64,000 nucleotides of DNA, taken from positions 1 to 64,000 of the forward strand of contig JAFUAA010000042.1 in assembly GCA_017460915.1 (NCBI GenBank), given 5' to 3'. Below are positions 1 to 64,000 of the stretch, in pieces. The DNA comes from Bacteroidales bacterium. GTDB lineage: Bacteria; Bacteroidota; Bacteroidia; Bacteroidales; F082. The notes beneath the pieces are model-generated. The model saw only the letters and a program-made list of their open reading frames with translations, made no database searches and was not told where the DNA came from. Position 1 is the stretch's first letter, and each line of letters begins with the position of its first letter. Made by a program: the position numbers and the translations under genes.

Positions 1-140
1 CAGCGGATTACATCAGGCATGTGCAGTTTAAACTCAACAGAAGGCCTAGAGAAAAACTCGGCTTCGACTCCCCTAAAAACAGCTTCTTTGCTCTCTGCTC
101 ATGACTTTTGCCTATTTTTGCACTTGCTATTTGAACCTGC
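1..140 (+). mobile_element. 3' end of an IS30-family insertion sequence (partial)
   Basis: The frame open from base 3 to the TGA at 102-104 ends with residues FKLNRRPREKLGFDSP. This matches the conserved C-terminus of IS30-family DDE transposases (the LN.RPR..LG..TP signature). The rest of the transposase lies left of the window. The AT-rich tail after the stop (to about 140) probably holds the terminal inverted repeat, but without the other end the exact element border cannot be fixed. The family call rests on one motif. Confidence 0.7.
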
Positions 141-181
141 GTTGTAACGAAGTAATTTGCTTAACTTCGAACTAATAAATC

Positions 182-218
182 CGGGCGGAAACTGCGTTAT
201 TTTGCAAGTTCCCGCCCG
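182..218. repeat. Inverted repeat with TTATTTTGC in its loop
   Basis: A 12-bp stem (CGGGCGGAAACT at 182-193 against AGTTCCCGCCCG at 207-218, one mismatch) encloses a TTATTTTGC box at 197-205. It resembles the inverted repeat at 292-324: both are preceded by TAATAAATC and both have GCGGAAA / TTTCCGC-type arms. It could be an operator, or a hairpin in the leader of the ATPase gene downstream. Confidence 0.5.
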
Positions 219-291
219 AGATTATTCCGTAGAATGAAGCTAAATAGTCCATAAAATGATACCCTAAATCCGATTGTTTCGTTAATAAATC

Positions 292-324
292 AGCGGAAAC
301 AGTATAATTTTGCCACTTTCCGCT
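292..324 (+). promoter_or_regulatory. Inverted repeat embracing a TAATTTTGC promoter box
   Basis: The arms AGCGGAAA (292-299) and TTTCCGCT (317-324) flank TAATTTTGC (305-313), which fits the Bacteroidota -7 consensus TAnnTTTGC. It is the second, diverged copy of the module at 182-218. Its position before the ATPase gene suggests control of that gene. No regulator gene is adjacent. Confidence 0.5.
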
Positions 325-345
325 TGTTTTTTCACGAAATATTAC

Positions 346-354
346 TATCTTTGT
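346..354 (+). promoter_or_regulatory. Promoter -7 box TATCTTTGT for the DUF234 ATPase
   Basis: TATCTTTGT lies 24 bases before the ATG at 379. A TTG at 325-327, about 19 bp upstream, could serve as the -33 element. Spacing and sequence fit Bacteroidota promoters. Confidence 0.5.
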
Positions 355-452
355 GGCGTCATTTAAAATAATAATGTTATGCTCATAGGTCGAGATAAAG
401 AAAAACAGATACTACAAACACTCTCAACGAAGAGTACTCTCAGTTTATTGCA

Positions 453-1799
453 GTGTATGGAAGACGTCGTGTTGGTAAGACTTTTCTTATCAGAGAAACC
501 TTTGAGAGCCGATTCGACTTCCAATTTACTGGTGCTGCAAACTTGACTGCAAGAAAACAGTTGGTACGTTTCCGTCGTGCCCTCAAAGAACATGGGCAGA
601 AAGATACTCCAGAACTAACCAACTGGGGCGATGCTTTCAGTGAACTAAAACGATTCATTTCGAATCTGCCTGAAGGCAAAAAGGTTATTTTCCTTGACGA
701 ATTGCCGTGGATGGATGCTCCACGCTCTGGATTTCTTTCAGAATTGGAATCGTTTTGGAATGGATGGGCATCGGCACGAAAAGATATTGTTTTTGTGGTT
801 TGTGGTAGTAGCACCTCATGGATGGTTAAGAAAATCATCAAGAATAAGGGCGGTCTGTACAATCGTTTGAACCATCGTATATCACTTAGTCCTTTCCCTC
901 TGGGATTATGCGAGAAGTTAGCTCATTCAAGAGGTCTTGTGTTGAACCGCAAGCAGATGCTGGAAGCCTATATGATATTTGGTGGTGTGCCTTATTATTG
1001 GAGCTTGTTGCAAAAAGGAACGAGCATAACTGCCGAGATTGATAGACTGATTTTTTCGCCTAACGGAGAGCTGCATGATGAGTTTGAGATGCTATATGCT
1101 TCTTTGTCCAAAAAGCCAGAACCATATGTTCGCGTTATTGAGTTATTGGCCAAGAAAAAGATGGGCATGACACGGCAAGAGTTGTTGACAGCAGGAAAAT
1201 TTGAAGACAATGGAGCATTTTCGGACATTCTAAAAGATTTGGAGTGGTGTGGTTTTATTCGTAGTTACACCATGATGGGGTATCGAACCAAATCGGATAT
1301 CTTCCAACTGATTGACCATTACACTCTGTTCTACTATGAATACATTGACGGAGTACGTCAGGGCTCAAACTATTGGCGATCAATGTTGGGAACACCAAAA
1401 TATAATACTTGGTGCGGCTTGGCATTTGAGCGTACCTGCCTATGGCATGTTGACCAGATTAAGAAGAAGCTTGGTATTAGCGGAATACTGACAAATGAAT
1501 ATGCATGGCGTTGCCTGCCAGATGAAAGCGTCGGTAGACCAGGAGTTCAGATAGACCTACTTATAGACCGTAGCGATGGAATAATTGATATATGCGAAAT
1601 GAAATACTCGAAGGATCCATACACCATCACTTCTGATTATTCAGAAGAACTTGCCCGCAAACGAAATGTGTTTCAGGTTGTAACTGGCACAAAGAAAGCC
1701 ATTCATTCCATTATGGTCACCACTGATGGGCTAACTCGGAATGAATATTGGGGTGACGTTCAATCTGAAATACAACTGGACGATTTGTACGAACTATAA
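453..1799 (+). CDS. AAA ATPase with C-terminal DUF234 nuclease-like domain; N-terminus frameshifted
   Basis: The P-loop GRRRVGKT follows the GTG at 453 directly. Walker B is KVIFLDELPWMD. The C-terminal part has QIDLLIDR...CEMKYSK, a PD-(D/E)xK-like pattern typical of the DUF234 domain. Family members usually have about 25 residues before the P-loop. These are present here but split over two frames: MLIGRDKEKQILQTL from the ATG at 379, then NEEYSQFIAVYGRRRVGKT in the frame of the main gene. An indel near 423-430 would rejoin them, so the GTG start is probably not the original one. The gene lies 17 bp upstream of the AAA_13 gene and may be cotranscribed with it. The cellular role of the family is not established. 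A diverged remnant of the same family lies at 6296-7244. Confidence 0.75.
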   Translation: MYGRRRVGKTFLIRETFESRFDFQFTGAANLTARKQLVRFRRALKEHGQKDTPELTNWGDAFSELKRFISNLPEGKKVIFLDELPWMDAPRSGFLSELESFWNGWASARKDIVFVVCGSSTSWMVKKIIKNKGGLYNRLNHRISLSPFPLGLCEKLAHSRGLVLNRKQMLEAYMIFGGVPYYWSLLQKGTSITAEIDRLIFSPNGELHDEFEMLYASLSKKPEPYVRVIELLAKKKMGMTRQELLTAGKFEDNGAFSDILKDLEWCGFIRSYTMMGYRTKSDIFQLIDHYTLFYYEYIDGVRQGSNYWRSMLGTPKYNTWCGLAFERTCLWHVDQIKKKLGISGILTNEYAWRCLPDESVGRPGVQIDLLIDRSDGIIDICEMKYSKDPYTITSDYSEELARKRNVFQVVTGTKKAIHSIMVTTDGLTRNEYWGDVQSEIQLDDLYEL

Positions 1800-1816
1800 A
1801 AAACGAGAGATTTGCT

Positions 1817-3817
1817 ATGTTCGAGAATTTTAAAAAGATACAGATTGAAGGTGGCTATTTTGAACCATCCTCAGGGCTTGACTTATTTGACTCAAATCAG
1901 TGTTTGAGTATTATATATGGACGAAACGGTAGTGGAAAAACCTCCATTGCTAAAGCCATACGACAATTGGTTGGTAAGGACTCTAAGCCACAAGAGAGGG
2001 AAGTGGCTGTACCTTATATTGTCACTTCTGATGCTGTCATTCCAGAAGAAAAGAAGCCTTCTGTATTCATTTTCGACGAAGAGTTTGTACAAGAGAATGT
2101 AAGAACAAAAGGCAATGGGTTAGAAACCATTGTGATGATGGGTGAACAGGTGGATTTGGATACACAAATCACAACAAAAAAAGCAGAAGGGACGGTCGTT
2201 GATAGTAAGGTTGTAGAGCAAACTGCCCTGAAAGAAAAATACGAAAATGCAAATGATACTTCTTCGCCACTGTATTTCTTTAACAAGATCAGAGATGAAC
2301 TGCGTAAAGATGGCGGTTGGGCAGATACTGACAGAGATATTAAGGGTAACACAGTGAAAAGCCGTGTTACAGAGGATTTTGTAAAGACTTTGGCTGATAA
2401 AGAAGAGCCGATAGAAACAGAAGATGTTTTGCGACAAAGGCTAAATGATGATTTCAGTCTATATACTCAAACCAATGAAGCTCAGGAAATTGTGTGGGAA
2501 CCAATACCATTAGAATTGCCTGCGGATTTGAGTACTGCAAATGCACTGCTGGAGAAAAGGGTTGAGAAACCTGAATTGAGTGACCGAGAACGAAGACTTC
2601 TGAATTTTCTTCAGGGACATACAGGTCACTATTCTACAGATGCTACAAGGCAATTGACAGAAGAAAAGTGGCCTTTCTGTCCTTTATGTCTCAGGGAGGC
2701 TGGAGAACAGGATTATGTGAACATTGGTGACACATTGAAACAATTACTAAACAAGGAGTCCGAATTATATAACAAAGAGTTAGATACAGCTATAGGGTGG
2801 TTCCCAGATATGGCAACGACTTTGCCTGTATTCCCTAATAATTTAAATTCAAAGGAAATTAAAGATGTTCAACTTGCAATAGAGCAGTTGAATAAAGATG
2901 TAGCTACAATAAGGAATAAAATCAATGTCAGGAAAAAGGACATTTATGGAACGATGGAGGTCCCATTTAATGTAGCAGAGATGAATAGTTATGTTGCACA
3001 TGTGGCAAATTACAAGAACGCAATAGAAACCCTTAAAACGTGTGTCGCAACTTTTAATCGTTCAGTCAATGAACGAAAGAAACTTAAGGAAAAAGTGTTC
3101 CAAGAGAATGAACTACTTGCAAGGAAGCGTTTAAATACGTTGCTGAATGGGTACAATAGTGCAAGCAAAGCCTATGAAAATTGTACGAAGACCCTATTGG
3201 GACTGAACGAAGAAAAAAAGAAAATTGAAGGTGAGATAAAAGACTTGAAAGCTCAGATTGAAAGGACTGACATTGCGTTGAACTACATCAATGAGCAATT
3301 ACAATACGTGTTCTATAGCGACAAGAAGGCAAAACTAGTTGCAGGAGATGGTTGCTACAAACTGAAGATACGCGGAAGAGATGTACCACCTAAGAAAATT
3401 AGTGTTGGCGAGAGAAACGTACTTGGATTATGTTACTTTTTCGCAAAACTGTTCAGCAACAAGAAAAAAGAGGACAGATACAAGGAAGAAGTACTACTAA
3501 TAATAGACGATCCTATATCAAGTTTTGACTATGGAAATAGGCTGGGTGTAATGTCTCTGCTTCGTTATCAGTTTAATAATATCAAAAATGGCAACTCAAA
3601 TAGTAGGATTTTGGTCATGACTCACGACCTGCGTTCTGCTTTTGACTTGGCAAAAGTTCGTTCTGAACTAAAAGGCGGTAAAGGAAATTCTTCTGATAGA
3701 AAGTTCTTGGAACTTGTAAATAAGCAACTAAAGCCACGTCAAGGTAATAACGAGTATAAAAAGCTATTGGAGTCGGTATATGACTATGCAAAGAATCCAA
3801 TAGATGACGAAGACTAG
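1817..3817 (+). CDS. RloC/PrrC-like AAA_13 ATPase, ended by an in-frame TAG
   Basis: This is an SMC/Rad50-like ATPase of 666 residues. Visible parts: Walker A YGRNGSGKTS near residue 37; long helical, charged segments; a CPLC motif near residue 292 that could be a zinc hook as in RloC; the signature ISVGERN; Walker B VLLIIDDPISSFD; and the H-loop VMTHD. The AAA_13 family includes the anticodon nucleases PrrC and RloC, which act in phage defence. The TAG at 3815-3817 interrupts the frame, and family-like sequence continues in the same frame from 3818 to 4213. The full protein would be about 798 residues. As it stands, the ATPase core is made without its C-terminal domain unless the stop is read through or is a sequencing error. 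Confidence 0.8.
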   Translation: MFENFKKIQIEGGYFEPSSGLDLFDSNQCLSIIYGRNGSGKTSIAKAIRQLVGKDSKPQEREVAVPYIVTSDAVIPEEKKPSVFIFDEEFVQENVRTKGNGLETIVMMGEQVDLDTQITTKKAEGTVVDSKVVEQTALKEKYENANDTSSPLYFFNKIRDELRKDGGWADTDRDIKGNTVKSRVTEDFVKTLADKEEPIETEDVLRQRLNDDFSLYTQTNEAQEIVWEPIPLELPADLSTANALLEKRVEKPELSDRERRLLNFLQGHTGHYSTDATRQLTEEKWPFCPLCLREAGEQDYVNIGDTLKQLLNKESELYNKELDTAIGWFPDMATTLPVFPNNLNSKEIKDVQLAIEQLNKDVATIRNKINVRKKDIYGTMEVPFNVAEMNSYVAHVANYKNAIETLKTCVATFNRSVNERKKLKEKVFQENELLARKRLNTLLNGYNSASKAYENCTKTLLGLNEEKKKIEGEIKDLKAQIERTDIALNYINEQLQYVFYSDKKAKLVAGDGCYKLKIRGRDVPPKKISVGERNVLGLCYFFAKLFSNKKKEDRYKEEVLLIIDDPISSFDYGNRLGVMSLLRYQFNNIKNGNSNSRILVMTHDLRSAFDLAKVRSELKGGKGNSSDRKFLELVNKQLKPRQGNNEYKKLLESVYDYAKNPIDDED

Positions 3818-3820
3818 TAT

Positions 3821-4213
3821 GTGGAATCAAGCATCGGGAACACTATGAGAAGGCTAATCGAGGCTTTTTCAAGTTTTTGCTATAATACGAGTTTTGAAGA
3901 AATGATGTGTCGTGAGGGTGTGCTTAATGCTATTTCGGAAGAGAAGCGAAAATACTATGAGAACTTTATGTGTAGATTGGCATTAAATGGAGAAAGCCAT
4001 ATGGAGGAACGAGTGTACGCATTAAATACTATTACTCCTTATTTCACAAAGCAAGAAAAGGTACAGACAGCAAAAAGTCTCTTGCTTTTTTTAAACTACA
4101 TAAACAAAGAGCATCTATCTTGTTATTTGGGCAAAAACAAAGAGGGAGATGAAGACAGAATGGCAGAAATAGAAAAATGGAAGTTAGAAGAAGCGAATTG
4201 GATAAATATATAA
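3821..4213 (+). pseudogene. C-terminal part of the AAA_13 ATPase, separated by a TAG stop
   Basis: This stretch is in the same frame as the gene at 1817 and begins two codons after its TAG. A GTG at 3821 could restart translation. It holds NTMRRLIEAFSSF and, about 50 residues later, LALNGESHMEE. PrrC/RloC nucleases have a catalytic Arg-x3-Glu...His triad. The RRLIE and GESH pieces fit that order, so this part may be the tRNA-nuclease end. The assignment is from memory of the family pattern and is not proven. The likeliest reading is a nonsense mutation in a formerly intact gene. Confidence 0.6.
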
Positions 4214-4636
4214 CATTTATAACCGCATCTATACCCTTATTGGTAAATATGCGGTAGCAAGTTGTACCGGGTTGAAGTTGTTGCCCAATGGCTCATTCAT
4301 TCTCTTATATCATAGCAAAGAGATTGGCTGATTGGGAGTTTGCAAATCTAACATTTAGACGTAATCTCATAATTAAAAGGCATAGTCATCATCTCTGAAC
4401 TCTAAGGTAAAACTGCGACATTCTATCGCAGTTTTACCTCATAATAACAGAAACGTTCATAGATATTAACTGCTCAAAAACTGCACATTTTTATGCTTTT
4501 TTGTGGTTTCGTAAAGTTAAAAGTGTTAAATCTTCGACTTTTTTATCGTTCGTAGAATCTACGACTTCACTTTTCTACCGTTTAATAACGAAGGTGTTGA
4601 TATGTAATTAGTTATAGATACGGCGGCTGTTCGTCG
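4214..4636. other. AT-rich intergenic region, no gene recognised
   Basis: There is no convincing coding frame. It contains the hairpin at 4405-4439. The last 35 bases before the truncated surface-protein frame include its stop-bounded upstream codons. On the minus strand, about 4240-4310, a short frame reads EPLGNNFNPVQLATAYLP, which I do not recognise and which may be debris. Confidence 0.4.
4405..4439 (+). terminator. Perfect 14-bp hairpin
   Basis: AGGTAAAACTGCGA (4405-4418) pairs perfectly with 4426-4439 around a 7-base loop. It lies about 190 bases downstream of the AAA_13 remnant. No strong T-run follows, so it may be a weak terminator or a structured remnant. Confidence 0.45.
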
Positions 4637-6127
4637 TTGCAGCACATTGTCATACCGAGATTTGTGCGGTATATCAAAGATGCGGCTTTCTCCAAGTCGG
4701 GATTGGCTTCGGTGGAGTTCGAAGGCGATATGGTGGAATACATTCAAGCGGCATTCGGTTCGTGCGAGAACTTGACCTCTATAATGTTGCCCAACTCGAT
4801 ACAACGACTCAGTGGTGGTGTGTTCGCCAAATGCAGCCATTTGGAGAACGTGATAATTGGGAGTGACATTCAATCCATTGGAGGCTATGCCTTTAATGAG
4901 TGCGAGGCTTTGCAGACGGTCACATTTATGACCTCCGTTCCTCCAACAGAAGGCGGAAATTCATTTAGTAATTGCAACGATTCTCTCCGTTTGATTGTGC
5001 CTTGCGGCGCACGTGAGGCCTATGAGGGGTTTTATGAATACGTCAACTATGTCGAAGAAGACTGTAACCGATACAATATCAGCGTTGTGGGAAACAATGG
5101 CGACAACCAAGTCATGACTATGGTATCTTCGGCCATGATGGGTGAGGAGGTCGCTTGCTCCGTCTCGATTGAGCCTGATTATATCCTCAACGAGATTAGG
5201 TTGTACAAGGCCGATGATGAGACCATCAACATTCCCGTGACGGACCTCAAGTTTGTGATGCCCGATTTTGATGTTGTGATTAAGGCCGAGTTTGTGCATT
5301 TGCCTATGGGCGAAGGCAATCTTGAATGGTACTACGAAATCGAGAACGAGAACGTCAGCGTCACTTACCAGCATTTGGAGTACGCCGCCGACACCACCAT
5401 CAACCATAAGGAGGTGGTCGTCATCATCCGCACGAATACCTTATATGATAAAGGCGAGCACAGCGAGGTGACGCGCGAATACATTTATGAGGAGGACAAT
5501 GTGGTTTATTGGTGGAACAAGACCTTGCAGGAATTCACCGTGCTTTATGACCTTGGTGCCCGGCAAGGCGACAATTGGGTCATCAAGGTGGGACCGGCAA
5601 GCCTCACCATGCACGTTGACGCAGTGGAGCAATATGAATACGAAGGCCGAGTGTTCAAGATGATGCAAGTGAGCGACATGGACGACCTCTTCAGTGGCAC
5701 CATCGTGTGCGGTAGCGGCCATCTCACCAGTTTCTTCCCCGAAAGGTTGATGCAGAAGGGTAGAGGCTACTGCGTGGATGGCATCCGTTGTTATTGGCGC
5801 GAGGGCGAATTGGTCTTCAAAAACGGCGACAAGGACTGCGACGAGGTGTATCAGGAATACCATAACGGCATTGAAGAAGACGGCCCTTTGACGGGCTCAG
5901 CGACCTTGAACGTCTATCCTAATCCGATCAGCGGCGTCCTGTTTGTAGAGACGCAAAATTTTGCGTCTCTACCGACGGAAACCTACCGCATCACCAACCT
6001 GATGGGCCAAACCCTAATGTCGGGCAATGCCACCTCTGAAAATCAGCAGATTGATGTCTCCAACCTGCCCATCGGAATGTATTTCATCACCATTGGTGGT
6101 GCGACGCGGAAATTCGTGGCGGAATAA
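4637..6127 (+). pseudogene. 5'-truncated BspA-like LRR surface protein with T9SS sorting domain
   Basis: The frame starts inside a BspA-type (LRR_5) leucine-rich repeat: codons just upstream of 4637 read YGGCSSLQHIVIP, bounded by a TGA at 4598. Two to three LRR units follow (CENLTSIMLPNSIQRL, CSHLENVIIG, CEALQTVTF). Next come a beta-repeat domain ending MPDFDVVIKAEF, a middle region without clear homology, and a C-terminal T9SS type A domain (LNVYPNPISG...LPIGMYFITI). Such proteins are normally exported by Sec and then by T9SS. Here the signal peptide and N-terminal repeats are missing, so the gene is probably dead. A perfect palindrome (5945-5972) lies in frame just inside the sorting domain. 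Confidence 0.7.
5945..5972. repeat. GTAGAGACG palindrome, perfect 28 bp, inside a coding frame
   Basis: GTAGAGACGCAAAA is followed directly by its reverse complement. It adds residues VETQNFASLP to the T9SS sorting domain. The same family occurs at 14326, 26972, 31293 and 60862, with GTAGGGAC variants at 6132 and 19005. Confidence 0.8.
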
Positions 6128-6131
6128 CTCT

Positions 6132-6158
6132 GTAGGGACACACCGTGTGTGTCCGCCC
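6132..6158. repeat. GTAGGGACACAC palindrome
   Basis: GTAGGGACACAC-CG-TGTGTGTCC lies just after the stop of the truncated surface-protein gene. It is a variant of the GTAGAGACG/GTAGGGACG dispersed palindrome family. Confidence 0.65.
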
Positions 6159-6239
6159 ATACAACCGGCGGACGCATTCGATGCCTCCCTACAACGGCTG
6201 CCGTGGTACGACAGCCCTACAATCTGAAACAAAAAACTA

Positions 6240-6264
6240 GGGCTGACACAAACCGCGCCAGCCC
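6240..6264 (-). terminator. Hairpin terminator for the minus-strand ATPase remnant
   Basis: GGGCTGAC (6240-6247) pairs with GCCAGCCC (6257-6264), one mismatch. On the minus strand it is followed by a TAGTTTTTTG tract. It is nearly the same hairpin as the one at 7331-7355. Confidence 0.6.
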
Positions 6265-6295
6265 TTTGTCGTAGTTGGGTTTCTGTAGAGAAAAA

Positions 6296-7244
6296 TCAGG
6301 GTTTGAACAAGTCGTCGACCGTCACTTCATTCTGAATTTCAAAGGAATTGGCATTGTGGATCAGCCCCACGGAAGTAACCAACGTGATGTGGACTGCTTT
6401 TGTGGTTTTCGTTTCGGCCTTGAACAAAGCGCGTTGTTGCTGAAGGGTCTCGTTGTAGTCATCGTCGATGGAAAAGGCCGTCTTCGAGTACTTCATTTCG
6501 CAAAGGTTAATGACGTCGTCGTTTCGGTCAATCAGCAAGTCGATTTGCGCGCCAGGATGTTTGTTGGTCTTTTCCACCCGCCAAGCGTATTCGCTGCTGA
6601 TGACACTGCTAATGCCTAACTTTTCCTTGATTTGTCGTGCGTGCAAAAGGCATACGCGCTCAAAGGCCAAGCCCGTCCAAGTGGAAAATAACGGAGTATC
6701 GTGGCTTTTGGTCCAAAAATGTTCGTCGTTAATCAGGTTGTCCTCGATGAATTTGAAATAGAAAAGGGTGTAATTGTCAATCAGTTGGAAGATGGCATTT
6801 TTGCTTTTCATGCCGATGCTATGGTATTTGCATATGAATCCGCAACTTTCCAGGTCTTTCAGTATGGAGGTCAGTTTTCCGTTGCTTCCTTTTTTCCACA
6901 AATCCACCAGCTCGTTGCGGGTCATGACGATTTTCTTTTTCCCCAACAGGTTGATGATGCCGATATAAGGCTCAGGATGGTTGAAAAGCGAAGCGTACAA
7001 TTGGGAGAACTCGTTGCGGAGTTCGCCATCGCGGGCAAAAAACAGCCTGTCGATGTTTTGCGCCAACGATTTCCCACGCTTCAGTTTCGACCAATAGTAG
7101 GGGGATGCCGCCCATAATCATGTAGCATTCCATGATTTGTTTCCTATTCATCTCCAAATGAAGATGTTGGGCATATTGTTCGCACTCATATAGGGTGAAA
7201 GGCTGTAATTGGATGCGATAGGTCAGGCGGTTATGGAGTTCACC
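6296..7244 (-). pseudogene. Remnant of a second DUF234-type AAA ATPase
   Basis: Reading leftwards from about 7244, the frame gives NRLTYRIQLQPFTLYECE, then EMNRKQIMECYMIMGGIP. A frameshift near 7095 follows, and the frame continues from about 7066 as AQNIDRLFFARDGELRNEF through to QIDLLIDR...CEMKYSK and VTVDDLF. It aligns along its length with the C-terminal two thirds of the protein at 453-1799. The P-loop and Walker B part (about 150 residues) is absent, so this is a truncated and frameshifted relic. The 6296-7066 part could still be translated, but without the ATPase domain. Confidence 0.75.
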
Positions 7245-7330
7245 ATGCTAAATTTCCTACAGAAACGTGCGAAATCTCATCTTTTTTCAAAGATTTGGCT
7301 GATTTCTGTAGGATTTTTCAAAAACGAAAA

Positions 7331-7355
7331 GGGCTGACGCAAACCGCGTCAGCCC
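7331..7355 (-). terminator. Rho-independent terminator of the multidomain oxidoreductase
   Basis: GGGCTGACGC (7331-7340) and GCGTCAGCCC (7346-7355) form a perfect 10-bp stem with a 5-base loop. On the minus strand it is followed by TTTTCGTTTTT. It lies about 30 bases past the stop at 7388. Confidence 0.85.
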
Positions 7356-7387
7356 TAACTGTAAACTGCAAACTGTCAACTGACAAC

Positions 7388-10300
7388 TTACTTAAACGCA
7401 TTCTCGCTCAGTCCCTTGCCGCTCAAGGCCAAGTCCTTCATGTAGCCAGGCACCTCCTTGCCGAGGTACTTGTCAACATAAATCTTGGCGAGGTATTGGC
7501 CGAGCATGAAGCCGTGGCCACGCAAACCCGTGAGCAAACCGACTTCGGGGTCGACGATGTAGCGCGGCTCGGTGTAGCGACCGGCCCAGCAAGCGAGGAA
7601 ACTGACTTCACCCAGGTTGGGTATCCACTCGGCGAAGACCTCGGAGACAATCTCCAAGAACTCCTTGCTGTTGTATTTGATGTTCTGACGGGCCTCGTAA
7701 GCGTCGGTGTCGGGGCTGGCGCAACCGATGATCTGGCCGGTGTGCGCCCACTGCTGTCCGTAGACGGCGCTGAAGCCTTTGTAGTGACGACGGTCGATGA
7801 TCATGTCCAACGGGCCACCATTGGGTCCCATCATGGGCAAGCGGCGCGTGATGAAGGCTTGGTGCTTCACTGGATAGAGACCCGTGTCTAAGCCTAGCAT
7901 ATCGTTGAACTTTTCAGCACCCCAACCCATCGCGTTGACGAAGTGGTCGCAGGTGTATTCGATGAACTCTCCTTCGTGGTTGCGCACCAAGGTGACATAG
8001 TGCCCGTTGACCTTCTGCACATGCAGCAGCTCGCAGTCCTCGAAGTAGCGTCCACCGTTCTGCACACCAATCCAGCGGATGTAGTCGATGACGCGGCCAG
8101 GCGTGGCTTGCCAGCAGTCGCGGGTGATGAGGGCGTGGCTGTAGATGTCCTTGCTGTCGTCCCACAGCGGCGAAATCTCCTTCTTAAAGTCCTTGCGTTC
8201 AATCATATAGGCGTCGCTCCAAGCGCGTGAGGCATCGAGCGAGTTGTAGGAGGCTTCATCGTGTACCAAGTTGACGTAATGCGTCAAGTGGTAGTTGATG
8301 TTGTGTTCGGCCTGCATCTTCTTGAAAATCTCGTGGTTGTGTACGGCGATGTCAGCGATGTCGGGGTTGGAGAAGGCCGGACGACCGCCACCGATGCAGC
8401 GCCACGAAGCGCCACGGCTGTAGTTGATCATCACGGGTTTCTTGCCGGCTTCCGAGAAGTAACGGAACAAGGCACTGCCCGCGATACCGCCACCCGCGAT
8501 GAACACCTCGACCTGTTCTTTCTTCACGCCATTCATTTCGGGGAAGATGAAGGTCTCTTTGGTGTGTGGATTGTAGAGGTCGCCGAGGCTGACTTGGTTC
8601 GACAACGGAGCACGCGGCGTGGCGTCGCCCACCAACTCGATGCCGTAGGAACGCAAAATCTGACGGGCGCGCGGGATGCAACGCTTGCCACGGCAGGGAC
8701 CCATACCCATGCGGGTGATGTGCTTCAGCTCATCGACGGAGATGGTCTTGCGGTTGCCGATGACGCGCAACACGCGGTCGAGTTTGATGTCTTCGCAGTG
8801 GCAGACGTAGGTCTCGCCTTCGGCAACTTTATTAGGGGCGAGGGGTGTAGTGAGTTCTTTGTTGGCGTTGTAATGGTCTTTCAGGATAAAGCCCTTCACA
8901 TCTGTCAGTTCGAACACCATGCTTGCCTCTCCAGAAGGACGTGAGGAGCGGGCTTTCACCCGAGCCACGTTGGTCTTGTTCGACTTCTTGAGGATCTTAT
9001 CGATGAAGCCTTCGCCAATCATTTGGCCATCGTTATCAACGAGATAGACTTCTGCACCTTCCTTGACTTCGTATTCGATAGGAAGGAAGCAGGTGGATTT
9101 CTGCACGTCGTAGCCGAAGATGGCCAGACCTGGGCAGCTGGAGACGCACAGCATACAGCCGATGCACTTGTCGTAGTCAATGGTCGGTGTGCTGCTGGTG
9201 GAAGGCTTGCTGATGGCACCTTGCGGGCAACTGAACGAACAGGGGTTGCAGGCGAAGCCGTAGAGGCAGTCGGCTTGCACGAAGGCCTTGAGCTGCATGC
9301 GCTCGGGCGTGGGCAGGTTGGGCTTTTCGAGCAAGCGGACGGGATGCTGTTGCGAGTCGATATACTGGCGCGAAATGTCCAAATAATCGTCATAGTTGAA
9401 GCGCACGCCGATGGCTTGGGCCACCTCGTAGGCGACCTGCTTGCCACGCAGCACGGCGCTGGTGCCTTCGCCGATGCGAATGGCGTCGCCGGCACCGTAG
9501 GTATTGAGGCCGAACACTTCACGACCTTTCGCAAGCAATTGATTGTCAGGAATCAAGCCAGTGCAAATATTGATGATATCGATGTCGTCGATGACTTGTT
9601 CCGTTCTGGGAACGGGCTTGAAGTTCTCGCACTTGGCGATGACGGCGCCCGTGACGCCCGTGTAGTCGGCGTTAGGAATGGCGCGAACCAAGGTATAGCC
9701 CGTCATAATCGGGATGCCGAGACGGCGCACACGGTTGGCCTGTACGGGGAAACCGCCCTCGCGCGGCATGGCCTCGATGATGGCCTTGATGGTGGCACCA
9801 GCCTGCATACCTTGGTAAGAGGTCAGGTAGCCGATGTTGCCGGCACCCACGGTGAGCACTTTCTTACCTAATAAGGTGTGCTCTTGGTTCATCATCTTTT
9901 GAAACACGGCAGCGGTGTAAACGCCTGGCACGTCGTCGTTTTCGAAGGTCGGCATGAAAGGCACGGCACCCGTGGCGACCACAAGGTGCTGGGCGTCGAT
10001 GTAGCCTATTTCGCCGTTGACGATGTTCTTGATGGCCACGCGACCGCCTTCAAGCAAGTCCCAAACGGTGTTGTTCAGCAGGATGCCTTCGTGGTTGTCG
10101 CCAGCCAAAGTCTTGGCGATGTCGAAGCCACGCATACCGCCGAATTTCTTTTCCTTCTCGAAGAAGAAGAACTGGTGCGTCTGCATATTGAACTGACCGC
10201 CGATGTTGGCGTTGTTGTCCACCACTATGTTGCTGATGCCGAAGGCGTTGAGTTGCTCGCGGCAGGCAAGGCCCGCCGGACCCGCGCCGATGATGGCGAC

Positions 10301-10651
10301 TTGGGTCTTATAGACCTTCACCTCGCGCGGTTGCGGCTCCTTGGGTTCTGGAAGCACGTTGGCTTCGTTGTTGATGGCTTTCACTTCCTTCACGCTGTCG
10401 ACGGGGGTGATGCAGATGCGGCGGATCTTGCCGTCAACCAGCATCTCGCAGGCGCCACACTTGCCGATGCCGCAGTTGAGGCTTCGGTTGCGCCCGTCGA
10501 GGCTGTGGCTGTGGACAGGATAACCGGCTTGATGAAGGGCGGCAGCGATGGTCTTGCCTCGCTGACCACGCACGGTCTGGCCTTCATATTTGAACTCCAC
10601 GAGGTCTTCCTGTGGGATGTCCAAAATAGGGTGTTTCTCGATTTTGTACAT
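7388..10651 (-). CDS. Single-chain HcnABC/sarcosine-oxidase-like Fe-S/FAD oxidoreductase
   Basis: The 1087-residue protein joins modules that are often separate. Residues about 20-100 are an HcnA-like [2Fe-2S] domain (CGIGKCGAC...C). About 115-440 is an HcnB/SoxA-like FAD/NAD(P) domain (VAIIGAGPAGLACREQL). About 460-530 carries two ferredoxin-type clusters (CNPCSFSCP and CIGCMLCVSSCP). About 620-690 is a BFD-like [2Fe-2S] site (CHCEDIK...CRGKRC). From about 715 to the end is an HcnC/DAO-type FAD domain (FIAGGGIAGSALFRYF). Family relatives oxidise glycine, sarcosine, hydroxyproline or other amino acids and pass electrons to quinone or ferredoxin. The substrate here cannot be told. It has its own promoter and terminator and no pathway genes beside it, so it is a one-gene unit. 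Confidence 0.8.
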   Translation of the reverse strand: MYKIEKHPILDIPQEDLVEFKYEGQTVRGQRGKTIAAALHQAGYPVHSHSLDGRNRSLNCGIGKCGACEMLVDGKIRRICITPVDSVKEVKAINNEANVLPEPKEPQPREVKVYKTQVAIIGAGPAGLACREQLNAFGISNIVVDNNANIGGQFNMQTHQFFFFEKEKKFGGMRGFDIAKTLAGDNHEGILLNNTVWDLLEGGRVAIKNIVNGEIGYIDAQHLVVATGAVPFMPTFENDDVPGVYTAAVFQKMMNQEHTLLGKKVLTVGAGNIGYLTSYQGMQAGATIKAIIEAMPREGGFPVQANRVRRLGIPIMTGYTLVRAIPNADYTGVTGAVIAKCENFKPVPRTEQVIDDIDIINICTGLIPDNQLLAKGREVFGLNTYGAGDAIRIGEGTSAVLRGKQVAYEVAQAIGVRFNYDDYLDISRQYIDSQQHPVRLLEKPNLPTPERMQLKAFVQADCLYGFACNPCSFSCPQGAISKPSTSSTPTIDYDKCIGCMLCVSSCPGLAIFGYDVQKSTCFLPIEYEVKEGAEVYLVDNDGQMIGEGFIDKILKKSNKTNVARVKARSSRPSGEASMVFELTDVKGFILKDHYNANKELTTPLAPNKVAEGETYVCHCEDIKLDRVLRVIGNRKTISVDELKHITRMGMGPCRGKRCIPRARQILRSYGIELVGDATPRAPLSNQVSLGDLYNPHTKETFIFPEMNGVKKEQVEVFIAGGGIAGSALFRYFSEAGKKPVMINYSRGASWRCIGGGRPAFSNPDIADIAVHNHEIFKKMQAEHNINYHLTHYVNLVHDEASYNSLDASRAWSDAYMIERKDFKKEISPLWDDSKDIYSHALITRDCWQATPGRVIDYIRWIGVQNGGRYFEDCELLHVQKVNGHYVTLVRNHEGEFIEYTCDHFVNAMGWGAEKFNDMLGLDTGLYPVKHQAFITRRLPMMGPNGGPLDMIIDRRHYKGFSAVYGQQWAHTGQIIGCASPDTDAYEARQNIKYNSKEFLEIVSEVFAEWIPNLGEVSFLACWAGRYTEPRYIVDPEVGLLTGLRGHGFMLGQYLAKIYVDKYLGKEVPGYMKDLALSGKGLSENAFK

Positions 10652-10685
10652 ATAGAATGAATTTTTGAGTCGTTAAAAAGCGACC

Positions 10686-10694
10686 GCAAATTTA
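10686..10694 (-). promoter_or_regulatory. Promoter -7 box TAAATTTGC for the oxidoreductase
   Basis: On the minus strand TAAATTTGC lies 35 bases before the ATG at 10651. It matches TAnnTTTGC. Confidence 0.65.
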
Positions 10695-10749
10695 GGAAAA
10701 ACACGAAAAAACAAACAATAAAGCCTAAATTTTTGGAAAAAAAGCGGTT

Positions 10750-12033
10750 TTAAGCCCCCAACACAAACTGCATCGTGCTCCGACTACCTTGTTTCACCAG
10801 TATCCTTTTCCCTTTGATGAAATCGCTCTCCAATCCGTCTTGGTAATGCCTGATGGTAAACAACGTCAGCCCTTCGTTGTACTTGACGCTGAAATCGGCT
10901 TTTAGGAACGCCCTCAGTTGTTTCAACTTCTGCTCGTCGCTGTCGAAGCAGAACGAGAGCATCAGGGCAGAGGTCTGGATCATGTTGGCGTGGATGCCGA
11001 GGTCGGCACAAGCGGCGAAGATGGTCTTGAGGTTGCGTTCGTCCATAAACGAATAGTCGCGTGGTGAAATGGAGACCAACGTCTGGTTGTCTTTTACGAT
11101 ATAGGAAGGGATGCTCTCGTCGTTCTTCCTATGTCCGCCATCAATGACGGAGGGCTCGTGATTGGGGTGGAGGAACGACTGCACCTTCAGCGTGATGCCC
11201 TTGTTTTGCAGCGGCTTGATGGTCTTGGGGTGGATGATGGTGGCGCCGTAGAAGGCCAATTCGATGGCTTCGGAGTAAGGGATATGTGGCAGCTGGACCG
11301 TGTCGGCGAAGCGTTTCGGGTCGGCGTTGAGCAGGCCGTCCACGTCTTTCCAAATGGTGACTTCCTTGGCATCAAGGCAATTGGCGAAGATGGCAGCGGT
11401 GAAGTCGGAGCCTTCGCGGCCGAGGGTGACGCTGTGCTTGCCGTCGGGCGTGCCGCCGATGAAACCTTGCGTGAGGCACACGATGCCGCGGATGTGTTCG
11501 TCGTTCAGCTTACTGATTTTCAGGCGTGTCTCGTCCCAGTCGGGGTTGGCGGTGCGGAAGGTGGGCTCGATGTCAGAGATGACATATTTCCTTGCGTCGA
11601 TCCAGCGTGTAGGGATGTCGCATTTGTTGAGGTATTCCTGGATGATGCTGGTCGAAATCAGCTCGCCGTAGCTGACGGTTTGGTCGTATTGGTAGTCGTA
11701 GGGCTGGTCGGTCTTTTGCAGTTTCTCCCAAAGATCGATGAAGAGGGTGGCGATGCTCTCGCCGAAATCGGGGTCGGCGTTCTCGCCGAAAAGCCCTTGG
11801 ATGATGCCGTCGTGGTAGGCAATGACCTCTTGCAAAGCCTCCATGCCGAGGTTGCCGTCGTTGGTTCGGAAGTCGGCCAAAACCTTCTCCAACATATTGG
11901 TTGTCTTGCCCATGGCGGAAACCACCAGCAGAATGTCGTCGTCTTTGTGTTGCCCCACAATCTCAGCTAGATTGCGTACGGTCTCGGCATCTTTCACCGA
12001 CGCGCCACCGAATTTATAGATTTTTTGGATCAT
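10750..12033 (-). CDS. lysC: Aspartate kinase
   Basis: The N-terminal KFGGASVKD is the aspartokinase signature. The amino-acid kinase fold runs to about residue 290, with VTLGREGSDFTAA in the aspartate/ATP site. A C-terminal regulatory pair of ACT domains follows (LVSISPRDYSFMDERNL...). It phosphorylates L-aspartate, the first step to lysine, threonine, methionine and diaminopimelate. The start is taken at MIQKIYKFGGASV (12033) because the promoter box at 12054-12062 lies just upstream. An in-frame ATG at 12114 would place the promoter inside the gene. It is monofunctional: no homoserine dehydrogenase is fused to it. Confidence 0.9.
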   Translation of the reverse strand: MIQKIYKFGGASVKDAETVRNLAEIVGQHKDDDILLVVSAMGKTTNMLEKVLADFRTNDGNLGMEALQEVIAYHDGIIQGLFGENADPDFGESIATLFIDLWEKLQKTDQPYDYQYDQTVSYGELISTSIIQEYLNKCDIPTRWIDARKYVISDIEPTFRTANPDWDETRLKISKLNDEHIRGIVCLTQGFIGGTPDGKHSVTLGREGSDFTAAIFANCLDAKEVTIWKDVDGLLNADPKRFADTVQLPHIPYSEAIELAFYGATIIHPKTIKPLQNKGITLKVQSFLHPNHEPSVIDGGHRKNDESIPSYIVKDNQTLVSISPRDYSFMDERNLKTIFAACADLGIHANMIQTSALMLSFCFDSDEQKLKQLRAFLKADFSVKYNEGLTLFTIRHYQDGLESDFIKGKRILVKQGSRSTMQFVLGA

Positions 12034-12053
12034 TGTTGTCTGTCGTTTATGCC

Positions 12054-12062
12054 GCAAAATTA
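12054..12062 (-). promoter_or_regulatory. Promoter -7 box TAATTTTGC for aspartokinase
   Basis: TAATTTTGC on the minus strand, 20 bases before the chosen ATG. It supports the shorter start. Confidence 0.65.
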
Positions 12063-12127
12063 GAAAATAAAGGTCGAAATCCCGCAATAAATTTATTAAA
12101 TAGGAGTTATTCAACCTAAATAACCAC

Positions 12128-12136
12128 TATTTTTGC
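12128..12136 (+). promoter_or_regulatory. Promoter -7 box TATTTTTGC for the bat operon
   Basis: This is a perfect TAnnTTTGC box. The first gene starts at 12323, so the transcript would have an untranslated leader of about 180 bases containing two AGCCCCGAAGGGGCGAC repeats. Confidence 0.65.
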
Positions 12137-12158
12137 ACGCTTTTTGACGGGCCGTCAA

Positions 12159-12290
12159 AGCCCCGAAGGGGCGACAATATTTCATCGGGCGATTTCAATC
12201 CCCGAAAAAGGAGTGCCGAAAAGCCCCGAAGGGGCGACAGCTAATAAGCAGGCGACGTAAGTCCCTGCTAAGCGACGTAAGTCCTTGACC
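12159..12290. repeat. Two AGCCCCGAAGGGGCGAC repeats plus related segments
   Basis: Copies lie at 12159-12175 and 12222-12238. Each has a CCCCGAAGGGG hairpin core. Between and after them are segments of the type CGGGCGATTTCAATCCCCG and GCGACGTAAGTCC. Related copies lie at 13317, 19032, 29452 and 37390. This is the intergenic repeat type commonly seen in Bacteroidales genomes. Confidence 0.75.
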
Positions 12291-12322
12291 AATAATGACA
12301 AAACAACAAAAACAAACATAAA

Positions 12323-13315
12323 ATGATCGAAACTGACATTCGTGAACTGAACGAAAAAATCCAACGTGAGAGTCAATTCCTCGACCTCATCAACCTCGAA
12401 ATGAACAAGGTCATCGTCGGACAGAAACAGATGACCGAACGTCTGCTCATTGGCCTCCTGGCCAATGGGCATATCCTGCTCGAAGGCGTGCCGGGTCTGG
12501 CCAAGACCTTGGCCATCAAGTCGATGGCGAGCGCCATCGATGCCGACTTCGCCCGCATCCAATTCACTCCCGACCTGCTGCCCGCCGACCTCATCGGCAC
12601 GCTGATCTACAGCCAGAAGAACGAGGAGTTCGTGGTGCGTCGTGGCCCCATCTTTGCCAACTTTGTGCTGGCCGACGAAATCAACCGTTCGCCCGCCAAG
12701 GTGCAGAGCGCCTTGCTCGAAGCCATGCAAGAGCATCAGGTGACCATCGGCGACGAGACCTTCCAACTGCCGGATCCATTCCTCGTGATGGCCACGCAGA
12801 ACCCTATCGAGCAGGAAGGCACCTATCCGCTGCCCGAAGCTCAGGTAGACCGTTTCATGCTAAAGGTGGTCATTAACTACCCCAAGAAAGAGGAAGAGAA
12901 ACTGATTCTGCGTCAGCAGATTGCCACCACTGGCGCTAAGATCAACGCCGTGGTGAAACCCGAGGACATCATCCGCGCCCGCGAGGTGTGCCGTGAGATT
13001 TACCTCGACGAGAAGATCGAGAACTACATCACCGACATCGTCTTCGCGTCGCGCTATCCGTCGGATTACAAACTGAAAAAGTTCGCCAATATGATTAGTT
13101 ACGGCGGCTCGCCGCGTGCTACCATCAACTTGGCACTCGCGGCCAAGGCCTACGCTTTCATCAAGCACCGTGGCTATGTCATCCCCGAGGACATCCGCGC
13201 CGTGGCTCCCGACGTGATGCGCCATCGTATCGGCCTGACCTACGAGGCTGAGGCTGAAAACATCACCACCGAAGAAATCATCAACGAGATATTGAACACT
13301 GTTGAAGTGCCGTAA
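12323..13315 (+). CDS. MoxR-family AAA+ ATPase (first gene of the bat locus)
   Basis: The 330-residue protein is of usual length for MoxR proteins. It has the Walker A GVPGLAKT near residue 57, Walker B VLADEINRSPAKVQ near 116, and sensor region ATQNPIEQEGTYPLPEAQ. The C-terminal lid follows. MoxR ATPases are thought to act as chaperone-like partners of VWA proteins, here those encoded directly downstream. The following DUF58 gene starts 90 bp later, after a GTCCCGTAGGGACGAC repeat. Confidence 0.9.
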   Translation: MIETDIRELNEKIQRESQFLDLINLEMNKVIVGQKQMTERLLIGLLANGHILLEGVPGLAKTLAIKSMASAIDADFARIQFTPDLLPADLIGTLIYSQKNEEFVVRRGPIFANFVLADEINRSPAKVQSALLEAMQEHQVTIGDETFQLPDPFLVMATQNPIEQEGTYPLPEAQVDRFMLKVVINYPKKEEEKLILRQQIATTGAKINAVVKPEDIIRAREVCREIYLDEKIENYITDIVFASRYPSDYKLKKFANMISYGGSPRATINLALAAKAYAFIKHRGYVIPEDIRAVAPDVMRHRIGLTYEAEAENITTEEIINEILNTVEVP

Positions 13316-13316
13316 A

Positions 13317-13332
13317 GTCCCGTAGGGACGAC
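13317..13332. repeat. GTCCCGTAGGGACGAC intergenic repeat
   Basis: A short palindrome with its tail, related to the AGCCCCGAAGGGGCGAC family, between the moxR-type and DUF58 genes. Confidence 0.55.
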
Positions 13333-13405
13333 GGATAATAGGCTGGCGATGGAATGAAATGGAAACCCTGCCTATCGAAAAAATGATACAACAGATGGTT
13401 TAAAA

Positions 13406-14284
13406 ATGGAATCAACAGAAATATTCAAGAAAGTCCGCAAAATCGAAATCAAGACGCGGGGCCTCTCGAACCACATCTTCTCGGGACAGTACCACAGCGC
13501 CTTCAAGGGGCGTGGTATGACCTTCAGCGAAGTGCGTGAGTACGAGTACGGCGACGACATTCGAAATATCGATTGGAATGTCACAGCCCGTTTCAACCGA
13601 CCTTTCGTCAAAATTTTCGAGGAGGAACGCGAGATGACGGTGATGCTGCTCATCGACGTGTCGGGCTCCAATGACTTCGGTTCGGTGGAGCAGTCGAAGC
13701 GCGACCTAACCGCTGAGCTGGCTGCCGTTTTGGCATTCTCTGCCATCCAGAACAACGACAAGGTGGGCGTGATTTTCTTCAGTAGCAAAATCGAGAAATT
13801 CATCCCGCCCAAGAAAGGCAGTACGCATATCCTCCGTATCGTCCGCGAGATCGTCGACTTCAAGCCGACGGAACGCGGCACCGACATCGGAGAGGGTCTG
13901 CGTTTCCTGACCTCGGCCATCAAGCGCCGTACTACCGCCTTCATGATTTCCGACTTCATGACGGACAAAGATTTCGAGAAGGAGATGCAGATTTGCGCCA
14001 ACAAGCACGACCTTGTCGCCCTCCGTATCACCGACCACCGCGAGATGGACATCCCCAAGGTGGGCTTGGTGAAATTCCGCGACTCGGAAACGGGTAAGGA
14101 ACGTTGGGTGGACACCTCAAGCCGCGCTTGGCATGAGGCCTATCGCCAAATGATCCAGTACAAATCGGCTGAGTTGAACCGTGAATTCACCAAACATGGC
14201 ATCGACAACGCACTGATTTACACGGGCGAGGATTATGTGAAACCTTTGATGCAACTCTTCAAGAAAAGGGAGGCAAGAAGATGA
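13406..14284 (+). CDS. DUF58 / VWA-fold protein of the bat locus
   Basis: The 292-residue protein holds the DUF58 core (REYEYGDDIRNIDWNVTAR near residues 48-66), then a VWA-like segment with the metal-site motif LIDVSGSND near 80. There is no signal peptide or membrane segment, so it is cytoplasmic. In Bacteroidota this gene regularly follows moxR and precedes the membrane VWA proteins BatA and BatB. The stop overlaps the next start by 4 bases (14281-14284), so translation is likely coupled. Confidence 0.9.
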   Translation: MESTEIFKKVRKIEIKTRGLSNHIFSGQYHSAFKGRGMTFSEVREYEYGDDIRNIDWNVTARFNRPFVKIFEEEREMTVMLLIDVSGSNDFGSVEQSKRDLTAELAAVLAFSAIQNNDKVGVIFFSSKIEKFIPPKKGSTHILRIVREIVDFKPTERGTDIGEGLRFLTSAIKRRTTAFMISDFMTDKDFEKEMQICANKHDLVALRITDHREMDIPKVGLVKFRDSETGKERWVDTSSRAWHEAYRQMIQYKSAELNREFTKHGIDNALIYTGEDYVKPLMQLFKKREARR

Positions 14285-15339
14285 AAAGATTGTTTTTATT
14301 AGGTGTGATGTTTGTGGCGATGGTCGTAGAGACGCAAAATCTTGCGTCTCAAAATCCAACCAATCCGTCGCAAGAGGTTGAAGTTGAAGGCAAGGTCGAA
14401 AGTACGGACGTGCAAGTCGGCAAGCCTTTTACCCTCGATTTGAGCCTGAAAGTGCCCTACGGCTGGTTCGTGGAATGGAACGATTTCGCGCAAGACACGC
14501 TGTCGGAGCAAATCGATATCCTCAGACGTGGCAACGTGGAACGCACCGCCGACGCCGACAGCAACGTCATCGTGAAACAGCAACTGACTTTGATGACCTT
14601 CGACACGGGACAAATCCAGGTGCCCGCCGTCGGCCTGACTTATGCCAAGTCGTTTGACGACCCGATGCGCCTGCAAGCCTTCACAGAACCCATTGATTTG
14701 TATGCGACTACGATGGTCGTCGACACATTGCAGCCGTATAAACCCATCGTGGAGCCATTGGCCGCTCCTGTAACGATGAAAGAGGTGTTCCCGTGGTTGT
14801 TGGCCGTGTTGTTGCTGGCTTTGGTCGCCTTCGCCATTTGGTATTTCGTGAAGCACCGCAAGCCCAAGCGGGATGCCGATGGCAACATCATCCGTGGTCC
14901 CGTCATCCCGCCTTACGATAAGGCAGTTGGTGACCTCGAGAACCTGAAACAACAGAAGTTGTGGCAGAGCGGCAAGGTGAAGGAGTATTTCTCCTCGCTG
15001 ACCGACATTGCGCGCGAGTACATTGAAGGCCAGTTCGGCGTGAATGCCGTCGAGATGACCACCGATGACATTTTGGAGGAAATCAAGCCGTTGCGTTTCT
15101 CGCCTGAGGTTTACAATAAGTTGGAGGACACGATGGAAGTGGCTGATTTGGTGAAGTTTGCCAAATACTCCGCATCCAATCTGGAGAGCGACACCGCGAT
15201 GAGCGATATGACGGAATTCGTCAATGAGAGTTACGCGCACTTCCAAAAACAGAAGGCTGAAGAGGAGGCCAGACAAGCGCAGATGAAGAACTCCAAGACC
15301 GCTGAAAACGAAGGAAAGGAGGAGGTGAAAGATGCTTGA
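14281..15339 (+). CDS. Membrane protein of the bat locus (DUF4381-like)
   Basis: The 352-residue protein has an N-terminal hydrophobic export signal, an extracytoplasmic beta-rich part (about 30-160), one membrane segment (FPWLLAVLLLALVAFAIWYF, about residues 165-185) and a charged cytoplasmic tail ending in KEEVKDA. This layout fits the BatD-like/DUF4381 protein found at this place in other bat operons. A GTAGAGACG palindrome (14326-14350) encodes VETQNLAS right at the signal-peptide end, which shows a repeat tolerated inside the gene. The last 8 bases overlap batA. Confidence 0.75.
   Translation: MKRLFLLGVMFVAMVVETQNLASQNPTNPSQEVEVEGKVESTDVQVGKPFTLDLSLKVPYGWFVEWNDFAQDTLSEQIDILRRGNVERTADADSNVIVKQQLTLMTFDTGQIQVPAVGLTYAKSFDDPMRLQAFTEPIDLYATTMVVDTLQPYKPIVEPLAAPVTMKEVFPWLLAVLLLALVAFAIWYFVKHRKPKRDADGNIIRGPVIPPYDKAVGDLENLKQQKLWQSGKVKEYFSSLTDIAREYIEGQFGVNAVEMTTDDILEEIKPLRFSPEVYNKLEDTMEVADLVKFAKYSASNLESDTAMSDMTEFVNESYAHFQKQKAEEEARQAQMKNSKTAENEGKEEVKDA
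14326..14350. repeat. GTAGAGACG palindrome inside a signal-peptide region
   Basis: GTAGAGACGCAAAA followed by TCTTGCGTCTC. It encodes VETQNLAS, nearly the same peptide as the copy at 5945. Confidence 0.75.
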
Positions 15340-16330
15340 AAACATTGAATTTGCGAATCCCAAGTTGCTGTGGCTCTTGTTGTTGGTTCCTGCACTCGTC
15401 CTTTGGTATGTGCTCCGCCACAAAAAACAGGAAGCCTCGTTAAGTTTTTCCGACTTGAACGGCTTCACGAAGTTGCCCAAGACTTGGAAATCTTATCTGC
15501 GTCACTTGCTCTTTGTTTTGAAGATGGCGGCCTTGGCCTTGCTTATCGTGGCCTTGGCGCGTCCGCAGAGCTCATCAACCAATTCCACTTCTAACATCGA
15601 AGGCATCGACATCGTCATGGCGATGGACGTCTCAGGTTCCATGCTGGCCCGCGACCTCAAGCCCGACCGCCTCACGGCCGCCAAGCGCGTGGCCTCCGAC
15701 TTTGTGAAAGATCGTCCGGGCGACCGCATGGGTTTGGTCATCTTCTCGGGTGAGACTTTCACCCAAGTGCCGCTTACCACCGACCACGGCGTGATGCTCA
15801 ACATGCTGGCCGAGATGAAAAACGGCCTCATCGATGACGGAACCGCCATCGGTGATGGCTTGGCTACGGCCATCAGCCGACTCAAGGACAGCGAAGCCAT
15901 CTCGAAAGTGGTCATTTTGCTGACGGATGGTATGAACAACGCCGGCTCCATCGACCCTTACACCGCTGCCGAAATGGCCAAGTTGTATGGCGTTCGCGTC
16001 TATACCATCGGCGTGGGCTCTTACGGCACGGCGCCTTATCCCGTGCAGACACCGTTCGGCACCCAAATCCAGCAGATGAAAGTCGACATCGACGAGAAGC
16101 TGCTGACCACCATCGCCAATCAGACGGGCGGCAAGTATTTCCGCGCCACTTCCAACCAGAAGCTGGACGAAGTCTATCAGGAAATCGACAAGCTGGAGCG
16201 CTCCAAGATCGAGGTGACGGAGTTCCGCCGCCTCCACGAGGAATTTTATCCCCTCGTGGCCTTGGCCTTGGCCTTGCTGCTGCTCGAATTCCTCTTGCGT
16301 AAAACCATCTTCAAGACTTTAACGGACTAA
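15332..16330 (+). CDS. batA: BatA, membrane VWA protein
   Basis: The 332-residue protein has two N-terminal membrane segments (about 8-26 and 56-76), a VWA domain with the MIDAS motif AMDVSGSM near residue 94 and the later TDG motif (LLTDGMNNAG), and a C-terminal membrane helix (YPLVALALALLLLEFLL). In Bacteroides fragilis the Bat proteins were linked to oxygen tolerance. In other bacteria they affect envelope stress. It overlaps the previous gene by 8 bases and is 4 bp from batB. Confidence 0.9.
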   Translation: MLENIEFANPKLLWLLLLVPALVLWYVLRHKKQEASLSFSDLNGFTKLPKTWKSYLRHLLFVLKMAALALLIVALARPQSSSTNSTSNIEGIDIVMAMDVSGSMLARDLKPDRLTAAKRVASDFVKDRPGDRMGLVIFSGETFTQVPLTTDHGVMLNMLAEMKNGLIDDGTAIGDGLATAISRLKDSEAISKVVILLTDGMNNAGSIDPYTAAEMAKLYGVRVYTIGVGSYGTAPYPVQTPFGTQIQQMKVDIDEKLLTTIANQTGGKYFRATSNQKLDEVYQEIDKLERSKIEVTEFRRLHEEFYPLVALALALLLLEFLLRKTIFKTLTD

Positions 16331-16334
16331 GACT

Positions 16335-17396
16335 ATGGAAAACGTATTGCGATTTGAACATCCCGAATACCTCTATTGGCTAGCCATCATCCCAGTATTG
16401 GTCATCATTTATATCTTGTTCCGCCTCGGGCAAAAACGCCGTTTTGAGCGTTTTGCCCAGATTGGGATGCGCAACCAGTTGGTGCCGTCTTATTCCAGTC
16501 GTCGCGCCAACTTTAAGTTTGTCATTTTCCTCCTGATGATTGCCTGTGGCATTTTGGCTTTGGCTAACTTGCAGAGCGGCAGCAAGATGGAAGATGTGAA
16601 ACGCGAAGGCATCGACCTGTACCTTGCCGTCGACGTGTCTAACTCGATGAATGCCGAGGATATCGTCCCCAGCCGATTGGAACGCTCAAAGCAGGCCATC
16701 AACAAGCTTATCAGCGACATGCGTGGCGACCGCATCGGCGTCATCGTCTTTGCCGACAAGGCCTTCGTGCAGCTGCCCATCACTACCGACTATTCGGCGG
16801 CGCGAATGTTCCTCTCGACCATCAACACGAGCTTGGTGGCCTCGCAAGGCACGGCCATCGCCGAAGCCATCAATTTGGCGCTCAAGTCGTTTCCCGATGA
16901 GGCACACAGTCGCGCCATCGTCATCATTTCCGACGGCGAGGACCACGAGAACGATGCTGCCGTGAAGGCGGCACAAGAAGCGGCCAAACAAGGCGTGCAC
17001 ATCTATACCATCGGTATGGGTCTCGCCGAAGGCGCCCCGATTCCGGAATACAACCAATACGGGCACCAAACGGGCTTCCGCAAGGACAAAAACGGCAACA
17101 CCATCATCACTCGCCTCGACGAGCAGATGTTGCAGAAGATTGCTGCCGCAGGCAACGGCATCTACGTCCGAGCCAGCAATTCCAATGTGGGTTTGGAGAA
17201 GATCTACGACGACATCAACAAGCTTGACAAGTCGGAAATCGACGCCAAGGTGTTCACCGACTATGAGGATCAGTTCCAATGGTTTGTGGCGGCTGCCATC
17301 ATCCTTTTGTTGATAGAGATTCTTATCTCTTCTGGCAAGAAAGGGTGGGAAAAGAAGTTTAATATTTTTGAAAAAAAAGATGAATCGATTCAATAA
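16335..17396 (+). CDS. batB: BatB, membrane VWA protein
   Basis: A 353-residue paralogue of BatA with the same plan: an N-terminal membrane pair, the VWA MIDAS motif AVDVSNSM near residue 98, IISDGEDHEND, and a C-terminal membrane helix (FVAAAIILLLIEILI). BatA and BatB are thought to form a membrane complex with BatC. The stop overlaps the start of batC by 17 bases. Confidence 0.9.
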   Translation: MENVLRFEHPEYLYWLAIIPVLVIIYILFRLGQKRRFERFAQIGMRNQLVPSYSSRRANFKFVIFLLMIACGILALANLQSGSKMEDVKREGIDLYLAVDVSNSMNAEDIVPSRLERSKQAINKLISDMRGDRIGVIVFADKAFVQLPITTDYSAARMFLSTINTSLVASQGTAIAEAINLALKSFPDEAHSRAIVIISDGEDHENDAAVKAAQEAAKQGVHIYTIGMGLAEGAPIPEYNQYGHQTGFRKDKNGNTIITRLDEQMLQKIAAAGNGIYVRASNSNVGLEKIYDDINKLDKSEIDAKVFTDYEDQFQWFVAAAIILLLIEILISSGKKGWEKKFNIFEKKDESIQ

Positions 17397-19008
17397 ATAT
17401 CTAATAATCATAGCTTTTCTGGCATCTTCGCTTCTGGCATCAGCGCAGAGTGACGAAAAAGCCATTCGCAGAGGCAATCGTTCCTACAGGAGCGAGAACT
17501 ACGAACAGGCTATTGCCAATTATAGGAAAGCCTTGGAAATTAGGCCGAACAACGCCAAGGCACAGTTCAACTTAGCGGACGTGTATTTTGCGAAACAGGC
17601 TTACGACACGGCGTACACCGAGTTCCAAAAGGTGTTGGAGATGTCGCCCGACGCCAAGTTGAAGTCGAATGCGGCTTTCAATATGGGCAACTGTCTTCTC
17701 GCGCAGGACAAGTTCTACGATGCCTTTAATATATATAAGGTGTCGCTCAAACTGAATCCTGAAAACGAAAACGCCTTGTACAACCTCGAGTATTGCCGCG
17801 CCCATCTCGTCAAGAGCGAGATTTGGCTGGTGCAGCCGCAAAATGGTAGGATAGAGGCCAGCGAGACCAAGGCTTTCAACGGTCAGCGCATCACGCTGAA
17901 GGCGCAACCTGATGAGGATTTCGCCTTGTCAGAGTATGTTGTGGCACGTGCCGACAACATGGAGGTGAAGGTCGATGTGAGCGGCAGCAGTTTCATCATG
18001 CCCAAGTTTGATGTGATGGTGACGGCTCAGTTCAAGAAGTCGCATAAAATTGAAATCGAGAAGGGTATCAAGAACGGAACGGTGCAGGCCGACCGCCAAA
18101 GGGCCATCGAAGGACAGCAGGTCAAATTGGAAGGCAGGGGTGAAAATGACTATGTGCTTGACAAGTTCATCGTCTATCGCACGGGCAACCGCAACGATAC
18201 GATTCAAGTCAACAAGGAGGTCTTCCAGATGCCAGGTTATGACGTGACGGTGACGGCTGTTTTCCGCACTGCCTTGAGAGTCAGCATTGATAGCGTGGCC
18301 AATGGCACCATCTCAGTGACCGACAGCTTGGTGAAGCCAGGCGACAACGTAGCCATCATCGTGAAGCCCGACAAGGGCTTCCAGTTGGGCGACCTGCGTG
18401 TGGTCAGCGACAGCGATGCCACCGAATCGGCACCGGTTTCTGATGACAATGTGTTCCAAATGCTCGACTCCGACGTGACGCTGAAGGCCAACTTTGTGGA
18501 GGCCACGAATTATTACAAGGTGCAGCCCGACACCACTTTGAAAGGCGGTCACATCCTCTTGGACCAAGTGGAGGCCACACGCCGCGAGACCGTGAAACTC
18601 GATAATGCGCCCGAGCCTGGCTACCAGTTCAAGGAGTACGTTATCCATCAAGTGGGCGACACGGCGGTGAAGGTGCAGCCTATGGGCAACTTCTTCACCA
18701 TGCCCGACTTCGACGTTGAGGTGTCAGCCATCTTCGAAAAATCGGAAGGCGACAATCAGGACCAGCAGCAACAGCAGCAGGATCAGCAGCAAGACCAACA
18801 AAATCAGGAGCAACAACAAGACCAGCAGCAGAATCAAGACCAACAGCAACAACAGCAAAACCAACAGCAGCAGGACCAGCAAATGTCGAAAGAAGATGCG
18901 CAGCGAATGTTGGATGCCCTTGAAAACCAAGAGAAAAGGACGATGGAGAAGGTGAACGAGCAAAAGACCCGCACCCAACCCAAAAAGAAGAGTGACAAGG
19001 ATTGGTAG
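17380..19008 (+). CDS. batC: BatC-like TPR protein with inserted beta-repeat domains and QN-rich tail
   Basis: The start is taken at the ATG 17380 (MNRFNKYLIIIAFL), giving a signal peptide to about residue 23. Three TPR units follow to about 150. BatC normally goes straight from TPRs to a Gln/Asn-rich tail. Here about 300 residues are inserted, with four repeats of about 75 residues that end in motifs such as FIMPKFDVMVTAQF, FQMPGYDVTVTAVF, FQMLDSDVTLKANF and FTMPDFDVEVSAIF, a bacterial (InlB B-like) beta repeat. Then come a tail rich in Q, D and N (about 460-500) and the conserved end EDAQRMLDALENQE. The TAG stop lies inside a GTAGGGACG palindrome. Confidence 0.8.
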   Translation: MNRFNKYLIIIAFLASSLLASAQSDEKAIRRGNRSYRSENYEQAIANYRKALEIRPNNAKAQFNLADVYFAKQAYDTAYTEFQKVLEMSPDAKLKSNAAFNMGNCLLAQDKFYDAFNIYKVSLKLNPENENALYNLEYCRAHLVKSEIWLVQPQNGRIEASETKAFNGQRITLKAQPDEDFALSEYVVARADNMEVKVDVSGSSFIMPKFDVMVTAQFKKSHKIEIEKGIKNGTVQADRQRAIEGQQVKLEGRGENDYVLDKFIVYRTGNRNDTIQVNKEVFQMPGYDVTVTAVFRTALRVSIDSVANGTISVTDSLVKPGDNVAIIVKPDKGFQLGDLRVVSDSDATESAPVSDDNVFQMLDSDVTLKANFVEATNYYKVQPDTTLKGGHILLDQVEATRRETVKLDNAPEPGYQFKEYVIHQVGDTAVKVQPMGNFFTMPDFDVEVSAIFEKSEGDNQDQQQQQQDQQQDQQNQEQQQDQQQNQDQQQQQQNQQQQDQQMSKEDAQRMLDALENQEKRTMEKVNEQKTRTQPKKKSDKDW

Positions 19009-19048
19009 GGACGCACAGCGTGCGTCCGTTTAGCCCCGAAGGGGCGAC
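19005..19048. repeat. GTAGGGACGCAC palindrome followed by an AGCCCCGAAGGGGCGAC repeat
   Basis: GTAGGGACGCACAGCGTGCGTCC (19005-19027) contains the batC stop codon. AGCCCCGAAGGGGCGAC follows at 19032-19048. Two families lie head to tail, so the batC-batD gap seems to be a preferred site for such repeats. Confidence 0.7.
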
Positions 19049-19157
19049 AGCGAAATAGCAGGTGGGGTAAACCCCTGCCGTGGTAGAATGAACGAAAACG
19101 ATGGGCAGGTGGTGCAACCCCTGCCAATCATGGAAAAAATGTAAACGACAAATTGTG

Positions 19158-19166
19158 TATTTTTGC
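19158..19166 (+). promoter_or_regulatory. Promoter -7 box TATTTTTGC for batD-batE
   Basis: A perfect TAnnTTTGC box 20 bases before the batD ATG. It suggests that batD and batE can be transcribed apart from moxR-batC. Confidence 0.65.
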
Positions 19167-19186
19167 ATCGCGAAAATTTTGAGTAA

Positions 19187-21058
19187 ATGAAGAGGATATT
19201 CAGATTATTGTTATGGATCGTATTGGCCGTGCCTATGACGGCATGGGCACAAGACGCCCCCAAGCTCAGCGTCTCGGCCAAGAAACAGGTCGTGGTGGGC
19301 GAGCGCTTCCAAGTGGTGTTTGAAGCCAATGCCGAAGGCAAGAATTTCCAAGCGCCATCGTTCGAAGGCTTCACCGTGGTGGGCGGCCCGTTCACCTCGA
19401 CGAGCTCCAGCTTCTCAATGGTCAACGGCTCGATGTCGCACACGGTCAAAGTGAGCTACACCTATGCGCTGCAAGCTTATCAGGAAGGCACATTCCACGT
19501 GGGCTCCGCCTCGTTGACCGTTAGGGGCGACAAGGTGAACAGCGAACCTTTCGACATCATGGTCTTGCCCGACGACGGCAGCCATGCCGCGCCGTCGGGT
19601 GGAGGAGGCTCTTCCAATCAAGGGCAATCGCAGCAAAATACCAACGACCCGCAGGTCAGTGGCAAGGACTTGTTTCTCAGGGTCATCCCTTCCAAGAAGT
19701 CGGTTTACGTCGGCGAGCAAGTCGTTCTGACCTATAAACTTTACACCAAAGTGCCCGTGTCGTCGGTTTCCATCGAAAAGATGCCGTCCTATGCGGGCTT
19801 CTGGACCAAGGATCTCTCCGACAACAACGGGACGCTTCACCAAAGCAGCGAGTACATCAACGGCATAGAATACACCACGGCTGAGATTCAAAGGATCGTT
19901 GTGGTGCCGCAGCGTTCGGGCAAACTGAACCTCGACCCGATGACGATGGAATGCATCGCGCAGGTCCGCACCGAGCGCAGCAACCGCCAGCAAAGCATGG
20001 ATCCCTTCGAAGCCTTTTTCAACGACCCTTTCTTCAACCGCAACATCGTCAATGTGAAGAAAGAACTCTCGTCGCAGGTCTTGGCTCTTGAGGTGAAGAG
20101 TCTTCCCGAGAGTGGCAAAACCGCTTCGTTTGCCGGTGCTGTGGGCAACTACAACTTCAAGTCGGAAATTGACAAGGCTGAACTGAGCACCAATGAGGCC
20201 TTCACCCTGACGCTCACCGTCTCGGGCTCGGGCAATGTGGAACTTCTGCAAATGCCAGAACTGAACTTCCCGCCCGATTTTGAGGTCTACGACCCCAAAA
20301 TCACCATCAACACGGATGCTAATGCCCAAGGCCTGACAGGAAGCAAGAAAGCGGAATATCTGGTGATTCCGCGACGGGCGGGCAACTTCAATGTTCCCGC
20401 TACGGAGTTCTCGTTCTTCAACCCGTCGAAGGGAGAATACCAGACCCTACAATCGGATGCGTACAGCATCAACGTGTTGAAGGGCAAAGGTGGCGACCAG
20501 GAAAGTGGCATCTATGCCTCCAACCAAGAGGACATCAAATATCTGGGCAGCGACATCCGCCACATTATGCGGGGTGATGCCAAGCTGAAACCCATACATA
20601 CCGTGTTCTTCGGCTCGGCGGCTTATTATGTGGCTCTGCTCGTCTTGTTGCTCCTCTTTATCCTCCTGCTTTTCGTCATACGGAAACATGAGCAGTTGAC
20701 CAAGGACACGGTTGCCAACCGTAACCGCAAAGCCGACAAGGTGGCTCGTGGACGGCTGAAGAGCGCCTACAGCTATCTGAAATCCAAAGATCAGGACAAG
20801 TTCTACATTGAGATGTCGCAAGCTCTGTGGGGCTATATCGCCGACAAGTTAGGTCTCGAACGCTCCAAACTCTCGATGGATACGGTGAGCGAGACCATGA
20901 AAGCCAAGAACGTCCCCGACGAACTCACGCAGCAGTTCATAGACACGCTCAACAGTTGCGAGTTTGCCCGTTTTGCCCCTGGCAGTGCCGAGGAGAAGAT
21001 GGACGACCTCTACCAAAAAGGCATCGAGGTCATCTCGAAAGCAGAAAAAGTGTTGTAA
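19187..21058 (+). CDS. batD: BatD, oxygen-tolerance membrane protein
   Basis: The 623-residue protein matches the BatD family in length. It has a signal peptide (RLLLWIVLAVPMTAWA), several periplasmic immunoglobulin-like segments, one membrane helix (AYYVALLVLLLLFILLLFVI, about residues 480-500) and a helical cytoplasmic tail. The tail has the pattern LKSKDQDKFYIEMSQALWGY, seen in this family before the C-terminal FAPG motif (ARFAPGSAEE). Confidence 0.9.
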   Translation: MKRIFRLLLWIVLAVPMTAWAQDAPKLSVSAKKQVVVGERFQVVFEANAEGKNFQAPSFEGFTVVGGPFTSTSSSFSMVNGSMSHTVKVSYTYALQAYQEGTFHVGSASLTVRGDKVNSEPFDIMVLPDDGSHAAPSGGGGSSNQGQSQQNTNDPQVSGKDLFLRVIPSKKSVYVGEQVVLTYKLYTKVPVSSVSIEKMPSYAGFWTKDLSDNNGTLHQSSEYINGIEYTTAEIQRIVVVPQRSGKLNLDPMTMECIAQVRTERSNRQQSMDPFEAFFNDPFFNRNIVNVKKELSSQVLALEVKSLPESGKTASFAGAVGNYNFKSEIDKAELSTNEAFTLTLTVSGSGNVELLQMPELNFPPDFEVYDPKITINTDANAQGLTGSKKAEYLVIPRRAGNFNVPATEFSFFNPSKGEYQTLQSDAYSINVLKGKGGDQESGIYASNQEDIKYLGSDIRHIMRGDAKLKPIHTVFFGSAAYYVALLVLLLLFILLLFVIRKHEQLTKDTVANRNRKADKVARGRLKSAYSYLKSKDQDKFYIEMSQALWGYIADKLGLERSKLSMDTVSETMKAKNVPDELTQQFIDTLNSCEFARFAPGSAEEKMDDLYQKGIEVISKAEKVL

Positions 21059-21084
21059 CAATCAAATAGGAAAGGAACAAAGCA

Positions 21085-21843
21085 ATGAAAAGATACACCT
21101 TATTCATATATCTCCTCGCCATGATGGGCTGTGCCTTTGCGCAGGATATGGGCGAGACTTGGTTTGAGCAAGCCAATGTGGCCTACAACTCAGGGAATTA
21201 CGACACTGCTGCGGTGATGTATGAGAAAATCCTGGCCACCGACTTGGAGTCGGTGCCGGTATATTACAATTTGGGCAACGCCTATTACAAAATGCACAAC
21301 TATCCCAAGGCCATTTATTGCTACGAGAAAGCCCTGAAACTCGACCCTTCCAACGACGACGTGCAGACCAACCTCGCCATTGCCAACAGAGCCATTGTCG
21401 ACAAGATCGAGCCTGTGCCACAGCCGTTTTATGTCCGAGGTTGGCGCAATGCAAGGGCCTGGCTCTCGGGCGACGAGTGGGCTTGGTGTTCCATCGCGGC
21501 TTTCGCGCTGCTATTGGTGGCGCTGTTCATGTTTTTGCGCGCTCGACGGATAGGATGGCGCAAGTTCGGTTTCTTCACGGGTGTCCTTTTTGCCATCGTA
21601 TTGGCCCTGTCGGTAGTTTTTGCCGCCCAGCTTACGAGGTCGGCCTCCACCCAAAATCAAGCCATCATCATGGAACCTACCGTGACCGTGAAAAGCTCTC
21701 CGAGCGAGCAAAGCGTCGACTTGTTCGTTTTGCACGAAGGCTCTAAAGTGGATATTTTGGAGGGTTCAAACGGCTGGAATAAGGTTCGAATCGCCAACGG
21801 TAGCATTGGCTGGCTCGAAGCGGATAAGATGTGTCCCTTTTGA
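21085..21843 (+). CDS. batE: BatE, TPR and SH3b membrane protein
   Basis: The 252-residue protein has a signal peptide to about 19, two TPR units (WFEQANVAYNSGNYDTAAVMY...VYYNLGNAYYKMHNYPKAI), two membrane segments (about 128-146 and 156-176), and a C-terminal bacterial SH3 domain (SPSEQSVDLFVLHEGSKVDI...GWLEADKM). This is the usual BatE plan. It lies 26 bp after batD and closes the locus. Confidence 0.9.
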   Translation: MKRYTLFIYLLAMMGCAFAQDMGETWFEQANVAYNSGNYDTAAVMYEKILATDLESVPVYYNLGNAYYKMHNYPKAIYCYEKALKLDPSNDDVQTNLAIANRAIVDKIEPVPQPFYVRGWRNARAWLSGDEWAWCSIAAFALLLVALFMFLRARRIGWRKFGFFTGVLFAIVLALSVVFAAQLTRSASTQNQAIIMEPTVTVKSSPSEQSVDLFVLHEGSKVDILEGSNGWNKVRIANGSIGWLEADKMCPF

Positions 21844-21927
21844 CCGAATTTTGGGGTTAAAATGACTTTTTTGCGAAAAAAAATGATTTTTTTTTGCTCA
21901 AAATGTAATTTCTTTGATAGAATGTCC

Positions 21928-21936
21928 TATATTTGC
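21928..21936 (+). promoter_or_regulatory. Promoter -7 box TATATTTGC for the T9SS propeller protein
   Basis: TATATTTGC lies 68 bases before the ATG at 22005, with a T-rich stretch ending TTTGC (about 21889-21898) as a possible -33 element. No other gene starts between. Confidence 0.65.
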
Positions 21937-22004
21937 AGACCGTATTTAAAGTGAAATATTGACTAAACACGCGTAAAACAGAGAATTAATTAAAATTTTG
22001 TGAT

Positions 22005-24863
22005 ATGAAAAAGAGATTTTTACCTTTCAGTTTACTTCTGGTAATCATGATCTTAGGTCAATCGATGGCAATCGCTGACCAAGGAGGACATTATGTCCCG
22101 CGCACTCAAAACAACGATGCGGAGAGCTTCATGGGCAGCCTTCGCGCCAATCAACACACAGGTCTCATCGACCCAGCTGACATGTTTAGGGCCATGAAGA
22201 CACAAACCCGTAACGCCCCGAACGACCCTTTGTATTGGATTAATATGGGTCCCGACAACATGGGTGGACAAACCACGGCTGTTTTGTATGACAATCAGTC
22301 GAATGTGGTGTACATCGGTTCCAAGGGCGGTGGCGTATACAAGACCTACAACTATGGTACGACTTGGCATCAAGTGGGTGCCCTCGACCTGATGGTCAGT
22401 TGCATGGTCCAAGATGCCAACGGTGACATTTATGTGGGCACTGGTGACGGTAACGGCTCTATCAACTACAGCGGCCTTGACCAACAAGGCTATAGCAACA
22501 GCTTTATCGGTAGTGGTCTCTACAAGTTGCAAAATGATGAATTTACTCTCATCAAGGCACCGACCGAGACCGAATGGCTCTACATCAATGATGTCGCCAT
22601 TGCTGGCGATGTCTTGCTTGCAGCCACCAACGAAGCTCTGATGTATTCTACCGATAAGGGCCAGAACTGGAAGGTCGCCGTTGAAGGCACCGCCACTTGT
22701 GTGAAAGTGGCCAGCGACAACACTATCGCCGCTGCTGTCAATCGTCAACTCTATGTTGGTAAGGATGCGGCCAATCTCGTCTGTCATTCCGGCACCACGG
22801 CCAATTTGCAAGGCGATACCCTTCTGCCGCAACCTGCTGGCTTGCTTGACATCGCTTTCGCTCCTACCAACCCGCGCCTTATCTATGTGGTTGGCATCGA
22901 TGGCAGTGGCCGCCACACTGGCATTTACGTTTCTGAGAACCAAGGTGACAACTGGAATGTTGCTTTCCCGAACGTCTTGAGCTCCCAAGGTCACGACTTG
23001 TTTGCTTCCTATGGTCTCTACAACCACGCTATTGTTGTAGACCCCAAAGACGAGGGCATCCTCTACATCCTTGGTTATGACATTTGGAAGATTACGAGAC
23101 CTGAAGCAGGCATTGGTTTTTACCTCTGCGAGCAAATCACTAGCAACTCGGTGATTTATAACCCGAGTGGCTATATTCATGTGGGTATGCATACGATGGT
23201 CTTCAACCCCAAGAACGATGACGAATGCTATGTGGGTACCGATGGCGGCGTATACAAAGGCACGGGCAGATTCACTTTCGTCGACTGCAACAGAAACTAT
23301 CCTACCACACGTATGTTCAATGTGGCTCCTTCGGGCGGCAACCGTATCTTGGCTACGGGTCTCGACCACGGCATCGTTCTGATTGAGAACAATCCGAATG
23401 CCAATACTCCTGGCTATGGCGAATGGATCAATCCTAATGGCAATAACATGGGCGCTTTCTCTGATGCTACTCACGGAGGTCCTAGTGCCATCTCCACCAT
23501 CAACCCGAACACGCTCTTTGTCACCTATAAGGCTGGTGGATTGGCTCGTACTGAAACCGCAGGTGAGGACTGGATTTCCAGCAACTTCACTTCCAACGCG
23601 AGCATCTCAATCGCCACTTCTTCGTTCCGTAACCCCATCGTCTTGTTTGAAAACTACAACGATGCCTTGAACCCCGTGGATGTCTGGTTCTATAACAGAA
23701 CTGGTCACACTATTGCTGCTGGCACCAAGGTGCAGACCATGAGCCAAACCAACTATCCTTTCGAGCACACCCTGAGCGCTCCTTTGGCTGCTAACGACTC
23801 CATCCTCATCCACGACCCGATTAGCGCCAGATTCTTCGTCGCCTACAAGGATGCTTTGTATATGACCCTGACGCCGCTTGATTTCGCTGTCGAGACCTAT
23901 TGGTACAAAGTGGCCGACAAGTCTCATGCCGGTTTTGCTGGCGAACCTCTGGGCATGGCCATCTCCGCTGATGGCGACCATATGTTCGTGGGTACCAAGG
24001 ACGGCAAGTTCTACCGCATCTCTGGCCTGACCACCGTCGTCGACGATGCCCATGGCACCATCACGGACTCGCTGTTCGCTGTCACTACTACCGTGATTAC
24101 CCTCCCCATCAACGGACAATGCGTTACCAGCGTTGCCGTCGACCCGCGCGACGCCAACAAGGTCGTCGTCACCTGTGGTAACTATGACAACGATGCCTAT
24201 GTGTTCTATTCCACCAATGCTTTGGCTGACGAACCCACCTTCACCAGCAAACAAGGCAACCTGCCCAAGATGCCCGTCTATTCCAGCTTGATTGAAATGA
24301 ACACTGGTGATGTCATCCTCGGCACCGAGCGCGGTATCTACAGAACGAAGAACATCGGTAATGCCCAATGGACTGCCGACTCCCACTTGTTGGGCGAAGT
24401 TCCGGTCATGGAACTCAAGCAGCAAATCCTCTTTGAAGAGGACAAGACCGTTGTCACTGAGACCGAAGAAAGCTCTTTCACCACAGTTTATCCTGGTATC
24501 AACAACACGGGCGTCATCTATGCTGCTACCTACGGCAGAGGTGTGTTCCGCTGCGAGAACTACAAGAAGGAATTCGAAAACGTTCCTGAAAATTCTACCG
24601 TTGTCAACGAAATAAACGTTAGCCTGTATCCCAACCCGGTTCAGGGTCTGGCCACACTGAGCTTCAACCTCAACGAGGATGGCAACGTCAGTTACCAAGT
24701 GTTTGACTTGAATGGCCGCATGGTGATGAATCAAAATATGGGTCGTCTTGTTGCTGGCGAGCATCAGGTCAACATCACCGCCGAGACCCTCAGTTCGGGT
24801 TCCTACATCTTGCGCCTCAGCCAAGGTGCCGGCAACGCCAGCGTGAAATTCTTGGTGTACTAA
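22005..24863 (+). CDS. Secreted T9SS cargo with BNR/Vps10-type propeller repeats
   Basis: The 952-residue protein starts with a clear signal peptide (MKKRFLPFSLLLVIMILGQSMA). The body has repeated motifs of the BNR/sialidase-like type: YNYGTTWHQVG, STDKGQNWKV, VSENQGDNWNV, AGEDWIS. These indicate one or two beta-propellers. The C-terminus is a T9SS type A sorting domain (LYPNPVQGLATLSFNL...LSSGSYILRL). It should be exported by Sec, then by T9SS, and attached to or released from the surface. The catalytic Asp-box pattern of true sialidases is not evident, so no enzyme activity is assigned. Confidence 0.8.
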   Translation: MKKRFLPFSLLLVIMILGQSMAIADQGGHYVPRTQNNDAESFMGSLRANQHTGLIDPADMFRAMKTQTRNAPNDPLYWINMGPDNMGGQTTAVLYDNQSNVVYIGSKGGGVYKTYNYGTTWHQVGALDLMVSCMVQDANGDIYVGTGDGNGSINYSGLDQQGYSNSFIGSGLYKLQNDEFTLIKAPTETEWLYINDVAIAGDVLLAATNEALMYSTDKGQNWKVAVEGTATCVKVASDNTIAAAVNRQLYVGKDAANLVCHSGTTANLQGDTLLPQPAGLLDIAFAPTNPRLIYVVGIDGSGRHTGIYVSENQGDNWNVAFPNVLSSQGHDLFASYGLYNHAIVVDPKDEGILYILGYDIWKITRPEAGIGFYLCEQITSNSVIYNPSGYIHVGMHTMVFNPKNDDECYVGTDGGVYKGTGRFTFVDCNRNYPTTRMFNVAPSGGNRILATGLDHGIVLIENNPNANTPGYGEWINPNGNNMGAFSDATHGGPSAISTINPNTLFVTYKAGGLARTETAGEDWISSNFTSNASISIATSSFRNPIVLFENYNDALNPVDVWFYNRTGHTIAAGTKVQTMSQTNYPFEHTLSAPLAANDSILIHDPISARFFVAYKDALYMTLTPLDFAVETYWYKVADKSHAGFAGEPLGMAISADGDHMFVGTKDGKFYRISGLTTVVDDAHGTITDSLFAVTTTVITLPINGQCVTSVAVDPRDANKVVVTCGNYDNDAYVFYSTNALADEPTFTSKQGNLPKMPVYSSLIEMNTGDVILGTERGIYRTKNIGNAQWTADSHLLGEVPVMELKQQILFEEDKTVVTETEESSFTTVYPGINNTGVIYAATYGRGVFRCENYKKEFENVPENSTVVNEINVSLYPNPVQGLATLSFNLNEDGNVSYQVFDLNGRMVMNQNMGRLVAGEHQVNITAETLSSGSYILRLSQGAGNASVKFLVY

Positions 24864-24916
24864 TTCTGAACCTTTGTGGTGGCGTTGCGCGCAACGTCTC
24901 TGTCACAATAAAAAAG

Positions 24917-24945
24917 GAAAGACAATCTGCAAAAGGTTGTCTTTC
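24917..24945 (+). terminator. Rho-independent terminator
   Basis: GAAAGACAA (24917-24925) pairs with TTGTCTTTC (24937-24945) and is followed by TTTTTG. It ends the T9SS propeller gene just before the next promoter. Confidence 0.8.
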
Positions 24946-24951
24946 TTTTTG

Positions 24952-24960
24952 TATTTTTGC
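24952..24960 (+). promoter_or_regulatory. Promoter -7 box TATTTTTGC for the carboxylase gene
   Basis: A perfect box 16 bases before the ATG at 24977. It argues against the TTG at 24971 as the start. Confidence 0.65.
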
Positions 24961-24976
24961 GGTATCATTATTGCCT

Positions 24977-26968
24977 ATGAATAGTATTCGAATCCATAAG
25001 GTTCTTGTCGCCAACCGTGGCGAGATTGCGGTACGCATTATCAAGACCTTGCGCAAACTGCATATCGACTCGGTGGCGGTCTTCGCCGATAACGATGCCG
25101 CAGCCTTGCACCGTCGTATGGCCGACGAAGCGTGCCCGCTCGGAGGCGGCACTTTGAAAGATACCTATCTCAATGTCCAGAAAATCATCGATGCAGCCTT
25201 GGATGCTAGTGCCGACGCCATACATCCAGGCTACGGTTTCCTCTCCGAAAGTCCCGAGTTGGTGGAAGCATGTGAGGCCAATAATATCGTTTTCATTGGC
25301 CCCGATGCCCAGACGATGCGGCTGATGGGCAACAAAATTGCTGCACGCAAAGTCGCTGTCGAGCATGGTATCCCCGTCACTTTTGGCATCATGGGAAGCC
25401 ATGAAGAGATTTTGGCTATGGCCGACACCCTGCCTTATCCTATAATAATTAAGGCGGCAGCGGGCGGCGGAGGCAAGGGGATGCACATCGTGTGGCAAAA
25501 GGAGGACCTGAAGTTGGAATTGGAACACGCCACCCGCGAAGCGGAAAAGTATTTCGGTGATGGCACGGTCTTCGTTGAGCAATATGTCGAAAGTCCACGT
25601 CACATCGAAGTGCAGGTACTCGCCGACCATTTTGGTCATGTCATCCATCTTCATGAACGTGAATGTACGATACAGCGCCGTTACCAGAAAATCATCGAGG
25701 AGTCGCCATCGCCCACGTTGACCGAGGAAAAACGCCAGGAAGTGTGCGCTACGGCAGTCAACTTGTGCAAGGTCATCGGCTATCGGAACGCAGGCACGGT
25801 GGAGTTTTTGGTCGACATGAACTTGAACTTCTATTTCCTTGAGATGAACACCCGCATCCAGGTGGAGCATCCCGTCACCGAAATGCGCACAGGCATCGAC
25901 ATTGTGGAGGAACAAATCCGCATCGCGAGAGGGAAGGAAATGGGCTGGACGCAAGATGCCATCCATGCCCAAGGCCATGCCATAGAGCTTCGTATCTATG
26001 CAGAGAACCCCGAGAACAACTTCTTGCCTACGCCAGGTAAAGTGACAGCTTACCACGAACCTCAGGTGCGAGGCTCGAGGGTGGATAGCAGCATCGATGG
26101 GAGTTGCAACATTTCTGAGGCATACGACCCGATGATTGCCAAGCTGACTTGCCACGGGAAAGACCGTCAGGCAGCCGTCGAGACGGCCCGCCATGCCTTG
26201 AAAGAGTTCATCATCCAAGGTTTGACCACCAACAAGGCCTACCTTTGGGAAGTCATCAAGAACCCCGACTTTATCGACAACAAGATGGACACTTTGTTCT
26301 GCTCTTCGCATCAGGAATCTTTGCTTGCGGCTTTGAACGAGAGTCGCAAGGCGCAGAATGTCAATGATATAGTGGCTTCGTACCTCGTCTTCGATTTTTG
26401 CAAAAACCAATTGGAACACCATGTCGAAAACGTGTGGGAGGAGATTGGCTATTGGCGTTATAGAATGCAACTTGTTGTGGATGTGGAAGGAAAGAAGATT
26501 CCCGTCAGCATAAGTAGTGCAGAATCGGGGAAGATTTGCGGCGCGACAGAAGGGAATCCTTTCGTCGTTGAATTCATCCAATATGACAACAAGCAGCTGA
26601 AAATCATGCTCAACGGCAAGACGGAAACGGTGTATTGTTCCATTACCGACGAACAGAAGACCATCGTCAATTTTCACGGCTTGAATTTCACCTGTTTCCG
26701 CACCGACCAGTTGAACGACACTTTGGACTACGCCTGCAAGGAATTGGTGAACGACAAGACGAGACTTGTGTCGCCTATGCCTGGCAAGGTGATGAAAATC
26801 AACGTTAAAGAAGGCGATGAAGTGAGCGAAGGCATGATTATGATTGTGGTGGAAGCCATGAAAATGGAAAATAACATTGTGGCATCAGGCAAGGCCAAGG
26901 TGAAGAAAATCCTTGTCGCCGAAGGCCAAATGATAGACAATAAAATGCAGTTAATCGAGTTAGAATAA
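24977..26968 (+). CDS. Biotin-dependent acyl-CoA carboxylase alpha chain (biotin carboxylase plus BCCP)
   Basis: The 663-residue protein is as long as PccA/MccA-type alpha chains. It has the biotin carboxylase N-domain (KVLVANRGEIAVRIIKTL), the ATP-grasp glycine loop AAAGGGGKGM near 160, the catalytic region FLEMNTRIQVEHPVTE near 290, and a C-terminal biotinyl domain with EAMKMEN, whose Lys carries biotin. It carboxylates biotin with bicarbonate and ATP. The partner carboxyltransferase is not next to it. The following acyl-CoA dehydrogenase suggests a branched-chain or short-chain acyl-CoA route, for example leucine-type degradation, but the substrate is not shown. Confidence 0.85.
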   Translation: MNSIRIHKVLVANRGEIAVRIIKTLRKLHIDSVAVFADNDAAALHRRMADEACPLGGGTLKDTYLNVQKIIDAALDASADAIHPGYGFLSESPELVEACEANNIVFIGPDAQTMRLMGNKIAARKVAVEHGIPVTFGIMGSHEEILAMADTLPYPIIIKAAAGGGGKGMHIVWQKEDLKLELEHATREAEKYFGDGTVFVEQYVESPRHIEVQVLADHFGHVIHLHERECTIQRRYQKIIEESPSPTLTEEKRQEVCATAVNLCKVIGYRNAGTVEFLVDMNLNFYFLEMNTRIQVEHPVTEMRTGIDIVEEQIRIARGKEMGWTQDAIHAQGHAIELRIYAENPENNFLPTPGKVTAYHEPQVRGSRVDSSIDGSCNISEAYDPMIAKLTCHGKDRQAAVETARHALKEFIIQGLTTNKAYLWEVIKNPDFIDNKMDTLFCSSHQESLLAALNESRKAQNVNDIVASYLVFDFCKNQLEHHVENVWEEIGYWRYRMQLVVDVEGKKIPVSISSAESGKICGATEGNPFVVEFIQYDNKQLKIMLNGKTETVYCSITDEQKTIVNFHGLNFTCFRTDQLNDTLDYACKELVNDKTRLVSPMPGKVMKINVKEGDEVSEGMIMIVVEAMKMENNIVASGKAKVKKILVAEGQMIDNKMQLIELE

Positions 26969-26971
26969 CCT

Positions 26972-26996
26972 GTAGAGACGCATTGCCATGCGTCTC
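26972..26996. repeat. GTAGAGACGCAT palindrome between two genes
   Basis: GTAGAGACGCATTGCCATGCGTCTC lies 4 bases after the carboxylase stop and 15 before the acyl-CoA dehydrogenase start. Confidence 0.75.
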
Positions 26997-27010
26997 AAAA
27001 ATATGGAATC

Positions 27011-28153
27011 ATGAATTTTGACCTCACCAAAGAACAAGAATCCCTCCGCCAGCGTGTGCGCGACTTCGCCGAACAGGAAGTGAAACCTGTTGCCCGCCAA
27101 AACGATGAAGACCAACATTTCGATGTCGGCCTGACCCTGAAGATGGGCGAATTGGGCCTGCTGGGCATGACCGTACCGAAAGAATATGGCGGCCAAGGGC
27201 TGGATAACCTGAGTTATATCATCGCAGTGGAGGAACTCGCCCGCGTGGACGGCTCTACCGCTGCCACCATTGCTGCCGACAACTCGTTAGGCATCGGTCC
27301 CATCAAGGATTATGGTACTGAAGAACAAAAACAACGCTATCTGCCTCGCCTTTGCAAAGACCGTCTTTGGGGCTTCGGCTTGACCGAAGAGGACGCGGGC
27401 AGCGACTCGCGCGGCACCAAGACCACTGCTGAGTACGATGGTACGCTATGGCACCTTAACGGCTCTAAGATCTTCATTACCAACAGCGCGACGCCACTCA
27501 CTTTGGGCACCACCGTGCAAGCCGTCTCGGGCATGAAGGACGGCAAGCCGGAGTTTACGGCTCTGCTCGTCGAGAACAAGAAGGAAGGCTTCACGCAGAC
27601 ACCTATGCACGACAAGATGATGTGGCGCGCCTCCAACACGGGCAAACTCGTCTTCAACGACGTGCGCTTGATGGACGACTGCATCCTCGGCAAGCCAGGC
27701 GAAGGCTCACACCTCATGCTCGCCACCCTCGACTCAGGTCGCCTGTCGATTGCGGCCATGGGTTTGGGCTGTGCGCAAGGTGCCTATGAGATGGCTTTGG
27801 CCTACTCGAAGAAGCGCGTGCAGTTCGGCAAGCCCGTCTGCAAGTTCCAGGCCGTGGCGTTCAAGTTGGCGGATATGGCCGTCAAGATTGAGGCGGCGAG
27901 GAATCTGCTTTATCACGCCTGCTGGCTCAAGGACCAGCACCGTCCCTTCGGCAAAGAAGCTGCTATGGCAAAACTCTACTGCTCGGAAGTGGCTGCTGAG
28001 GTCTGCGACAACGCCGTCCAGGTGATGGGTGGTCATGGCCTGCTGAAGGAGTTCGACATGGAGCGCTTCTACCGCGACCAGCGCATCCTGCAAATCGGCG
28101 AAGGCACCTCCGAAATCCTTCGTCTGGTGATTTCGAGGGCCATCGGCTGCTGA
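27011..28153 (+). CDS. Acyl-CoA dehydrogenase
   Basis: The 380-residue FAD enzyme has standard family length. It shows GFGLTEEDAGSDS (FAD/substrate site near 118), ITNSATPLTLGTTVQA, the C-terminal QVMGGHGLLKEFDMERFYRD, and IGEGTSEILRL with the Glu expected to act as catalytic base. It oxidises an acyl-CoA to the 2-enoyl-CoA and passes electrons to ETF. It lies 42 bp after the carboxylase gene and is probably cotranscribed with it. Short-chain (butyryl) or branched-chain (isovaleryl) specificity cannot be told from sequence alone. Confidence 0.9.
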   Translation: MNFDLTKEQESLRQRVRDFAEQEVKPVARQNDEDQHFDVGLTLKMGELGLLGMTVPKEYGGQGLDNLSYIIAVEELARVDGSTAATIAADNSLGIGPIKDYGTEEQKQRYLPRLCKDRLWGFGLTEEDAGSDSRGTKTTAEYDGTLWHLNGSKIFITNSATPLTLGTTVQAVSGMKDGKPEFTALLVENKKEGFTQTPMHDKMMWRASNTGKLVFNDVRLMDDCILGKPGEGSHLMLATLDSGRLSIAAMGLGCAQGAYEMALAYSKKRVQFGKPVCKFQAVAFKLADMAVKIEAARNLLYHACWLKDQHRPFGKEAAMAKLYCSEVAAEVCDNAVQVMGGHGLLKEFDMERFYRDQRILQIGEGTSEILRLVISRAIGC

Positions 28154-28174
28154 AGATTCGACTATAAAAACGTT

Positions 28175-28232
28175 AATTCCGTCAGCCAACTGACGGAATT
28201 TAGCCAAATTCCGTCAGTTGGCTGACGGAATT
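28175..28232 (+). terminator. Long perfect inverted repeat acting as terminator
   Basis: A 26-base arm (28175-28200) is perfectly complementary to 28207-28232 around the loop TAGCCA, followed by TTTATTTTTTG. Each arm is itself nearly palindromic (ATTCCGTCAG...CTGACGGAAT). It follows the acyl-CoA dehydrogenase stop by 21 bases. Confidence 0.8.
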
Positions 28233-28266
28233 TTTATTTTTTGTTTGTTGGGAAGGAAAATTGTCG

Positions 28267-28275
28267 TATTTTTGC
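28267..28275 (+). promoter_or_regulatory. Promoter -7 box TATTTTTGC for the DUF4143 ATPase
   Basis: A perfect box 17 bases before the ATG at 28293. It shows that the gene starts there and not within the upstream hairpin. Confidence 0.65.
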
Positions 28276-28292
28276 CGATAATCTCAGTGGCT

Positions 28293-29429
28293 ATGGATAC
28301 GATACAAAGGATCATGCAAAAGCAAATTGAGGACAGAATGTTGCCGCAAAAGGTGATGTTGCTGTTCGGTGCGCGTCGTGTGGGCAAAACTTTCCTCCTC
28401 AAGCAAATCGTGAATGGCTTTTCGGGCAATTCGCTCGTCCTCAATGGCGAGGATGCCGATTCTGTGGCCATGCTGGAGCCCATCAGCATGGCCAACTATC
28501 GTCATGTTTTGCAAGGTGTGGATTTGCTTGCCATTGACGAGGCACAGCACATCCCCGACATCGGGCGGAAGCTGAAACTCATTGTGGATGAGGTTCCAGG
28601 CATCCGCGTTTTGGCGAGCGGGTCGTCTTCTTTTGATTTGAAGAACCAAGCGGACGAGCCTTTGGTCGGGCGCAGCACCCAATTCACGCTGATGCCTTTC
28701 TCACAACGCGAGATTTCCTCTTCCGAATCGCCGATTGAAACCAAAAGAAACTTGGAAATCAGGCAGTTGTATGGATCCTATCCAGAGGTGGTCGCGCTTG
28801 AATCGTTTGCACAGAAAAAGGAATATCTGTCGGATATTGTGGAGTCGTATTTGCTGAAAGATATTCTCGCCGTTGATGGCATCAAGAACTCGGCGAAGAT
28901 TCGGGACCTGCTTCGTTTGGTGGCCTATCAGATGGGCGACGAGCTGTCATACGAGGAGATTGGCAAACAATTGGCAATCAGCAAGAATACGGTGGAGCGT
29001 TATTTGGACTTGTTGCAGAAAGTGTTCGTGTTATATCGTTTGGGCGGCTATTCGAAGAACCTGCGCAAAGAGGTTTCGAAATCCAACAAATGGTACTTTG
29101 CCGACAATGGCGTACGCAATGCAGTCATCCGCAATTTCGATTCGCTTTCGCTGCGGACGGATGCCGACCGTGGTGCCCTTTGGGAGAACTACATCATCAC
29201 GGAAAGGCTGAAACGCAACCATAACGAGCGGTTGCATCTCGACTTTTATTTCTGGCGCACCTACGACAAGCAGGAAATCGACTTGATCGAGTTGGGCGAC
29301 GAGGGAATGAATGCCTTTGAGATGAAGTCGGGGAAGAAAACGCCGGCGGCACCCAAGGCCTTTGCCGAGGCTTATCCTGACGCGCGTTATGCTGTAGTGA
29401 ATCAGGAAAATTATTTGGACTTTGTATAG
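28293..29429 (+). CDS. AAA_14/DUF4143 ATPase
   Basis: The 378-residue protein has the P-loop LLFGARRVGKT near residue 26, Walker B LLAIDEAQHI near 81, LASGSSSFDL, a winged-helix segment (SYEEIGKQLAISKNTVERYLDLL near 218), and a DUF4143 C-terminus with EIDLIE...AFEMKSGK, a PD-(D/E)xK-like pattern. The family is common in Bacteroidales. Its role is not established. It stands alone with its own promoter and uses TAG as stop. It is only distantly related to the DUF234 ATPase at 453. Confidence 0.85.
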   Translation: MDTIQRIMQKQIEDRMLPQKVMLLFGARRVGKTFLLKQIVNGFSGNSLVLNGEDADSVAMLEPISMANYRHVLQGVDLLAIDEAQHIPDIGRKLKLIVDEVPGIRVLASGSSSFDLKNQADEPLVGRSTQFTLMPFSQREISSSESPIETKRNLEIRQLYGSYPEVVALESFAQKKEYLSDIVESYLLKDILAVDGIKNSAKIRDLLRLVAYQMGDELSYEEIGKQLAISKNTVERYLDLLQKVFVLYRLGGYSKNLRKEVSKSNKWYFADNGVRNAVIRNFDSLSLRTDADRGALWENYIITERLKRNHNERLHLDFYFWRTYDKQEIDLIELGDEGMNAFEMKSGKKTPAAPKAFAEAYPDARYAVVNQENYLDFV

Positions 29430-29451
29430 AAACAGTTGTAGCTCTCAACGG

Positions 29452-29560
29452 AGCCCTGAAAGGGCGACCCTAATTCATCGGGCGATTTTAATCCCCGATG
29501 ATGAAACGCAGAAAAAAGGCGACCACGATTTGTATGGCGATTTTAATCCCCGTTTTTTCC
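29452..29560. repeat. AGCCCTGAAAGGGCGAC repeat with GGCGATTTTAATCCCCG segments
   Basis: The hairpin core is at 29452-29468. Two segments of the type GGCGATTTTAATCCCCG follow. It is the same family as 12159, 12222 and 19032. Confidence 0.65.
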
Positions 29561-29581
29561 CCACCATGTCCAAATAAACAC

Positions 29582-29590
29582 TACTTTTGC
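29582..29590 (+). promoter_or_regulatory. Promoter -7 box TACTTTTGC for the M49-like lipoprotein
   Basis: A TAnnTTTGC match 41 bases before the ATG at 29632. Confidence 0.6.
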
Positions 29591-29631
29591 ACAATTGTTT
29601 TGAAAGTATTATCATCAAATAAACAAACCAA

Positions 29632-31278
29632 ATGAAAATCAAACATCTAGCCCTCGTTGCAGCTCTGGCCATCGGTGCCACAGCCTGCGACAACAACAAG
29701 CAACCTGAGCAGCCCCAAGAGCCTGCGCAACAAGAAACCCACCTGTCGGACAAGTACGCCGAGTACACCCTCACCACCGACATCAGCCACCTTAGCGACA
29801 ACGAACGCGAGATGCTCGGCCTTCTCTTCGAAGCCGCCGACATCATGGACGGCCTCTTCTGGAACGAGAACTACGGAGACAAAGCCCAACTCATGGAGAT
29901 GATTGGCGACAACGCCGACATCCGCAAACTGGCCACCATCGCCTACGGCCCTTGGGACGGCCTCGACGGCAACAAGCCCTTCGTGGAAGGCATCGGCGCG
30001 AAACCCGCTGGCGCTCAGTTCTATCCCGCCGATATGACCGAGGAGGAATGGAACGCCTTCGACGACCCCAACAAGACCAACCAATACACCATGATCGTCC
30101 GTGACGACGACGGCGCGCTGAAGTGCGTGTGGTACCACGACTACTTTGAGCAACAAATCAAGAAAGCCGCTTCCTTGCTCGACGATGCCTCCGAACTCGC
30201 TGGCGACGAGGAGTTTGCCGAGTACCTTCGCCTCCGTGCCAAAGCCCTCCGCACTGACGACTACCTCGAGAGCGACATGCAATGGATGGACGTGCGCAAC
30301 AACAACATCGACATGGTGATAGGCCCCATCGAGAACTATACCGACGCCCGTTATGGCATCAAGGCTTCGCACGAGGCTTTCATCCTCGTCAAGGACCAGG
30401 AGTGGACCAAGAAGCTGGCTCGCTATGCTTCGTTTGTGCCCGAACTGCAAAAACAACTACCCGTGCCTGCCGAGTATAAGAAGGAAGTGCCCGGCAGCGA
30501 TGTCGATTTGGCTGCCTACGACGTGGTCTACTACGCCGGCGACTGCAACGCCAACTCCAAGACCATCGCCATCAACCTGCCCAACGACGAGCGCGTGCAA
30601 CTGCAACGCGGCACCCGCAAGCTTCAGCTCAAGAACGCCATGCAAGCCAAGTTCGAAAAAATCCTTGTCCCGATTTCGGAAGTGCTGATGACTCCCGAAT
30701 CAATGGAGCACATCAAGTTTGACGCCTTCTTCGCCAACGTGATGTTCCACGAGACCGCTCACGGCATGGGCATCAAGAATACCATTGACGGACGTGGCAC
30801 CGTCCGCGAAGCCCTTGGCAACCAATATAACGCCCTCGAAGAGGCCAAGGCCGACGTGCTGGGCCTCTATCTCGTCACCAAGCTGGCCGAGATGGGCGAA
30901 TACACCAACACGACGATGGAAGACAATTACACCACTTTCATGGCAGGCATCTTCCGTTCGGTGCGCTTCGGTGTCGCCAGTGCGCATGGTAAAGCCAATA
31001 TGCTTACATTCAACTATTTCCAGAATGAGGGCGCTTTTGTTCGCAACGAAGAGGGCCGCTATGCCATCGACTTCGAGAAGATGAAGGTGGCCGTCGAGAA
31101 GCTGGCGGGCGACATCCTCATGCACCAAGGCAACGGCAACTACGAGGCCACCAAGGCTTGGATGGGCGAGAACTGCGTCATCCGTCCCGAACTGCAAAAG
31201 GACCTCGACCGCGTCAATGCCTCAGGCATTCCCACCGACATCTATTTCAACATGGGTTCGCAAGTGCTGCTGAAATAA
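29632..31278 (+). CDS. Lipoprotein zinc peptidase, family M49-like (dipeptidyl peptidase III fold)
   Basis: The 548-residue protein has a lipoprotein signal (LALVAALAIGATAC, lipid on the Cys near residue 20). The zinc site reads FHETAHGMG near residue 370, and the third ligand region is EEAKADVLGLY near 405. This fits the M49 group, where HExxGH or HExxH and EExxAD ligate zinc. It should act in the periplasm or on the membrane as a peptidase. Classic DPP III has an extra residue in the first motif. The HETAH spacing here is that of a related Bacteroidota subgroup, as far as I recall. Confidence 0.75.
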   Translation: MKIKHLALVAALAIGATACDNNKQPEQPQEPAQQETHLSDKYAEYTLTTDISHLSDNEREMLGLLFEAADIMDGLFWNENYGDKAQLMEMIGDNADIRKLATIAYGPWDGLDGNKPFVEGIGAKPAGAQFYPADMTEEEWNAFDDPNKTNQYTMIVRDDDGALKCVWYHDYFEQQIKKAASLLDDASELAGDEEFAEYLRLRAKALRTDDYLESDMQWMDVRNNNIDMVIGPIENYTDARYGIKASHEAFILVKDQEWTKKLARYASFVPELQKQLPVPAEYKKEVPGSDVDLAAYDVVYYAGDCNANSKTIAINLPNDERVQLQRGTRKLQLKNAMQAKFEKILVPISEVLMTPESMEHIKFDAFFANVMFHETAHGMGIKNTIDGRGTVREALGNQYNALEEAKADVLGLYLVTKLAEMGEYTNTTMEDNYTTFMAGIFRSVRFGVASAHGKANMLTFNYFQNEGAFVRNEEGRYAIDFEKMKVAVEKLAGDILMHQGNGNYEATKAWMGENCVIRPELQKDLDRVNASGIPTDIYFNMGSQVLLK

Positions 31279-31292
31279 ACCCCAAACCGTCT

Positions 31293-31320
31293 GTAGAGAC
31301 GTGCCATGGCGCGTCTCTAC
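31293..31320. repeat. GTAGAGACGTG palindrome
   Basis: GTAGAGACG(TGCCATGGCG)CGTCTCTAC, between the M49-like gene and the pentapeptide gene. Confidence 0.75.
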
Positions 31321-31344
31321 GACGGTCTCTAAAAAATCAACAAC

Positions 31345-32421
31345 ATGACAACATCAGAAATCAATGTACTTATTGACACCAAAGTGCTGAACGACATTGA
31401 CTTGGGTGGACAAACCTTGGAAAGCCTCGACTTCAGCGGATGCACGCTCACCAACGTCAATTTCAAGAATGCGACGTTGCGACACTGCCGCTTCGACGAA
31501 GCCACGCTCGACAGTTGTGACTTCGACCATTCGGGAAAAGCCGCGGAGCCGACGTTGCAAAGCGTTTCCTTCAAGAAAGCCAACCTCAACAATTGCCGTT
31601 TCCGCTATGCCAACATCGCGTGGAGCGACTTCCGCTATGCACGTATCAACCAGGCCACTTTCGAGGATGCCTCGGTCGATTTATGCGACTTCTACCGTTG
31701 TTTCCTCGAAGGCGTGGTGCTTTTCAAGCATTCTGCTTTCAGCAATTGCAGCCTGTTCAACACTTATTTCGGCGACGGAGCCAATATCCGAAGGGAAAAC
31801 CTCGTCAATGGACGTATCATCCAGCAGGACAAGCAAGCCTACACCAAGTTTCTCGTCGATTGGCACGACTTCGGCACGGGTGTGCGCACCAACGACCGCC
31901 GCGAGGTGTCCGACTGGAGTCCGGATGCTTCCGTCAAGGCACGTTGGGCCGACGCCGAAGACATCTACAAGACCCTCAACGGCGTGTGGTCGCAAAAGGG
32001 ATACATCGCCGACGCCAACTGGGGCTATGTGCAGGGGCGCCGCATGGAGCGCCGTCGCATGATGAGCGAGTTCTCGGACCCCAATGTCAAGTTTGGAACC
32101 AAAGTCGGCAACGTGTGGCACATCTTCACCAACGCCCTTTCCGACCTTTTGTTTGGCTATGGCGAGAGCATGCTGAAGATGATTCTCACCTACATCGTCA
32201 CCGTCTTGCTGTTTGCTTTCGTTTTCAGCAGGGAGGTTTCATTGCTTCATTATTTGGAGGCCTTGGGCGTGAGCCTGAAAAACATGGCTGGAATGGATTC
32301 CGACGTGCTGCACGACGTGTCGCCCTTGGTCGATATGCTCAATTTGGTGCAAACCACCATCGGCATCCTGCTGACAGGTATCTTCGGATTCATTCTGGGA
32401 AACAAAATCAGGAACCAATAG
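31345..32421 (+). CDS. Pentapeptide-repeat membrane protein
   Basis: The 358-residue protein has about 25 A(D/N)LxX-type pentapeptide repeats in its first half (for example FSGCTLTNVNFKNATLRHC and ANLNNCRFRYANIAWSDFRY), which form a right-handed quadrilateral helix. The second half has two membrane helices (MILTYIVTVLLFAFVF and TIGILLTGIFGFILG) with a re-entrant-like segment between, an ion-channel-like layout. The function is unknown. It probably anchors a repeat domain at the inner membrane. It ends with TAG. Confidence 0.75.
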   Translation: MTTSEINVLIDTKVLNDIDLGGQTLESLDFSGCTLTNVNFKNATLRHCRFDEATLDSCDFDHSGKAAEPTLQSVSFKKANLNNCRFRYANIAWSDFRYARINQATFEDASVDLCDFYRCFLEGVVLFKHSAFSNCSLFNTYFGDGANIRRENLVNGRIIQQDKQAYTKFLVDWHDFGTGVRTNDRREVSDWSPDASVKARWADAEDIYKTLNGVWSQKGYIADANWGYVQGRRMERRRMMSEFSDPNVKFGTKVGNVWHIFTNALSDLLFGYGESMLKMILTYIVTVLLFAFVFSREVSLLHYLEALGVSLKNMAGMDSDVLHDVSPLVDMLNLVQTTIGILLTGIFGFILGNKIRNQ

Positions 32422-32553
32422 AGAACAAGGCTGATTAGGCCAGCAAAAGCTGTTCCAACGCGGCAATGGTATTGCAATGCTCTTGGGTTTGGCGCGGTCT
32501 GCTTGGTGGACAAGAAGTGTGGGAAGGAGTGGCTTTGTGGAAGTGAAACTTGA

Positions 32554-32585
32554 AAAAGGCTGGCGACGCATGTCGTTGGCCTTTT
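32554..32585. terminator. Bidirectional hairpin between convergent genes
   Basis: AAAAGGC...GCGAC (from 32554) pairs imperfectly with GTCG...GCCTTTT (to 32585). It lies between the pentapeptide gene and the minus-strand ABC ATPase, and the A/T flanks fit termination on both strands. Confidence 0.6.
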
Positions 32586-32588
32586 CCC

Positions 32589-34331
32589 TTATCGCCCAGG
32601 CAAGGCCGCAATCAGTTTCTTCGTATAGTCGTTTTGTGGATGTGTGAAAAGTGCGTCGGCATCGTTCATCTCGACGGGTTTGCCGTTGTACATCACCAAA
32701 ACACGGTCGCTCATGAAGCGCACCACACCGAGGTCGTGGGAGATGAAGATATAGGTGAGGTTGCGTTCTTTTTTCAAACGATTGAGCAAGTTGAGCACTT
32801 GTGCCTGGACCGAAACATCCAAAGCCGAAACGGATTCGTCGCAAATCACCAAGCGAGGGTTGACCGCCAAGGCGCGTGCGATGCAGATACGTTGTCGTTG
32901 TCCTCCGCTGAACTCATGCGGATAACGGTCGTAATGCTCGGCCTGGAGACCTACCTGCACTAGCAGGTCGCTCACTGCTTCCCGCAGTTCACGACAATGG
33001 ATGCCATGTACCCGCATCGGCTCGGCTATCGCCTCGCCAATGGTGAGGCGCGGGTTGAGGGACGAATAGGGGTCTTGGAACACGATTTGCGCACGCTTGC
33101 GGAAGTCGCGCAAGTCTTGGTCTTTCAAGGCGGTCACTTCGATGCCGTCGAACCAAATCTTGCCGCTAGTGGGTTCGGCCAAACGCAGAAGGCTCCGTCC
33201 CAAGGTGGTCTTGCCGCAGCCCGACTCGCCTACAAGCCCCAAGGTTTCGCCTTCATAGACTTCAAGACTAACCTCGTCGACGGCTTTCACATAATCGTAA
33301 ACACGGCTGAACACGCCTTTCCGGAGGGGATACCAAGTCTGCAAGCCTTCCACTTTCAGCAGGGGTGCGCGGCTGTAGAGCTGATTGAGGTGATCCTGTC
33401 GCTCTTTGTCTGTGATTTGCAGGTCGTGTAGGATTTGTTCTTTTCCGCCTTGCCATTGCCCGTCAAGGAATTCCTTTACGATGGGCAGGCGCTTGAGTCG
33501 CACATCCATCGGAGGACGGCATGCCAAAAGCCCTTGCGTGTAAGGATGTTGCGGATGGCTGAGGATTTGCCCGACGGTGCCGCGTTCCAAAATCACGCCG
33601 TTGTGCATGACGGCCACGTCGTCGGCGATTTCGGTCACCACGCCGAGGTCGTGGGTGATGAAGATCATGCCCATGCCCGTTTCGGCTTGCAGCTTACGCA
33701 GCAGTTTGAGGATTTCGAGTTGCACGGTCACGTCCAAGGCGGTCGTCGGCTCGTCGGCGATGAGCAGCTGCGGATGGCAAGCGATGGACATGGCAATCAT
33801 CACGCGCTGTTTCTGCCCACCCGAGAGCTCGTGCGGATAGCTGTCGTAGATGGCTTCGGGCCGGGGCAGCATCACCTGTTTGAAGAGCTCGATGACGCGC
33901 TTCTTGGCGGCTTTCTTGCTCACGGGCGAAGGCCCCTGAGCCTGTCGAAGGACCGACCTGCCCTCATGTTGCAAAATCATCTCCGCCACCTGAAAACCGC
34001 ATTTATAGACCGGGTTGAGCGATGTCATCGGCTCCTGAAAAACCATCGCGATGCGCTTGCCTCGCACGTCGGCCATTTGTTTTTCGCTGAAATCCTTGAT
34101 TTCCTCACCTTCGATTTGGATGCTGTCGGCTTCGATACGGCTGATTTTTTCGTTGAGCAGGCGCATCACGGCCAACGAACTCACCGACTTGCCCGAGCCC
34201 GACTCGCCCACGAGACCCAGAGTCTTGCCCGCGAACACGTCAAGGTCGATGCCATGCACGGCTTCGGTCCATTGCCCTTCGCGGGAAAAGGAGACTTTGA
34301 GGTTGCGCACCGAGAGCAGGGGTGAAGTCAT
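32589..34331 (-). CDS. Oligopeptide ABC transporter, fused double ATPase (DppD-DppF type)
   Basis: The 580-residue protein has two full ABC cassettes. The first has Walker A GESGSGKS, signature LSGGQ and Walker [13 protein letters not shown]. The second has [13 protein letters not shown] and [12 protein letters not shown]. Such fusions power peptide or nickel import or, in Bacteroidota, an oligopeptide system. The start is taken at [15 protein letters not shown] because the promoter box lies at 34348-34356. A CCTTCGACAGGCTCAGG-type repeat (33931-33953) adds LRQAQGP in frame in a loop of the first cassette. The likely permease partner is at 42423. No binding protein is in the window. Confidence 0.85.
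33931..33953. repeat. CCTGAGCCTGTCGAAGG repeat inside the ABC ATPase
   Basis: CCTGAGCCTGTCGAAGG within an imperfect palindrome. It encodes VLRQAQGP. Related copies lie at 43155, 46860 and 63156. Confidence 0.75.
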
Positions 34332-34347
34332 GAATTTCAATTTTTGT

Positions 34348-34356
34348 GCAAAAGTA
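34348..34356 (-). promoter_or_regulatory. Promoter -7 box TACTTTTGC for the ABC ATPase
   Basis: On the minus strand, 17 bases before the ATG at 34331. It sets the start of that gene. Confidence 0.65.
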
Positions 34357-34369
34357 AGGAAAATAGTAT

Positions 34370-34378
34370 TACTTTTGT
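34370..34378 (+). promoter_or_regulatory. Promoter -7 box TACTTTTGT for the small lipoprotein
   Basis: TACTTTTGTGC, followed by TATTGAGAAATTA. Almost the same block lies at 35444-35476 before another small secreted-protein gene, which suggests duplication of the promoter region. Confidence 0.55.
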
Positions 34379-34452
34379 GCATCCTTTCCCTATTGAGAAA
34401 TTATTGGATTTGTAACAATAAGAAAAACAAAAGTTTATTATTGTTGGCCTTC

Positions 34453-34764
34453 ATGATGCTCCTCGTCTTCGGTGCTTGCGGCAACGGTGGCCAAAAACAA
34501 GAGACGAAAGAAGACAAAACAGAAACCGAAGCCACGACAGTGACCTCCTCGCCCGACCTGGTCTTCTTCGATCTGCGTGGGCCAGTGAAAAGTTGCGCTG
34601 GTGTCGAGTTCGACCGCTCAGGCAAAGTCACCTCAACGACGGAGTACTACTATACGGATATTGACGACCACGGCAACTGGACACGCCGCACGGTGAAAGA
34701 TACCGATGCCATAAGCGGCTATGTCAATGAGACGGAAGAGACGCGAGAAATCGAGTATTACTGA
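34453..34764 (+). CDS. Small lipoprotein of unknown function
   Basis: The 103-residue protein starts at MMLLVFGACGNGG with a lipobox (FGAC). In-frame codons just upstream (KKNKSLLLLAF) look like the missing start of a longer signal peptide but have no ATG, so either a rare start is used or the start codon was lost. The mature part (DLRGPVKSCAGVEFDRSGKVTSTTEYYYTD...) resembles short YD/RHS-like or MORN-like segments of Bacteroidales lipoproteins. It ends 7 bases inside the convergent gene, which is short for the family and may be truncated. Confidence 0.55.
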   Translation: MMLLVFGACGNGGQKQETKEDKTETEATTVTSSPDLVFFDLRGPVKSCAGVEFDRSGKVTSTTEYYYTDIDDHGNWTRRTVKDTDAISGYVNETEETREIEYY

Positions 34765-35393
34765 TAAATCCAGATGGATGAGATGGCGGCATCGTCCATG
34801 AAAGTGGGCTTCTCAACGGGCACTGGGATATCAAAGGGAACCTCTGGTATCGGACCGTCGTAGCCATCGCTGTAGACGAAATAGACCACGTTGTCGTCGG
34901 CAATGCGGAAATAGCCGTCGTCCCAGTAGGTGGTTTTCAATTCTGGATGGTGCTTCAAGACCTCGTTGATGTTGTCGCCAACCCGCACGCCATTATGCAC
35001 GAACTGGTCCGAAATCACCATGATCTGTCCGATTTCATCGGAGGGACAGTCCGACTCGGGCAGGTAGGAGGGGTATAAAATGAACAGCACCTCGCCGTTC
35101 TTTCCGACCTCGTAGCCGACTTCTTCCATCTCTTCCTCGTCGACGTTGATGAATTGCGTAATCTCATAGTCGGGATGTGACTCGGGAATCTTTGCGCCGA
35201 TTTTGAAGTCGCCGAGGCCTACTTTCGTGATTTTCTCGATTACGAGGTTGTCGTGCGTCATCCTTATGTCTTTTGAGTTAGGTTGAACGACTACAGTGTC
35301 AGCCAATTGCTCTTGTTGGCCCATCGGGTTGCTGTTGCCGCAGGCCGTAAGTGTCATGGTCAAAAGTGCATATAACGAAGTCTTGATTCTCAT
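34758..35393 (-). CDS. Lipoprotein of unknown function
   Basis: The 211-residue protein has a lipoprotein signal (LLTMTLTACGNS). The mature part is acidic with no recognised domain. It contains VRVGDNINEVLKHHPELKT, which resembles modules found in other Bacteroidales lipoproteins. Its promoter is at 35415-35423. It converges with the small lipoprotein gene at 34453. Confidence 0.65.
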   Translation of the reverse strand: MRIKTSLYALLTMTLTACGNSNPMGQQEQLADTVVVQPNSKDIRMTHDNLVIEKITKVGLGDFKIGAKIPESHPDYEITQFINVDEEEMEEVGYEVGKNGEVLFILYPSYLPESDCPSDEIGQIMVISDQFVHNGVRVGDNINEVLKHHPELKTTYWDDGYFRIADDNVVYFVYSDGYDGPIPEVPFDIPVPVEKPTFMDDAAISSIWIYQ

Positions 35394-35414
35394 GATGGTT
35401 TGAATTTTTGTGCT

Positions 35415-35423
35415 GCAAAGATA
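35415..35423 (-). promoter_or_regulatory. Promoter -7 box TATCTTTGC for the minus-strand lipoprotein
   Basis: GCAAAGATA on the plus strand, 21 bases before the ATG at 35393. It shares a 90-base divergent promoter region with the box at 35444. Confidence 0.6.
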
Positions 35424-35443
35424 GGGAATAATCGAAAAATGCT

Positions 35444-35452
35444 TACTTTTGT
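35444..35452 (+). promoter_or_regulatory. Promoter -7 box TACTTTTGT for the 35486 gene
   Basis: TACTTTTGTGC with TATTGAGAAATTA after it, the same block as at 34370-34408. Confidence 0.55.
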
Positions 35453-35485
35453 GCTTCGTTTATTGAGAAATTAATCTAGTTAGCC

Positions 35486-36106
35486 ATGAAAAAGCGTTTC
35501 CTTATCGTGTTGACCGTGGTGGGCTTGGTCATGCCTGCCTTGGCGCAAAACAACAAGAAAGTCGAAGAACGCATCCAACTCGCTCGCGAGAAATATGCCA
35601 CTGGCCTTGAGAACATTGCTATCAACAAGCAGTATGAGGAAGACGAGACTCCCGCTGTCGGCTACACCACCGTTGTCCGCAAGCAGAACTGGGCTGCCAT
35701 TGGCCAGAAAACCGACAAAATGGAGTTCTACTACAACGAGATCGAAGATGAGATGGATCCATATCCCGTGGGCTATGCCCTTTGCATGGTGCGCCGTACT
35801 TATAACATAGCGCCTCGCCAGCATTTGGAAGAGTATCTCTTTGACGACAATGGAAAGCCTTTGTTCTATTTCTCGCGCTTCGATGAGGTCGTGGATGTGC
35901 CTGAGGGATGTTCGCCTGAATTTGAGGTTCGCCTCTACTTTGACGAGAACGGCAAGGTGATTCGCTCCATCTACAAGATGATGGACGAGAACAACAAGAT
36001 GAAGGAAATCACCGAAAAGAGCCACCCTGAAGTTGTGAAGGAACTCGACGAAAATGTTTCGCCAGAATTCAACTATGTCAAGGGTATATTTGATGCCATA
36101 TACTAA
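35486..36106 (+). CDS. Secreted protein of unknown function
   Basis: The 206-residue protein has a signal peptide (MKKRFLIVLTVVGLVMPALAQ). The mature part contains QLAREKYATGLENIA and LFDDNGKPLFYFSRFDE, a pattern seen in Bacteroidales periplasmic proteins of unknown role. Its stop TAA overlaps a possible ATG of the M64 peptidase gene (TAATG), so the two are likely translated together. Confidence 0.7.
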   Translation: MKKRFLIVLTVVGLVMPALAQNNKKVEERIQLAREKYATGLENIAINKQYEEDETPAVGYTTVVRKQNWAAIGQKTDKMEFYYNEIEDEMDPYPVGYALCMVRRTYNIAPRQHLEEYLFDDNGKPLFYFSRFDEVVDVPEGCSPEFEVRLYFDENGKVIRSIYKMMDENNKMKEITEKSHPEVVKELDENVSPEFNYVKGIFDAIY

Positions 36107-36114
36107 TGCAACCT

Positions 36115-37383
36115 ATGAAAAAATCCGTCTTTTTGCTTCTCGCCCTCCTGCCGATGATGGCCAGGGCACAATTCGACAAGTATTTTACCGAATCGTCGCT
36201 TCGTGTTGACTACTGCCTGACGGGCAACCACAACACGACCACCTTCTCGCTCAAGGAACTCATCCATGAACCCTATTGGAGCGGTTCAAAGACCAATCTC
36301 ATTGACAATCTGGAGTTTGGAGCGTATATCGTCAAGGTCTACGAGGCGGGAACGGACCGTCTGCTGTTCTCCAAAGGCTACCAAAACCTTTACGGTGAGT
36401 GGCAGACCACCGACGAGGCCTTCAAAATCACCAAGACTTTTGAGGAATCGGTCATCGTGCCTTTCCCCAAGGTGAAAATCGACATTGCCTTGTGTTACAA
36501 GATCTGGGAAGGCCAACTCAAGGAAGGGATGCGTCTCACCGTCAGCCCCGACGACTACTTCATCCGCGACTATGAGAAGCTCGACTTGCCCGTTTACGAG
36601 GCTTGGATTGGCAACAAGGACATCACCAAGGCCGTCGACATCGTCATCCTGCCCGAAGGCTATACGCAGGCCGAGATGGGCAAGTTCCTCAAGGACTGCG
36701 ACTTCTTCGTGAAGAGCATGTTCAGCTATGCACCCTATGACCGCTATCGCGAGAGTTTCAACATCCGTGGTGTGATGGCACCGTCGGCTGAGAGTGGCTG
36801 CACCATGCCCGGCGACCATATTTACAAAAACACGGCCATGCGCTTCAGCTTCTGGACCTTCGACTCGGAGCGCTATTGCATGAGCACTGATAATCGCGAC
36901 ATCCGCGACCTGGCCGGACAAGTGCCTTACGACCAGATTTACATCCTGATGAACACCGAGAAATACGGCGGTGGCGGCATATACAACTTCTATTGCTCCA
37001 GCGCGAGCAGCAACGGCTTTTCGAGCGACGTCATCATCCACGAGTTCGGACATGGTTTCGCTGGCTTGGCCGATGAATACTACAACGACGACACCTACGG
37101 CGACATGTACAACAACGACCTTGAACCCTGGGAACCCAACCTGACGACGCTCGTCGACTTTGAGGCGAAATGGAAGGACATGATGGACAAGAAAACGCCC
37201 GTTCCCACACCGCGCGAGAAGAAATACGAAAACACGATTGGCGTATATGAAGGTGGCGGCTACGAAGCCGAAGGCGTCTATAGCCCCTACATGGACTGCC
37301 TGATGAAAACCTTCAACGGCCACGACTTCTGCCCCGTCTGTCAGCGCGCCATCGAGCGGATGATACTTTATTATTCGAAGTGA
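36115..37383 (+). CDS. Secreted zinc peptidase, family M64
   Basis: The start is taken at the ATG 36115 (MKKSVFLLLALLPMMARA signal peptide); an ATG at 36106 is also possible. The 422-residue protein has DIVILPEGYTQAEMGKF, then the zinc site IHEFGHGFAGLADEYY near residue 310, where HEFGH gives two His ligands and the catalytic Glu. This is the M64 (IgA peptidase-like) signature. The N-terminal part is the usual M64 N domain (LRVDYCLTGNHNTTTFSL). It acts outside the inner membrane. Substrates are unknown, and IgA cleavage cannot be inferred. Confidence 0.85.
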   Translation: MKKSVFLLLALLPMMARAQFDKYFTESSLRVDYCLTGNHNTTTFSLKELIHEPYWSGSKTNLIDNLEFGAYIVKVYEAGTDRLLFSKGYQNLYGEWQTTDEAFKITKTFEESVIVPFPKVKIDIALCYKIWEGQLKEGMRLTVSPDDYFIRDYEKLDLPVYEAWIGNKDITKAVDIVILPEGYTQAEMGKFLKDCDFFVKSMFSYAPYDRYRESFNIRGVMAPSAESGCTMPGDHIYKNTAMRFSFWTFDSERYCMSTDNRDIRDLAGQVPYDQIYILMNTEKYGGGGIYNFYCSSASSNGFSSDVIIHEFGHGFAGLADEYYNDDTYGDMYNNDLEPWEPNLTTLVDFEAKWKDMMDKKTPVPTPREKKYENTIGVYEGGGYEAEGVYSPYMDCLMKTFNGHDFCPVCQRAIERMILYYSK

Positions 37384-37389
37384 CATTAG

Positions 37390-37406
37390 AGCCCTGAAGG
37401 GGCGAC
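37390..37406. repeat. AGCCCTGAAGGGGCGAC repeat
   Basis: A copy of the CCCCGAAGGGG family between the M64 gene and cvpA. Confidence 0.65.
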
Positions 37407-37450
37407 CAGAACTCAAGCTGGGATTTATCCCTGCGCATAAAAAAGGAACC

Positions 37451-38005
37451 ATGAACTACCTAGATATCATCATCGCCATCGTTCTTTTTCTCTTCGGCTG
37501 GAAAGGCTGGCGCAAAGGTCTCATCATCGAAGTGGTCACCTTGCTGGCTTTCGGTGTGGGCATCTATGGGGCTATGCATTTCTCCGATTTTACAGCCGAG
37601 CATTTGCAGGAGGTGATGGAAGTCAACCCGAAGTACCTGAATACGGTCGCTTTTGTGTTGACATTCATCCTTTTGGTGATTGTGGTCAATCTTATCGGTC
37701 GTTTGGTCACCAAAGCAGTGCTGGCCATGAATCTGACGTTCTTCAACAAATTGGGTGGCTTCTTGTTTGGCATGGCCAAAGGCGTGTTGCTTTGCAGTAC
37801 GTTTGTGTTGGTGCTCAATAATTTGCAGATTCTGGGATTGGTCAAGGAGGAAGTGAAGCAAGGCTCTTACCTTTATCCTTACGTGGAAAAGACGGTGCCG
37901 TATCTTTATCAAGGTTTCGATTTGGTGAAGGAAGCCATTAAGGAGAATTTGCCAGAAAATGAAAAAGAAAGAGACGCAGACATTGCGCCTCTTTCATCCG
38001 TGTAA
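37451..38005 (+). CDS. CvpA-family membrane protein
   Basis: The 184-residue protein has four membrane helices (IIIAIVLFLFGWKGW, IIEVVTLLAFGVGIYGAM, TVAFVLTFILLVIVVNLIG, GGFLFGMAKGVLLCSTFVLVL) and the CvpA pattern GWKGWRKGLI. CvpA was named for colicin V export in E. coli. More generally it affects envelope integrity. It converges with the DUF4294 gene. Confidence 0.85.
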   Translation: MNYLDIIIAIVLFLFGWKGWRKGLIIEVVTLLAFGVGIYGAMHFSDFTAEHLQEVMEVNPKYLNTVAFVLTFILLVIVVNLIGRLVTKAVLAMNLTFFNKLGGFLFGMAKGVLLCSTFVLVLNNLQILGLVKEEVKQGSYLYPYVEKTVPYLYQGFDLVKEAIKENLPENEKERDADIAPLSSV

Positions 38006-38023
38006 ATCCAACTCATCCGTGTT

Positions 38024-38707
38024 TTAAATCACTCCGCGTTCCAGCAATGTCATGATAGTTTCAATCTCGTCGTCTTCAGGGTTGTTGTGCGGGTCGTATT
38101 CCGTTTTCAGGTTGTAGCCCCACAGGCGGGCAAAGCCTTGGTAGAAAAAAGCCCTGAACTTGCCGCGCAGTTCTTGGACGACTTGGTAGGTGGTGCTGCC
38201 TGTCTCGCGGTCGATGAGGCGGACGAGGATGAGACCTTGGGTGATGGTCAGGTTTTTCAGTTCCTCGGTGTATTGGTCGGTGATTTCCTTCTCGGCTTGC
38301 TTCATCAGGCGGTTGCGTTCCGATTTGTCGGGAATGTTGGCCAGAAGTGAATCATATTCCTGCATCTTCGCACCGGCGAGTTTGGCGTAGGGATACACCT
38401 TCTTCACGTTGTTGGCCAGACGACGGCCTTGGCGGGTGTCAGTGATTTGCAGATAGCGTTGCATCAGGTCGATGTCGACTTCAGGCAGGTAGACGATGAG
38501 CGTAGTGTCGCCATTCTCTTCGATGCGGCCGTAGACCACACTGCCTTGGATGGGCTCGGCGGGTGCCGAGAAGTCGACGACGCTCGATTTGGGTTCAACG
38601 GCTTTCTTGACAGCGATGACTTTCTTGCCGTTAGGTTTGGCAATCATTTGGGCAAAGCCTGCCATGCTCATCAAGGCGATTAAGGTGATTAAGGCTATTC
38701 TTTTCAT
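38024..38707 (-). CDS. DUF4294 exported protein
   Basis: The start is taken at MKRIALITLIALMSMAGFAQ (38707), giving a normal signal peptide; an upstream ATG at 38734 adds nine unlikely residues. The 227-residue protein has the family core VYGRIEENGDTTLIVYLPEV, RRLANNVKKVYPYAKLA and LKNLTITQGLILVRLIDRETG. Function is unknown. It is widespread in Bacteroidota. Confidence 0.8.
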   Translation of the reverse strand: MKRIALITLIALMSMAGFAQMIAKPNGKKVIAVKKAVEPKSSVVDFSAPAEPIQGSVVYGRIEENGDTTLIVYLPEVDIDLMQRYLQITDTRQGRRLANNVKKVYPYAKLAGAKMQEYDSLLANIPDKSERNRLMKQAEKEITDQYTEELKNLTITQGLILVRLIDRETGSTTYQVVQELRGKFRAFFYQGFARLWGYNLKTEYDPHNNPEDDEIETIMTLLERGVI

Positions 38708-38766
38708 CGTTTTGTCTCCTATTTTAATGTTCAACGCCGAATCTTATGCAAGTATTGTGCCAAAAC

Positions 38767-38798
38767 AAAAAAGCACCGAGCAAAACCAGATGCTTTTT
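38767..38798 (-). terminator. Terminator after clpX
   Basis: AAAAAGCA (38768-38775) pairs with TGCTTTTT (38791-38798). It follows clpX on the minus strand, and the arms give a T tract in both directions. Confidence 0.65.
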
Positions 38799-38815
38799 GT
38801 CAAAAGATTTGTCTC

Positions 38816-40048
38816 TTAATCGCCGACGTGCAGTTTCTGTAATCCCGATTTCTCCAGTTTGGCTTCGGCGTAGGCGCGGTCGATGACCAGTTCCGTGGCT
38901 TCGATTTGCGAAGGCATCTCGAACATGGCATCGTTGAGGATGGCTTCCATGATGCTGCGCAGTCCGCGTGCGCCCACCTTGAACTCGATGGCTTTCTCCA
39001 CCACAAAATCCAATACTTCGTCCTTGATGACCAAGTTGATTTTGTCCATCGCGAACAGTTTTTGGAACTGCTTCACCAAGGCGTTCTTCGGCTCGGTGAG
39101 GATGCGTTTCAGTGCTTCGGCGTCCAAGGGAGTGAGGTGGGTGATGACGGGAAGACGTCCGACGATTTCGGGAATCAGGCCGAATTTCTTCAGGTCGGCG
39201 GGCGAGAGGTATTGCAGCATGTTGTCCTTGTCGAGCATTTCCTTGGTGCTGCTCCCATAGCCGATCACGTTGGTGCGTTTGCGGGCGGCGATGAGGCGCT
39301 CGATGCCGTCGAAGGCGCCGCCGGCAATGAAGAGGATGTCCTTCGTGTTGATGGCCACCATGGGCTGCTCGGGGTGCTTGCGTCCGCCTTTGGGCGGCAC
39401 GTTCACGACCGAGCCTTCCAGCAGCTTCAGCATGGCTTGCTGCACGCCTTCGCCTGAGACGTCGCGAGTGATGCTGGGATTGTCGCTCTTGCGTGCAATC
39501 TTGTCGATTTCGTCGATGAAGACGATGCCGCGTTCGGTGGCTTGCACGTCGTAGTCGGCGGCTTGCAGCAGTTTGACGAGGATGTTCTCCACGTCTTCAC
39601 CCACATAGCCAGCCTCGGTCAAGACGGTGGCGTCGGCGATGGCAAAGGGCACATTGAGCATCTTGGCGATGGTGCGCGCCAGCAGGGTCTTGCCTGTGCC
39701 GGTCTCACCCACGAGGATGATGTTCGATTTCTCGATTTCCACCTCGTCGGCCTGCACTTTCTGGCTGATGCGCTTGTAGTGGTTGTAGACCGCCACGGCC
39801 AAGGTGCGTTTGGCTTCGTCCTGCCCAATGACATATTGGTCGAGGAAAGCCTTGATTTCGGCGGGTTTCTTCAGGCTCATTCCCGAAGAGGAAAAAGACT
39901 TTTTCTCCTCGCCAAATTGTTCCTTGACGATGAGATGAGCCTGCTCGGCGCAGCTGTCGCAGATTTCAGCATCGATGCCTTGGAGGAGGAGTCTCGTTTC
40001 CGAGGCTTTCCGTCCACAAAAAGCACAGACTCCTGATTTTCTCGCCAT
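38816..40048 (-). CDS. clpX: ClpX, ATP-dependent unfoldase of the ClpXP protease
   Basis: The 410-residue protein has the N-terminal zinc-binding domain (CAFCGRK...CDSC), Walker A GETGTGKT near 119, Walker [13 protein letters not shown], the pore loop GYVGED, and the C-terminal sensor 2 GARGLRS. Length is normal. It feeds substrates into ClpP, encoded directly upstream, with only 3 bases between the clpP stop and the clpX start. Confidence 0.95.
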
Positions 40049-40051
40049 AGA

Positions 40052-40729
40052 TTATGCGTTTTTCTTGATGAGCACTTCGTCAATCATGCCGTATTCCTTG
40101 GCTTCGGCGGCGGTCATCCAATAGTCGCGGTCGGAGTCGGCCCACACCTTGTCGTAGGTCTGGCCCGAGTGCTTGGCGATGATTTCATAAAGTTCTTTCT
40201 TCAGCTTTTGGATTTCGCGGGCCGTGATTTCAATCTCGGTGGCCTGGCCTTCCACGCCGCCCATGGGCTGGTGGATCATGATGCGCGAGTGGGGCAGGGC
40301 AGAGCGTTTGCCTTGGGTGCCAGCGCACATCAGCACAGCGGCCATCGAAGCGGCCATGCCAGTGCAGATGGTGGCCACGTCGGGACCGATGAACTGCATC
40401 GTGTCGTAGATGCCCAAACCGGCATAGACGCTGCCACCAGGTGAGTTGAGATAGATCTGGATGTCGCGCTTCGAGTCGGTCGACTCAAGGAAAAGCAACT
40501 GGGCTTGGATGACATTGGCCACATAGTCGTCGATGGCCGTGCCGAGGAAGATGATGCGGTCCATCATCAGGCGGCTGAACACGTCCATCTGGGCCACGTT
40601 GAGCTGACGCTCTTCGATGACGGTAGGCGAAATGTAGCTCGTGTTGCTGATTTTCGAGATGTATTGCTCCAACCCAAGGGTGTTCATCCCCAGGTGCTTG
40701 GTGGCATATTTGAAGAATTCATTGTTCAT
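40052..40729 (-). CDS. clpP: ClpP, serine protease subunit
   Basis: The 225-residue protein has the catalytic Ser in GMAASMAAVL and the His in SRIMIHQPMGG; the Asp of the triad lies further on, probably in the DRDYWM region. The order tig-clpP-clpX is conserved in many bacteria. The gene is separated from tig by an inverted repeat but has no terminator-like T run, so cotranscription is likely. Confidence 0.95.
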   Translation of the reverse strand: MNNEFFKYATKHLGMNTLGLEQYISKISNTSYISPTVIEERQLNVAQMDVFSRLMMDRIIFLGTAIDDYVANVIQAQLLFLESTDSKRDIQIYLNSPGGSVYAGLGIYDTMQFIGPDVATICTGMAASMAAVLMCAGTQGKRSALPHSRIMIHQPMGGVEGQATEIEITAREIQKLKKELYEIIAKHSGQTYDKVWADSDRDYWMTAAEAKEYGMIDEVLIKKNA

Positions 40730-40768
40730 TTTTTTGTGGGCTTTGTTGTGTTAAGTTGTTTGGCTGTT

Positions 40769-40826
40769 AGCTTAAGCCATAAGCAGTAAGCTCGCTACTT
40801 ATAGCTTATGGCTTACTGCTTACGGC
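40769..40826. repeat. Inverted repeat of AAGCAGTAAGC type between tig and clpP
   Basis: TAAGCAGTAAGC and GCTTACTGCTTA arms lie around a 25-base centre, with further AGCCATAAGC / GCTTATGGCT matches. Such A/G/C/T-shuffled intergenic repeats are common in Bacteroidales. Confidence 0.6.
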
Positions 40827-40831
40827 CAAAA

Positions 40832-42202
40832 TTACTTGCTATTAATTTTGGGTTGTCTTTCTTCTTCGAGCTTCTTCATGAAGTCTTTGTAGTTGGTCTC
40901 GGCGAAGTTGATGTTCATCTTGCTTTTCAGGAACTGCGTCATCTTGATGTCGGCGAGTTGGTTCTTCAGTTGCTCGTTCTGCTTGCCGTCTTTCAGGTAG
41001 TTGGCGGCAATCTTGTCGAGGTTGGTCTTCATGTCGTCTTCGAGGCTGGCGTAGTCGATGCCAGGGAAGATTTGGCGCAGCACGAAGTTCTTCAGCTCTT
41101 CTTCGGTGAAGATGAGCTCGGGGTTGGCGGTGACGATGCTGTCTTCGATGAGTTGCCAACGGATGCCCTTCACGTAGTCGGCTTCGTAGTTCTTTTCGAC
41201 TTCCTCAGTGCTCACTTTGCCTTGGCTGTTTTCCACAATCCAACGTTTCATGAAGGCATCGGGCAGGTCGAACTTGACGGCGGCCACCAACTCGTCAATC
41301 ATCTTGTTGAAGAGGATGGGGTCGGTCTCGGCCTCAAACTGCTTCTCCATCTCACCTTTCACCTTGGCCTTGAAGGTGTCGAGGTCTTTCACTTCCTGCT
41401 TCGGGAAGATCTTTTCGAAAAAGTCCTCGTTCAGTTCGGGCTTCTCGTCGCGGATGGCGTCGTCGATGATGATGTTATAGTCGCTGTCGACAGGTGCCTC
41501 TTTGCCCAACATCTTTTCGACGGCTTCTTCACTGTCGAAGGCCTTGGCGAAGTTGATGATGAACTCGGCACCGACTTCCTTGCCGATGAACATTTCGCGG
41601 GTTTCCTTGTCCTTGATTTGGTCCATGTGGATGAAAAGGCCGTCTTTCTGGAAGCCGTCTTCCACTTCCTTGCCGTCTTCGGCTTCGCGCACCTTCAGTT
41701 CGAGGCGGTCGTTTTCGCCGACGGTCTCAGGATGCGTGGCGTCGGGGTTGCGCTCCATGAGGTCGTCAATGGCGCGTTGGATGTCCTCCTCTTCAGGGAT
41801 GATATGGTAGAAGTCGACCATCGTGTTCGTGTAGTCGACGTTGATTTCGGGACGCAGGGCGGCTTCAAAGTAGAAGTCCATGTCGTCTTGCTTCTCAAGG
41901 TCGTTGGGCGTTTGGTTGTCGAGGTCGCTCATCGGGTAGCCAATCAGGTTCAGCTTGTTGTCGACGATATATTTGTTGAGGTTGTCTGATACCAAGGTGT
42001 TCATGGCTTCCATTTTCGCGCTGGCGCCATACATCTTCTTGATCATACCCATGGGCACCATACCAGGACGGAAACCTGGCACGTTGGCGCGCTGGCGCAT
42101 CTGCTTCAGGGTCTTTTCAACATTCTCTTGATAGTCAGCCTTCTCAACGCTGATTTTGATGGAGATCAGGTTCTCTCCTTTCGTGTTCTGTGTGATGTTC
42201 AT
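40832..42202 (-). CDS. tig: Trigger factor, ribosome-bound chaperone and prolyl isomerase
   Basis: The 456-residue protein has the N-terminal ribosome-binding signature (VPGFRPGMVPMGMIKKMYG near residues 40-58), which corresponds to GFRxGKxP with changes usual in Bacteroidota. A weak PPIase middle domain and a long helical C-terminus follow. It binds nascent chains at the ribosome exit. It lies 28 bp after the tRNA-Leu gene and is probably cotranscribed with it and with clpP-clpX. Confidence 0.9.
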   Translation of the reverse strand: MNITQNTKGENLISIKISVEKADYQENVEKTLKQMRQRANVPGFRPGMVPMGMIKKMYGASAKMEAMNTLVSDNLNKYIVDNKLNLIGYPMSDLDNQTPNDLEKQDDMDFYFEAALRPEINVDYTNTMVDFYHIIPEEEDIQRAIDDLMERNPDATHPETVGENDRLELKVREAEDGKEVEDGFQKDGLFIHMDQIKDKETREMFIGKEVGAEFIINFAKAFDSEEAVEKMLGKEAPVDSDYNIIIDDAIRDEKPELNEDFFEKIFPKQEVKDLDTFKAKVKGEMEKQFEAETDPILFNKMIDELVAAVKFDLPDAFMKRWIVENSQGKVSTEEVEKNYEADYVKGIRWQLIEDSIVTANPELIFTEEELKNFVLRQIFPGIDYASLEDDMKTNLDKIAANYLKDGKQNEQLKNQLADIKMTQFLKSKMNINFAETNYKDFMKKLEEERQPKINSK

Positions 42203-42230
42203 TTCTATATTATTGATTATCTTTAATTTG

Positions 42231-42312
42231 TGCGGATGAAGGGACTCGAACCCTTACTTCTCTCGAAACTAGATCCTAAGTCTAGCGCGTCTACCAATTC
42301 CGCCACACCCGC
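42231..42312 (-). tRNA. tRNA-Leu (anticodon TAG)
   Basis: On the minus strand the acceptor GCGGGTG pairs with CATCCGC. The anticodon stem CTAGA/TCTAG encloses the loop CTTAGGA, giving anticodon TAG. A class II variable arm follows, and the T arm has GGTTCGAGTCC. The discriminator base is A; CCA is not encoded. Confidence 0.95.
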
Positions 42313-42326
42313 GCGAATTTGAGGGC

Positions 42327-42335
42327 GCAAAGATA
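42327..42335 (-). promoter_or_regulatory. Promoter -7 box TATCTTTGC for tRNA-Leu-tig-clpPX
   Basis: GCAAAGATA on the plus strand lies 15 bases before the tRNA 5' end. No other clear box is seen between the tRNA and tig. Confidence 0.65.
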
Positions 42336-42351
42336 CAACAATTTTTTTAAT

Positions 42352-42420
42352 GTTGAATGCGGAATGCTGAATTATGAGTGGCGTAAATTCCACATTCAGC
42401 ATCCTACATTCCACAGTCCG
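42352..42420. repeat. Inverted repeat of GAATGCGGAATGCTGAAT type
   Basis: TGAATGCGGAATGCTGAAT (from about 42354) is largely complementary to ATTCCACATTCAGCATCC. It lies between the permease stop and the tRNA-Leu promoter. Related GTGCGGAATG strings lie at 44283-44311. Confidence 0.6.
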
Positions 42421-42422
42421 AA

Positions 42423-43610
42423 TTAATTCTTCACGTCCAAAGCCTCGCGCAAGGCATTTCCAATAAGCATAAACGCCAACACCAAAAGCATGATGGCGAT
42501 GCCAGGCAAAATGGCCAGGTAAGCCGCGTCGAGGATGATGAAGGCGTAATTCTCCTTGATCATGCTGCCCCACGAGGGCATGGGGGGCTGCACACCGATG
42601 CCGAGGAAACTCAAGCCCGCCTCCAGCAAGATGGCTGAGGCGAAATTGGCCGCCGAGACCACGATGATGGGGTTGAGAATGTTGGGCAAGATGTGCTTGA
42701 AAATAATGCGCAAATTATTGAATCCTAATGCTTTGCTTGCCTCAACGAAAGTCGTCTCGCGGATGGAAAGGATTTGTCCGCGCACGATACGGGCCACCTC
42801 AACCCACATCGTCAAGCCGACGGCGATGAAGACCTGCGCGATGCCCTTGCCCAAGGCGAACGTGATGGCGATGACCAGCAATAGGGTAGGGATGGACCAC
42901 ACCACGTTGACGAACCACACCACCGCATCGTCCACCTTGCCACGGAAGAAGCCGCCGAGACTGCCGATGACAATGCCAATCATCAGGCTGAGCAGCACGG
43001 CGATGAAGCCCACCATAAGACTGATGCGACTGCCCAAGACCAAACGGCTCAAGAAGTCGCGGCCAAACTGGTCGGTGCCCAGCAGGAACTTGCGGTGCTT
43101 CACGCAATGTGAACGGATGTATTGTTCGGCTTCTGCGTCAGACGTAAAACCTAAGGCCGCTGAGCCTGTCGAAGCGCCGAATCTTACAAATTCCTCGTTT
43201 CCAACAATTTCCGTTCTAACCGTCGCACTCTCCTCCGATTGGTAAAGGAAAACGGTGGTCTGCTCCTTATTAATATTCAGGCTATCGAAAGGCAGATAGA
43301 CGCAATCGTCGGGGCGACCCTGCAGCAGAAACCTGTAATACGGTGTTTTCGTCGTCGTTTCTTTCGGAACCATCAGCATATCGACCTCAAACCCTGGCTT
43401 TTTCGTGCTGATTTCTAGCAACTGGCGATTGGCGTTAGGTGTCTTGTCGGGGATGACGACGTAGGCAAACATGGCCAACAAAGCCCAAACAACGACATAG
43501 AAGCACGAAACCATTCCGAGCTTGTTGCTTCGGAAACGCTTCCAAGCCAGTGCTTTTGGGGATCCTCCTTTTAAGGGGGCTGGGGGATTCGGGTTCGGTT
43601 TTCTTGACAT
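42423..43610 (-). CDS. Oligopeptide ABC transporter permease (DppC/OppC type)
   Basis: The 395-residue protein has the OppC N-terminal segment (WKRFRSNKLGMVSCFYVVVWALLAMFAYVV), a periplasmic insert of about 120 residues, the motif LLGTDQFGRDFLSRLVLGSRISL, and five membrane helices with the EAA-type loop EASKALGFNNLRIIFKHILPN. It likely works with the ATPase at 32589. Two dispersed repeats lie in frame: a G-rich repeat near the N-terminus (NPNPPAPLKGGSPKAL) and a CTGAGCCTGTCGAAG copy in the periplasmic insert (GASTGSAALG). Confidence 0.85.
   Translation of the reverse strand: MSRKPNPNPPAPLKGGSPKALAWKRFRSNKLGMVSCFYVVVWALLAMFAYVVIPDKTPNANRQLLEISTKKPGFEVDMLMVPKETTTKTPYYRFLLQGRPDDCVYLPFDSLNINKEQTTVFLYQSEESATVRTEIVGNEEFVRFGASTGSAALGFTSDAEAEQYIRSHCVKHRKFLLGTDQFGRDFLSRLVLGSRISLMVGFIAVLLSLMIGIVIGSLGGFFRGKVDDAVVWFVNVVWSIPTLLLVIAITFALGKGIAQVFIAVGLTMWVEVARIVRGQILSIRETTFVEASKALGFNNLRIIFKHILPNILNPIIVVSAANFASAILLEAGLSFLGIGVQPPMPSWGSMIKENYAFIILDAAYLAILPGIAIMLLVLAFMLIGNALREALDVKN
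43155..43178. repeat. CTGAGCCTGTCGAAG repeat inside the permease gene
   Basis: CGCTGAGCCTGTCGAAGCG is an imperfect palindrome. It encodes FGASTGSAAL in the predicted periplasmic insert. Confidence 0.7.
43559..43590. repeat. CCCCCAGCCCCCTTAAAAGGAGG-type repeat at the permease N-terminus
   Basis: On the minus strand it encodes NPPAPLKGGSPKA. CCCCCAGCCCCCT...AGG repeats are found dispersed in Bacteroidota. A related G-rich copy lies at 61388. Confidence 0.55.
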
Positions 43611-43724
43611 TGTTTACCTCCTTTTGAGCCGTCAAAAATACGGATTTCGTCCCTGATTTTGAGCCAAAAAAAGAAAAAATGAAAAATTTTGTCCGAAAAG
43701 CATCGCTGTTTCGAAAAAATGTAG

Positions 43725-43733
43725 TATTTTTGC
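43725..43733 (+). promoter_or_regulatory. Promoter -7 box TATTTTTGC for tRNA-His
   Basis: A perfect box 15 bases before the tRNA-His 5' end. Confidence 0.65.
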
Positions 43734-43748
43734 AGCCGCAATTCAGAT

Positions 43749-43823
43749 GGTGGGTGTAGCTCAGCTGGTTAGAGTACCGGATTGTGGTTCCGAGGGTCGT
43801 GGGTTCGAATCCCATCTCCCACC
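43749..43823 (+). tRNA. tRNA-His (anticodon GTG)
   Basis: The extra G at -1 is opposite C73. Acceptor GTGGGTG faces CTCCCAC, with one T-T mismatch. The anticodon loop TTGTGGT gives GTG. The T arm is GTGGG-TTCGAAT-CCCAT. Confidence 0.95.
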
Positions 43824-43871
43824 CAGAAGCGAAAGAGGTTCAGTTGAGCCTCTTTTTCAATTTTGGAACAC

Positions 43872-44324
43872 ATGGCAAGGATAATGGCTATCGACTTGGG
43901 ACGAAAACGTTGCGGCATTGCCGTCACCGACCCTTTGCAAATCATCGCAAACGGGCTGACGACGATTCCATCGCAACAACTCGTTGATTTTGTGCTGAAT
44001 TACCTGAAGCAAGAAGAGGTGGGAACCATCGTCATCGGCGAGCCAAAGGACATGAAAAACAACCCTTCCGATTGCTCGAAGTACATCGACCCCATCGTGA
44101 ACCGCCTGAAAAAGATGCTGCCCAACATGAACATCGTGCGTTACGACGAGCGTTTCACCTCCGTCATGGCGCATCAAACCATGATTGACGCGGGCCTGAA
44201 GAAATCCAAGCGCCGGGACAAGGAACTGGTCGATACCATCGCCGCCACCATCATTCTGCAATCGTATTTGGAATCCGTTAGAGTGCGGAATGATAGATGC
44301 GGAATGATGAATGCCAACAATTAA
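43872..44324 (+). CDS. ruvX: RuvX/YqgF, Holliday-junction resolvase-like / rRNA-processing nuclease
   Basis: The start is taken at ATG 43872 (MARIMAIDLGRKRCGIAVTD). The 150-residue protein has the RNase H-like core with the catalytic Asp in IDLGRKR, VIGEPKDM and YDERFTS, and KELVDTIAAT. It is essential in many bacteria and works in 16S rRNA end processing. The last 15 residues (VRNDRCGMMNANN) come from a low-complexity intergenic repeat and look like a recent extension. Confidence 0.9.
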   Translation: MARIMAIDLGRKRCGIAVTDPLQIIANGLTTIPSQQLVDFVLNYLKQEEVGTIVIGEPKDMKNNPSDCSKYIDPIVNRLKKMLPNMNIVRYDERFTSVMAHQTMIDAGLKKSKRRDKELVDTIAATIILQSYLESVRVRNDRCGMMNANN

Positions 44325-44350
44325 ACAATCAACAATTCAACAATTCAACA

Positions 44351-44920
44351 ATGATATTACCAATAGTAGCCTACGGTCATCCGACCCTCAAGAAAATAGC
44401 GGAGCCCATCACGCCCGATTATCCCGAGTTCCAGACGCTGCTTGCCGACATGTGGGAGACCCTGGCGCATTCGGAAGGCGTCGGTCTAGCCGCTCCGCAG
44501 GTCAACAAATCCATCCGTCTGTTCATCGTGGACGGCAATCCCTTCTATCCCGATTATCCTGACGCCAAGGACTTCAAGCAAGCTTTTATCAACGCCGAGC
44601 TTTTGGAGGCTTTTGGCGAAATGGTGCCTTTCAAGGAAGGCTGCCTCAGTTTGCCCAATATCTATGAGGAAGTGATGCGCCCCGACAAAATCAGAATCAA
44701 ATACCTGGACGAGAACTTCCTGGAGCATGAGGAGGTTTTCGAAGGCATCCGATCGCGCATCATCCAACATGAGTATGACCATTTGCAAGGTCACGTCCAC
44801 GTGGATCGCATCGCACCGCTGCGCAAAACGCTGTTGCAAGGTAAGTTAAAGGCTATTATGGACGGTAGATGCGATGTCGATTACCGCATGATTTTCCCGC
44901 ACAAAAAGAAACACAGATAA
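44351..44920 (+). CDS. def: Peptide deformylase
   Basis: The start is taken at ATG 44351 (MILPIVAYGHPTL). The 189-residue protein has all three metal motifs: GVGLAAPQV, EGCLSLP and QHEYDHLQG. It removes the formyl group from nascent N-termini. It lies 26 bp after ruvX across a CAACAATTCAACAATT repeat, probably in one operon with ruvX and the TPR lipoprotein. Confidence 0.95.
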   Translation: MILPIVAYGHPTLKKIAEPITPDYPEFQTLLADMWETLAHSEGVGLAAPQVNKSIRLFIVDGNPFYPDYPDAKDFKQAFINAELLEAFGEMVPFKEGCLSLPNIYEEVMRPDKIRIKYLDENFLEHEEVFEGIRSRIIQHEYDHLQGHVHVDRIAPLRKTLLQGKLKAIMDGRCDVDYRMIFPHKKKHR

Positions 44921-44932
44921 AAACAGGATGAA

Positions 44933-45469
44933 ATGAAACAGACTTTGAGAATGATGCTTGTCGCTCTTATTGCATTGGGCATGTTGGCCTGCGGCGAGAA
45001 GAAACTGACCGAAAAAGACCTGAAGTTGGCCGAAGCCGAGTTGTTTAATGAAGACAAGACGATGAACGAAGCCGTGGCACCGAAAGTGGCCGAGAAATAC
45101 AGCCAATTTGCCGAGCAAAACCCCGACAACACATCGGCTCCGCTTTGGCTTTATCATGCTATGGAAATCAACGTGCAGCTGAAGAATGCAGAGAAGAGTG
45201 CTGAGCTATGCGAACGCATGCTTGAGAAGTTCCCCCAGTCGGAATGGGCACCAAGGAGCTTGTTCTTGTTGGGCTCGTTCGTCTACAACGACCAACTCAA
45301 CGACACTGCCCGAGCGCACGCCACTTTACAGAGGCTTATCGACACCTATCCCGACAGCAACTTGGCTGACGATGCCCAAAAATCCATTGAGTATTTGGGT
45401 CTGACCCCTGAAGAGATTATGTCATTGATCATGATGTCGCAATTCGAGGAGGAGGAAGACGATTTATAA
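44933..45469 (+). CDS. TPR lipoprotein
   Basis: The 178-residue protein has a lipoprotein signal (MLVALIALGMLACGEK) and TPR-like helices (WLYHAMEINVQLKNAEKSAELCERMLEKFPQSEWAPRSLFLLG). The layout resembles a half-size BamD/YfgC-type adaptor, but no specific partner can be named. It starts 12 bp after def. Confidence 0.75.
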   Translation: MKQTLRMMLVALIALGMLACGEKKLTEKDLKLAEAELFNEDKTMNEAVAPKVAEKYSQFAEQNPDNTSAPLWLYHAMEINVQLKNAEKSAELCERMLEKFPQSEWAPRSLFLLGSFVYNDQLNDTARAHATLQRLIDTYPDSNLADDAQKSIEYLGLTPEEIMSLIMMSQFEEEEDDL

Positions 45470-45487
45470 GGGCATTTCCTGAAAACG

Positions 45488-45521
45488 AAAACGCCAGCGA
45501 GAAAGCTTTCGCAGGCGTTTT
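45488..45521. terminator. Bidirectional terminator between convergent genes
   Basis: AAAACGCC (45488-45495) pairs with GGCGTTTT (45514-45521); the inner AGCGA...GAAAGCTTTC also pairs. The T run on both strands serves the TPR lipoprotein gene and metK. Confidence 0.85.
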
Positions 45522-45527
45522 TTGTTT

Positions 45528-46799
45528 TTAGCAACCAAAGGCCGCTTTCAGTTCGCCCACCAAGTCGAGTTTCTCCCAGGCGAAGAACTCCACGTTCTTG
45601 TAGGTTTTCCCGCCTTCGCGGAAGGTGTCGTTGTCCTCGTAATAGACTTCCACCTTGCGCGTTTCGGGCTGACGGCCGAAGTGGCCGTAGGAAGCCGTCT
45701 CCTCAAAGATGGGGTTGGTGAGGCCGAAACGCTTTACGATGAAATAGGGACGCAAGTCGACCATTTCCTTGACTTTCAAGGCAATGTCGGCATCGCTCAT
45801 CTTGACGTGCGAGGTGCCGTCGGTGTTGATGTAGAAACCCACTGGCTCGGCTTTGCCGATGGCGTAGGCGATTTGCACCAAGGCTTGGTCGCAAATGCCT
45901 GCAGCCACAAGGTTCTTGGCGATGTGGCGCGCGGCATAGGCTGCCGAACGGTCCACCTTCGAGCTGTCCTTGCCCGAGAAGGCGCCGCCGCCGTGGGCGC
46001 CGCGACCGCCGTAGGTGTCAACGATGATTTTGCGGCCCGTCAGGCCCGTGTCGCCGTGGGGACCGCCGATGACGAACTTGCCCGTCGGGTTGACGTAAAG
46101 CTTCATGTCGTCGCCGAAGAGTTTCTTCAGGCGAGTGGGAAGCTGCTTTTTGACTCTGGGAATGAGAATGTTGCGCACATCGGCCTCGATTTTGGCCAAC
46201 ATCGTCTCGTCGTCGGCAAACTCGTCGTGTTGCGTGCTGATGACGATGGTATCAATGCGGAGCGGCTTCCAGCCTTCGCCGTATTCCACCGTCACCTGCG
46301 ACTTGGCATCGGGGCGGAGGTACTTCATCTGTCGGCCTTCGCGGCGGATGACAGCCAGTTCGCGCAACAGCAGGTGCGAGAGGTCGATGGTCAGAGGCAT
46401 GTAGTTCTCGGTTTCCTTGCAGGCAAAGCCGAACATCATGCCTTGGTCACCGGCGCCTTGGTTTTCAGGATTTTCGCGCCCAACGCCTTGGAAGATGTCG
46501 TTCGACTGGCCATGGATGGCCGACAACACGCCACACGATTGCGCGTCGAATTGGTACTCCGACTTGTTGTAGCCGATGCGGTCGATGACGCGGCGCGCCA
46601 CATCCTGAATTTCGATATAGGCGTTGGTGCGGATTTCGCCCGCCACCACGACGAGACCGGTGGTGACTAATGTTTCGCAAGCCACTTTGGAAGTGGCGTC
46701 ATAGCGGAGAATCTCGTCCAACACGGCATCCGAAATCTGGTCGCACACCTTGTCGGGATGGCCTTCCGAGACGGATTCTGAAGTGAAATAATAACCCAT
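45528..46799 (-). CDS. metK: S-adenosylmethionine synthetase
   Basis: The 423-residue protein has [24 protein letters not shown] at the N-terminus, the ATP site [10 protein letters not shown], and the phosphate loop [16 protein letters not shown]. It makes SAM from methionine and ATP. The promoter is at 46956-46964, so the leader is about 155 bases and contains a candidate SAM-II-like aptamer and a CCTGAGCC repeat. Confidence 0.95.
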
Positions 46800-46859
46800 A
46801 ACAAATTGTTTATTAGTTAGTTAATAAGAAATTTGTGTGGGAAGTCTGAAATTGAAAGG

Positions 46860-46884
46860 GGTCCTTTGGCAGGCTCAGGAACCC
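46860..46884. repeat. CCTTTGGCAGGCTCAGG repeat in the metK leader
   Basis: GGTCCTTTGGCAGGCTCAGGAACCC, a hairpin-forming variant of the CCTTCGACAGGCTCAGG family, lies between the candidate aptamer and the metK start. Confidence 0.65.
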
Positions 46885-46898
46885 AAGGAAAAAGCATT

Positions 46899-46946
46899 GG
46901 TTTAGCATTTTTTCTTGTGGTTGCAATCAAATCAAATCTTTCCACG
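46899..46946 (-). promoter_or_regulatory. Candidate SAM-II-like riboswitch before metK
   Basis: On the minus strand GTGG and CCAC form a short stem around a loop with GATTTGATTTGATTGCAA. Then come AAGAAAAAATGCTAAACC. The SAM-II (metA) aptamer has the same order: stem, loop with GAUUU...AUUGCAA, closing stem, then AAAUG...GCUAAA for the pseudoknot. Position in the leader of a SAM synthetase gene fits. The stem is short, and the match is by eye from memory of the consensus. Confidence 0.5.
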
Positions 46947-46955
46947 TTTGCGGGT

Positions 46956-46964
46956 GCAAAGATA
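46956..46964 (-). promoter_or_regulatory. Promoter -7 box TATCTTTGC for metK
   Basis: GCAAAGATA on the plus strand. It sets a long metK leader that includes the candidate aptamer. Confidence 0.65.
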
Positions 46965-47000
46965 CGAATAATTTTGGACGCGGCATCGCCACGTCCAAAA

Positions 47001-47909
47001 TTATTTCGTCAGCTTCTGGAAGGCCTCCTCAAAGCTCAAGTCTTCTTTTTGCAAGGTCTTGATGATGAGGGCGCGGTCCACCGACCATTTCATCAGGTTG
47101 GCGCGGATGTCGGTGTCGCCTTGCGGCTCAAGGATCCAATGGTTTTCTTTTACGCGCTGCACTTTGCTCACCATCGGGATGCTGCGCAAGAGGCTTTCGC
47201 TCACCTCGCTCTCAAACTCCACGATGATGACGTTGCTGGCCGAGTTTTCCTGTTTCAGGTTCTCGATTTTGTCGTCGGCCACCACTACGCCTTTATTGAT
47301 AATGATGGCGCGTTCGCAGATGGCTTCCACCTCCTGCATGATATGGGTCGAGAGGAGGACGGTCTTCTCCTTGCCGAGGTTGGAGATGAGGTTGCGGATG
47401 TCGATGAGCTGGTTGGGGTCGAGGCCAGAGGTGGGCTCGTCGAGGATGAGCACCTGAGGGTCGTGCATCATGGCTTGGGCCAAGCCCACGCGTTGGCGGT
47501 AGCCCTTCGAGAGGGCACCGATTTTCTTGTGCGCCTCAAGGCCGAGGCCTGTCTCGTCGATCATCTCGTCGATGCGTTTGTGGGCGGCTTCGCCTTTCAG
47601 TTGGTGCACGCCAGCCACAAATTCCAGGTACTCGCGGACGTACATGTCCAAGTAAAGCGGGTTGTGCTCCGGCAGGTAGCCCACGATGCGCTTCACGGCC
47701 ATCGGGTCGTCGGTCACGTCGTGGCCTTCGACGCTCACCGTGCCCGAAGTGGGCGGGATGAAGCAGGTGATGATTTTCATCAGCGTGGACTTGCCCGCGC
47801 CGTTGGGGCCGAGCAGGCCGACGATACCTTTATTGATAGAGAGCGTGACGTCATTCAGGGCGAGTTGCTCGCCGTAACGCTTGGTGATATGGTTGATTTC
47901 GATGGACAT
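47001..47909 (-). CDS. gldA: ABC transporter ATPase, GldA-like
   Basis: The 302-residue protein has Walker A GPNGAGKST near 38, signature LSKGYRQRVGLAQA, Walker B VLILDEPTSGLD and the H-loop STHIMQEV. The order and length fit GldA, which with GldF and GldG belongs to the gliding/T9SS-associated ABC transporter of Bacteroidota. GldF/G are not in this window, so the name is likely but not certain. Confidence 0.7.
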   Translation of the reverse strand: MSIEINHITKRYGEQLALNDVTLSINKGIVGLLGPNGAGKSTLMKIITCFIPPTSGTVSVEGHDVTDDPMAVKRIVGYLPEHNPLYLDMYVREYLEFVAGVHQLKGEAAHKRIDEMIDETGLGLEAHKKIGALSKGYRQRVGLAQAMMHDPQVLILDEPTSGLDPNQLIDIRNLISNLGKEKTVLLSTHIMQEVEAICERAIIINKGVVVADDKIENLKQENSASNVIIVEFESEVSESLLRSIPMVSKVQRVKENHWILEPQGDTDIRANLMKWSVDRALIIKTLQKEDLSFEEAFQKLTK

Positions 47910-47928
47910 TTTTCGCGATTATTTGGCT

Positions 47929-47937
47929 GCAAAGGTA
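47929..47937 (-). promoter_or_regulatory. Promoter -7 box TACCTTTGC for gldA
   Basis: GCAAAGGTA on the plus strand, 20 bases before the gldA ATG. Confidence 0.6.
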
Positions 47938-48063
47938 AACATTTTGAGAAAAAGGGCAAAAAAACGATAAACACGAAGATGTTTTCCCAAGCCCTCTCAT
48001 TAAAAAATATCGAAAATCAGAAAAAAATATCGAAAAATGTTTGCGATGATGTAAAAAAAGTTG

Positions 48064-48072
48064 TATATTTGC
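48064..48072 (+). promoter_or_regulatory. Cassette promoter 1, TATATTTGC
   Basis: A perfect TAnnTTTGC box with a TTTG at 48039-48042 as -33 element, spacing 21. It is repeated at 51202 and 52735 with the same flanks. The ATG of the leader frame is 20 bases downstream. Confidence 0.75.
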
Positions 48073-48092
48073 CCTGTCAAACACCCGTTCCC

Positions 48093-48221
48093 ATGACGAC
48101 GAGACGCCTACATACGACGCCCCATCCTCTTTCGAGGCGAGTTCTCCGCCAATCGGAGTGGCAGGCCCATTGGCTTGCGAAGGGAATGTGGTGGCTTGGC
48201 AAAAACCGATTCATCAGTTGA
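48093..48221 (+). CDS. Leader frame, type A (42 residues, Trp-rich)
   Basis: It starts MTTRRLHTTPHPLSRRVLRQ and ends MWWLGKNRFIS. It is basic with four Trp within 17 residues. The unit 4 copy differs at two residues. It may be a true small protein, a leader peptide that controls the genes below, or just the trace of a structured RNA. No known family is recognised. The first base is about 20 bases from the promoter box, so the transcript would be almost leaderless. Confidence 0.45.
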   Translation: MTTRRLHTTPHPLSRRVLRQSEWQAHWLAKGMWWLGKNRFIS

Positions 48222-48279
48222 AGCCTCTGTAATCATGCGGCTTGCCGTTTACGGAGGCGAAGAACATCGACAGGCAACG

Positions 48280-48326
48280 GAAAAAGTCACGTTAGGAGAA
48301 GGACCAGAGTTGGTAACGCCTTTTTC
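48280..48326 (+). promoter_or_regulatory. Hairpin between leader frame and peptide gene (unit 1)
   Basis: GAAAAAG...CGTTA pairs with TAACG.CTTTTTC around a 19-base loop. The unit 4 copy (52951-52997) keeps both arms. It could attenuate transcription before the peptide gene. Confidence 0.45.
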
Positions 48327-48389
48327 TTGATCCACACAAAACCAAACGCTATCCGAGCGTTTTCGGAAAAACAATCAAAATCTAAGAAA

Positions 48390-48605
48390 ATGAAGAAATT
48401 AGTTAGAAAATCAATGTTTGTCCTGTCTTTTTTGGGACTGTTCACGTTTGGCGTGCCGAAGCAGGCGAAGGCGGACAGTATCTCACCATGCACAACATAT
48501 CATGTGACTTGTGCGGATGGCACCGTGCATAATGTGATTGCATGTGATTATGAAGAGTTACTAGAAGGTGTTATGGTCGCATGTAATATCAGCATTCAGA
48601 AATAA
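48390..48605 (+). CDS. Small secreted cysteine-rich peptide, unit 1
   Basis: The 71-residue product has the signal peptide MKKLVRKSMFVLSFLGLFTF ending in QAKA. The mature part of about 43 residues starts DSISPCTTYHVTC and has four Cys (C...C...C...C) with C.DG and E...GVMVACN. The signal peptide is nearly identical to those of units 2-4, while the mature part differs strongly. Even Cys number and periplasmic export point to disulfide bonds. I do not recognise the family. It is followed by a GLPGLI gene after 107 bases. Confidence 0.75.
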   Translation: MKKLVRKSMFVLSFLGLFTFGVPKQAKADSISPCTTYHVTCADGTVHNVIACDYEELLEGVMVACNISIQK

Positions 48606-48712
48606 TACATGCTTATGGAAAGCAATAGGCCATGTGTTTAGAGAAACCAATATGCATGGCCTATTGTGCTACAATTATACAAAGTAATAATCAAAATTAA
48701 AACGATAGCAAT

Positions 48713-49540
48713 ATGAAAAAGATAGTCTTAATAGCAGCATTGTTATTAATGATTTGCGGTTGTTCATTAGGTCAATCGTACACTGTACTAGATAAACCGA
48801 AGTTGCTTGTTCAATACGAACTAACGTATAAAGAAGATTCCACGCATTTAGATTATGTCAACCACGAAAACCAAATGCTTCTCGTGGGAAACACAGTGAG
48901 TAGTTATCAAAGTTTTAACAGGTATAGGCTTATGTCAGATTATAGAAAAGCCATAGAAGAAGGCAATTTCGATGCGTGGCGTTTAGGAGGGGGGATAACT
49001 CCAGAATCTTATGGTGCCAGATACAGTTATGTCATTTTCAAAAATTATCCTAAAGGTAAAATGACGGTAACTGAAAATGTGCTTACGGTGGGGTCTTTCG
49101 TTTATGAGGAAGAACTTAATTCATTTGATTGGCAAATACTTGATGACACAATGCTTGTGGACGGTTATCGGTCGCAGAAAGCAGTTTGTAGTTTCGGAGG
49201 CCGCACATGGGAAGCATGGTTTGCGGATGAGTTGCCGTTCGATGAAGGCCCATGGAAATTTAGTGGTTTGCCTGGACTGATTCTGAAAGTTGCTGATACA
49301 CGTGGCCATTACTCCTTTGAGATGATTTCCATCGAAGTGCCGGATGAGAACATGAAAATTGAGTGGGAGGATAAAAATCGTATGAAGACTACAAAAAAAG
49401 GTTTTTTCAAAGCAGAGGATTTGGGGCGATCCACCATACAAGATAACATGGAAGGGACTGGTAATTCGCTGGAGATGGCAAAAGCAGCAGGTGCAATTGC
49501 TGCATCTCGCAACAACCCCATCGAACTCGACAGGAAATGA
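48713..49540 (+). CDS. GLPGLI-family secreted protein, unit 1
   Basis: The 275-residue protein has a signal (IAALLLMICGCSLGQ; a lipobox-like CGC is present). It has the family motif GGRTWEAWFADELPF...GPWKFSGLPGLILKVAD near residues 160-195. The GLPGLI (Porph_ging) family is common in Bacteroidota, often beside TonB-receptor-like genes. Its function is unknown. It ends SRNNPIELDRK, a tail shared with unit 2 and with the fossil at 55077-55118. Confidence 0.85.
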   Translation: MKKIVLIAALLLMICGCSLGQSYTVLDKPKLLVQYELTYKEDSTHLDYVNHENQMLLVGNTVSSYQSFNRYRLMSDYRKAIEEGNFDAWRLGGGITPESYGARYSYVIFKNYPKGKMTVTENVLTVGSFVYEEELNSFDWQILDDTMLVDGYRSQKAVCSFGGRTWEAWFADELPFDEGPWKFSGLPGLILKVADTRGHYSFEMISIEVPDENMKIEWEDKNRMKTTKKGFFKAEDLGRSTIQDNMEGTGNSLEMAKAAGAIAASRNNPIELDRK

Positions 49541-49597
49541 AAAGGAAATATCGAAAATCAGAAAAAAATACCGAAAAAGGCTTGCGATAATGAAATA

Positions 49598-49606
49598 AAT
49601 ATTTGC
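49598..49606 (+). promoter_or_regulatory. Cassette promoter 2, AATATTTGC (weakened box)
   Basis: Same position as the boxes in units 1, 3 and 4, but the T of the TA pair is replaced by A. The unit may be transcribed less, or by read-through from unit 1. Confidence 0.5.
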
Positions 49607-49626
49607 ACCATCAAACACCCGTTCCC

Positions 49627-49926
49627 ATGACGACGAGACGCCTACATACGATGCCCCACCGTTTTTCGAGACGAGTTCTCCGCCAAGCGGAGTGGCAGGC
49701 TCATTGGCTTGCGAAGGGAATGTGGTGGCTTGGGAAAAACAAGTTCATCAGGTTTTTGGCCACCGATGCCAAAACGGGCATTGGCTTCTGCATGGGTGGT
49801 AATCATCCGACATGCGGTAGGCTCTATAGGGTTGGCGTTATAAGGAAAGTGTTCTCCCGTTTTGCCACGAAGGGCTTTGTTGAAAAGCCTATGAGGAGAA
49901 ACAATGAACGGATTAAAAAATCATAA
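49627..49926 (+). CDS. Leader frame, type B (99 residues)
   Basis: It starts MTTRRLHTMPHRFSRRVLRQ and continues past WWLGKNKFI with TDAKTGIGFCMGGNHPTCGR. Compared with the unit 3 copy, a 3-base deletion near 49841 keeps the frame, and the text around it stays similar (VGVIRKVFSRFATKGF against VGVMARKAFYRFATMGF). That favours real coding. It is basic; no known family. Confidence 0.5.
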   Translation: MTTRRLHTMPHRFSRRVLRQAEWQAHWLAKGMWWLGKNKFIRFLATDAKTGIGFCMGGNHPTCGRLYRVGVIRKVFSRFATKGFVEKPMRRNNERIKKS

Positions 49927-49938
49927 AATTGAAATAAA

Positions 49939-50172
49939 ATGAAGAAATTAGTTAGAAAAACCATGTTTGTCCTGTCTTTCTTGGGACTTTTCACGTTTGT
50001 TGCACCGAAACAGGCGAAGGCCGCACCTCCAAAGTACCCTTACACGGCTGAGATTTGCTGTGATGACGGTAATTGCTATTATTGTTTGTGTCAGTTTGAA
50101 GGAGACGAGGAAATATGGAAATCGATTATGTGTCCATCAACGGGTGGACCAGGCGGCCCTGTGTCTAATTAA
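49939..50172 (+). CDS. Small secreted cysteine-rich peptide, unit 2
   Basis: The 77-residue product shares the signal peptide MKKLVRKTMFVLSFLGLFTF and QAKA with unit 1. The mature part has six Cys (ICCDDGNCYYCLC...SIMC) and ends GGPGGPVSN. It keeps the C.DG element. A GLPGLI gene follows after 124 bases. Confidence 0.75.
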   Translation: MKKLVRKTMFVLSFLGLFTFVAPKQAKAAPPKYPYTAEICCDDGNCYYCLCQFEGDEEIWKSIMCPSTGGPGGPVSN

Positions 50173-50296
50173 AGTAATCGGCAATGAGGATGAGGAGGGA
50201 GTGAACCATAATTATAGGTGACTTGTCTTTAAATCATCACAAGATAATCATCTCCTCGTCCTTTTTGTTTTTGGTGTGTTACAAAAATTAGATGAT

Positions 50297-51139
50297 ATGA
50301 AGAATAATACTATTGCAATTACGTTGTTTTGTTTTCTACTTTGTCATTCTGTGTTGGCTCAAAAGGATAATTGTCCTTTCGATTCGCTTGACGTTGCTCG
50401 TTTACAGGTTATGTATGACTTGACATATACCGAAGACACGACACATTTGGAATGGAGAGGGACAGAAAGGATGCTTTTGCTTTTAGGTAACGAAATGTCA
50501 TATTTTGCCAGTTATAAGCACTACAGACTTGACAGGATCCGTTATCAGAAAATGCAGGACGGCACATACTGGGAATGGTTTCGCGACGAATCTTCAGGCT
50601 ATGTCGGCAGATATTTGTATCAGTTGTTCAAAGGCTTCCCAAGAGGGAAGATGACAATGACGGATATCATCTTTCTTACTGGAAAATTTATGTATGAGGA
50701 GGATTTGGGACTTTTCGAATGGAATATTCTTGAGGATACAATGACAATAGAAGGTTTTCTTTGCCAAAAAGCAATGTGTAATTACGGAGGTCGCACTTGG
50801 GAGGCTTGGTTTACTGATGAGCTTCCGTTCAGCGATGGCCCCTACAAGTTTCACGGTTTGCCCGGGCTAATCTTAAAAGTGGCAGATACAAAAAATCATT
50901 ATAGCTTTGATTTTGTTTCTGTTGAGGTGCCTGCACAAGGGACAAATATAGAGTGGTACCACGGAATTGATGGCACTGAATACGTTGTTACTACAAGAAA
51001 TAAATTAAAAATAATTGAGGATGACCTGCGCGAAAACATAATGAGCCAGTTTGACGAGTTGACAAGCCCGGATGCCCAAAAAAGAATGTATGGCGTAATG
51101 CAATCTCGCAACAACCCCATCGAACTTGACAGGAAATGA
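50297..51139 (+). CDS. GLPGLI-family secreted protein, unit 2
   Basis: The start is taken at ATG 50297 (MKNNTIAITLFCFLLCHSVLAQ signal peptide). The 280-residue protein has GGRTWEAWFTDELPF...GPYKFHGLPGLILKVADT. It is clearly homologous to units 1 and 3 over its length but diverged, while its last 11 codons (SRNNPIELDRK) match unit 1 closely at the DNA level. This suggests recombination or conversion at the end. Confidence 0.85.
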   Translation: MKNNTIAITLFCFLLCHSVLAQKDNCPFDSLDVARLQVMYDLTYTEDTTHLEWRGTERMLLLLGNEMSYFASYKHYRLDRIRYQKMQDGTYWEWFRDESSGYVGRYLYQLFKGFPRGKMTMTDIIFLTGKFMYEEDLGLFEWNILEDTMTIEGFLCQKAMCNYGGRTWEAWFTDELPFSDGPYKFHGLPGLILKVADTKNHYSFDFVSVEVPAQGTNIEWYHGIDGTEYVVTTRNKLKIIEDDLRENIMSQFDELTSPDAQKRMYGVMQSRNNPIELDRK

Positions 51140-51201
51140 AAAGGAAATATCGAAAATCAGAAAAAAATACCGAAAAAGGCTTGCAATGATAAAAAAAGTT
51201 G

Positions 51202-51210
51202 TATATTTGC
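51202..51210 (+). promoter_or_regulatory. Cassette promoter 3, TATATTTGC
   Basis: The same box and flanks as promoter 1, including AAAAAAAGTTG just upstream. Confidence 0.7.
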
Positions 51211-51230
51211 CCCATCAAACACCCGTTCCC

Positions 51231-51515
51231 ATGACGACGAGACGACTACATACGATGCCCCACCGTTTTTCGAGACGAGTTCTCCGCCAAGCGGAGTGGC
51301 AGGCCCATTGGCTTGCGAAGGGAATGTGGTGGCTTGGGAAAAACAAGTTCATCAGGTTTTTGGCCACCGATGCCAAAACGGGCATTGGCTTCTGCATGGG
51401 TGGTAATCATCCGACATGCGGTAGGCTCTATAGGGTTGGCGTTATGGCGAGGAAAGCATTCTACCGCTTTGCCACAATGGGCTTTGCCTATGAGGGGAAA
51501 TTAACTGAGTACTAA
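51231..51515 (+). CDS. Leader frame, type B (94 residues), unit 3
   Basis: Nearly identical to the unit 2 frame through GNHPTCGRLYRVGV, then VMARKAFYRFATMGFAYEGK. It is separated by 19 bases from the peptide gene. Confidence 0.5.
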   Translation: MTTRRLHTMPHRFSRRVLRQAEWQAHWLAKGMWWLGKNKFIRFLATDAKTGIGFCMGGNHPTCGRLYRVGVMARKAFYRFATMGFAYEGKLTEY

Positions 51516-51534
51516 ATCCTAAAACTGAACTAAA

Positions 51535-51768
51535 ATGAAGAAATTAGTTAGAAAAACCACGTTTGTCCTGTCTTTCTTGGGACTGTTCACCTTTGTTGCA
51601 CCGAAACTGGCGAAAGCGGAATCTGGTCCAGAAACTGAACCTGGGCAATTTTGTGCAAAGTATACTTGCACGAATGGGCTTAACGGGTATATATGTGGCC
51701 CAGATGAACTCATTGTCTATAAGGCAATTGCCGAGATATGTGGCATCCAAATCGAGGTTTTGGATTGA
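51535..51768 (+). CDS. Small secreted cysteine-rich peptide, unit 3
   Basis: The 77-residue product has the shared signal MKKLVRKTTFVLSFLGLFTF and KLAKA. The mature part is acidic with four Cys (FCAKYTC.NG...ICG...EICG). Its cysteine order is like that of unit 1 (C, TC.xG, C, C). A GLPGLI gene follows after 79 bases. Confidence 0.75.
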   Translation: MKKLVRKTTFVLSFLGLFTFVAPKLAKAESGPETEPGQFCAKYTCTNGLNGYICGPDELIVYKAIAEICGIQIEVLD

Positions 51769-51847
51769 TAACACAATCATACGCTGAAAAAGGGGATGGG
51801 AATGACCATTCTCATCCCCAAATACCTAACAAGTAAATCCAACAACT

Positions 51848-52690
51848 ATGAAAAAACATGTATTAGCCCTACTATTGTTGGCTTGTGCAATCTCAAGCCA
51901 AGCCCAAGGATTGGACAATGAAATCCAAGTCCTTGATGATGCCAAGCTGAAGGTCATATACAGATTGACCTACATTGAGGATACCAACCAAATCAAGCAT
52001 GAAGACAAGGAAAAGATGCTGCTCCTGATAGGAAATGAAGTCAGTTGGTTCCAAAGCTACAACCATTACCGGCTGAATCACCTCGTCCGAAAGCATCGGC
52101 AAGAAGGAACTTTGGACGTTTGGAGAAAAAGCGGTGAGGGGATGCGATACGCGAGCAAGTTGCTGTATTCCGTTTACAAGAACTATCTGGCGGGAAAAAT
52201 CATGATAACGGATGTCCTTTCGATGACCAATCAGTGGTGTCTATATGAAGAACCTATCCTTGACTTTCAATGGGAAATAAAGGAAGACACGGCTGAGATT
52301 ATGGGCTTTCACGTCCAAAAAGCCGTCTGCGATTTCGGAGGGCGCACTTGGGAGGCTTGGTTCGCCGAGGAATTGCCATACAACGACGGCCCATACAAGT
52401 TTTCCGGTTTGCCAGGCTTGATTCTCAGCGTTGCCGATACGAAAAACCATTATCGTTTTGAGTTGGTTTCCGTTGAAGATCCTGATCCTGACACGAAAAT
52501 TGAGTTTGAGGAACAAGAATACATGAGGACCACCAAGGAAGCTTTCATGGGTGCATTAAGCAATGACATCGACAACATTGTGGATGAAGTGATGGAAACC
52601 ATCACAACAAATGGGTCCGAGGATGCGATGAGAAGAAGGATTTACGAAATTATCAAATCGAAAAACAACCCCATTGAAAGAGGTTTGTGA
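51848..52690 (+). CDS. GLPGLI-family secreted protein, unit 3
   Basis: The 280-residue protein has the signal peptide MKKHVLALLLLACAISSQAQ. The motif region is GGRTWEAWFAEELPY...GPYKFSGLPGLILSVADT. Base composition is more GC-rich than that of units 1 and 2, so this copy may have entered from a different source. Confidence 0.85.
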   Translation: MKKHVLALLLLACAISSQAQGLDNEIQVLDDAKLKVIYRLTYIEDTNQIKHEDKEKMLLLIGNEVSWFQSYNHYRLNHLVRKHRQEGTLDVWRKSGEGMRYASKLLYSVYKNYLAGKIMITDVLSMTNQWCLYEEPILDFQWEIKEDTAEIMGFHVQKAVCDFGGRTWEAWFAEELPYNDGPYKFSGLPGLILSVADTKNHYRFELVSVEDPDPDTKIEFEEQEYMRTTKEAFMGALSNDIDNIVDEVMETITTNGSEDAMRRRIYEIIKSKNNPIERGL

Positions 52691-52734
52691 TATAATAAAG
52701 AAGAAATTTCCGTTGTAATTAGAAAAAATAGTTT

Positions 52735-52743
52735 TATATTTGC
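52735..52743 (+). promoter_or_regulatory. Cassette promoter 4, TATATTTGC
   Basis: The same box, followed by CCCCGTCAAACACCCGTTCCC as in the other units. The upstream AT block of units 1-3 is replaced. Confidence 0.7.
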
Positions 52744-52763
52744 CCCGTCAAACACCCGTTCCC

Positions 52764-52892
52764 ATGACGACGAGACGCCTACATACGACGCCCCATCCTC
52801 TTTCGAGGCGAGTTCTCCGCCAAGCGGAGTGGCAGGCCCGTTGGCTTGCGAAGGGAATGTGGTGGCTTGGCAAAAACCGATTCATCAGTTGA
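52764..52892 (+). CDS. Leader frame, type A (42 residues), unit 4
   Basis: Differs from unit 1 by Ser to Ala and His to Arg only. It ends MWWLGKNRFIS. Confidence 0.45.
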   Translation: MTTRRLHTTPHPLSRRVLRQAEWQARWLAKGMWWLGKNRFIS

Positions 52893-52950
52893 AGCCTCTG
52901 TAATCATGCGGCTTGCCGTTTACGGAGGCGAAGAACATCGACAGGCAACT

Positions 52951-52997
52951 GAAAAAGTCCCGTTAGGAGAAAGGCCAGAGTTGGTAACGCCTTTTTC
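52951..52997 (+). promoter_or_regulatory. Hairpin between leader frame and cargo gene (unit 4)
   Basis: GAAAAAG and CGTTA arms face TAACG and CTTTTTC, as in unit 1; the loop differs by a few bases. Confidence 0.45.
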
Positions 52998-53060
52998 TTG
53001 AGCCACACAAAACCAAACGCTATCCGATCGTTTTCGGAAAAGCAACTTAAATCTAAAAAA

Positions 53061-53798
53061 ATGAAGAAATTAGTTAGAAAATCAATGTTTGTCCTGCCTT
53101 TTTGGGGACTGTTCATAGGTATGCTTAGCATGACGTCTTGTAAAAAAGAAATGCAATTCAGTTGCGACCCAGAAATCCATAGATGGGCTAAAGAGAATAC
53201 TGATAGATTTCAAGAAATCACACGTGAACAATTGGCAACTCTGCCTCTTCCACTCGCTCAGGCTGCCTATCGTACACTAACCCCGGAGAAGAAATTCGAA
53301 TTCTGGAACGAGAAATTTGACATTGTATATTCACAATGGGACGCTCCTGTTCGTGAAATGATAGATGACATGAGGTCTCACATAACCGTCAGTTGGTTTA
53401 ATCCGAATTTGGGTGCGGTAGACAAAGATTACATTGATTCTTGGGAAAACATCATGTTGACCGAATGGATGGATTCGACCAACTATAATCTGAGTTTTTG
53501 TCTGATATACACTGAAGATGAGTTTTATGCACTAGAGAATTCCTCAGGGGATAGAGATTGCTCTTGGGCAAATGTGCCCTCAGGGCTTATGGAAAAATAT
53601 ATGCCTTCCCAAAAGTCTCCAAGAGATAGTGGCGTAGGTACATGTACTTGTTTATGGAATTCGTCTTGTCCAAAGGGAGAAAAGTGTAAGAGCCCAAATT
53701 GTCATAAAACTCTTGAGGGATGTGGCTTTGCATGGCTTTCTCGTTGTACCAAGATCTGTGTGAAGGACGAGTCTGATGACATTATAATAGTTCTTTAA
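53061..53798 (+). CDS. Fulvocin C-related lipoprotein on a cassette signal peptide
   Basis: The 245-residue protein starts MKKLVRKSMFVLPFWGLF, the shared cassette start, then has a lipobox (MLSMTSC). A middle domain follows (LATLPLPLAQAAYRTLTPEKK). The C-terminus has eight Cys in the order C-x-C-x5-C-x5-C-x4-C-x6-CG-x2-W-x3-C-x3-C (from CTCLWNSSC to CTKIC). Fulvocin C of Myxococcus and the related Bacteroidota proteins have nearly this spacing, including GCG..W. I therefore call it fulvocin C-related; whether it is cut to release a bacteriocin is unknown. The stop touches the next ATG (TAAATG). Confidence 0.7.
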   Translation: MKKLVRKSMFVLPFWGLFIGMLSMTSCKKEMQFSCDPEIHRWAKENTDRFQEITREQLATLPLPLAQAAYRTLTPEKKFEFWNEKFDIVYSQWDAPVREMIDDMRSHITVSWFNPNLGAVDKDYIDSWENIMLTEWMDSTNYNLSFCLIYTEDEFYALENSSGDRDCSWANVPSGLMEKYMPSQKSPRDSGVGTCTCLWNSSCPKGEKCKSPNCHKTLEGCGFAWLSRCTKICVKDESDDIIIVL

Positions 53799-55007
53799 AT
53801 GGACGACCAAACTAAATACAAGAAAGGCTTTTATGCCTTTTATCTCATCGTAGGCGTATATGTGGCCGTGATGTATCTTTTGTGTGCCTCCCGTGGAGAA
53901 CAACGTTCATATAGCATAATGATGAACCTATCCCTTTCTTTTGGCATTTTCTCGGGCATTTGCTTCGTTGAGGCAAACAAGGCAAAACGTTGGTTAGTAC
54001 CTTTGTTTTTGGGTGTGTTATGGGGTGTGGGAGCTGTCATAGATTCAAATTCAAGCATATGGAGCCAGAGTATTGTCCGCAGGGATTTGTATTACCTTCT
54101 TCTTCTCTTCGTGCCATTGCTTGCAGTATGGGCATTGTCAAGGATCAAAAAAGGCCAAAATCTTGTCAAGACCTTTGTTGGTGCGGTGTTTGCCCTGTTC
54201 TCGCTTGGCTTTTTACCAGGCAGAGGAAAGTTGGAGCCGCTATACGACATATTGCTTGTGGTGATGGCTATGGCTGCTTTTGCCATGGTGACCCTAAACC
54301 AAAACCGCCGCCAGCGCTGGATTTCATTGTTGGTTTTTCTGGTCATTTATTCCTACATGGTCATCGCAAATCCCTATGGTAATTTGGTCTTGTTTGTCCT
54401 TGTGGCGGTTGCCTTGTTGGTGGTGGTGGGAATCCTATCGGCCGCGTGGAGCGCCAAAACCAAGAAGAAGGCTTTCGTTGTCACGGCTTGCCTGATGTCG
54501 GCCATTGCGGTATTTGCCATTCCATTATGGTCGAGTTATGCCTTGCATCGTTTTGAGTATCCAGAACACGCCATTCCCGTTAAGGAGCAGGTGAAATTCG
54601 AGAGCGCCTTCACCACCCCCGAAAACGACACCCTTACGCTGGAAACGCTTCACGGGAAGACTGTCGTGCTCTATTTTTGGTCGGCTTCTTGCGGCACTTG
54701 CCATGCCATGATGCCGGATTACTCGGCCTTTGCCGAGTCCTACGCGGATGTTCCCGACATAATCTTCTATGCTGTCTTCATGGGCGAAAAGGAGAGGGAA
54801 CTGAAGCATTATGAGGAGATGGCGGTCCATGAATACGCTTTCCATTGGGCCAAAGCCCTCGATGCAAAAGAAGTGATGGGAAAAATGAGGTTCAACTCGT
54901 TCCCTCATCTCACGATTGTTTCCCCCGACGGGATGGTGGTCTATAATGGCATAGCCGATTTCCAACGGATGAATGTCTATCATCCTCGAAGATACCTGAA
55001 GCGTTGA
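53799..55007 (+). CDS. Membrane protein with C-terminal thioredoxin domain (TlpA-like, CGTC)
   Basis: The 402-residue protein has about eight membrane helices in its first 250 residues, then a periplasmic thioredoxin fold: VVLYFWSASCGTCHAMMPDY with the redox pair CGTC, and FNSFPHLTIVSPDG with the cis-Pro. It should handle disulfides in the periplasm, probably those of the Cys-rich lipoprotein encoded directly upstream; the two are coupled at TAAATG. Its last codons run into the fossil end of a small-peptide gene. Confidence 0.75.
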   Translation: MDDQTKYKKGFYAFYLIVGVYVAVMYLLCASRGEQRSYSIMMNLSLSFGIFSGICFVEANKAKRWLVPLFLGVLWGVGAVIDSNSSIWSQSIVRRDLYYLLLLFVPLLAVWALSRIKKGQNLVKTFVGAVFALFSLGFLPGRGKLEPLYDILLVVMAMAAFAMVTLNQNRRQRWISLLVFLVIYSYMVIANPYGNLVLFVLVAVALLVVVGILSAAWSAKTKKKAFVVTACLMSAIAVFAIPLWSSYALHRFEYPEHAIPVKEQVKFESAFTTPENDTLTLETLHGKTVVLYFWSASCGTCHAMMPDYSAFAESYADVPDIIFYAVFMGEKERELKHYEEMAVHEYAFHWAKALDAKEVMGKMRFNSFPHLTIVSPDGMVVYNGIADFQRMNVYHPRRYLKR

Positions 55008-55051
55008 TTGAAGGAGTCATGTTAGCTTGCAACGTCAGTGTTCAGAAGTAG
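54998..55051 (+). pseudogene. Fossil 3' end of a cassette Cys-peptide gene
   Basis: Reading from 54998 gives EALIEGVMLACNVSVQK and TAG. The unit 1 peptide ends EELLEGVMVACNISIQK. The first 10 bases overlap the end of the thioredoxin gene in another frame. Confidence 0.75.
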
Positions 55052-55076
55052 TAAATAAGGTTTATGATACACAATA

Positions 55077-55118
55077 GCTACATCCCGCAACAACCCCATC
55101 GAACTCGACCGGAAATGA
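55077..55118 (+). pseudogene. Fossil 3' end of a GLPGLI gene
   Basis: Reading from 55077 gives ATSRNNPIELDRK and TGA, as in units 1 and 2 (AASRNNPIELDRK). The TGA overlaps the ATG of the TonB-receptor-like gene (ATGA), so the lost GLPGLI gene was once coupled to it. Confidence 0.8.
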
Positions 55119-57739
55119 AACCGCTTTGGATCCATATCGTTTTGTTTTTGCTGTTGTGCAATGCGCTTTCCGCCCAAACCGTCATCAGCGGCAGCGTGAA
55201 AGACACGGAAGGCGAGACTTTGCCCAACATCAAGGTGCTGGCGTATAAAGCCGGTTCGCGCATCATCGTGGCCTACGCGGGCACGGACAACGATGGTCGC
55301 TACAGTCTTTCCGTCACCGCCGAGGCCGACAGTCTGGATTTGGCCACCTCGTCGCTGTTTTTCGAGAAGCAGACCAAACGCATCGCCAACCGTAGCCAGA
55401 CAATAAACTTCTCTCTCCGCGAAGAAGTGCAAGAGCTGAAAGGCGTCACCGTGCGCGCCCGAAGCATCGAGCAGAAGGGTGATACGCTGGAGTATGTTGT
55501 CGGCTCCTTCGTGCAGAAACAAGACAAGAGCATCGAGGACGTGTTGAAGCGGATGCCCGGCATCGAAGTGGCCGACGACGGCAAAATCACCTACCAAGGC
55601 TTGCCCATCCAGAAGTTCTATGTGGAAGGAATGGATTTGATGGGCGGCAGTTATGCCTCCATCAGCAAAAACTTGCCGCACCAATCGGTGTCGTCGGTCG
55701 AGGTGTACGAGAACCACCAGCCCATCAAGATGCTGGAGGACCGCGTCAGCTCCGAGCAGGCTTCCATCAACATCAAACTCGCCAAGGACGTGGCCCTCAC
55801 CGGTACGGCCAAGGTGGGCTTGGGCGCGTGGCCCTTCCTTTGGAACGTCAACCTCACTCCCATGCTCTTTTCCGGCAAGGTGCAGATGCTGGCCGCCTAT
55901 CGCACCAACAACACAGGCGACGACCTCACGATGTACAGCCGAATGCTGGCCTTGGAGAACCTGCAAGGCGAGCGACCCGCCAAGTTGGGCGAGGAACTCA
56001 GCATCAAGCGGGCCAGCACGCCGTTGTTCAACACGAACCGCTATTTGGACAACCACACGCACCTTATTAATTTGAACACGCTGTTTCCCGTCAGCGAAAA
56101 CACCACCTTGCGCGTCAACCTCTATTATCTCAACGACTTGCGCAAGCAGTCCGTCAGCCAAAGCAATACGCTTTACTTCGCCGCTGACACTTTGGCCTAC
56201 ACCGAGCAAATCGACAACCGCCTGCGCGACAACCAATTGTTCGGCACCATCACGCTCAACCGCAACGACAAGGCTTATTATTTAGACAACAAACTCAATT
56301 TCTCCAAGGCTTGGGACAACGCTTTCGGCCTCGACGTGAACAACGGACTTCCAGTCGGCCAAACGCTGAAAACGCCTGCTTTGTCGGTGGATAACGACTT
56401 GAGGCTCATCATCCCCATCGGGAAACGCCTATTGGACTTCACTTCCTATATCGGCTATGGGCAAACGCCACATCGTCTTGAAGTGGAGCCTGGGCAATTC
56501 GCCAACCTGCTCAACGATAGCCTTGCCTATGCCAAGACCGTTCAAGAGTTGAACACACGTCAATATTTCGCCGACCACGCCGTCAGTGCCATCTTTTCGG
56601 CGGGACGATTCACCATCCGGCCCAAGGTGGGTTTCCTTTTCGTGGAACGACAGATTGCCTCGCAACTGACGCTTTCCGACGGCGAAACCGATTGGCAAAG
56701 CGAACTTGCCCCCGATGCGCAAGTGAAGCGGCGCAACGTGAAGCCTTATCTCACCGCTGAGGTGGAATACAAGCGCAAACGCTTCTCGGCAGGAGTAGAT
56801 TTGCCGCTGAGCCTGCAAGCCGTTTCGGTGCAGAGCGAGAGCAACAGCGACCAAATGACAAAACTCTTGTTCAATCCCGTCGTTTGGAGTCGCCTGAAAC
56901 TCGGCAACTTCTGGACGCTCAATGCCTCGGCGCGAATGACCCACAGCGTGGAAAACTACGATTCGTGGATGGACACCTATCTCCTCACCGACTATCAGGA
57001 TTTGGTGCTGCGCAAGGCGCCGCTTTCGCTGTCGCGCACCTTGTCGGGCAGCTTTGGCGTGCAGTTCAAGGAACCGTTCATTTCCTTGAACACCGATTTG
57101 CGCTATGGCTTCGGTCACACCCACAGCGAAAACATGTACCGCTACGAAGTGGGGGAGGGCGGCACGTCCTTGCTGCAAGTCGTGGCCCTGCCCAACGACC
57201 GTTTCTACCAAACCTTGAGTGGCAGCGTCAAGAAGTATTTCTCGCCCATTCGCACCAGTATCGGCTTGAAAGGCAATCTGTTGGATTCCAAAGGTGTTGC
57301 GTTGGTCAACGAGGCATTAATGAACACGCATTCCGTTTCCTACAGCCTCTCGCCCTCTCTGATGTTCAAGGTGACGGAGTGGCTGAATGTGGATTATTCG
57401 CTGAATTACAACAAAATGTACGCTTTCATCGATGAGCAAAAACGCAGCGAAATCACCTATTGGCGGCATTTCGGCAAGGCTTTCGCTTTCCTGAAACGCA
57501 ACCAAACCGTGAGTTTGACGGCGGAGTATTACCGTCACCAAGGCCAGCCTTACCTCTTCGTGGATGCCAGTTATGAGTTTTCCGTCAAGCAGCCCAGACT
57601 CGACTTCGAGGTGCGCTGGAACAACATTTTCAACAGCAAGAAATACGTTTCGTACTATTCGGGTGCGTTTTCGATGCAAGAAACCGTTTACACCCTCCGC
57701 CCGATGGAACTGACAGCCTCGGTTCGTTTCAGATTTTGA
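55115..57739 (+). CDS. TonB-receptor-like outer-membrane protein with carboxypeptidase-regulatory domain
   Basis: The start is taken at ATG 55115 (MKPLWIHIVLFLLLCNALSAQ), which overlaps the GLPGLI fossil stop. The 874-residue protein has a CarboxypepD_reg-like domain (VISGSVKDTEGETLPNIKVLAY), a plug-like part (EDVLKRMPGIEVADDGKITYQGLPIQKFYVEG), then a large beta-barrel ending in an aromatic strand (LTASVRFRF). Such proteins are typical neighbours of GLPGLI genes. No TonB box is certain. It may carry peptides or nutrients across the outer membrane; its role with the cassette products is inference. Confidence 0.8.
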   Translation: MKPLWIHIVLFLLLCNALSAQTVISGSVKDTEGETLPNIKVLAYKAGSRIIVAYAGTDNDGRYSLSVTAEADSLDLATSSLFFEKQTKRIANRSQTINFSLREEVQELKGVTVRARSIEQKGDTLEYVVGSFVQKQDKSIEDVLKRMPGIEVADDGKITYQGLPIQKFYVEGMDLMGGSYASISKNLPHQSVSSVEVYENHQPIKMLEDRVSSEQASINIKLAKDVALTGTAKVGLGAWPFLWNVNLTPMLFSGKVQMLAAYRTNNTGDDLTMYSRMLALENLQGERPAKLGEELSIKRASTPLFNTNRYLDNHTHLINLNTLFPVSENTTLRVNLYYLNDLRKQSVSQSNTLYFAADTLAYTEQIDNRLRDNQLFGTITLNRNDKAYYLDNKLNFSKAWDNAFGLDVNNGLPVGQTLKTPALSVDNDLRLIIPIGKRLLDFTSYIGYGQTPHRLEVEPGQFANLLNDSLAYAKTVQELNTRQYFADHAVSAIFSAGRFTIRPKVGFLFVERQIASQLTLSDGETDWQSELAPDAQVKRRNVKPYLTAEVEYKRKRFSAGVDLPLSLQAVSVQSESNSDQMTKLLFNPVVWSRLKLGNFWTLNASARMTHSVENYDSWMDTYLLTDYQDLVLRKAPLSLSRTLSGSFGVQFKEPFISLNTDLRYGFGHTHSENMYRYEVGEGGTSLLQVVALPNDRFYQTLSGSVKKYFSPIRTSIGLKGNLLDSKGVALVNEALMNTHSVSYSLSPSLMFKVTEWLNVDYSLNYNKMYAFIDEQKRSEITYWRHFGKAFAFLKRNQTVSLTAEYYRHQGQPYLFVDASYEFSVKQPRLDFEVRWNNIFNSKKYVSYYSGAFSMQETVYTLRPMELTASVRFRF

Positions 57740-57963
57740 AAAAAATCGCCCAAAATGTTGTCAGTAAGCAAAAAAGTCGTACTTTTGCGGCCTCGTTAGT
57801 TACAGTCCATCGTCTGACTTCTGAGCGCGCTAACGCATTGGTTTATGGGCGAAAATGAATTAATGCACAAAAAAGTTGGAGCGTATGGAAGAAAGGTGTA
57901 ATTTTGCACACCCAAAAATAGGGTAGTGTCTTATAGAATTGGATAAACAATATTAAACACAAA
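57740..57963 (+). promoter_or_regulatory. Leader region of the rplM operon with two promoter boxes
   Basis: TACTTTTGC at 57780-57788 and TAATTTTGC at 57899-57907 (with TTG 20 bases upstream) are both good -7 boxes. Between them CGTTAG and CTAACG (about 57796-57835) can close a stem, which could be a ribosomal-protein leader for L13. I recall an L13 leader class reported in Bacteroidia but cannot check it. Confidence 0.5.
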
Positions 57964-58431
57964 ATGAACTACTTAAGTTACAGAACAGTAAGCGTCAACA
58001 AGGAAAATGCCAACAAGAAGTGGTATGTCGTCGACGCCGAAGGACAAATCCTCGGCCGTTTGGCCAGCGAGGTTGCCATGATTCTGCGTGGCAAAAGGAA
58101 GGCATGCTTTACTCCCCACAGCGATTGTGGTGATAATGTCATCATCATCAATGCAGAGAAAGTTGTCCTGACGGGAAACAAAATGACCCAGAAGTACTAC
58201 ATGCGCTACACGGGCTATCCAGGTGGCCAGCGTACCAGAACCGTGGCTGAGCAGCTGAAGCGCAAGCCCATCTTCGTCCTCGAACACGCCGTGCGCGGCA
58301 TGCTCCCGAAGAACAGACTCGGTGACGCCATCTTCAGGAACCTTTATGTCTACGAAGGTCCTGAACACAAGCATGAGGCACAGCAGCCCCAAGAACTCAA
58401 AATCAACACTCATAAGCAATACAACAAGTAA
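57964..58431 (+). CDS. rplM: Ribosomal protein L13
   Basis: The 155-residue protein has the L13 signature (WYVVDAEGQILGRLASEVA and VVLTGNKMTQKYYMRYTGYPGG). It is part of the 50S subunit. It lies 2 bp before rpsI, the usual pair. Confidence 0.95.
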   Translation: MNYLSYRTVSVNKENANKKWYVVDAEGQILGRLASEVAMILRGKRKACFTPHSDCGDNVIIINAEKVVLTGNKMTQKYYMRYTGYPGGQRTRTVAEQLKRKPIFVLEHAVRGMLPKNRLGDAIFRNLYVYEGPEHKHEAQQPQELKINTHKQYNK

Positions 58432-58433
58432 TC

Positions 58434-58820
58434 ATGGAAGTTATCAACGCTTTAGGTAGAAGAAAGACCGCCGTTGCCCGTATCTATATGAAGGCCGGCA
58501 GTGGTAACATTACGGTGAACAAGCGCGACTACAAGGAGTACTTCCCGACGAGCATCCTCCACTATGTGGTTGAACAACCCTTCATGCTGACCGAGACCCT
58601 CGGCCAATATGATATCAAGGTCAACCTCGACGGTGGTGGCATCAACGGCCAAGCCGAGGCCTTGCGCCTGGCCATCAGCCGCGCCCTCTGCGAGATCAAC
58701 CCCGAGTATCGTCCCACCCTGAAGGCCAAAGGTTTGATGCGCCGCGACCCGCGTATGGTCGAGCGTAAGAAACCCGGTCAGCCCGGTGCCCGTAAGAAGT
58801 TCCAATTCAGCAAACGTTAA
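58434..58820 (+). CDS. rpsI: Ribosomal protein S9
   Basis: The 128-residue protein has the S9 start (NALGRRKTAVARIYMKAGSG), GGGINGQAEALRLAISRAL, and the C-terminal GARKKFQFSKR, whose Lys/Arg tail reaches the P site. It is followed by a 106-base gap before rpsB. Confidence 0.95.
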   Translation: MEVINALGRRKTAVARIYMKAGSGNITVNKRDYKEYFPTSILHYVVEQPFMLTETLGQYDIKVNLDGGGINGQAEALRLAISRALCEINPEYRPTLKAKGLMRRDPRMVERKKPGQPGARKKFQFSKR

Positions 58821-58857
58821 GCCCTCAGAAGCCGAGCGATTTTGTTTAGTATCCAAA

Positions 58858-58896
58858 TTGCTGAGATTCTTGTCGAGACTACTCAGCGATTGTATT
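58858..58896 (+). promoter_or_regulatory. Hairpin upstream of rpsB
   Basis: GCTGAG (58860-58865) pairs with CTCAGC (about 58884-58889) in the gap before rpsB. It may be an S2-type leader or a partial terminator. There is no T run. Confidence 0.35.
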
Positions 58897-58926
58897 CAGT
58901 GAAAGTAAACATTAAAAAGAAAACAC

Positions 58927-59751
58927 ATGACACAAGTAACATTTGAAGAACTGTTGGATGCCGGTTGTCATTTCGGCCACCTCAAGAGAAAATGGAATCC
59001 GAACATGGCTCCCTATATTTTCATGGAGCGCAATGGCATTCACATCATCGACCTCTATAAGACACAAGCCAAGATGGACGAGGCTGCCAACGCCCTCTGC
59101 CAACTGGCCAAATCGGGCAAGCGCGTCCTCTTTGTGGCCACCAAGAAGCAGGCCAAGGACGTCGTCGCCGAACTCGCCCAGAAAGTCAACATGCCTTACG
59201 TGACCGAGCGCTGGCCCGGCGGCATGCTCACCAACTTCGCCACCATCCGCAAGGCCGTCAAGAAGATGACGGGCATCGACAAGATGATGCAGAGCGATGC
59301 CTACAAGAGCCTCTCCAAGCGCGAGAAGCTGCAAATCGAGCGTGAACGCGAAAAGCTCGAGAAGAACCTCGGTTCCATCGCCGACCTGAGCCGTCTGCCT
59401 TCAGCCCTGTTCGTCGTCGACATCATGAAGGAACACATCGCCGTGGCCGAAGCCCGCAAGTTGAACATCCCCACCTTCGCCATCGTCGACACCAACACCA
59501 ACCCCAACCTCATCGACTTCCCCATCCCGGCCAATGACGACGCTTCGAAGAGCATCGCCCTCATCGTCGGCAAGATGGTCGATGCCATCGAGGAAGGCAT
59601 CACCGAACGCAAGAACAACAAGGACCTCATCCAAGAAGAGGAAGAGGAAGAAGTTGACGAAGTGAAGGACAACAGCGAGGAAGAGGAAAGCAAGGACGAA
59701 CGCCGTCCGCGCAACAACCGCCGTCCGCGCAGACCCGTTGCAAAGAACTGA
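58927..59751 (+). CDS. rpsB: Ribosomal protein S2
   Basis: The 274-residue protein has FEELLDAGCHFGHLKRKWNP, FVATKKQAKD and IPTFAIVDTNTNPNLIDFPIPANDDA. The C-terminus is an acidic then basic tail (EEEEEVDEVKDNSEEEES...RRPRNNRRPRRP), longer than in E. coli and common in Bacteroidota. Confidence 0.95.
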   Translation: MTQVTFEELLDAGCHFGHLKRKWNPNMAPYIFMERNGIHIIDLYKTQAKMDEAANALCQLAKSGKRVLFVATKKQAKDVVAELAQKVNMPYVTERWPGGMLTNFATIRKAVKKMTGIDKMMQSDAYKSLSKREKLQIEREREKLEKNLGSIADLSRLPSALFVVDIMKEHIAVAEARKLNIPTFAIVDTNTNPNLIDFPIPANDDASKSIALIVGKMVDAIEEGITERKNNKDLIQEEEEEEVDEVKDNSEEEESKDERRPRNNRRPRRPVAKN

Positions 59752-59755
59752 TTTT

Positions 59756-59826
59756 TAGCTTCTGGCTCCTGGCTTTTGGCCACTGGCATGAAGCTGCCAA
59801 TAGCCAAAGGCCAGCAGCCAGAGTTT
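59756..59826. repeat. Intergenic repeat TGGCTCCTGGCTTTTGGCC...GGCCAGCAGCCAGAG
   Basis: AGCTTCTGGCTCCTGGCTTTTGG and CCAAAGGCCAGCAGCCAGAG are imperfect inverted arms between rpsB and tsf. It is of the same style as the AAGCAGTAAGC repeat before clpP. Confidence 0.55.
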
Positions 59827-59858
59827 TTATAAAACATAATCTTAGAAAGGAAAACAAA

Positions 59859-60851
59859 ATGAATATTACCGCTTCTCAAGTTAACGAACTGAGACAAATG
59901 ACGGGCGCCGGCATGATGGACTGCAAGAAGGCCCTCGTCGAGACCGATGGCGACATCCAGGCCGCTATCGACATCCTCCGCAAGAAGGGTATGGCCAAGG
60001 CCGCCAAGCGTGCCGACCGCAACGCCAGCGAAGGCTGCGTGCTGTCGAAAGCCACCGAGGATAACAAGTACGCCGCCATCATCATGGTGAACTGCGAGAC
60101 CGATTTCGTGGCCAACAACGCCGACTTCGTGAAGTTCACGAAGGACGTCCTTGATATGGCTGTCGCCAACCGTGTGAAGGACATCGAAGCCCTGAAGGCC
60201 ATGACCCTCGATGGTCAGACCGTTGAGGCTCTCGTCGCCAACCAAAGCGCCGTCACGGGCGAAAAGACCGAATTGGGCGCTTTCAAGGTTTTGGAAGGTG
60301 CCTACGTCGCCAACTACAACCACCCTGGCAATCGCCTGGCTACCATCGTTGAGATGAACAAGGCTTTCGACAAAGTCGAGGAAGTGAGCCATGAGGTGTG
60401 TATGCACGTCGCCGCCATGAACCCGCTTTCGGTGAGCGAGGCCTCCATCCCGCAAGAGGTGAAGGACCGCGAGTTTGCCGTTGCCGTCGACAAGACCAAG
60501 GAAGAGCAAATCGCCAAGGAAGTGGAGAAAGCCCTCCGCAAGGCTGGCATCAACCCCAACCATGTGGACAGCGATGACCACATCAACTCGAATATCACCA
60601 AGGGTTACATCACCGAGGAGCAAGGCGCTATGGCTCGCGAAATCAAAGCCACGGTGCCTGGCACGGTGCAACTCAACGAAGGCATGATTCAGAACATCGC
60701 CAAAGGCCGTCTGAACAAGTTCTTCAAGGAGAGCTGCCTGCTCAACCAAGTCTCTCTGGTCGCCGACCCGAAGACCGTCGCCGAATACATCCAGGCTGCC
60801 GACAAGGAAGCCACGGTGTGCAACTTCGTGCGTATCAAATTGGGCGAATAA
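59859..60851 (+). CDS. tsf: Elongation factor Ts
   Basis: The 330-residue protein has the N-terminal UBA-like domain (LRQMTGAGMMDCKKALVETDGD) and the core KYAAIIMVNCETDFVANN, which drives nucleotide exchange on EF-Tu. The next parts (VCMHVAAMNPLSVS and CLLNQ) are typical. It is longer than E. coli EF-Ts, as usual in Bacteroidota. Confidence 0.95.
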   Translation: MNITASQVNELRQMTGAGMMDCKKALVETDGDIQAAIDILRKKGMAKAAKRADRNASEGCVLSKATEDNKYAAIIMVNCETDFVANNADFVKFTKDVLDMAVANRVKDIEALKAMTLDGQTVEALVANQSAVTGEKTELGAFKVLEGAYVANYNHPGNRLATIVEMNKAFDKVEEVSHEVCMHVAAMNPLSVSEASIPQEVKDREFAVAVDKTKEEQIAKEVEKALRKAGINPNHVDSDDHINSNITKGYITEEQGAMAREIKATVPGTVQLNEGMIQNIAKGRLNKFFKESCLLNQVSLVADPKTVAEYIQAADKEATVCNFVRIKLGE

Positions 60852-60861
60852 CACAATATGT

Positions 60862-60889
60862 GTAGAGACGTAGCGCGCTACGTCTGTAC
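60862..60889. repeat. GTAGAGACGTAGCGCGCTACGTCTGTAC palindrome
   Basis: A near-perfect 28-base palindrome just after the tsf stop, of the GTAGAGACG family. Confidence 0.75.
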
Positions 60890-60896
60890 CAAAATG

Positions 60897-60934
60897 AAAA
60901 CAGCGCATTCCAAATTTTGGAGTGCGCTGTTTTT
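60897..60934 (+). terminator. Terminator of the rplM-tsf region
   Basis: AAACAGCGCATTCCAAA (from about 60898) pairs with TTTGGAGTGCGCTGTTT and ends in a T run (TTTTTGG). Confidence 0.85.
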
Positions 60935-60955
60935 GGTTTGTATCGGGAAATAGTT

Positions 60956-60964
60956 TACCTTTGC
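60956..60964 (+). promoter_or_regulatory. Promoter -7 box TACCTTTGC for the hexosaminidase
   Basis: A TAnnTTTGC box 17 bases before the ATG at 60982. It supports that start over the upstream ATG at 60922. Confidence 0.65.
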
Positions 60965-60981
60965 CCCAAAAATCCATCATC

Positions 60982-63111
60982 ATGAATAAACTATCCATTC
61001 TTTGCATTGCTGCGCTGTTGCTTTCGGCATGCACTAAAAGCATTCCTCAAGCCGACTACGACATCATCCCGCAACCCAAAGAGGTGCGATTGGAAGACGG
61101 CAAATCCTTTATGTTGCAGCCTTCGACGATAATCCATTACGAAGAAGGCCTGGAACGCGAAGCGCAGTTCCTCAGTGAATATGTGAACGACATTACGAGC
61201 TTTGCCATGGATGTGCAAGCCTACCAAGGCCAGCCCGATGGCATTGTGCTGAAAGTCGTTCCAGAAAATTTTGACCAAGCCGAAGCCTACGAAATCAACA
61301 TCACGCCGGAGCAAATCACGATTACTGGTGCCGATGCGGCGGGTGTCTTTTACGGTATCCAAACCCTGCGCAAGAGTCTGCCGTTGTCCCCCTCTGGGGG
61401 GGGAGGGGGGAGTAAAACGGCAGTCCCTTGCGCCACCCTCCGCGACTACCCCAACTTCGCCTATCGCGCCATGCACCTCGACCCTTGCCGCCATTTCATG
61501 GACTTGGACTCGGTGAAGATTTATATCGACATGTTGGCCATGCACAACATGAACCAGTTTCATTTCCACATCAGCGACGACCAAGGCTGGCGCGTGGAAA
61601 TCAAGAAACATCCTGAGTTGACGGAGATTGGTGCCTATCGCAACGGAACCGTTATCGGGCACAACGGGAATTTGTATGACACCATCCGCCACGGCGGTTT
61701 CTACACCCAAGACGAGCTCCGCGACCTCGTCCAATATGCCGCTGAGCGTCATATCAACATCATCCCCGAAATCGACTTGCCAGGTCATATGCAGGCGGCG
61801 TTGGCCACCTATCCGCAATTGGGCTGCACGGGCGGTCCCTATGAGGTGTGGCGGCGCTGGGGCGTCTCCGAAGAGGTGCTTTGCGCAGGCAACGAGGAAG
61901 CCATGCTCTTCCTTGAAGAAGTGCTCAACGAGGTGATGGACATCTTCCCATCGCCTTACATCCACATTGGCGGCGACGAATGCCCCAAGGTGCGTTGGGA
62001 GCAATGCCCGAAGTGTCAAGACAAGATTAAAGAGCTGGGTATCAAGGGTGACGAACGCTTCTCGAAGGAAGACTATCTGCAAAGCTATGTGATGAACCGC
62101 ATGGCGAAGGTGGTGGAGGCACGCGGACGTCGTGTTATTGGCTGGGACGAGATTCTGGAAGGCAACGTCTCCGAAACGGCCATCATCATGAGCTGGCGGG
62201 GCACCGAAGGCGGCATAGAGGCGGCTCGCAAGGGCCACGACGTGATTATGGCGCCGTCGTCCTATCTCTATTTCGACTATTACCAAAGCGAGGACATCGC
62301 CAACGAGCCTTCGTGCATCGGCGGCTACTTGCCCGTGGAGCGTGTATACAGTTTCCAGCCGTTGCCCAAGGAGCTCACCCCTGAACAACAGAAACACATC
62401 ATCGGCGTGCAGGCCAACATCTGGACGGAATATATCGCTTCGTCCCGTCATGTGCAATATATGGCCATGCCGCGTATGGACGCCTTGGCCGAGTTGCAGT
62501 GGAACAATCCCGAGGAGCGCGACTTCGATGCTTTTGTGGAGCGTTGCCGCAAGATGGCGCAATTGTACGACCTGTACCATTACAACTACGCCAAGCACAT
62601 CTTCAACCCGCAAGTCTGGACGGATACCGTAGCGCCCAATTTGGCTACGCGCAAACCCATCACCTTGCGCGAACAACCCAATGAGCAATATGCATATAAT
62701 GGTGCGCCCGTGCTCAACGATGGTGAATTGGGTAGGAGTTCCTATAACTCAGGGCGTTGGCTCGGCTTCTGGGGCAAGACCTTGGATGCTGTCGTCGACT
62801 TGGAGCAGTCCGCCGAGATGACCCATGTCCGTTTCCGCGCCCTTATTAATAAAGGTGCTTGGATTTACAACCCGAGCGAATCCAAGGTGCTCGTCTCGGA
62901 TGATGGCGAGAACTTCCGCGAGGTGGCCCAACAGTCCATCCCGATTTCCACTTGGAGCGACAAAGACGGCATCTTCACTTATGAACTGGAGTTTGAACCC
63001 GTCACCGCAAAGTTTGTGGAAGTGGTCGTCAAAGGCCACGACTTGCCCGAAGATCACGATGGCTTCGGCCATCCCGCTTGGGTTTTCGTGGATGAGATTG
63101 AGGTATGGTAA
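60982..63111 (+). CDS. Beta-N-acetylhexosaminidase lipoprotein, GH20
   Basis: The 709-residue protein has a lipoprotein signal (LSILCIAALLLSAC). An N-terminal GH20b domain precedes the catalytic barrel: FHFHISDDQGWRVE, PEIDLPGHMQAAL, and HIGGDECPKVRWE with the catalytic Asp-Glu pair; W at EILEGN...SWRGTEGG lines the site. A C-terminal domain (LNDGELGRSSYNSGRWLGFWG...) resembles a discoidin-type carbohydrate-binding part. It releases GlcNAc or GalNAc from glycans at the cell envelope. A G-rich repeat lies in frame at 61388-61412 (LSPSGGGGGSKTA). Confidence 0.9.
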   Translation: MNKLSILCIAALLLSACTKSIPQADYDIIPQPKEVRLEDGKSFMLQPSTIIHYEEGLEREAQFLSEYVNDITSFAMDVQAYQGQPDGIVLKVVPENFDQAEAYEINITPEQITITGADAAGVFYGIQTLRKSLPLSPSGGGGGSKTAVPCATLRDYPNFAYRAMHLDPCRHFMDLDSVKIYIDMLAMHNMNQFHFHISDDQGWRVEIKKHPELTEIGAYRNGTVIGHNGNLYDTIRHGGFYTQDELRDLVQYAAERHINIIPEIDLPGHMQAALATYPQLGCTGGPYEVWRRWGVSEEVLCAGNEEAMLFLEEVLNEVMDIFPSPYIHIGGDECPKVRWEQCPKCQDKIKELGIKGDERFSKEDYLQSYVMNRMAKVVEARGRRVIGWDEILEGNVSETAIIMSWRGTEGGIEAARKGHDVIMAPSSYLYFDYYQSEDIANEPSCIGGYLPVERVYSFQPLPKELTPEQQKHIIGVQANIWTEYIASSRHVQYMAMPRMDALAELQWNNPEERDFDAFVERCRKMAQLYDLYHYNYAKHIFNPQVWTDTVAPNLATRKPITLREQPNEQYAYNGAPVLNDGELGRSSYNSGRWLGFWGKTLDAVVDLEQSAEMTHVRFRALINKGAWIYNPSESKVLVSDDGENFREVAQQSIPISTWSDKDGIFTYELEFEPVTAKFVEVVVKGHDLPEDHDGFGHPAWVFVDEIEVW
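61386..61412. repeat. G-rich repeat with G8 and G6 runs inside the GH20 gene
   Basis: CCCCCTCT followed by eight G, A and six G. It encodes SPSGGGGGS in a loop between the GH20b domain and the catalytic barrel. Runs of this length are prone to slippage. Confidence 0.6.
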
Positions 63112-63155
63112 GCGGTCGTTGGGCCTATCAAAATGCTGTATTAGAAAAGTATCGG

Positions 63156-63174
63156 CCCTTCGACAGGCTCAGGG
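63156..63174. repeat. CCCTTCGACAGGCTCAGGG repeat
   Basis: The canonical form of the family seen at 33931, 43155 and 46860, here between genes. Confidence 0.75.
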
Positions 63175-63418
63175 CTCTTAGTTGGCTTAATGACCCTCGC
63201 GGAAACGGGGAAGTGGGTGAAGGAGTAAAAAAGAGTAAGTATATTTTGCCAACCATTTTAGCCTTTTGTTTTTTTTCTAATTTTGCACCAATTATGGCAG
63301 TTCAACGAGTCGCTTTCGAAAATGAATTGAATGTAGGCTCGTGATTGGCTTTGAAAATAATATTTGTAATGATGTGACAGAGTAAATAGTATATTGAAAT
63401 TATAAACGCCCTTCTTGT

Positions 63419-63526
63419 TACTGGAATCTGGACAATTTCATTTATGATGCGAGGGCACACTGGTTTACGCTTAAGCGTGAATTGTTCGTGTTTGTTCGCA
63501 TCATTTGGAAGTCCAGATCCACAGTA
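63419..63526. repeat. Imperfect inverted repeat of about 108 bases
   Basis: TACTG..ATCTGGAC and ATGATGCGA on the left pair with TCGCATCAT and GTCCAGAT..CAGTA on the right. The centre holds the perfect palindrome ACGCTTAAGCGT (63467-63478). It lies before the LytTR gene; it may be a structured RNA, a regulator site or a miniature element. Confidence 0.5.
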
Positions 63527-63598
63527 GCACAAGCCATAAATGAATAGTTCACGCTTTTGTTTGTGGTGGAAAAAAGGTCGAAACCAAACTTCTCTAAT

Positions 63599-63907
63599 AT
63601 GAAAAACGGCACTTCACCTTCCATGTTTATTGCAGATCGAAAACATCTGGTTAAGATTGAGATAGAGGATATCCTTTATGTAGAATGCGATTGCTATAAT
63701 TGTACTTTAGTAATGTTGGATGGCTCAAGATTTAGCATAACGAAGCCATTGTCGTATTTTGAATCGAAATTGCCTCGGTGTTTTTTTTATAGGGTAAGCC
63801 GTGGCTGTATGGTGTGTGTAAGACATATAGTGTCGATAAAGAATTGTGGAAATAATGCATACTACCCGTTGGCGGAATTAAAAAAGTGTCAAAAGGCGAT
63901 GGGATAA
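63599..63907 (+). CDS. LytTR-domain DNA-binding protein (short, no receiver domain)
   Basis: The start is taken at ATG 63599 (MKNGTSPSMFIADRKHLVKI); a TTG at 63557 is possible. The 102-residue protein is a LytTR domain: KIEIEDILYVECDCYNCTLVML, FSITKPLSYFESKLP, FYRVSRGCMVCVRHIVSIKN. The last strand and helix, normally ending in L.DG..IPVS, are replaced by NAYYPLAELKKCQKAMG, so the end may be altered. It would act as a simple transcription regulator. No sensor gene is visible. Confidence 0.75.
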   Translation: MKNGTSPSMFIADRKHLVKIEIEDILYVECDCYNCTLVMLDGSRFSITKPLSYFESKLPRCFFYRVSRGCMVCVRHIVSIKNCGNNAYYPLAELKKCQKAMG

Positions 63908-64000
63908 ATGGATAAAAAGATGTACATATTATTGGCTTTCAGTAATTTTGTGGTTGAAATCAAAAGTAAACCACAAGAAAGCCCCATGTACAACTTTTGC
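63908..64000 (+). CDS. Possible start of a further gene, cut by the window edge
   Basis: From ATG 63908 a frame MDKKMYILLAFSNFVVEIKS runs to the end. A TAATTTTGT box at about 63950 followed by an ATG at 63986 (MYNFC) offers a second possible start. Too short to identify. Confidence 0.25.
   Translation, partial: MDKKMYILLAFSNFVVEIKSKPQESPMYNFC

What the first reader, a model, noticed from the sequence alone, without database searches (positions are those of the whole stretch)
48008..55118. Four tandem cassettes with conserved promoter, leader and signal peptide but exchanged cargo
Seen: units begin at about 48008, 49546, 51145 and 52700. Each has a TATATTTGC-type promoter, the segment TCAAACACCCGTTCCC, an MTTRRLHT leader frame and a gene starting MKKLVRK. 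Leaders are of two types, in order A-B-B-A. Cargo is a small Cys-rich secreted peptide plus a GLPGLI protein in units 1-3, and a fulvocin C-like lipoprotein plus membrane thioredoxin in unit 4. Known: GLPGLI is a family of unknown function; fulvocin C is a bacteriocin. Inference: the constant 5' parts serve as a landing frame into which secreted disulfide-rich peptides and partners are exchanged, giving a diversifying, perhaps antagonistic, locus.
Basis: partly seen in the sequence, partly recalled or inferred. Interest (0 to 1): 0.9.

Follow-up and report, generated by a model that had tools for sequence, protein, structure and literature searches.

The report
Shared leader peptide, swapped secreted cargo
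Four neighbouring gene cassettes begin with the same short leader peptide, RNA hairpin and export signal but carry different secreted products, and the same kind of leader with other cargo recurs elsewhere in this genome and in relatives, which points to an undescribed control element for exported peptides that change quickly.

Summary
Four tandem units share leader and signal peptide. Units 1-3 carry a Cys-rich exported peptide plus a GLPGLI protein; unit 4 carries a fulvocin C-related lipoprotein plus a membrane thioredoxin, then scars of a lost peptide and GLPGLI gene before a receptor-like gene. The leader is not private to this array. Its constant part encodes a peptide ending near (L/I)GKN(K/R)FI, followed by a covarying hairpin, about 100-210 nt before an exported gene. 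A covariance model built without window sequences finds all four leaders; with a second model this genome has nine distinct copies, and 15 of 99 genus genomes match. Departures between motif copies fall on third codon positions (8/16/49). The motif lies upstream of 15 of 18 related Cys-peptide genes, five other families included, against 2 of 301 control ORFs. Cargo does change: at a second, syntenic leader locus two sister species are 88.7% identical over 4.3 kb up to the end of the signal peptide, then unrelated. Best reading: a conserved leader-peptide/hairpin control element heading operons for exported peptides, with cargo turnover by recombination in shared 5' parts. Attenuation and antagonism are inferred, not shown.

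The parts
48064..48071 (+). unit 1 promoter -7 element TATATTTG
48093..48221 (+). unit 1 leader ORF (type A), ends LGKNRFIS and stop
48223..48258 (+). unit 1 hairpin, one base after the leader stop codon
48390..48605 (+). unit 1 Cys-rich exported peptide (PEP1)
48713..49540 (+). unit 1 GLPGLI protein
   Evidence: TIGR01200 171 bits
49627..49926 (+). unit 2 leader ORF (type B), holds LGKNKFIR
49764..49785 (+). unit 2 hairpin (inside the long reading of the leader ORF)
49939..50172 (+). unit 2 Cys-rich exported peptide (PEP2)
50297..51139 (+). unit 2 GLPGLI protein
   Evidence: TIGR01200 168 bits
51231..51515 (+). unit 3 leader ORF (type B), holds LGKNKFIR
51368..51389 (+). unit 3 hairpin
51535..51768 (+). 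unit 3 Cys-rich exported peptide (PEP3)
51848..52690 (+). unit 3 GLPGLI protein, 85% orthologue in G020
52691..52745 (+). unit 4 promoter region, by eye like that of the GLPGLI-receptor operon in G023 and G018
52764..52892 (+). unit 4 leader ORF (type A), ends LGKNRFIS and stop
52894..52929 (+). unit 4 hairpin
53061..53798 (+). fulvocin C-related lipoprotein with the shared MKKLVRK signal start
   Evidence: NF033852 69.5 bits
53799..55007 (+). membrane protein with thioredoxin domain
55010..55054 (+). scar: end of a PEP1-like gene (EGVMLACNVSVQK and stops)
   Evidence: 72% over 60 nt, E 2e-5
55072..55118 (+). scar: end of a GLPGLI gene (SRNNPIELDRK and stop) overlapping the receptor start
   Evidence: 91% over 47 nt, E 2e-16
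55115..57739 (+). TonB-dependent-receptor-like gene, conserved in the genus
   Evidence: all three domain matches below Pfam cut-offs

Best explanation
Each cassette is headed by a conserved cis element: a promoter, a short translated leader peptide with the constant motif (L/I)GKN(K/R)FI, and a hairpin after it, followed about 100-210 nt downstream of the motif by an exported gene. The same kind of element heads other exported-cargo operons in this genome and in relatives: Cys-rich peptides with GLPGLI, fulvocin C-related lipoproteins with thioredoxin, KGG-type RiPP precursors with GLPGLI, and varied lipoproteins (shown by sequence). Most likely translation or stalling on the leader sets the state of the hairpin and so gates the cargo genes (inferred). 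Because leader and signal peptide are nearly identical in several copies, homologous recombination in these parts, with duplication and deletion of GLPGLI genes, changes the cargo while control and export stay (pattern shown, event inferred). Here this has built a four-unit array upstream of a conserved receptor-like gene. Peptide, GLPGLI and receptor-like protein probably act together at or outside the outer membrane; bacteriocin, signal or metal carrier is open.
For: Model R1, built without the window, finds the four leaders (E 1e-4 to 1e-3 in 351 kb) and matches in 15 of 99 genus genomes. Departures by codon position 8/16/49 among 25 distinct motif copies. Motif upstream of 15 of 17 Cys-peptide genes (0.08 expected from shuffles) and 2 of 301 control ORFs. 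Covarying stem: 8 of 9 pairs with double changes, 34 cells against 8.0 in shuffles, 0 of 500 (alignment fitted to the model). Mean z -2.03 for 43 copies. Downstream gene signal-like in 31 of 40 copies. Scars in unit 4, GLPGLI/receptor tree conflict, allelic cargo change between sister species.
Against: No expression, translation or stalling data. Leader ORFs vary much in length, and in units 2 and 3 the ORF can be read on past the hairpin. I saw a U-run after the hairpin only in L089 (by eye), so an intrinsic terminator is not general. On the alignment not fitted to the model only 1 pair has double changes. Three of 18 peptide genes (L091, L094, L096) lack the motif. A DNA search with a G056 element does not hit the window leaders at E 0.001. 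The order-wide model search matched only three genomes outside the genus, all at E above 0.002. The signal-peptide rule is loose (124 of 239 control ORFs pass). At the C2/C39 locus only the left breakpoint is visible.
Confidence: 0.68

Rival explanations
1. Plain tandem gene family: the units are ordinary duplicates whose 5' ends stay alike by gene conversion or selection on leader and signal, while mature parts diverge fast in place. No cargo is brought in.
For: The three peptides are homologous to each other, and so are the three GLPGLI proteins; duplication and deletion explain the GLPGLI patterns in G023 and G069.
Against: Unit 4 cargo is of another family and sits between scars. GLPGLI 3 has an 85% orthologue in G020 that has no leader or peptide before it. 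At C2/C39 the cargo is unrelated while the 4.3 kb before it are 88.7% identical.
Confidence: 0.2
2. The leader is a structured RNA or DNA element (protein binding site, riboswitch or small mobile repeat) and the GKNKFI reading frame is incidental.
For: The hairpin covaries and part of its loop is conserved; the element is multicopy, with 8 model matches in G056.
Against: Third-codon-position bias and Lys/Arg exchange through six codons; the motif persists where the rest of the element does not. No Rfam match. Copies stand before genes in one orientation.
Confidence: 0.15
3. The array is an assembly artefact caused by the repeated leaders.
For: Repeats of about 300 bp; the assembly holds one locus twice (C33 and C47).
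Against: GLPGLI 2 and 3 types and the receptor-like gene lie together at the same place in G020, and a GLPGLI 2 type in G088; the scar runs into the receptor start with the usual 4-nt overlap.
Confidence: 0.06

Closest known systems
Leader-peptide attenuators and arrest peptides (TnaC, ErmCL, SecM; recalled, not tested)
   Same: Short translated ORF with a conserved peptide end, followed by a hairpin, before the controlled gene.
   Different: Other motif; many different exported cargo genes; no general intrinsic terminator seen; no inducer known.
GLPGLI family TIGR01200
   Same: The three window proteins score 168-177 bits, cut-off 50.
   Different: Family of unknown function; here linked to a small Cys-rich peptide and a receptor-like gene, which I did not find described.
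Bacteriocin fulvocin C-related NF033852
   Same: Unit 4 protein 69.5 bits, cut-off 35.
   Different: Carries the signal start and leader of the peptide cassettes; activity unknown. Pairing with the thioredoxin gene also seen in G056 and on C22.
TIGR04149/TIGR04148 rSAM-modified RiPP systems of Bacteroidetes
   Same: On C33 of this genome the same kind of leader precedes two KGG precursors, each followed by GLPGLI, with TIGR04148 maturase, exporter and receptor-like gene.
   Different: The window peptides have Sec-type signals and do not match TIGR04149; no maturase among the ten window proteins scanned.
sORFs in long 5' UTRs of Bacteroides thetaiotaomicron (PMC7366714, passages seen)
   Same: Suspected leader peptides before coding genes in Bacteroidales.
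   Different: The passages shown describe no such motif or cargo class.

Membership tests
Leader-peptide control element | translated short ORF with conserved peptide motif | tested here: met
   codon-position departures 8/16/49; of 39 in-frame copies G in 34, K 37, N 39, K/R 38, F 38, I 33 (mis-set row L161 dropped); indirect, by sequence only
Leader-peptide control element | hairpin between leader and gene | tested here: met
   weaker on the unfitted alignment
Leader-peptide control element | terminator or blocked start site that the leader controls | tested here: inconclusive
   U-run after the hairpin seen only in L089, by eye
Leader-peptide control element | expression changes with leader translation | not testable with these tools
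   needs reporters or ribosome profiling
GLPGLI (TIGR01200) | score above curated cut-off | tested here: met
   171.1, 167.6, 177.2 bits against 50
Fulvocin C-related (NF033852) | score above curated cut-off | tested here: met
   69.5 bits against 35
Fulvocin C-related (NF033852) | bacteriocin activity | not testable with these tools
   the model name says related only
TIGR04149 rSAM-modified RiPP precursor (window peptides) | match to the precursor model | tested here: not met
   no match for PEP1-3; of the two C33 precursors one scores 20.6 against cut-off 25 and the other has no match
TonB-dependent receptor | plug and regulatory domains above cut-off | tested here: not met
   CarboxypepD_reg 30.3/32.3, CarbopepD_reg_2 26.8/32.2, Plug 16.5/23.9 bits; hence called receptor-like
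Known RNA family (Rfam 15) | leader matches a model | tested here: not met
   0 matches at E up to 1 in 47900-55200; none on the element in 8 loci

The most novel reading that the evidence does not exclude
GKNKFI is a new class of nascent-chain-sensing leader peptide that defines a Bacteroidales regulon of exported, recombining peptides (Cys-rich Sec peptides with GLPGLI and a receptor-like protein, KGG RiPPs, fulvocin-like lipoproteins). It both gates expression and serves as the homology arm through which these bacteria exchange secreted effectors.
Probability: 0.3. Interest if true: 0.9.

Novelty: new variant of a known kind. Interest (0 to 1): 0.74.

Why it matters
GLPGLI proteins have no known function and three papers in the library searched. 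Here they are tied to a partner set (small Cys-rich exported peptide, receptor-like protein) and to a concrete control element. The GKNKFI leader is a short handle for finding exported, fast-changing peptide operons, candidate bacteriocins among them, and makes the question of what these operons sense testable with reporters.

Tried and rejected
Rfam found no known RNA for the leader. RNAalifold on the first alignment chose another, weak fold; units 1 and 4 are one base out of register there. I then left out units 1 and 4 and G056_C126 and used a hand-drawn hairpin; units 2 and 3, G020 and G088 were never in it. The leader query gave short hits in many genomes (24 of 99, 29 of 173), nearly all to promoter or gene start only; of L039-L064 only L044, an unrelated gene, carried the searched start. 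A PDB hit of the peptide profile to a biofilm surface protein is the sum of two repeats at domain E 2.3: dropped. GLPGLI to PNGF-II at E 0.08 is a lead only. The motif before a G073 lipoprotein gene looks like chance. PADLOC: nothing. No match to plasmids (leader DNA), phages (PEP3) or viral contigs (peptide profile).
Full report
What is there. Four tandem units lie at 48065, 49599, 51203 and 52736. The first half of the leader is near identical in all four, in types A-B-B-A, and the first gene starts MKKLVRK; between like units DNA identity falls from over 90% to 33-53% at or soon after the signal peptide. Units 1-3 carry a Cys-rich exported peptide and a GLPGLI protein above the curated cut-off. 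Unit 4 carries a fulvocin C-related lipoprotein and a membrane protein with a thioredoxin domain. A TonB-receptor-like gene follows (55115-57739; its three domain matches are all below Pfam cut-offs).

The locus in relatives. The receptor-like gene is at least 80% identical in 15 of the other 98 genus genomes, one of them a fragment. I fetched 14 of these 15 loci and six more regions. In all 14 a GLPGLI gene precedes the receptor gene with a 4-nt overlap; in 11 of 14 the window's ABC transporter lies upstream; a Cys-peptide gene is present in 3 of 14 (G020, G087, G088), and G087 also has the thioredoxin gene. The receptor tree puts the window species beside G023 (100/100), yet the GLPGLI gene next to the receptor in G023 groups with another GLPGLI of G087 (100/100), and that of G069 with G088's first GLPGLI (100/99) near GLPGLI 2 (86/74). 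So the receptor stays and its neighbour changes; deletion between tandem GLPGLI genes can explain part of this. GLPGLI 3 has an 85% orthologue in G020 that directly follows another GLPGLI, with no leader or peptide before it.

Scars in unit 4. After the thioredoxin gene come 60 bases 72% identical to the end of the unit 1 peptide gene (reading EGVMLACNVSVQK and stop) and 47 bases 91% identical to the end of a GLPGLI gene, overlapping the receptor start. Unit 4's promoter by eye resembles that of the GLPGLI-receptor operon in G023 and G018, not those of units 1-3. Unit 4 thus looks like a replacement inside an older peptide-GLPGLI-receptor operon. The fulvocin-thioredoxin pair also occurs in G056 (66% fulvocin-like protein, leader before it) and on C22 of this genome (38%, leader before it); G087 C29 has a fulvocin fragment before a thioredoxin gene.

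The leader is a dispersed element. BLAST with the leader finds only the four copies in this genome, and in the genus only G020 and G088 share more than promoter or gene start. A motif inside it led to further copies: 6 of 11 genomes searched, with no match to the reversed pattern. A G056 element then hit 9 of 99 genomes, five places in this genome but not the window's leaders. Covariance model R1, from 15 copies and none from the window, found all four window leaders and those of G020 and G088 in 22 sources that I chose, and matches at E up to 0.01 in 15 of 99 genomes (units 2 and 3 and G088 stay under that call's stricter filters or limit). With R2, which includes window copies, this genome has ten matches, nine distinct: four here, two on C22, one on C2, two on C33 (C47 repeats C33). 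They precede three Cys-rich peptides, two fulvocin-related lipoproteins, two KGG-type RiPP precursors each followed by GLPGLI, and two other lipoproteins.

The constant part is translated. In 39 copies read in frame, G is kept in 34, K in 37, N in 39, K or R in 38 (through six codons), F in 38 and I in 33; the shortest ORFs have 14 codons (a fortieth row, L161, was mis-set by the script and is left out). Among 25 distinct motif copies, departures from the commonest base fall 8, 16 and 49 on codon positions 1, 2 and 3. Upstream of Cys-peptide genes of five other families the same end recurs (IGKNKFIG, VIGKNKFD, KLGKNKFD, RLGKNKYD, QIGKNFFL). With [GV]KN[KRF][FYIV] within 300 bases, 15 of 17 peptide genes have it, against 0.08 expected from shuffles and 2 of 301 control ORFs; an eighteenth, L091, has none by eye. 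Units 1-3 and G020/G088 in that count are not independent. The order-wide R2 search matched 5 of 393 genomes, three of them outside the genus at E 0.003-0.007; two of these three carry the motif before an exported gene.

A hairpin follows. In units 1 and 4 it starts one base after the leader stop. On 41 matches 8 of 9 pairs show changes on both sides, 34 cells against 8.0 in shuffles, 0 of 500 as high; that alignment was fitted to the structure. On the 15-row alignment that was not, 98.5% of cells pair but only 1 pair has double changes. The 75 bases after the motif fold better than shuffles on average (43 copies, mean z -2.03, 30 below -1). No Rfam family matches.

What the leader heads. The next gene is signal-like in 31 of 40 copies by a loose rule that 124 of 239 control ORFs also pass. 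Of the other 9, six run off a contig, two are KGG precursors, one is unclear. For unit 3 the rule took a wrong small frame, but the peptide gene itself has the signal.

The peptide module. A profile of ten peptides hit 17 of 393 order genomes, this one included. In the 16 other loci a GLPGLI gene follows in 8 (L089-L094, L096, L099). Neither Pfam nor NCBIfam has a model above cut-off for the peptides.

Cargo is exchanged. On C2 of this genome and C39 of the sister species G023 a leader lies in synteny: 88.7% identity over 4,289 bases through the genes upstream, the leader and about 80 bases of the lipoprotein gene, then none; matches per 20 bases after the start codon are 20, 17, 15, 16, 9, 5, 5, 5, 2, 4. 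Cargo is 220 against 108 residues. C2 ends soon after, so only the left breakpoint is seen. Lipoprotein genes on G056 C252 and C246 and on C22 of this genome likewise share leader and signal and then differ.

Mechanism. Shown by sequence: a conserved translated leader peptide, a conserved hairpin, a place before exported genes, shared 5' parts with differing cargo. Inferred: that ribosomes on the leader set the hairpin and gate the cargo; that recombination uses the shared parts; that peptide, GLPGLI and receptor-like protein act together. My judgement, not computed: 0.9 that the leader is a translated cis element, 0.55 attenuation or stalling, 0.75 recombinational cargo exchange, 0.35 antagonism.

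Known or new. The string GKNKFI is in none of the 5.39 million library papers. Searches on leader or arrest peptides in Bacteroidetes and B. thetaiotaomicron (listings, 12 of 86 shown in 83) named none that by title or abstract describes it. PMC7366714 (passages) mentions sORFs reminiscent of leader peptides in B. thetaiotaomicron; PMC2965389 (passages) has no Bacteroid- term. GLPGLI is in three papers, passages seen. Preprints and most subscription journals are not in the library.

Noticed in passing
L085:5202-9581 (G000:C33): A second cassette array in the same genome: leader, KGG precursor and GLPGLI twice, with different Cys-rich cores, and between them a 46-codon piece that by eye repeats the start of the radical SAM gene at 9585, a duplication scar.
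   Followed up: partly
L139/L155, L141 (G056 leader copies): Runs of about 15 C within the leader region, which would shift the leader reading frame if their length varies.
   Followed up: no
L086, L070, L146, L175-L177, L081: In several species the leader follows a small exported protein gene instead of a promoter (the label DUF3244 in my notes is recalled, not tested), so it can sit inside an operon.
   Followed up: no
G000:C33 and G000:C47: The same locus appears on two contigs of this assembly.
   Followed up: no
L136:164-223 (G087:C74): SAM-II riboswitch above its gathering score, 63.8 against 44 bits.
   Followed up: no
L144, gene from locus position 1885 (G000:C22): A leader-headed lipoprotein ends in a glycine-rich hydrophobic stretch (GFICTGGVGGFVAGTFNAF) that by eye looks bacteriocin-like.
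   Followed up: no
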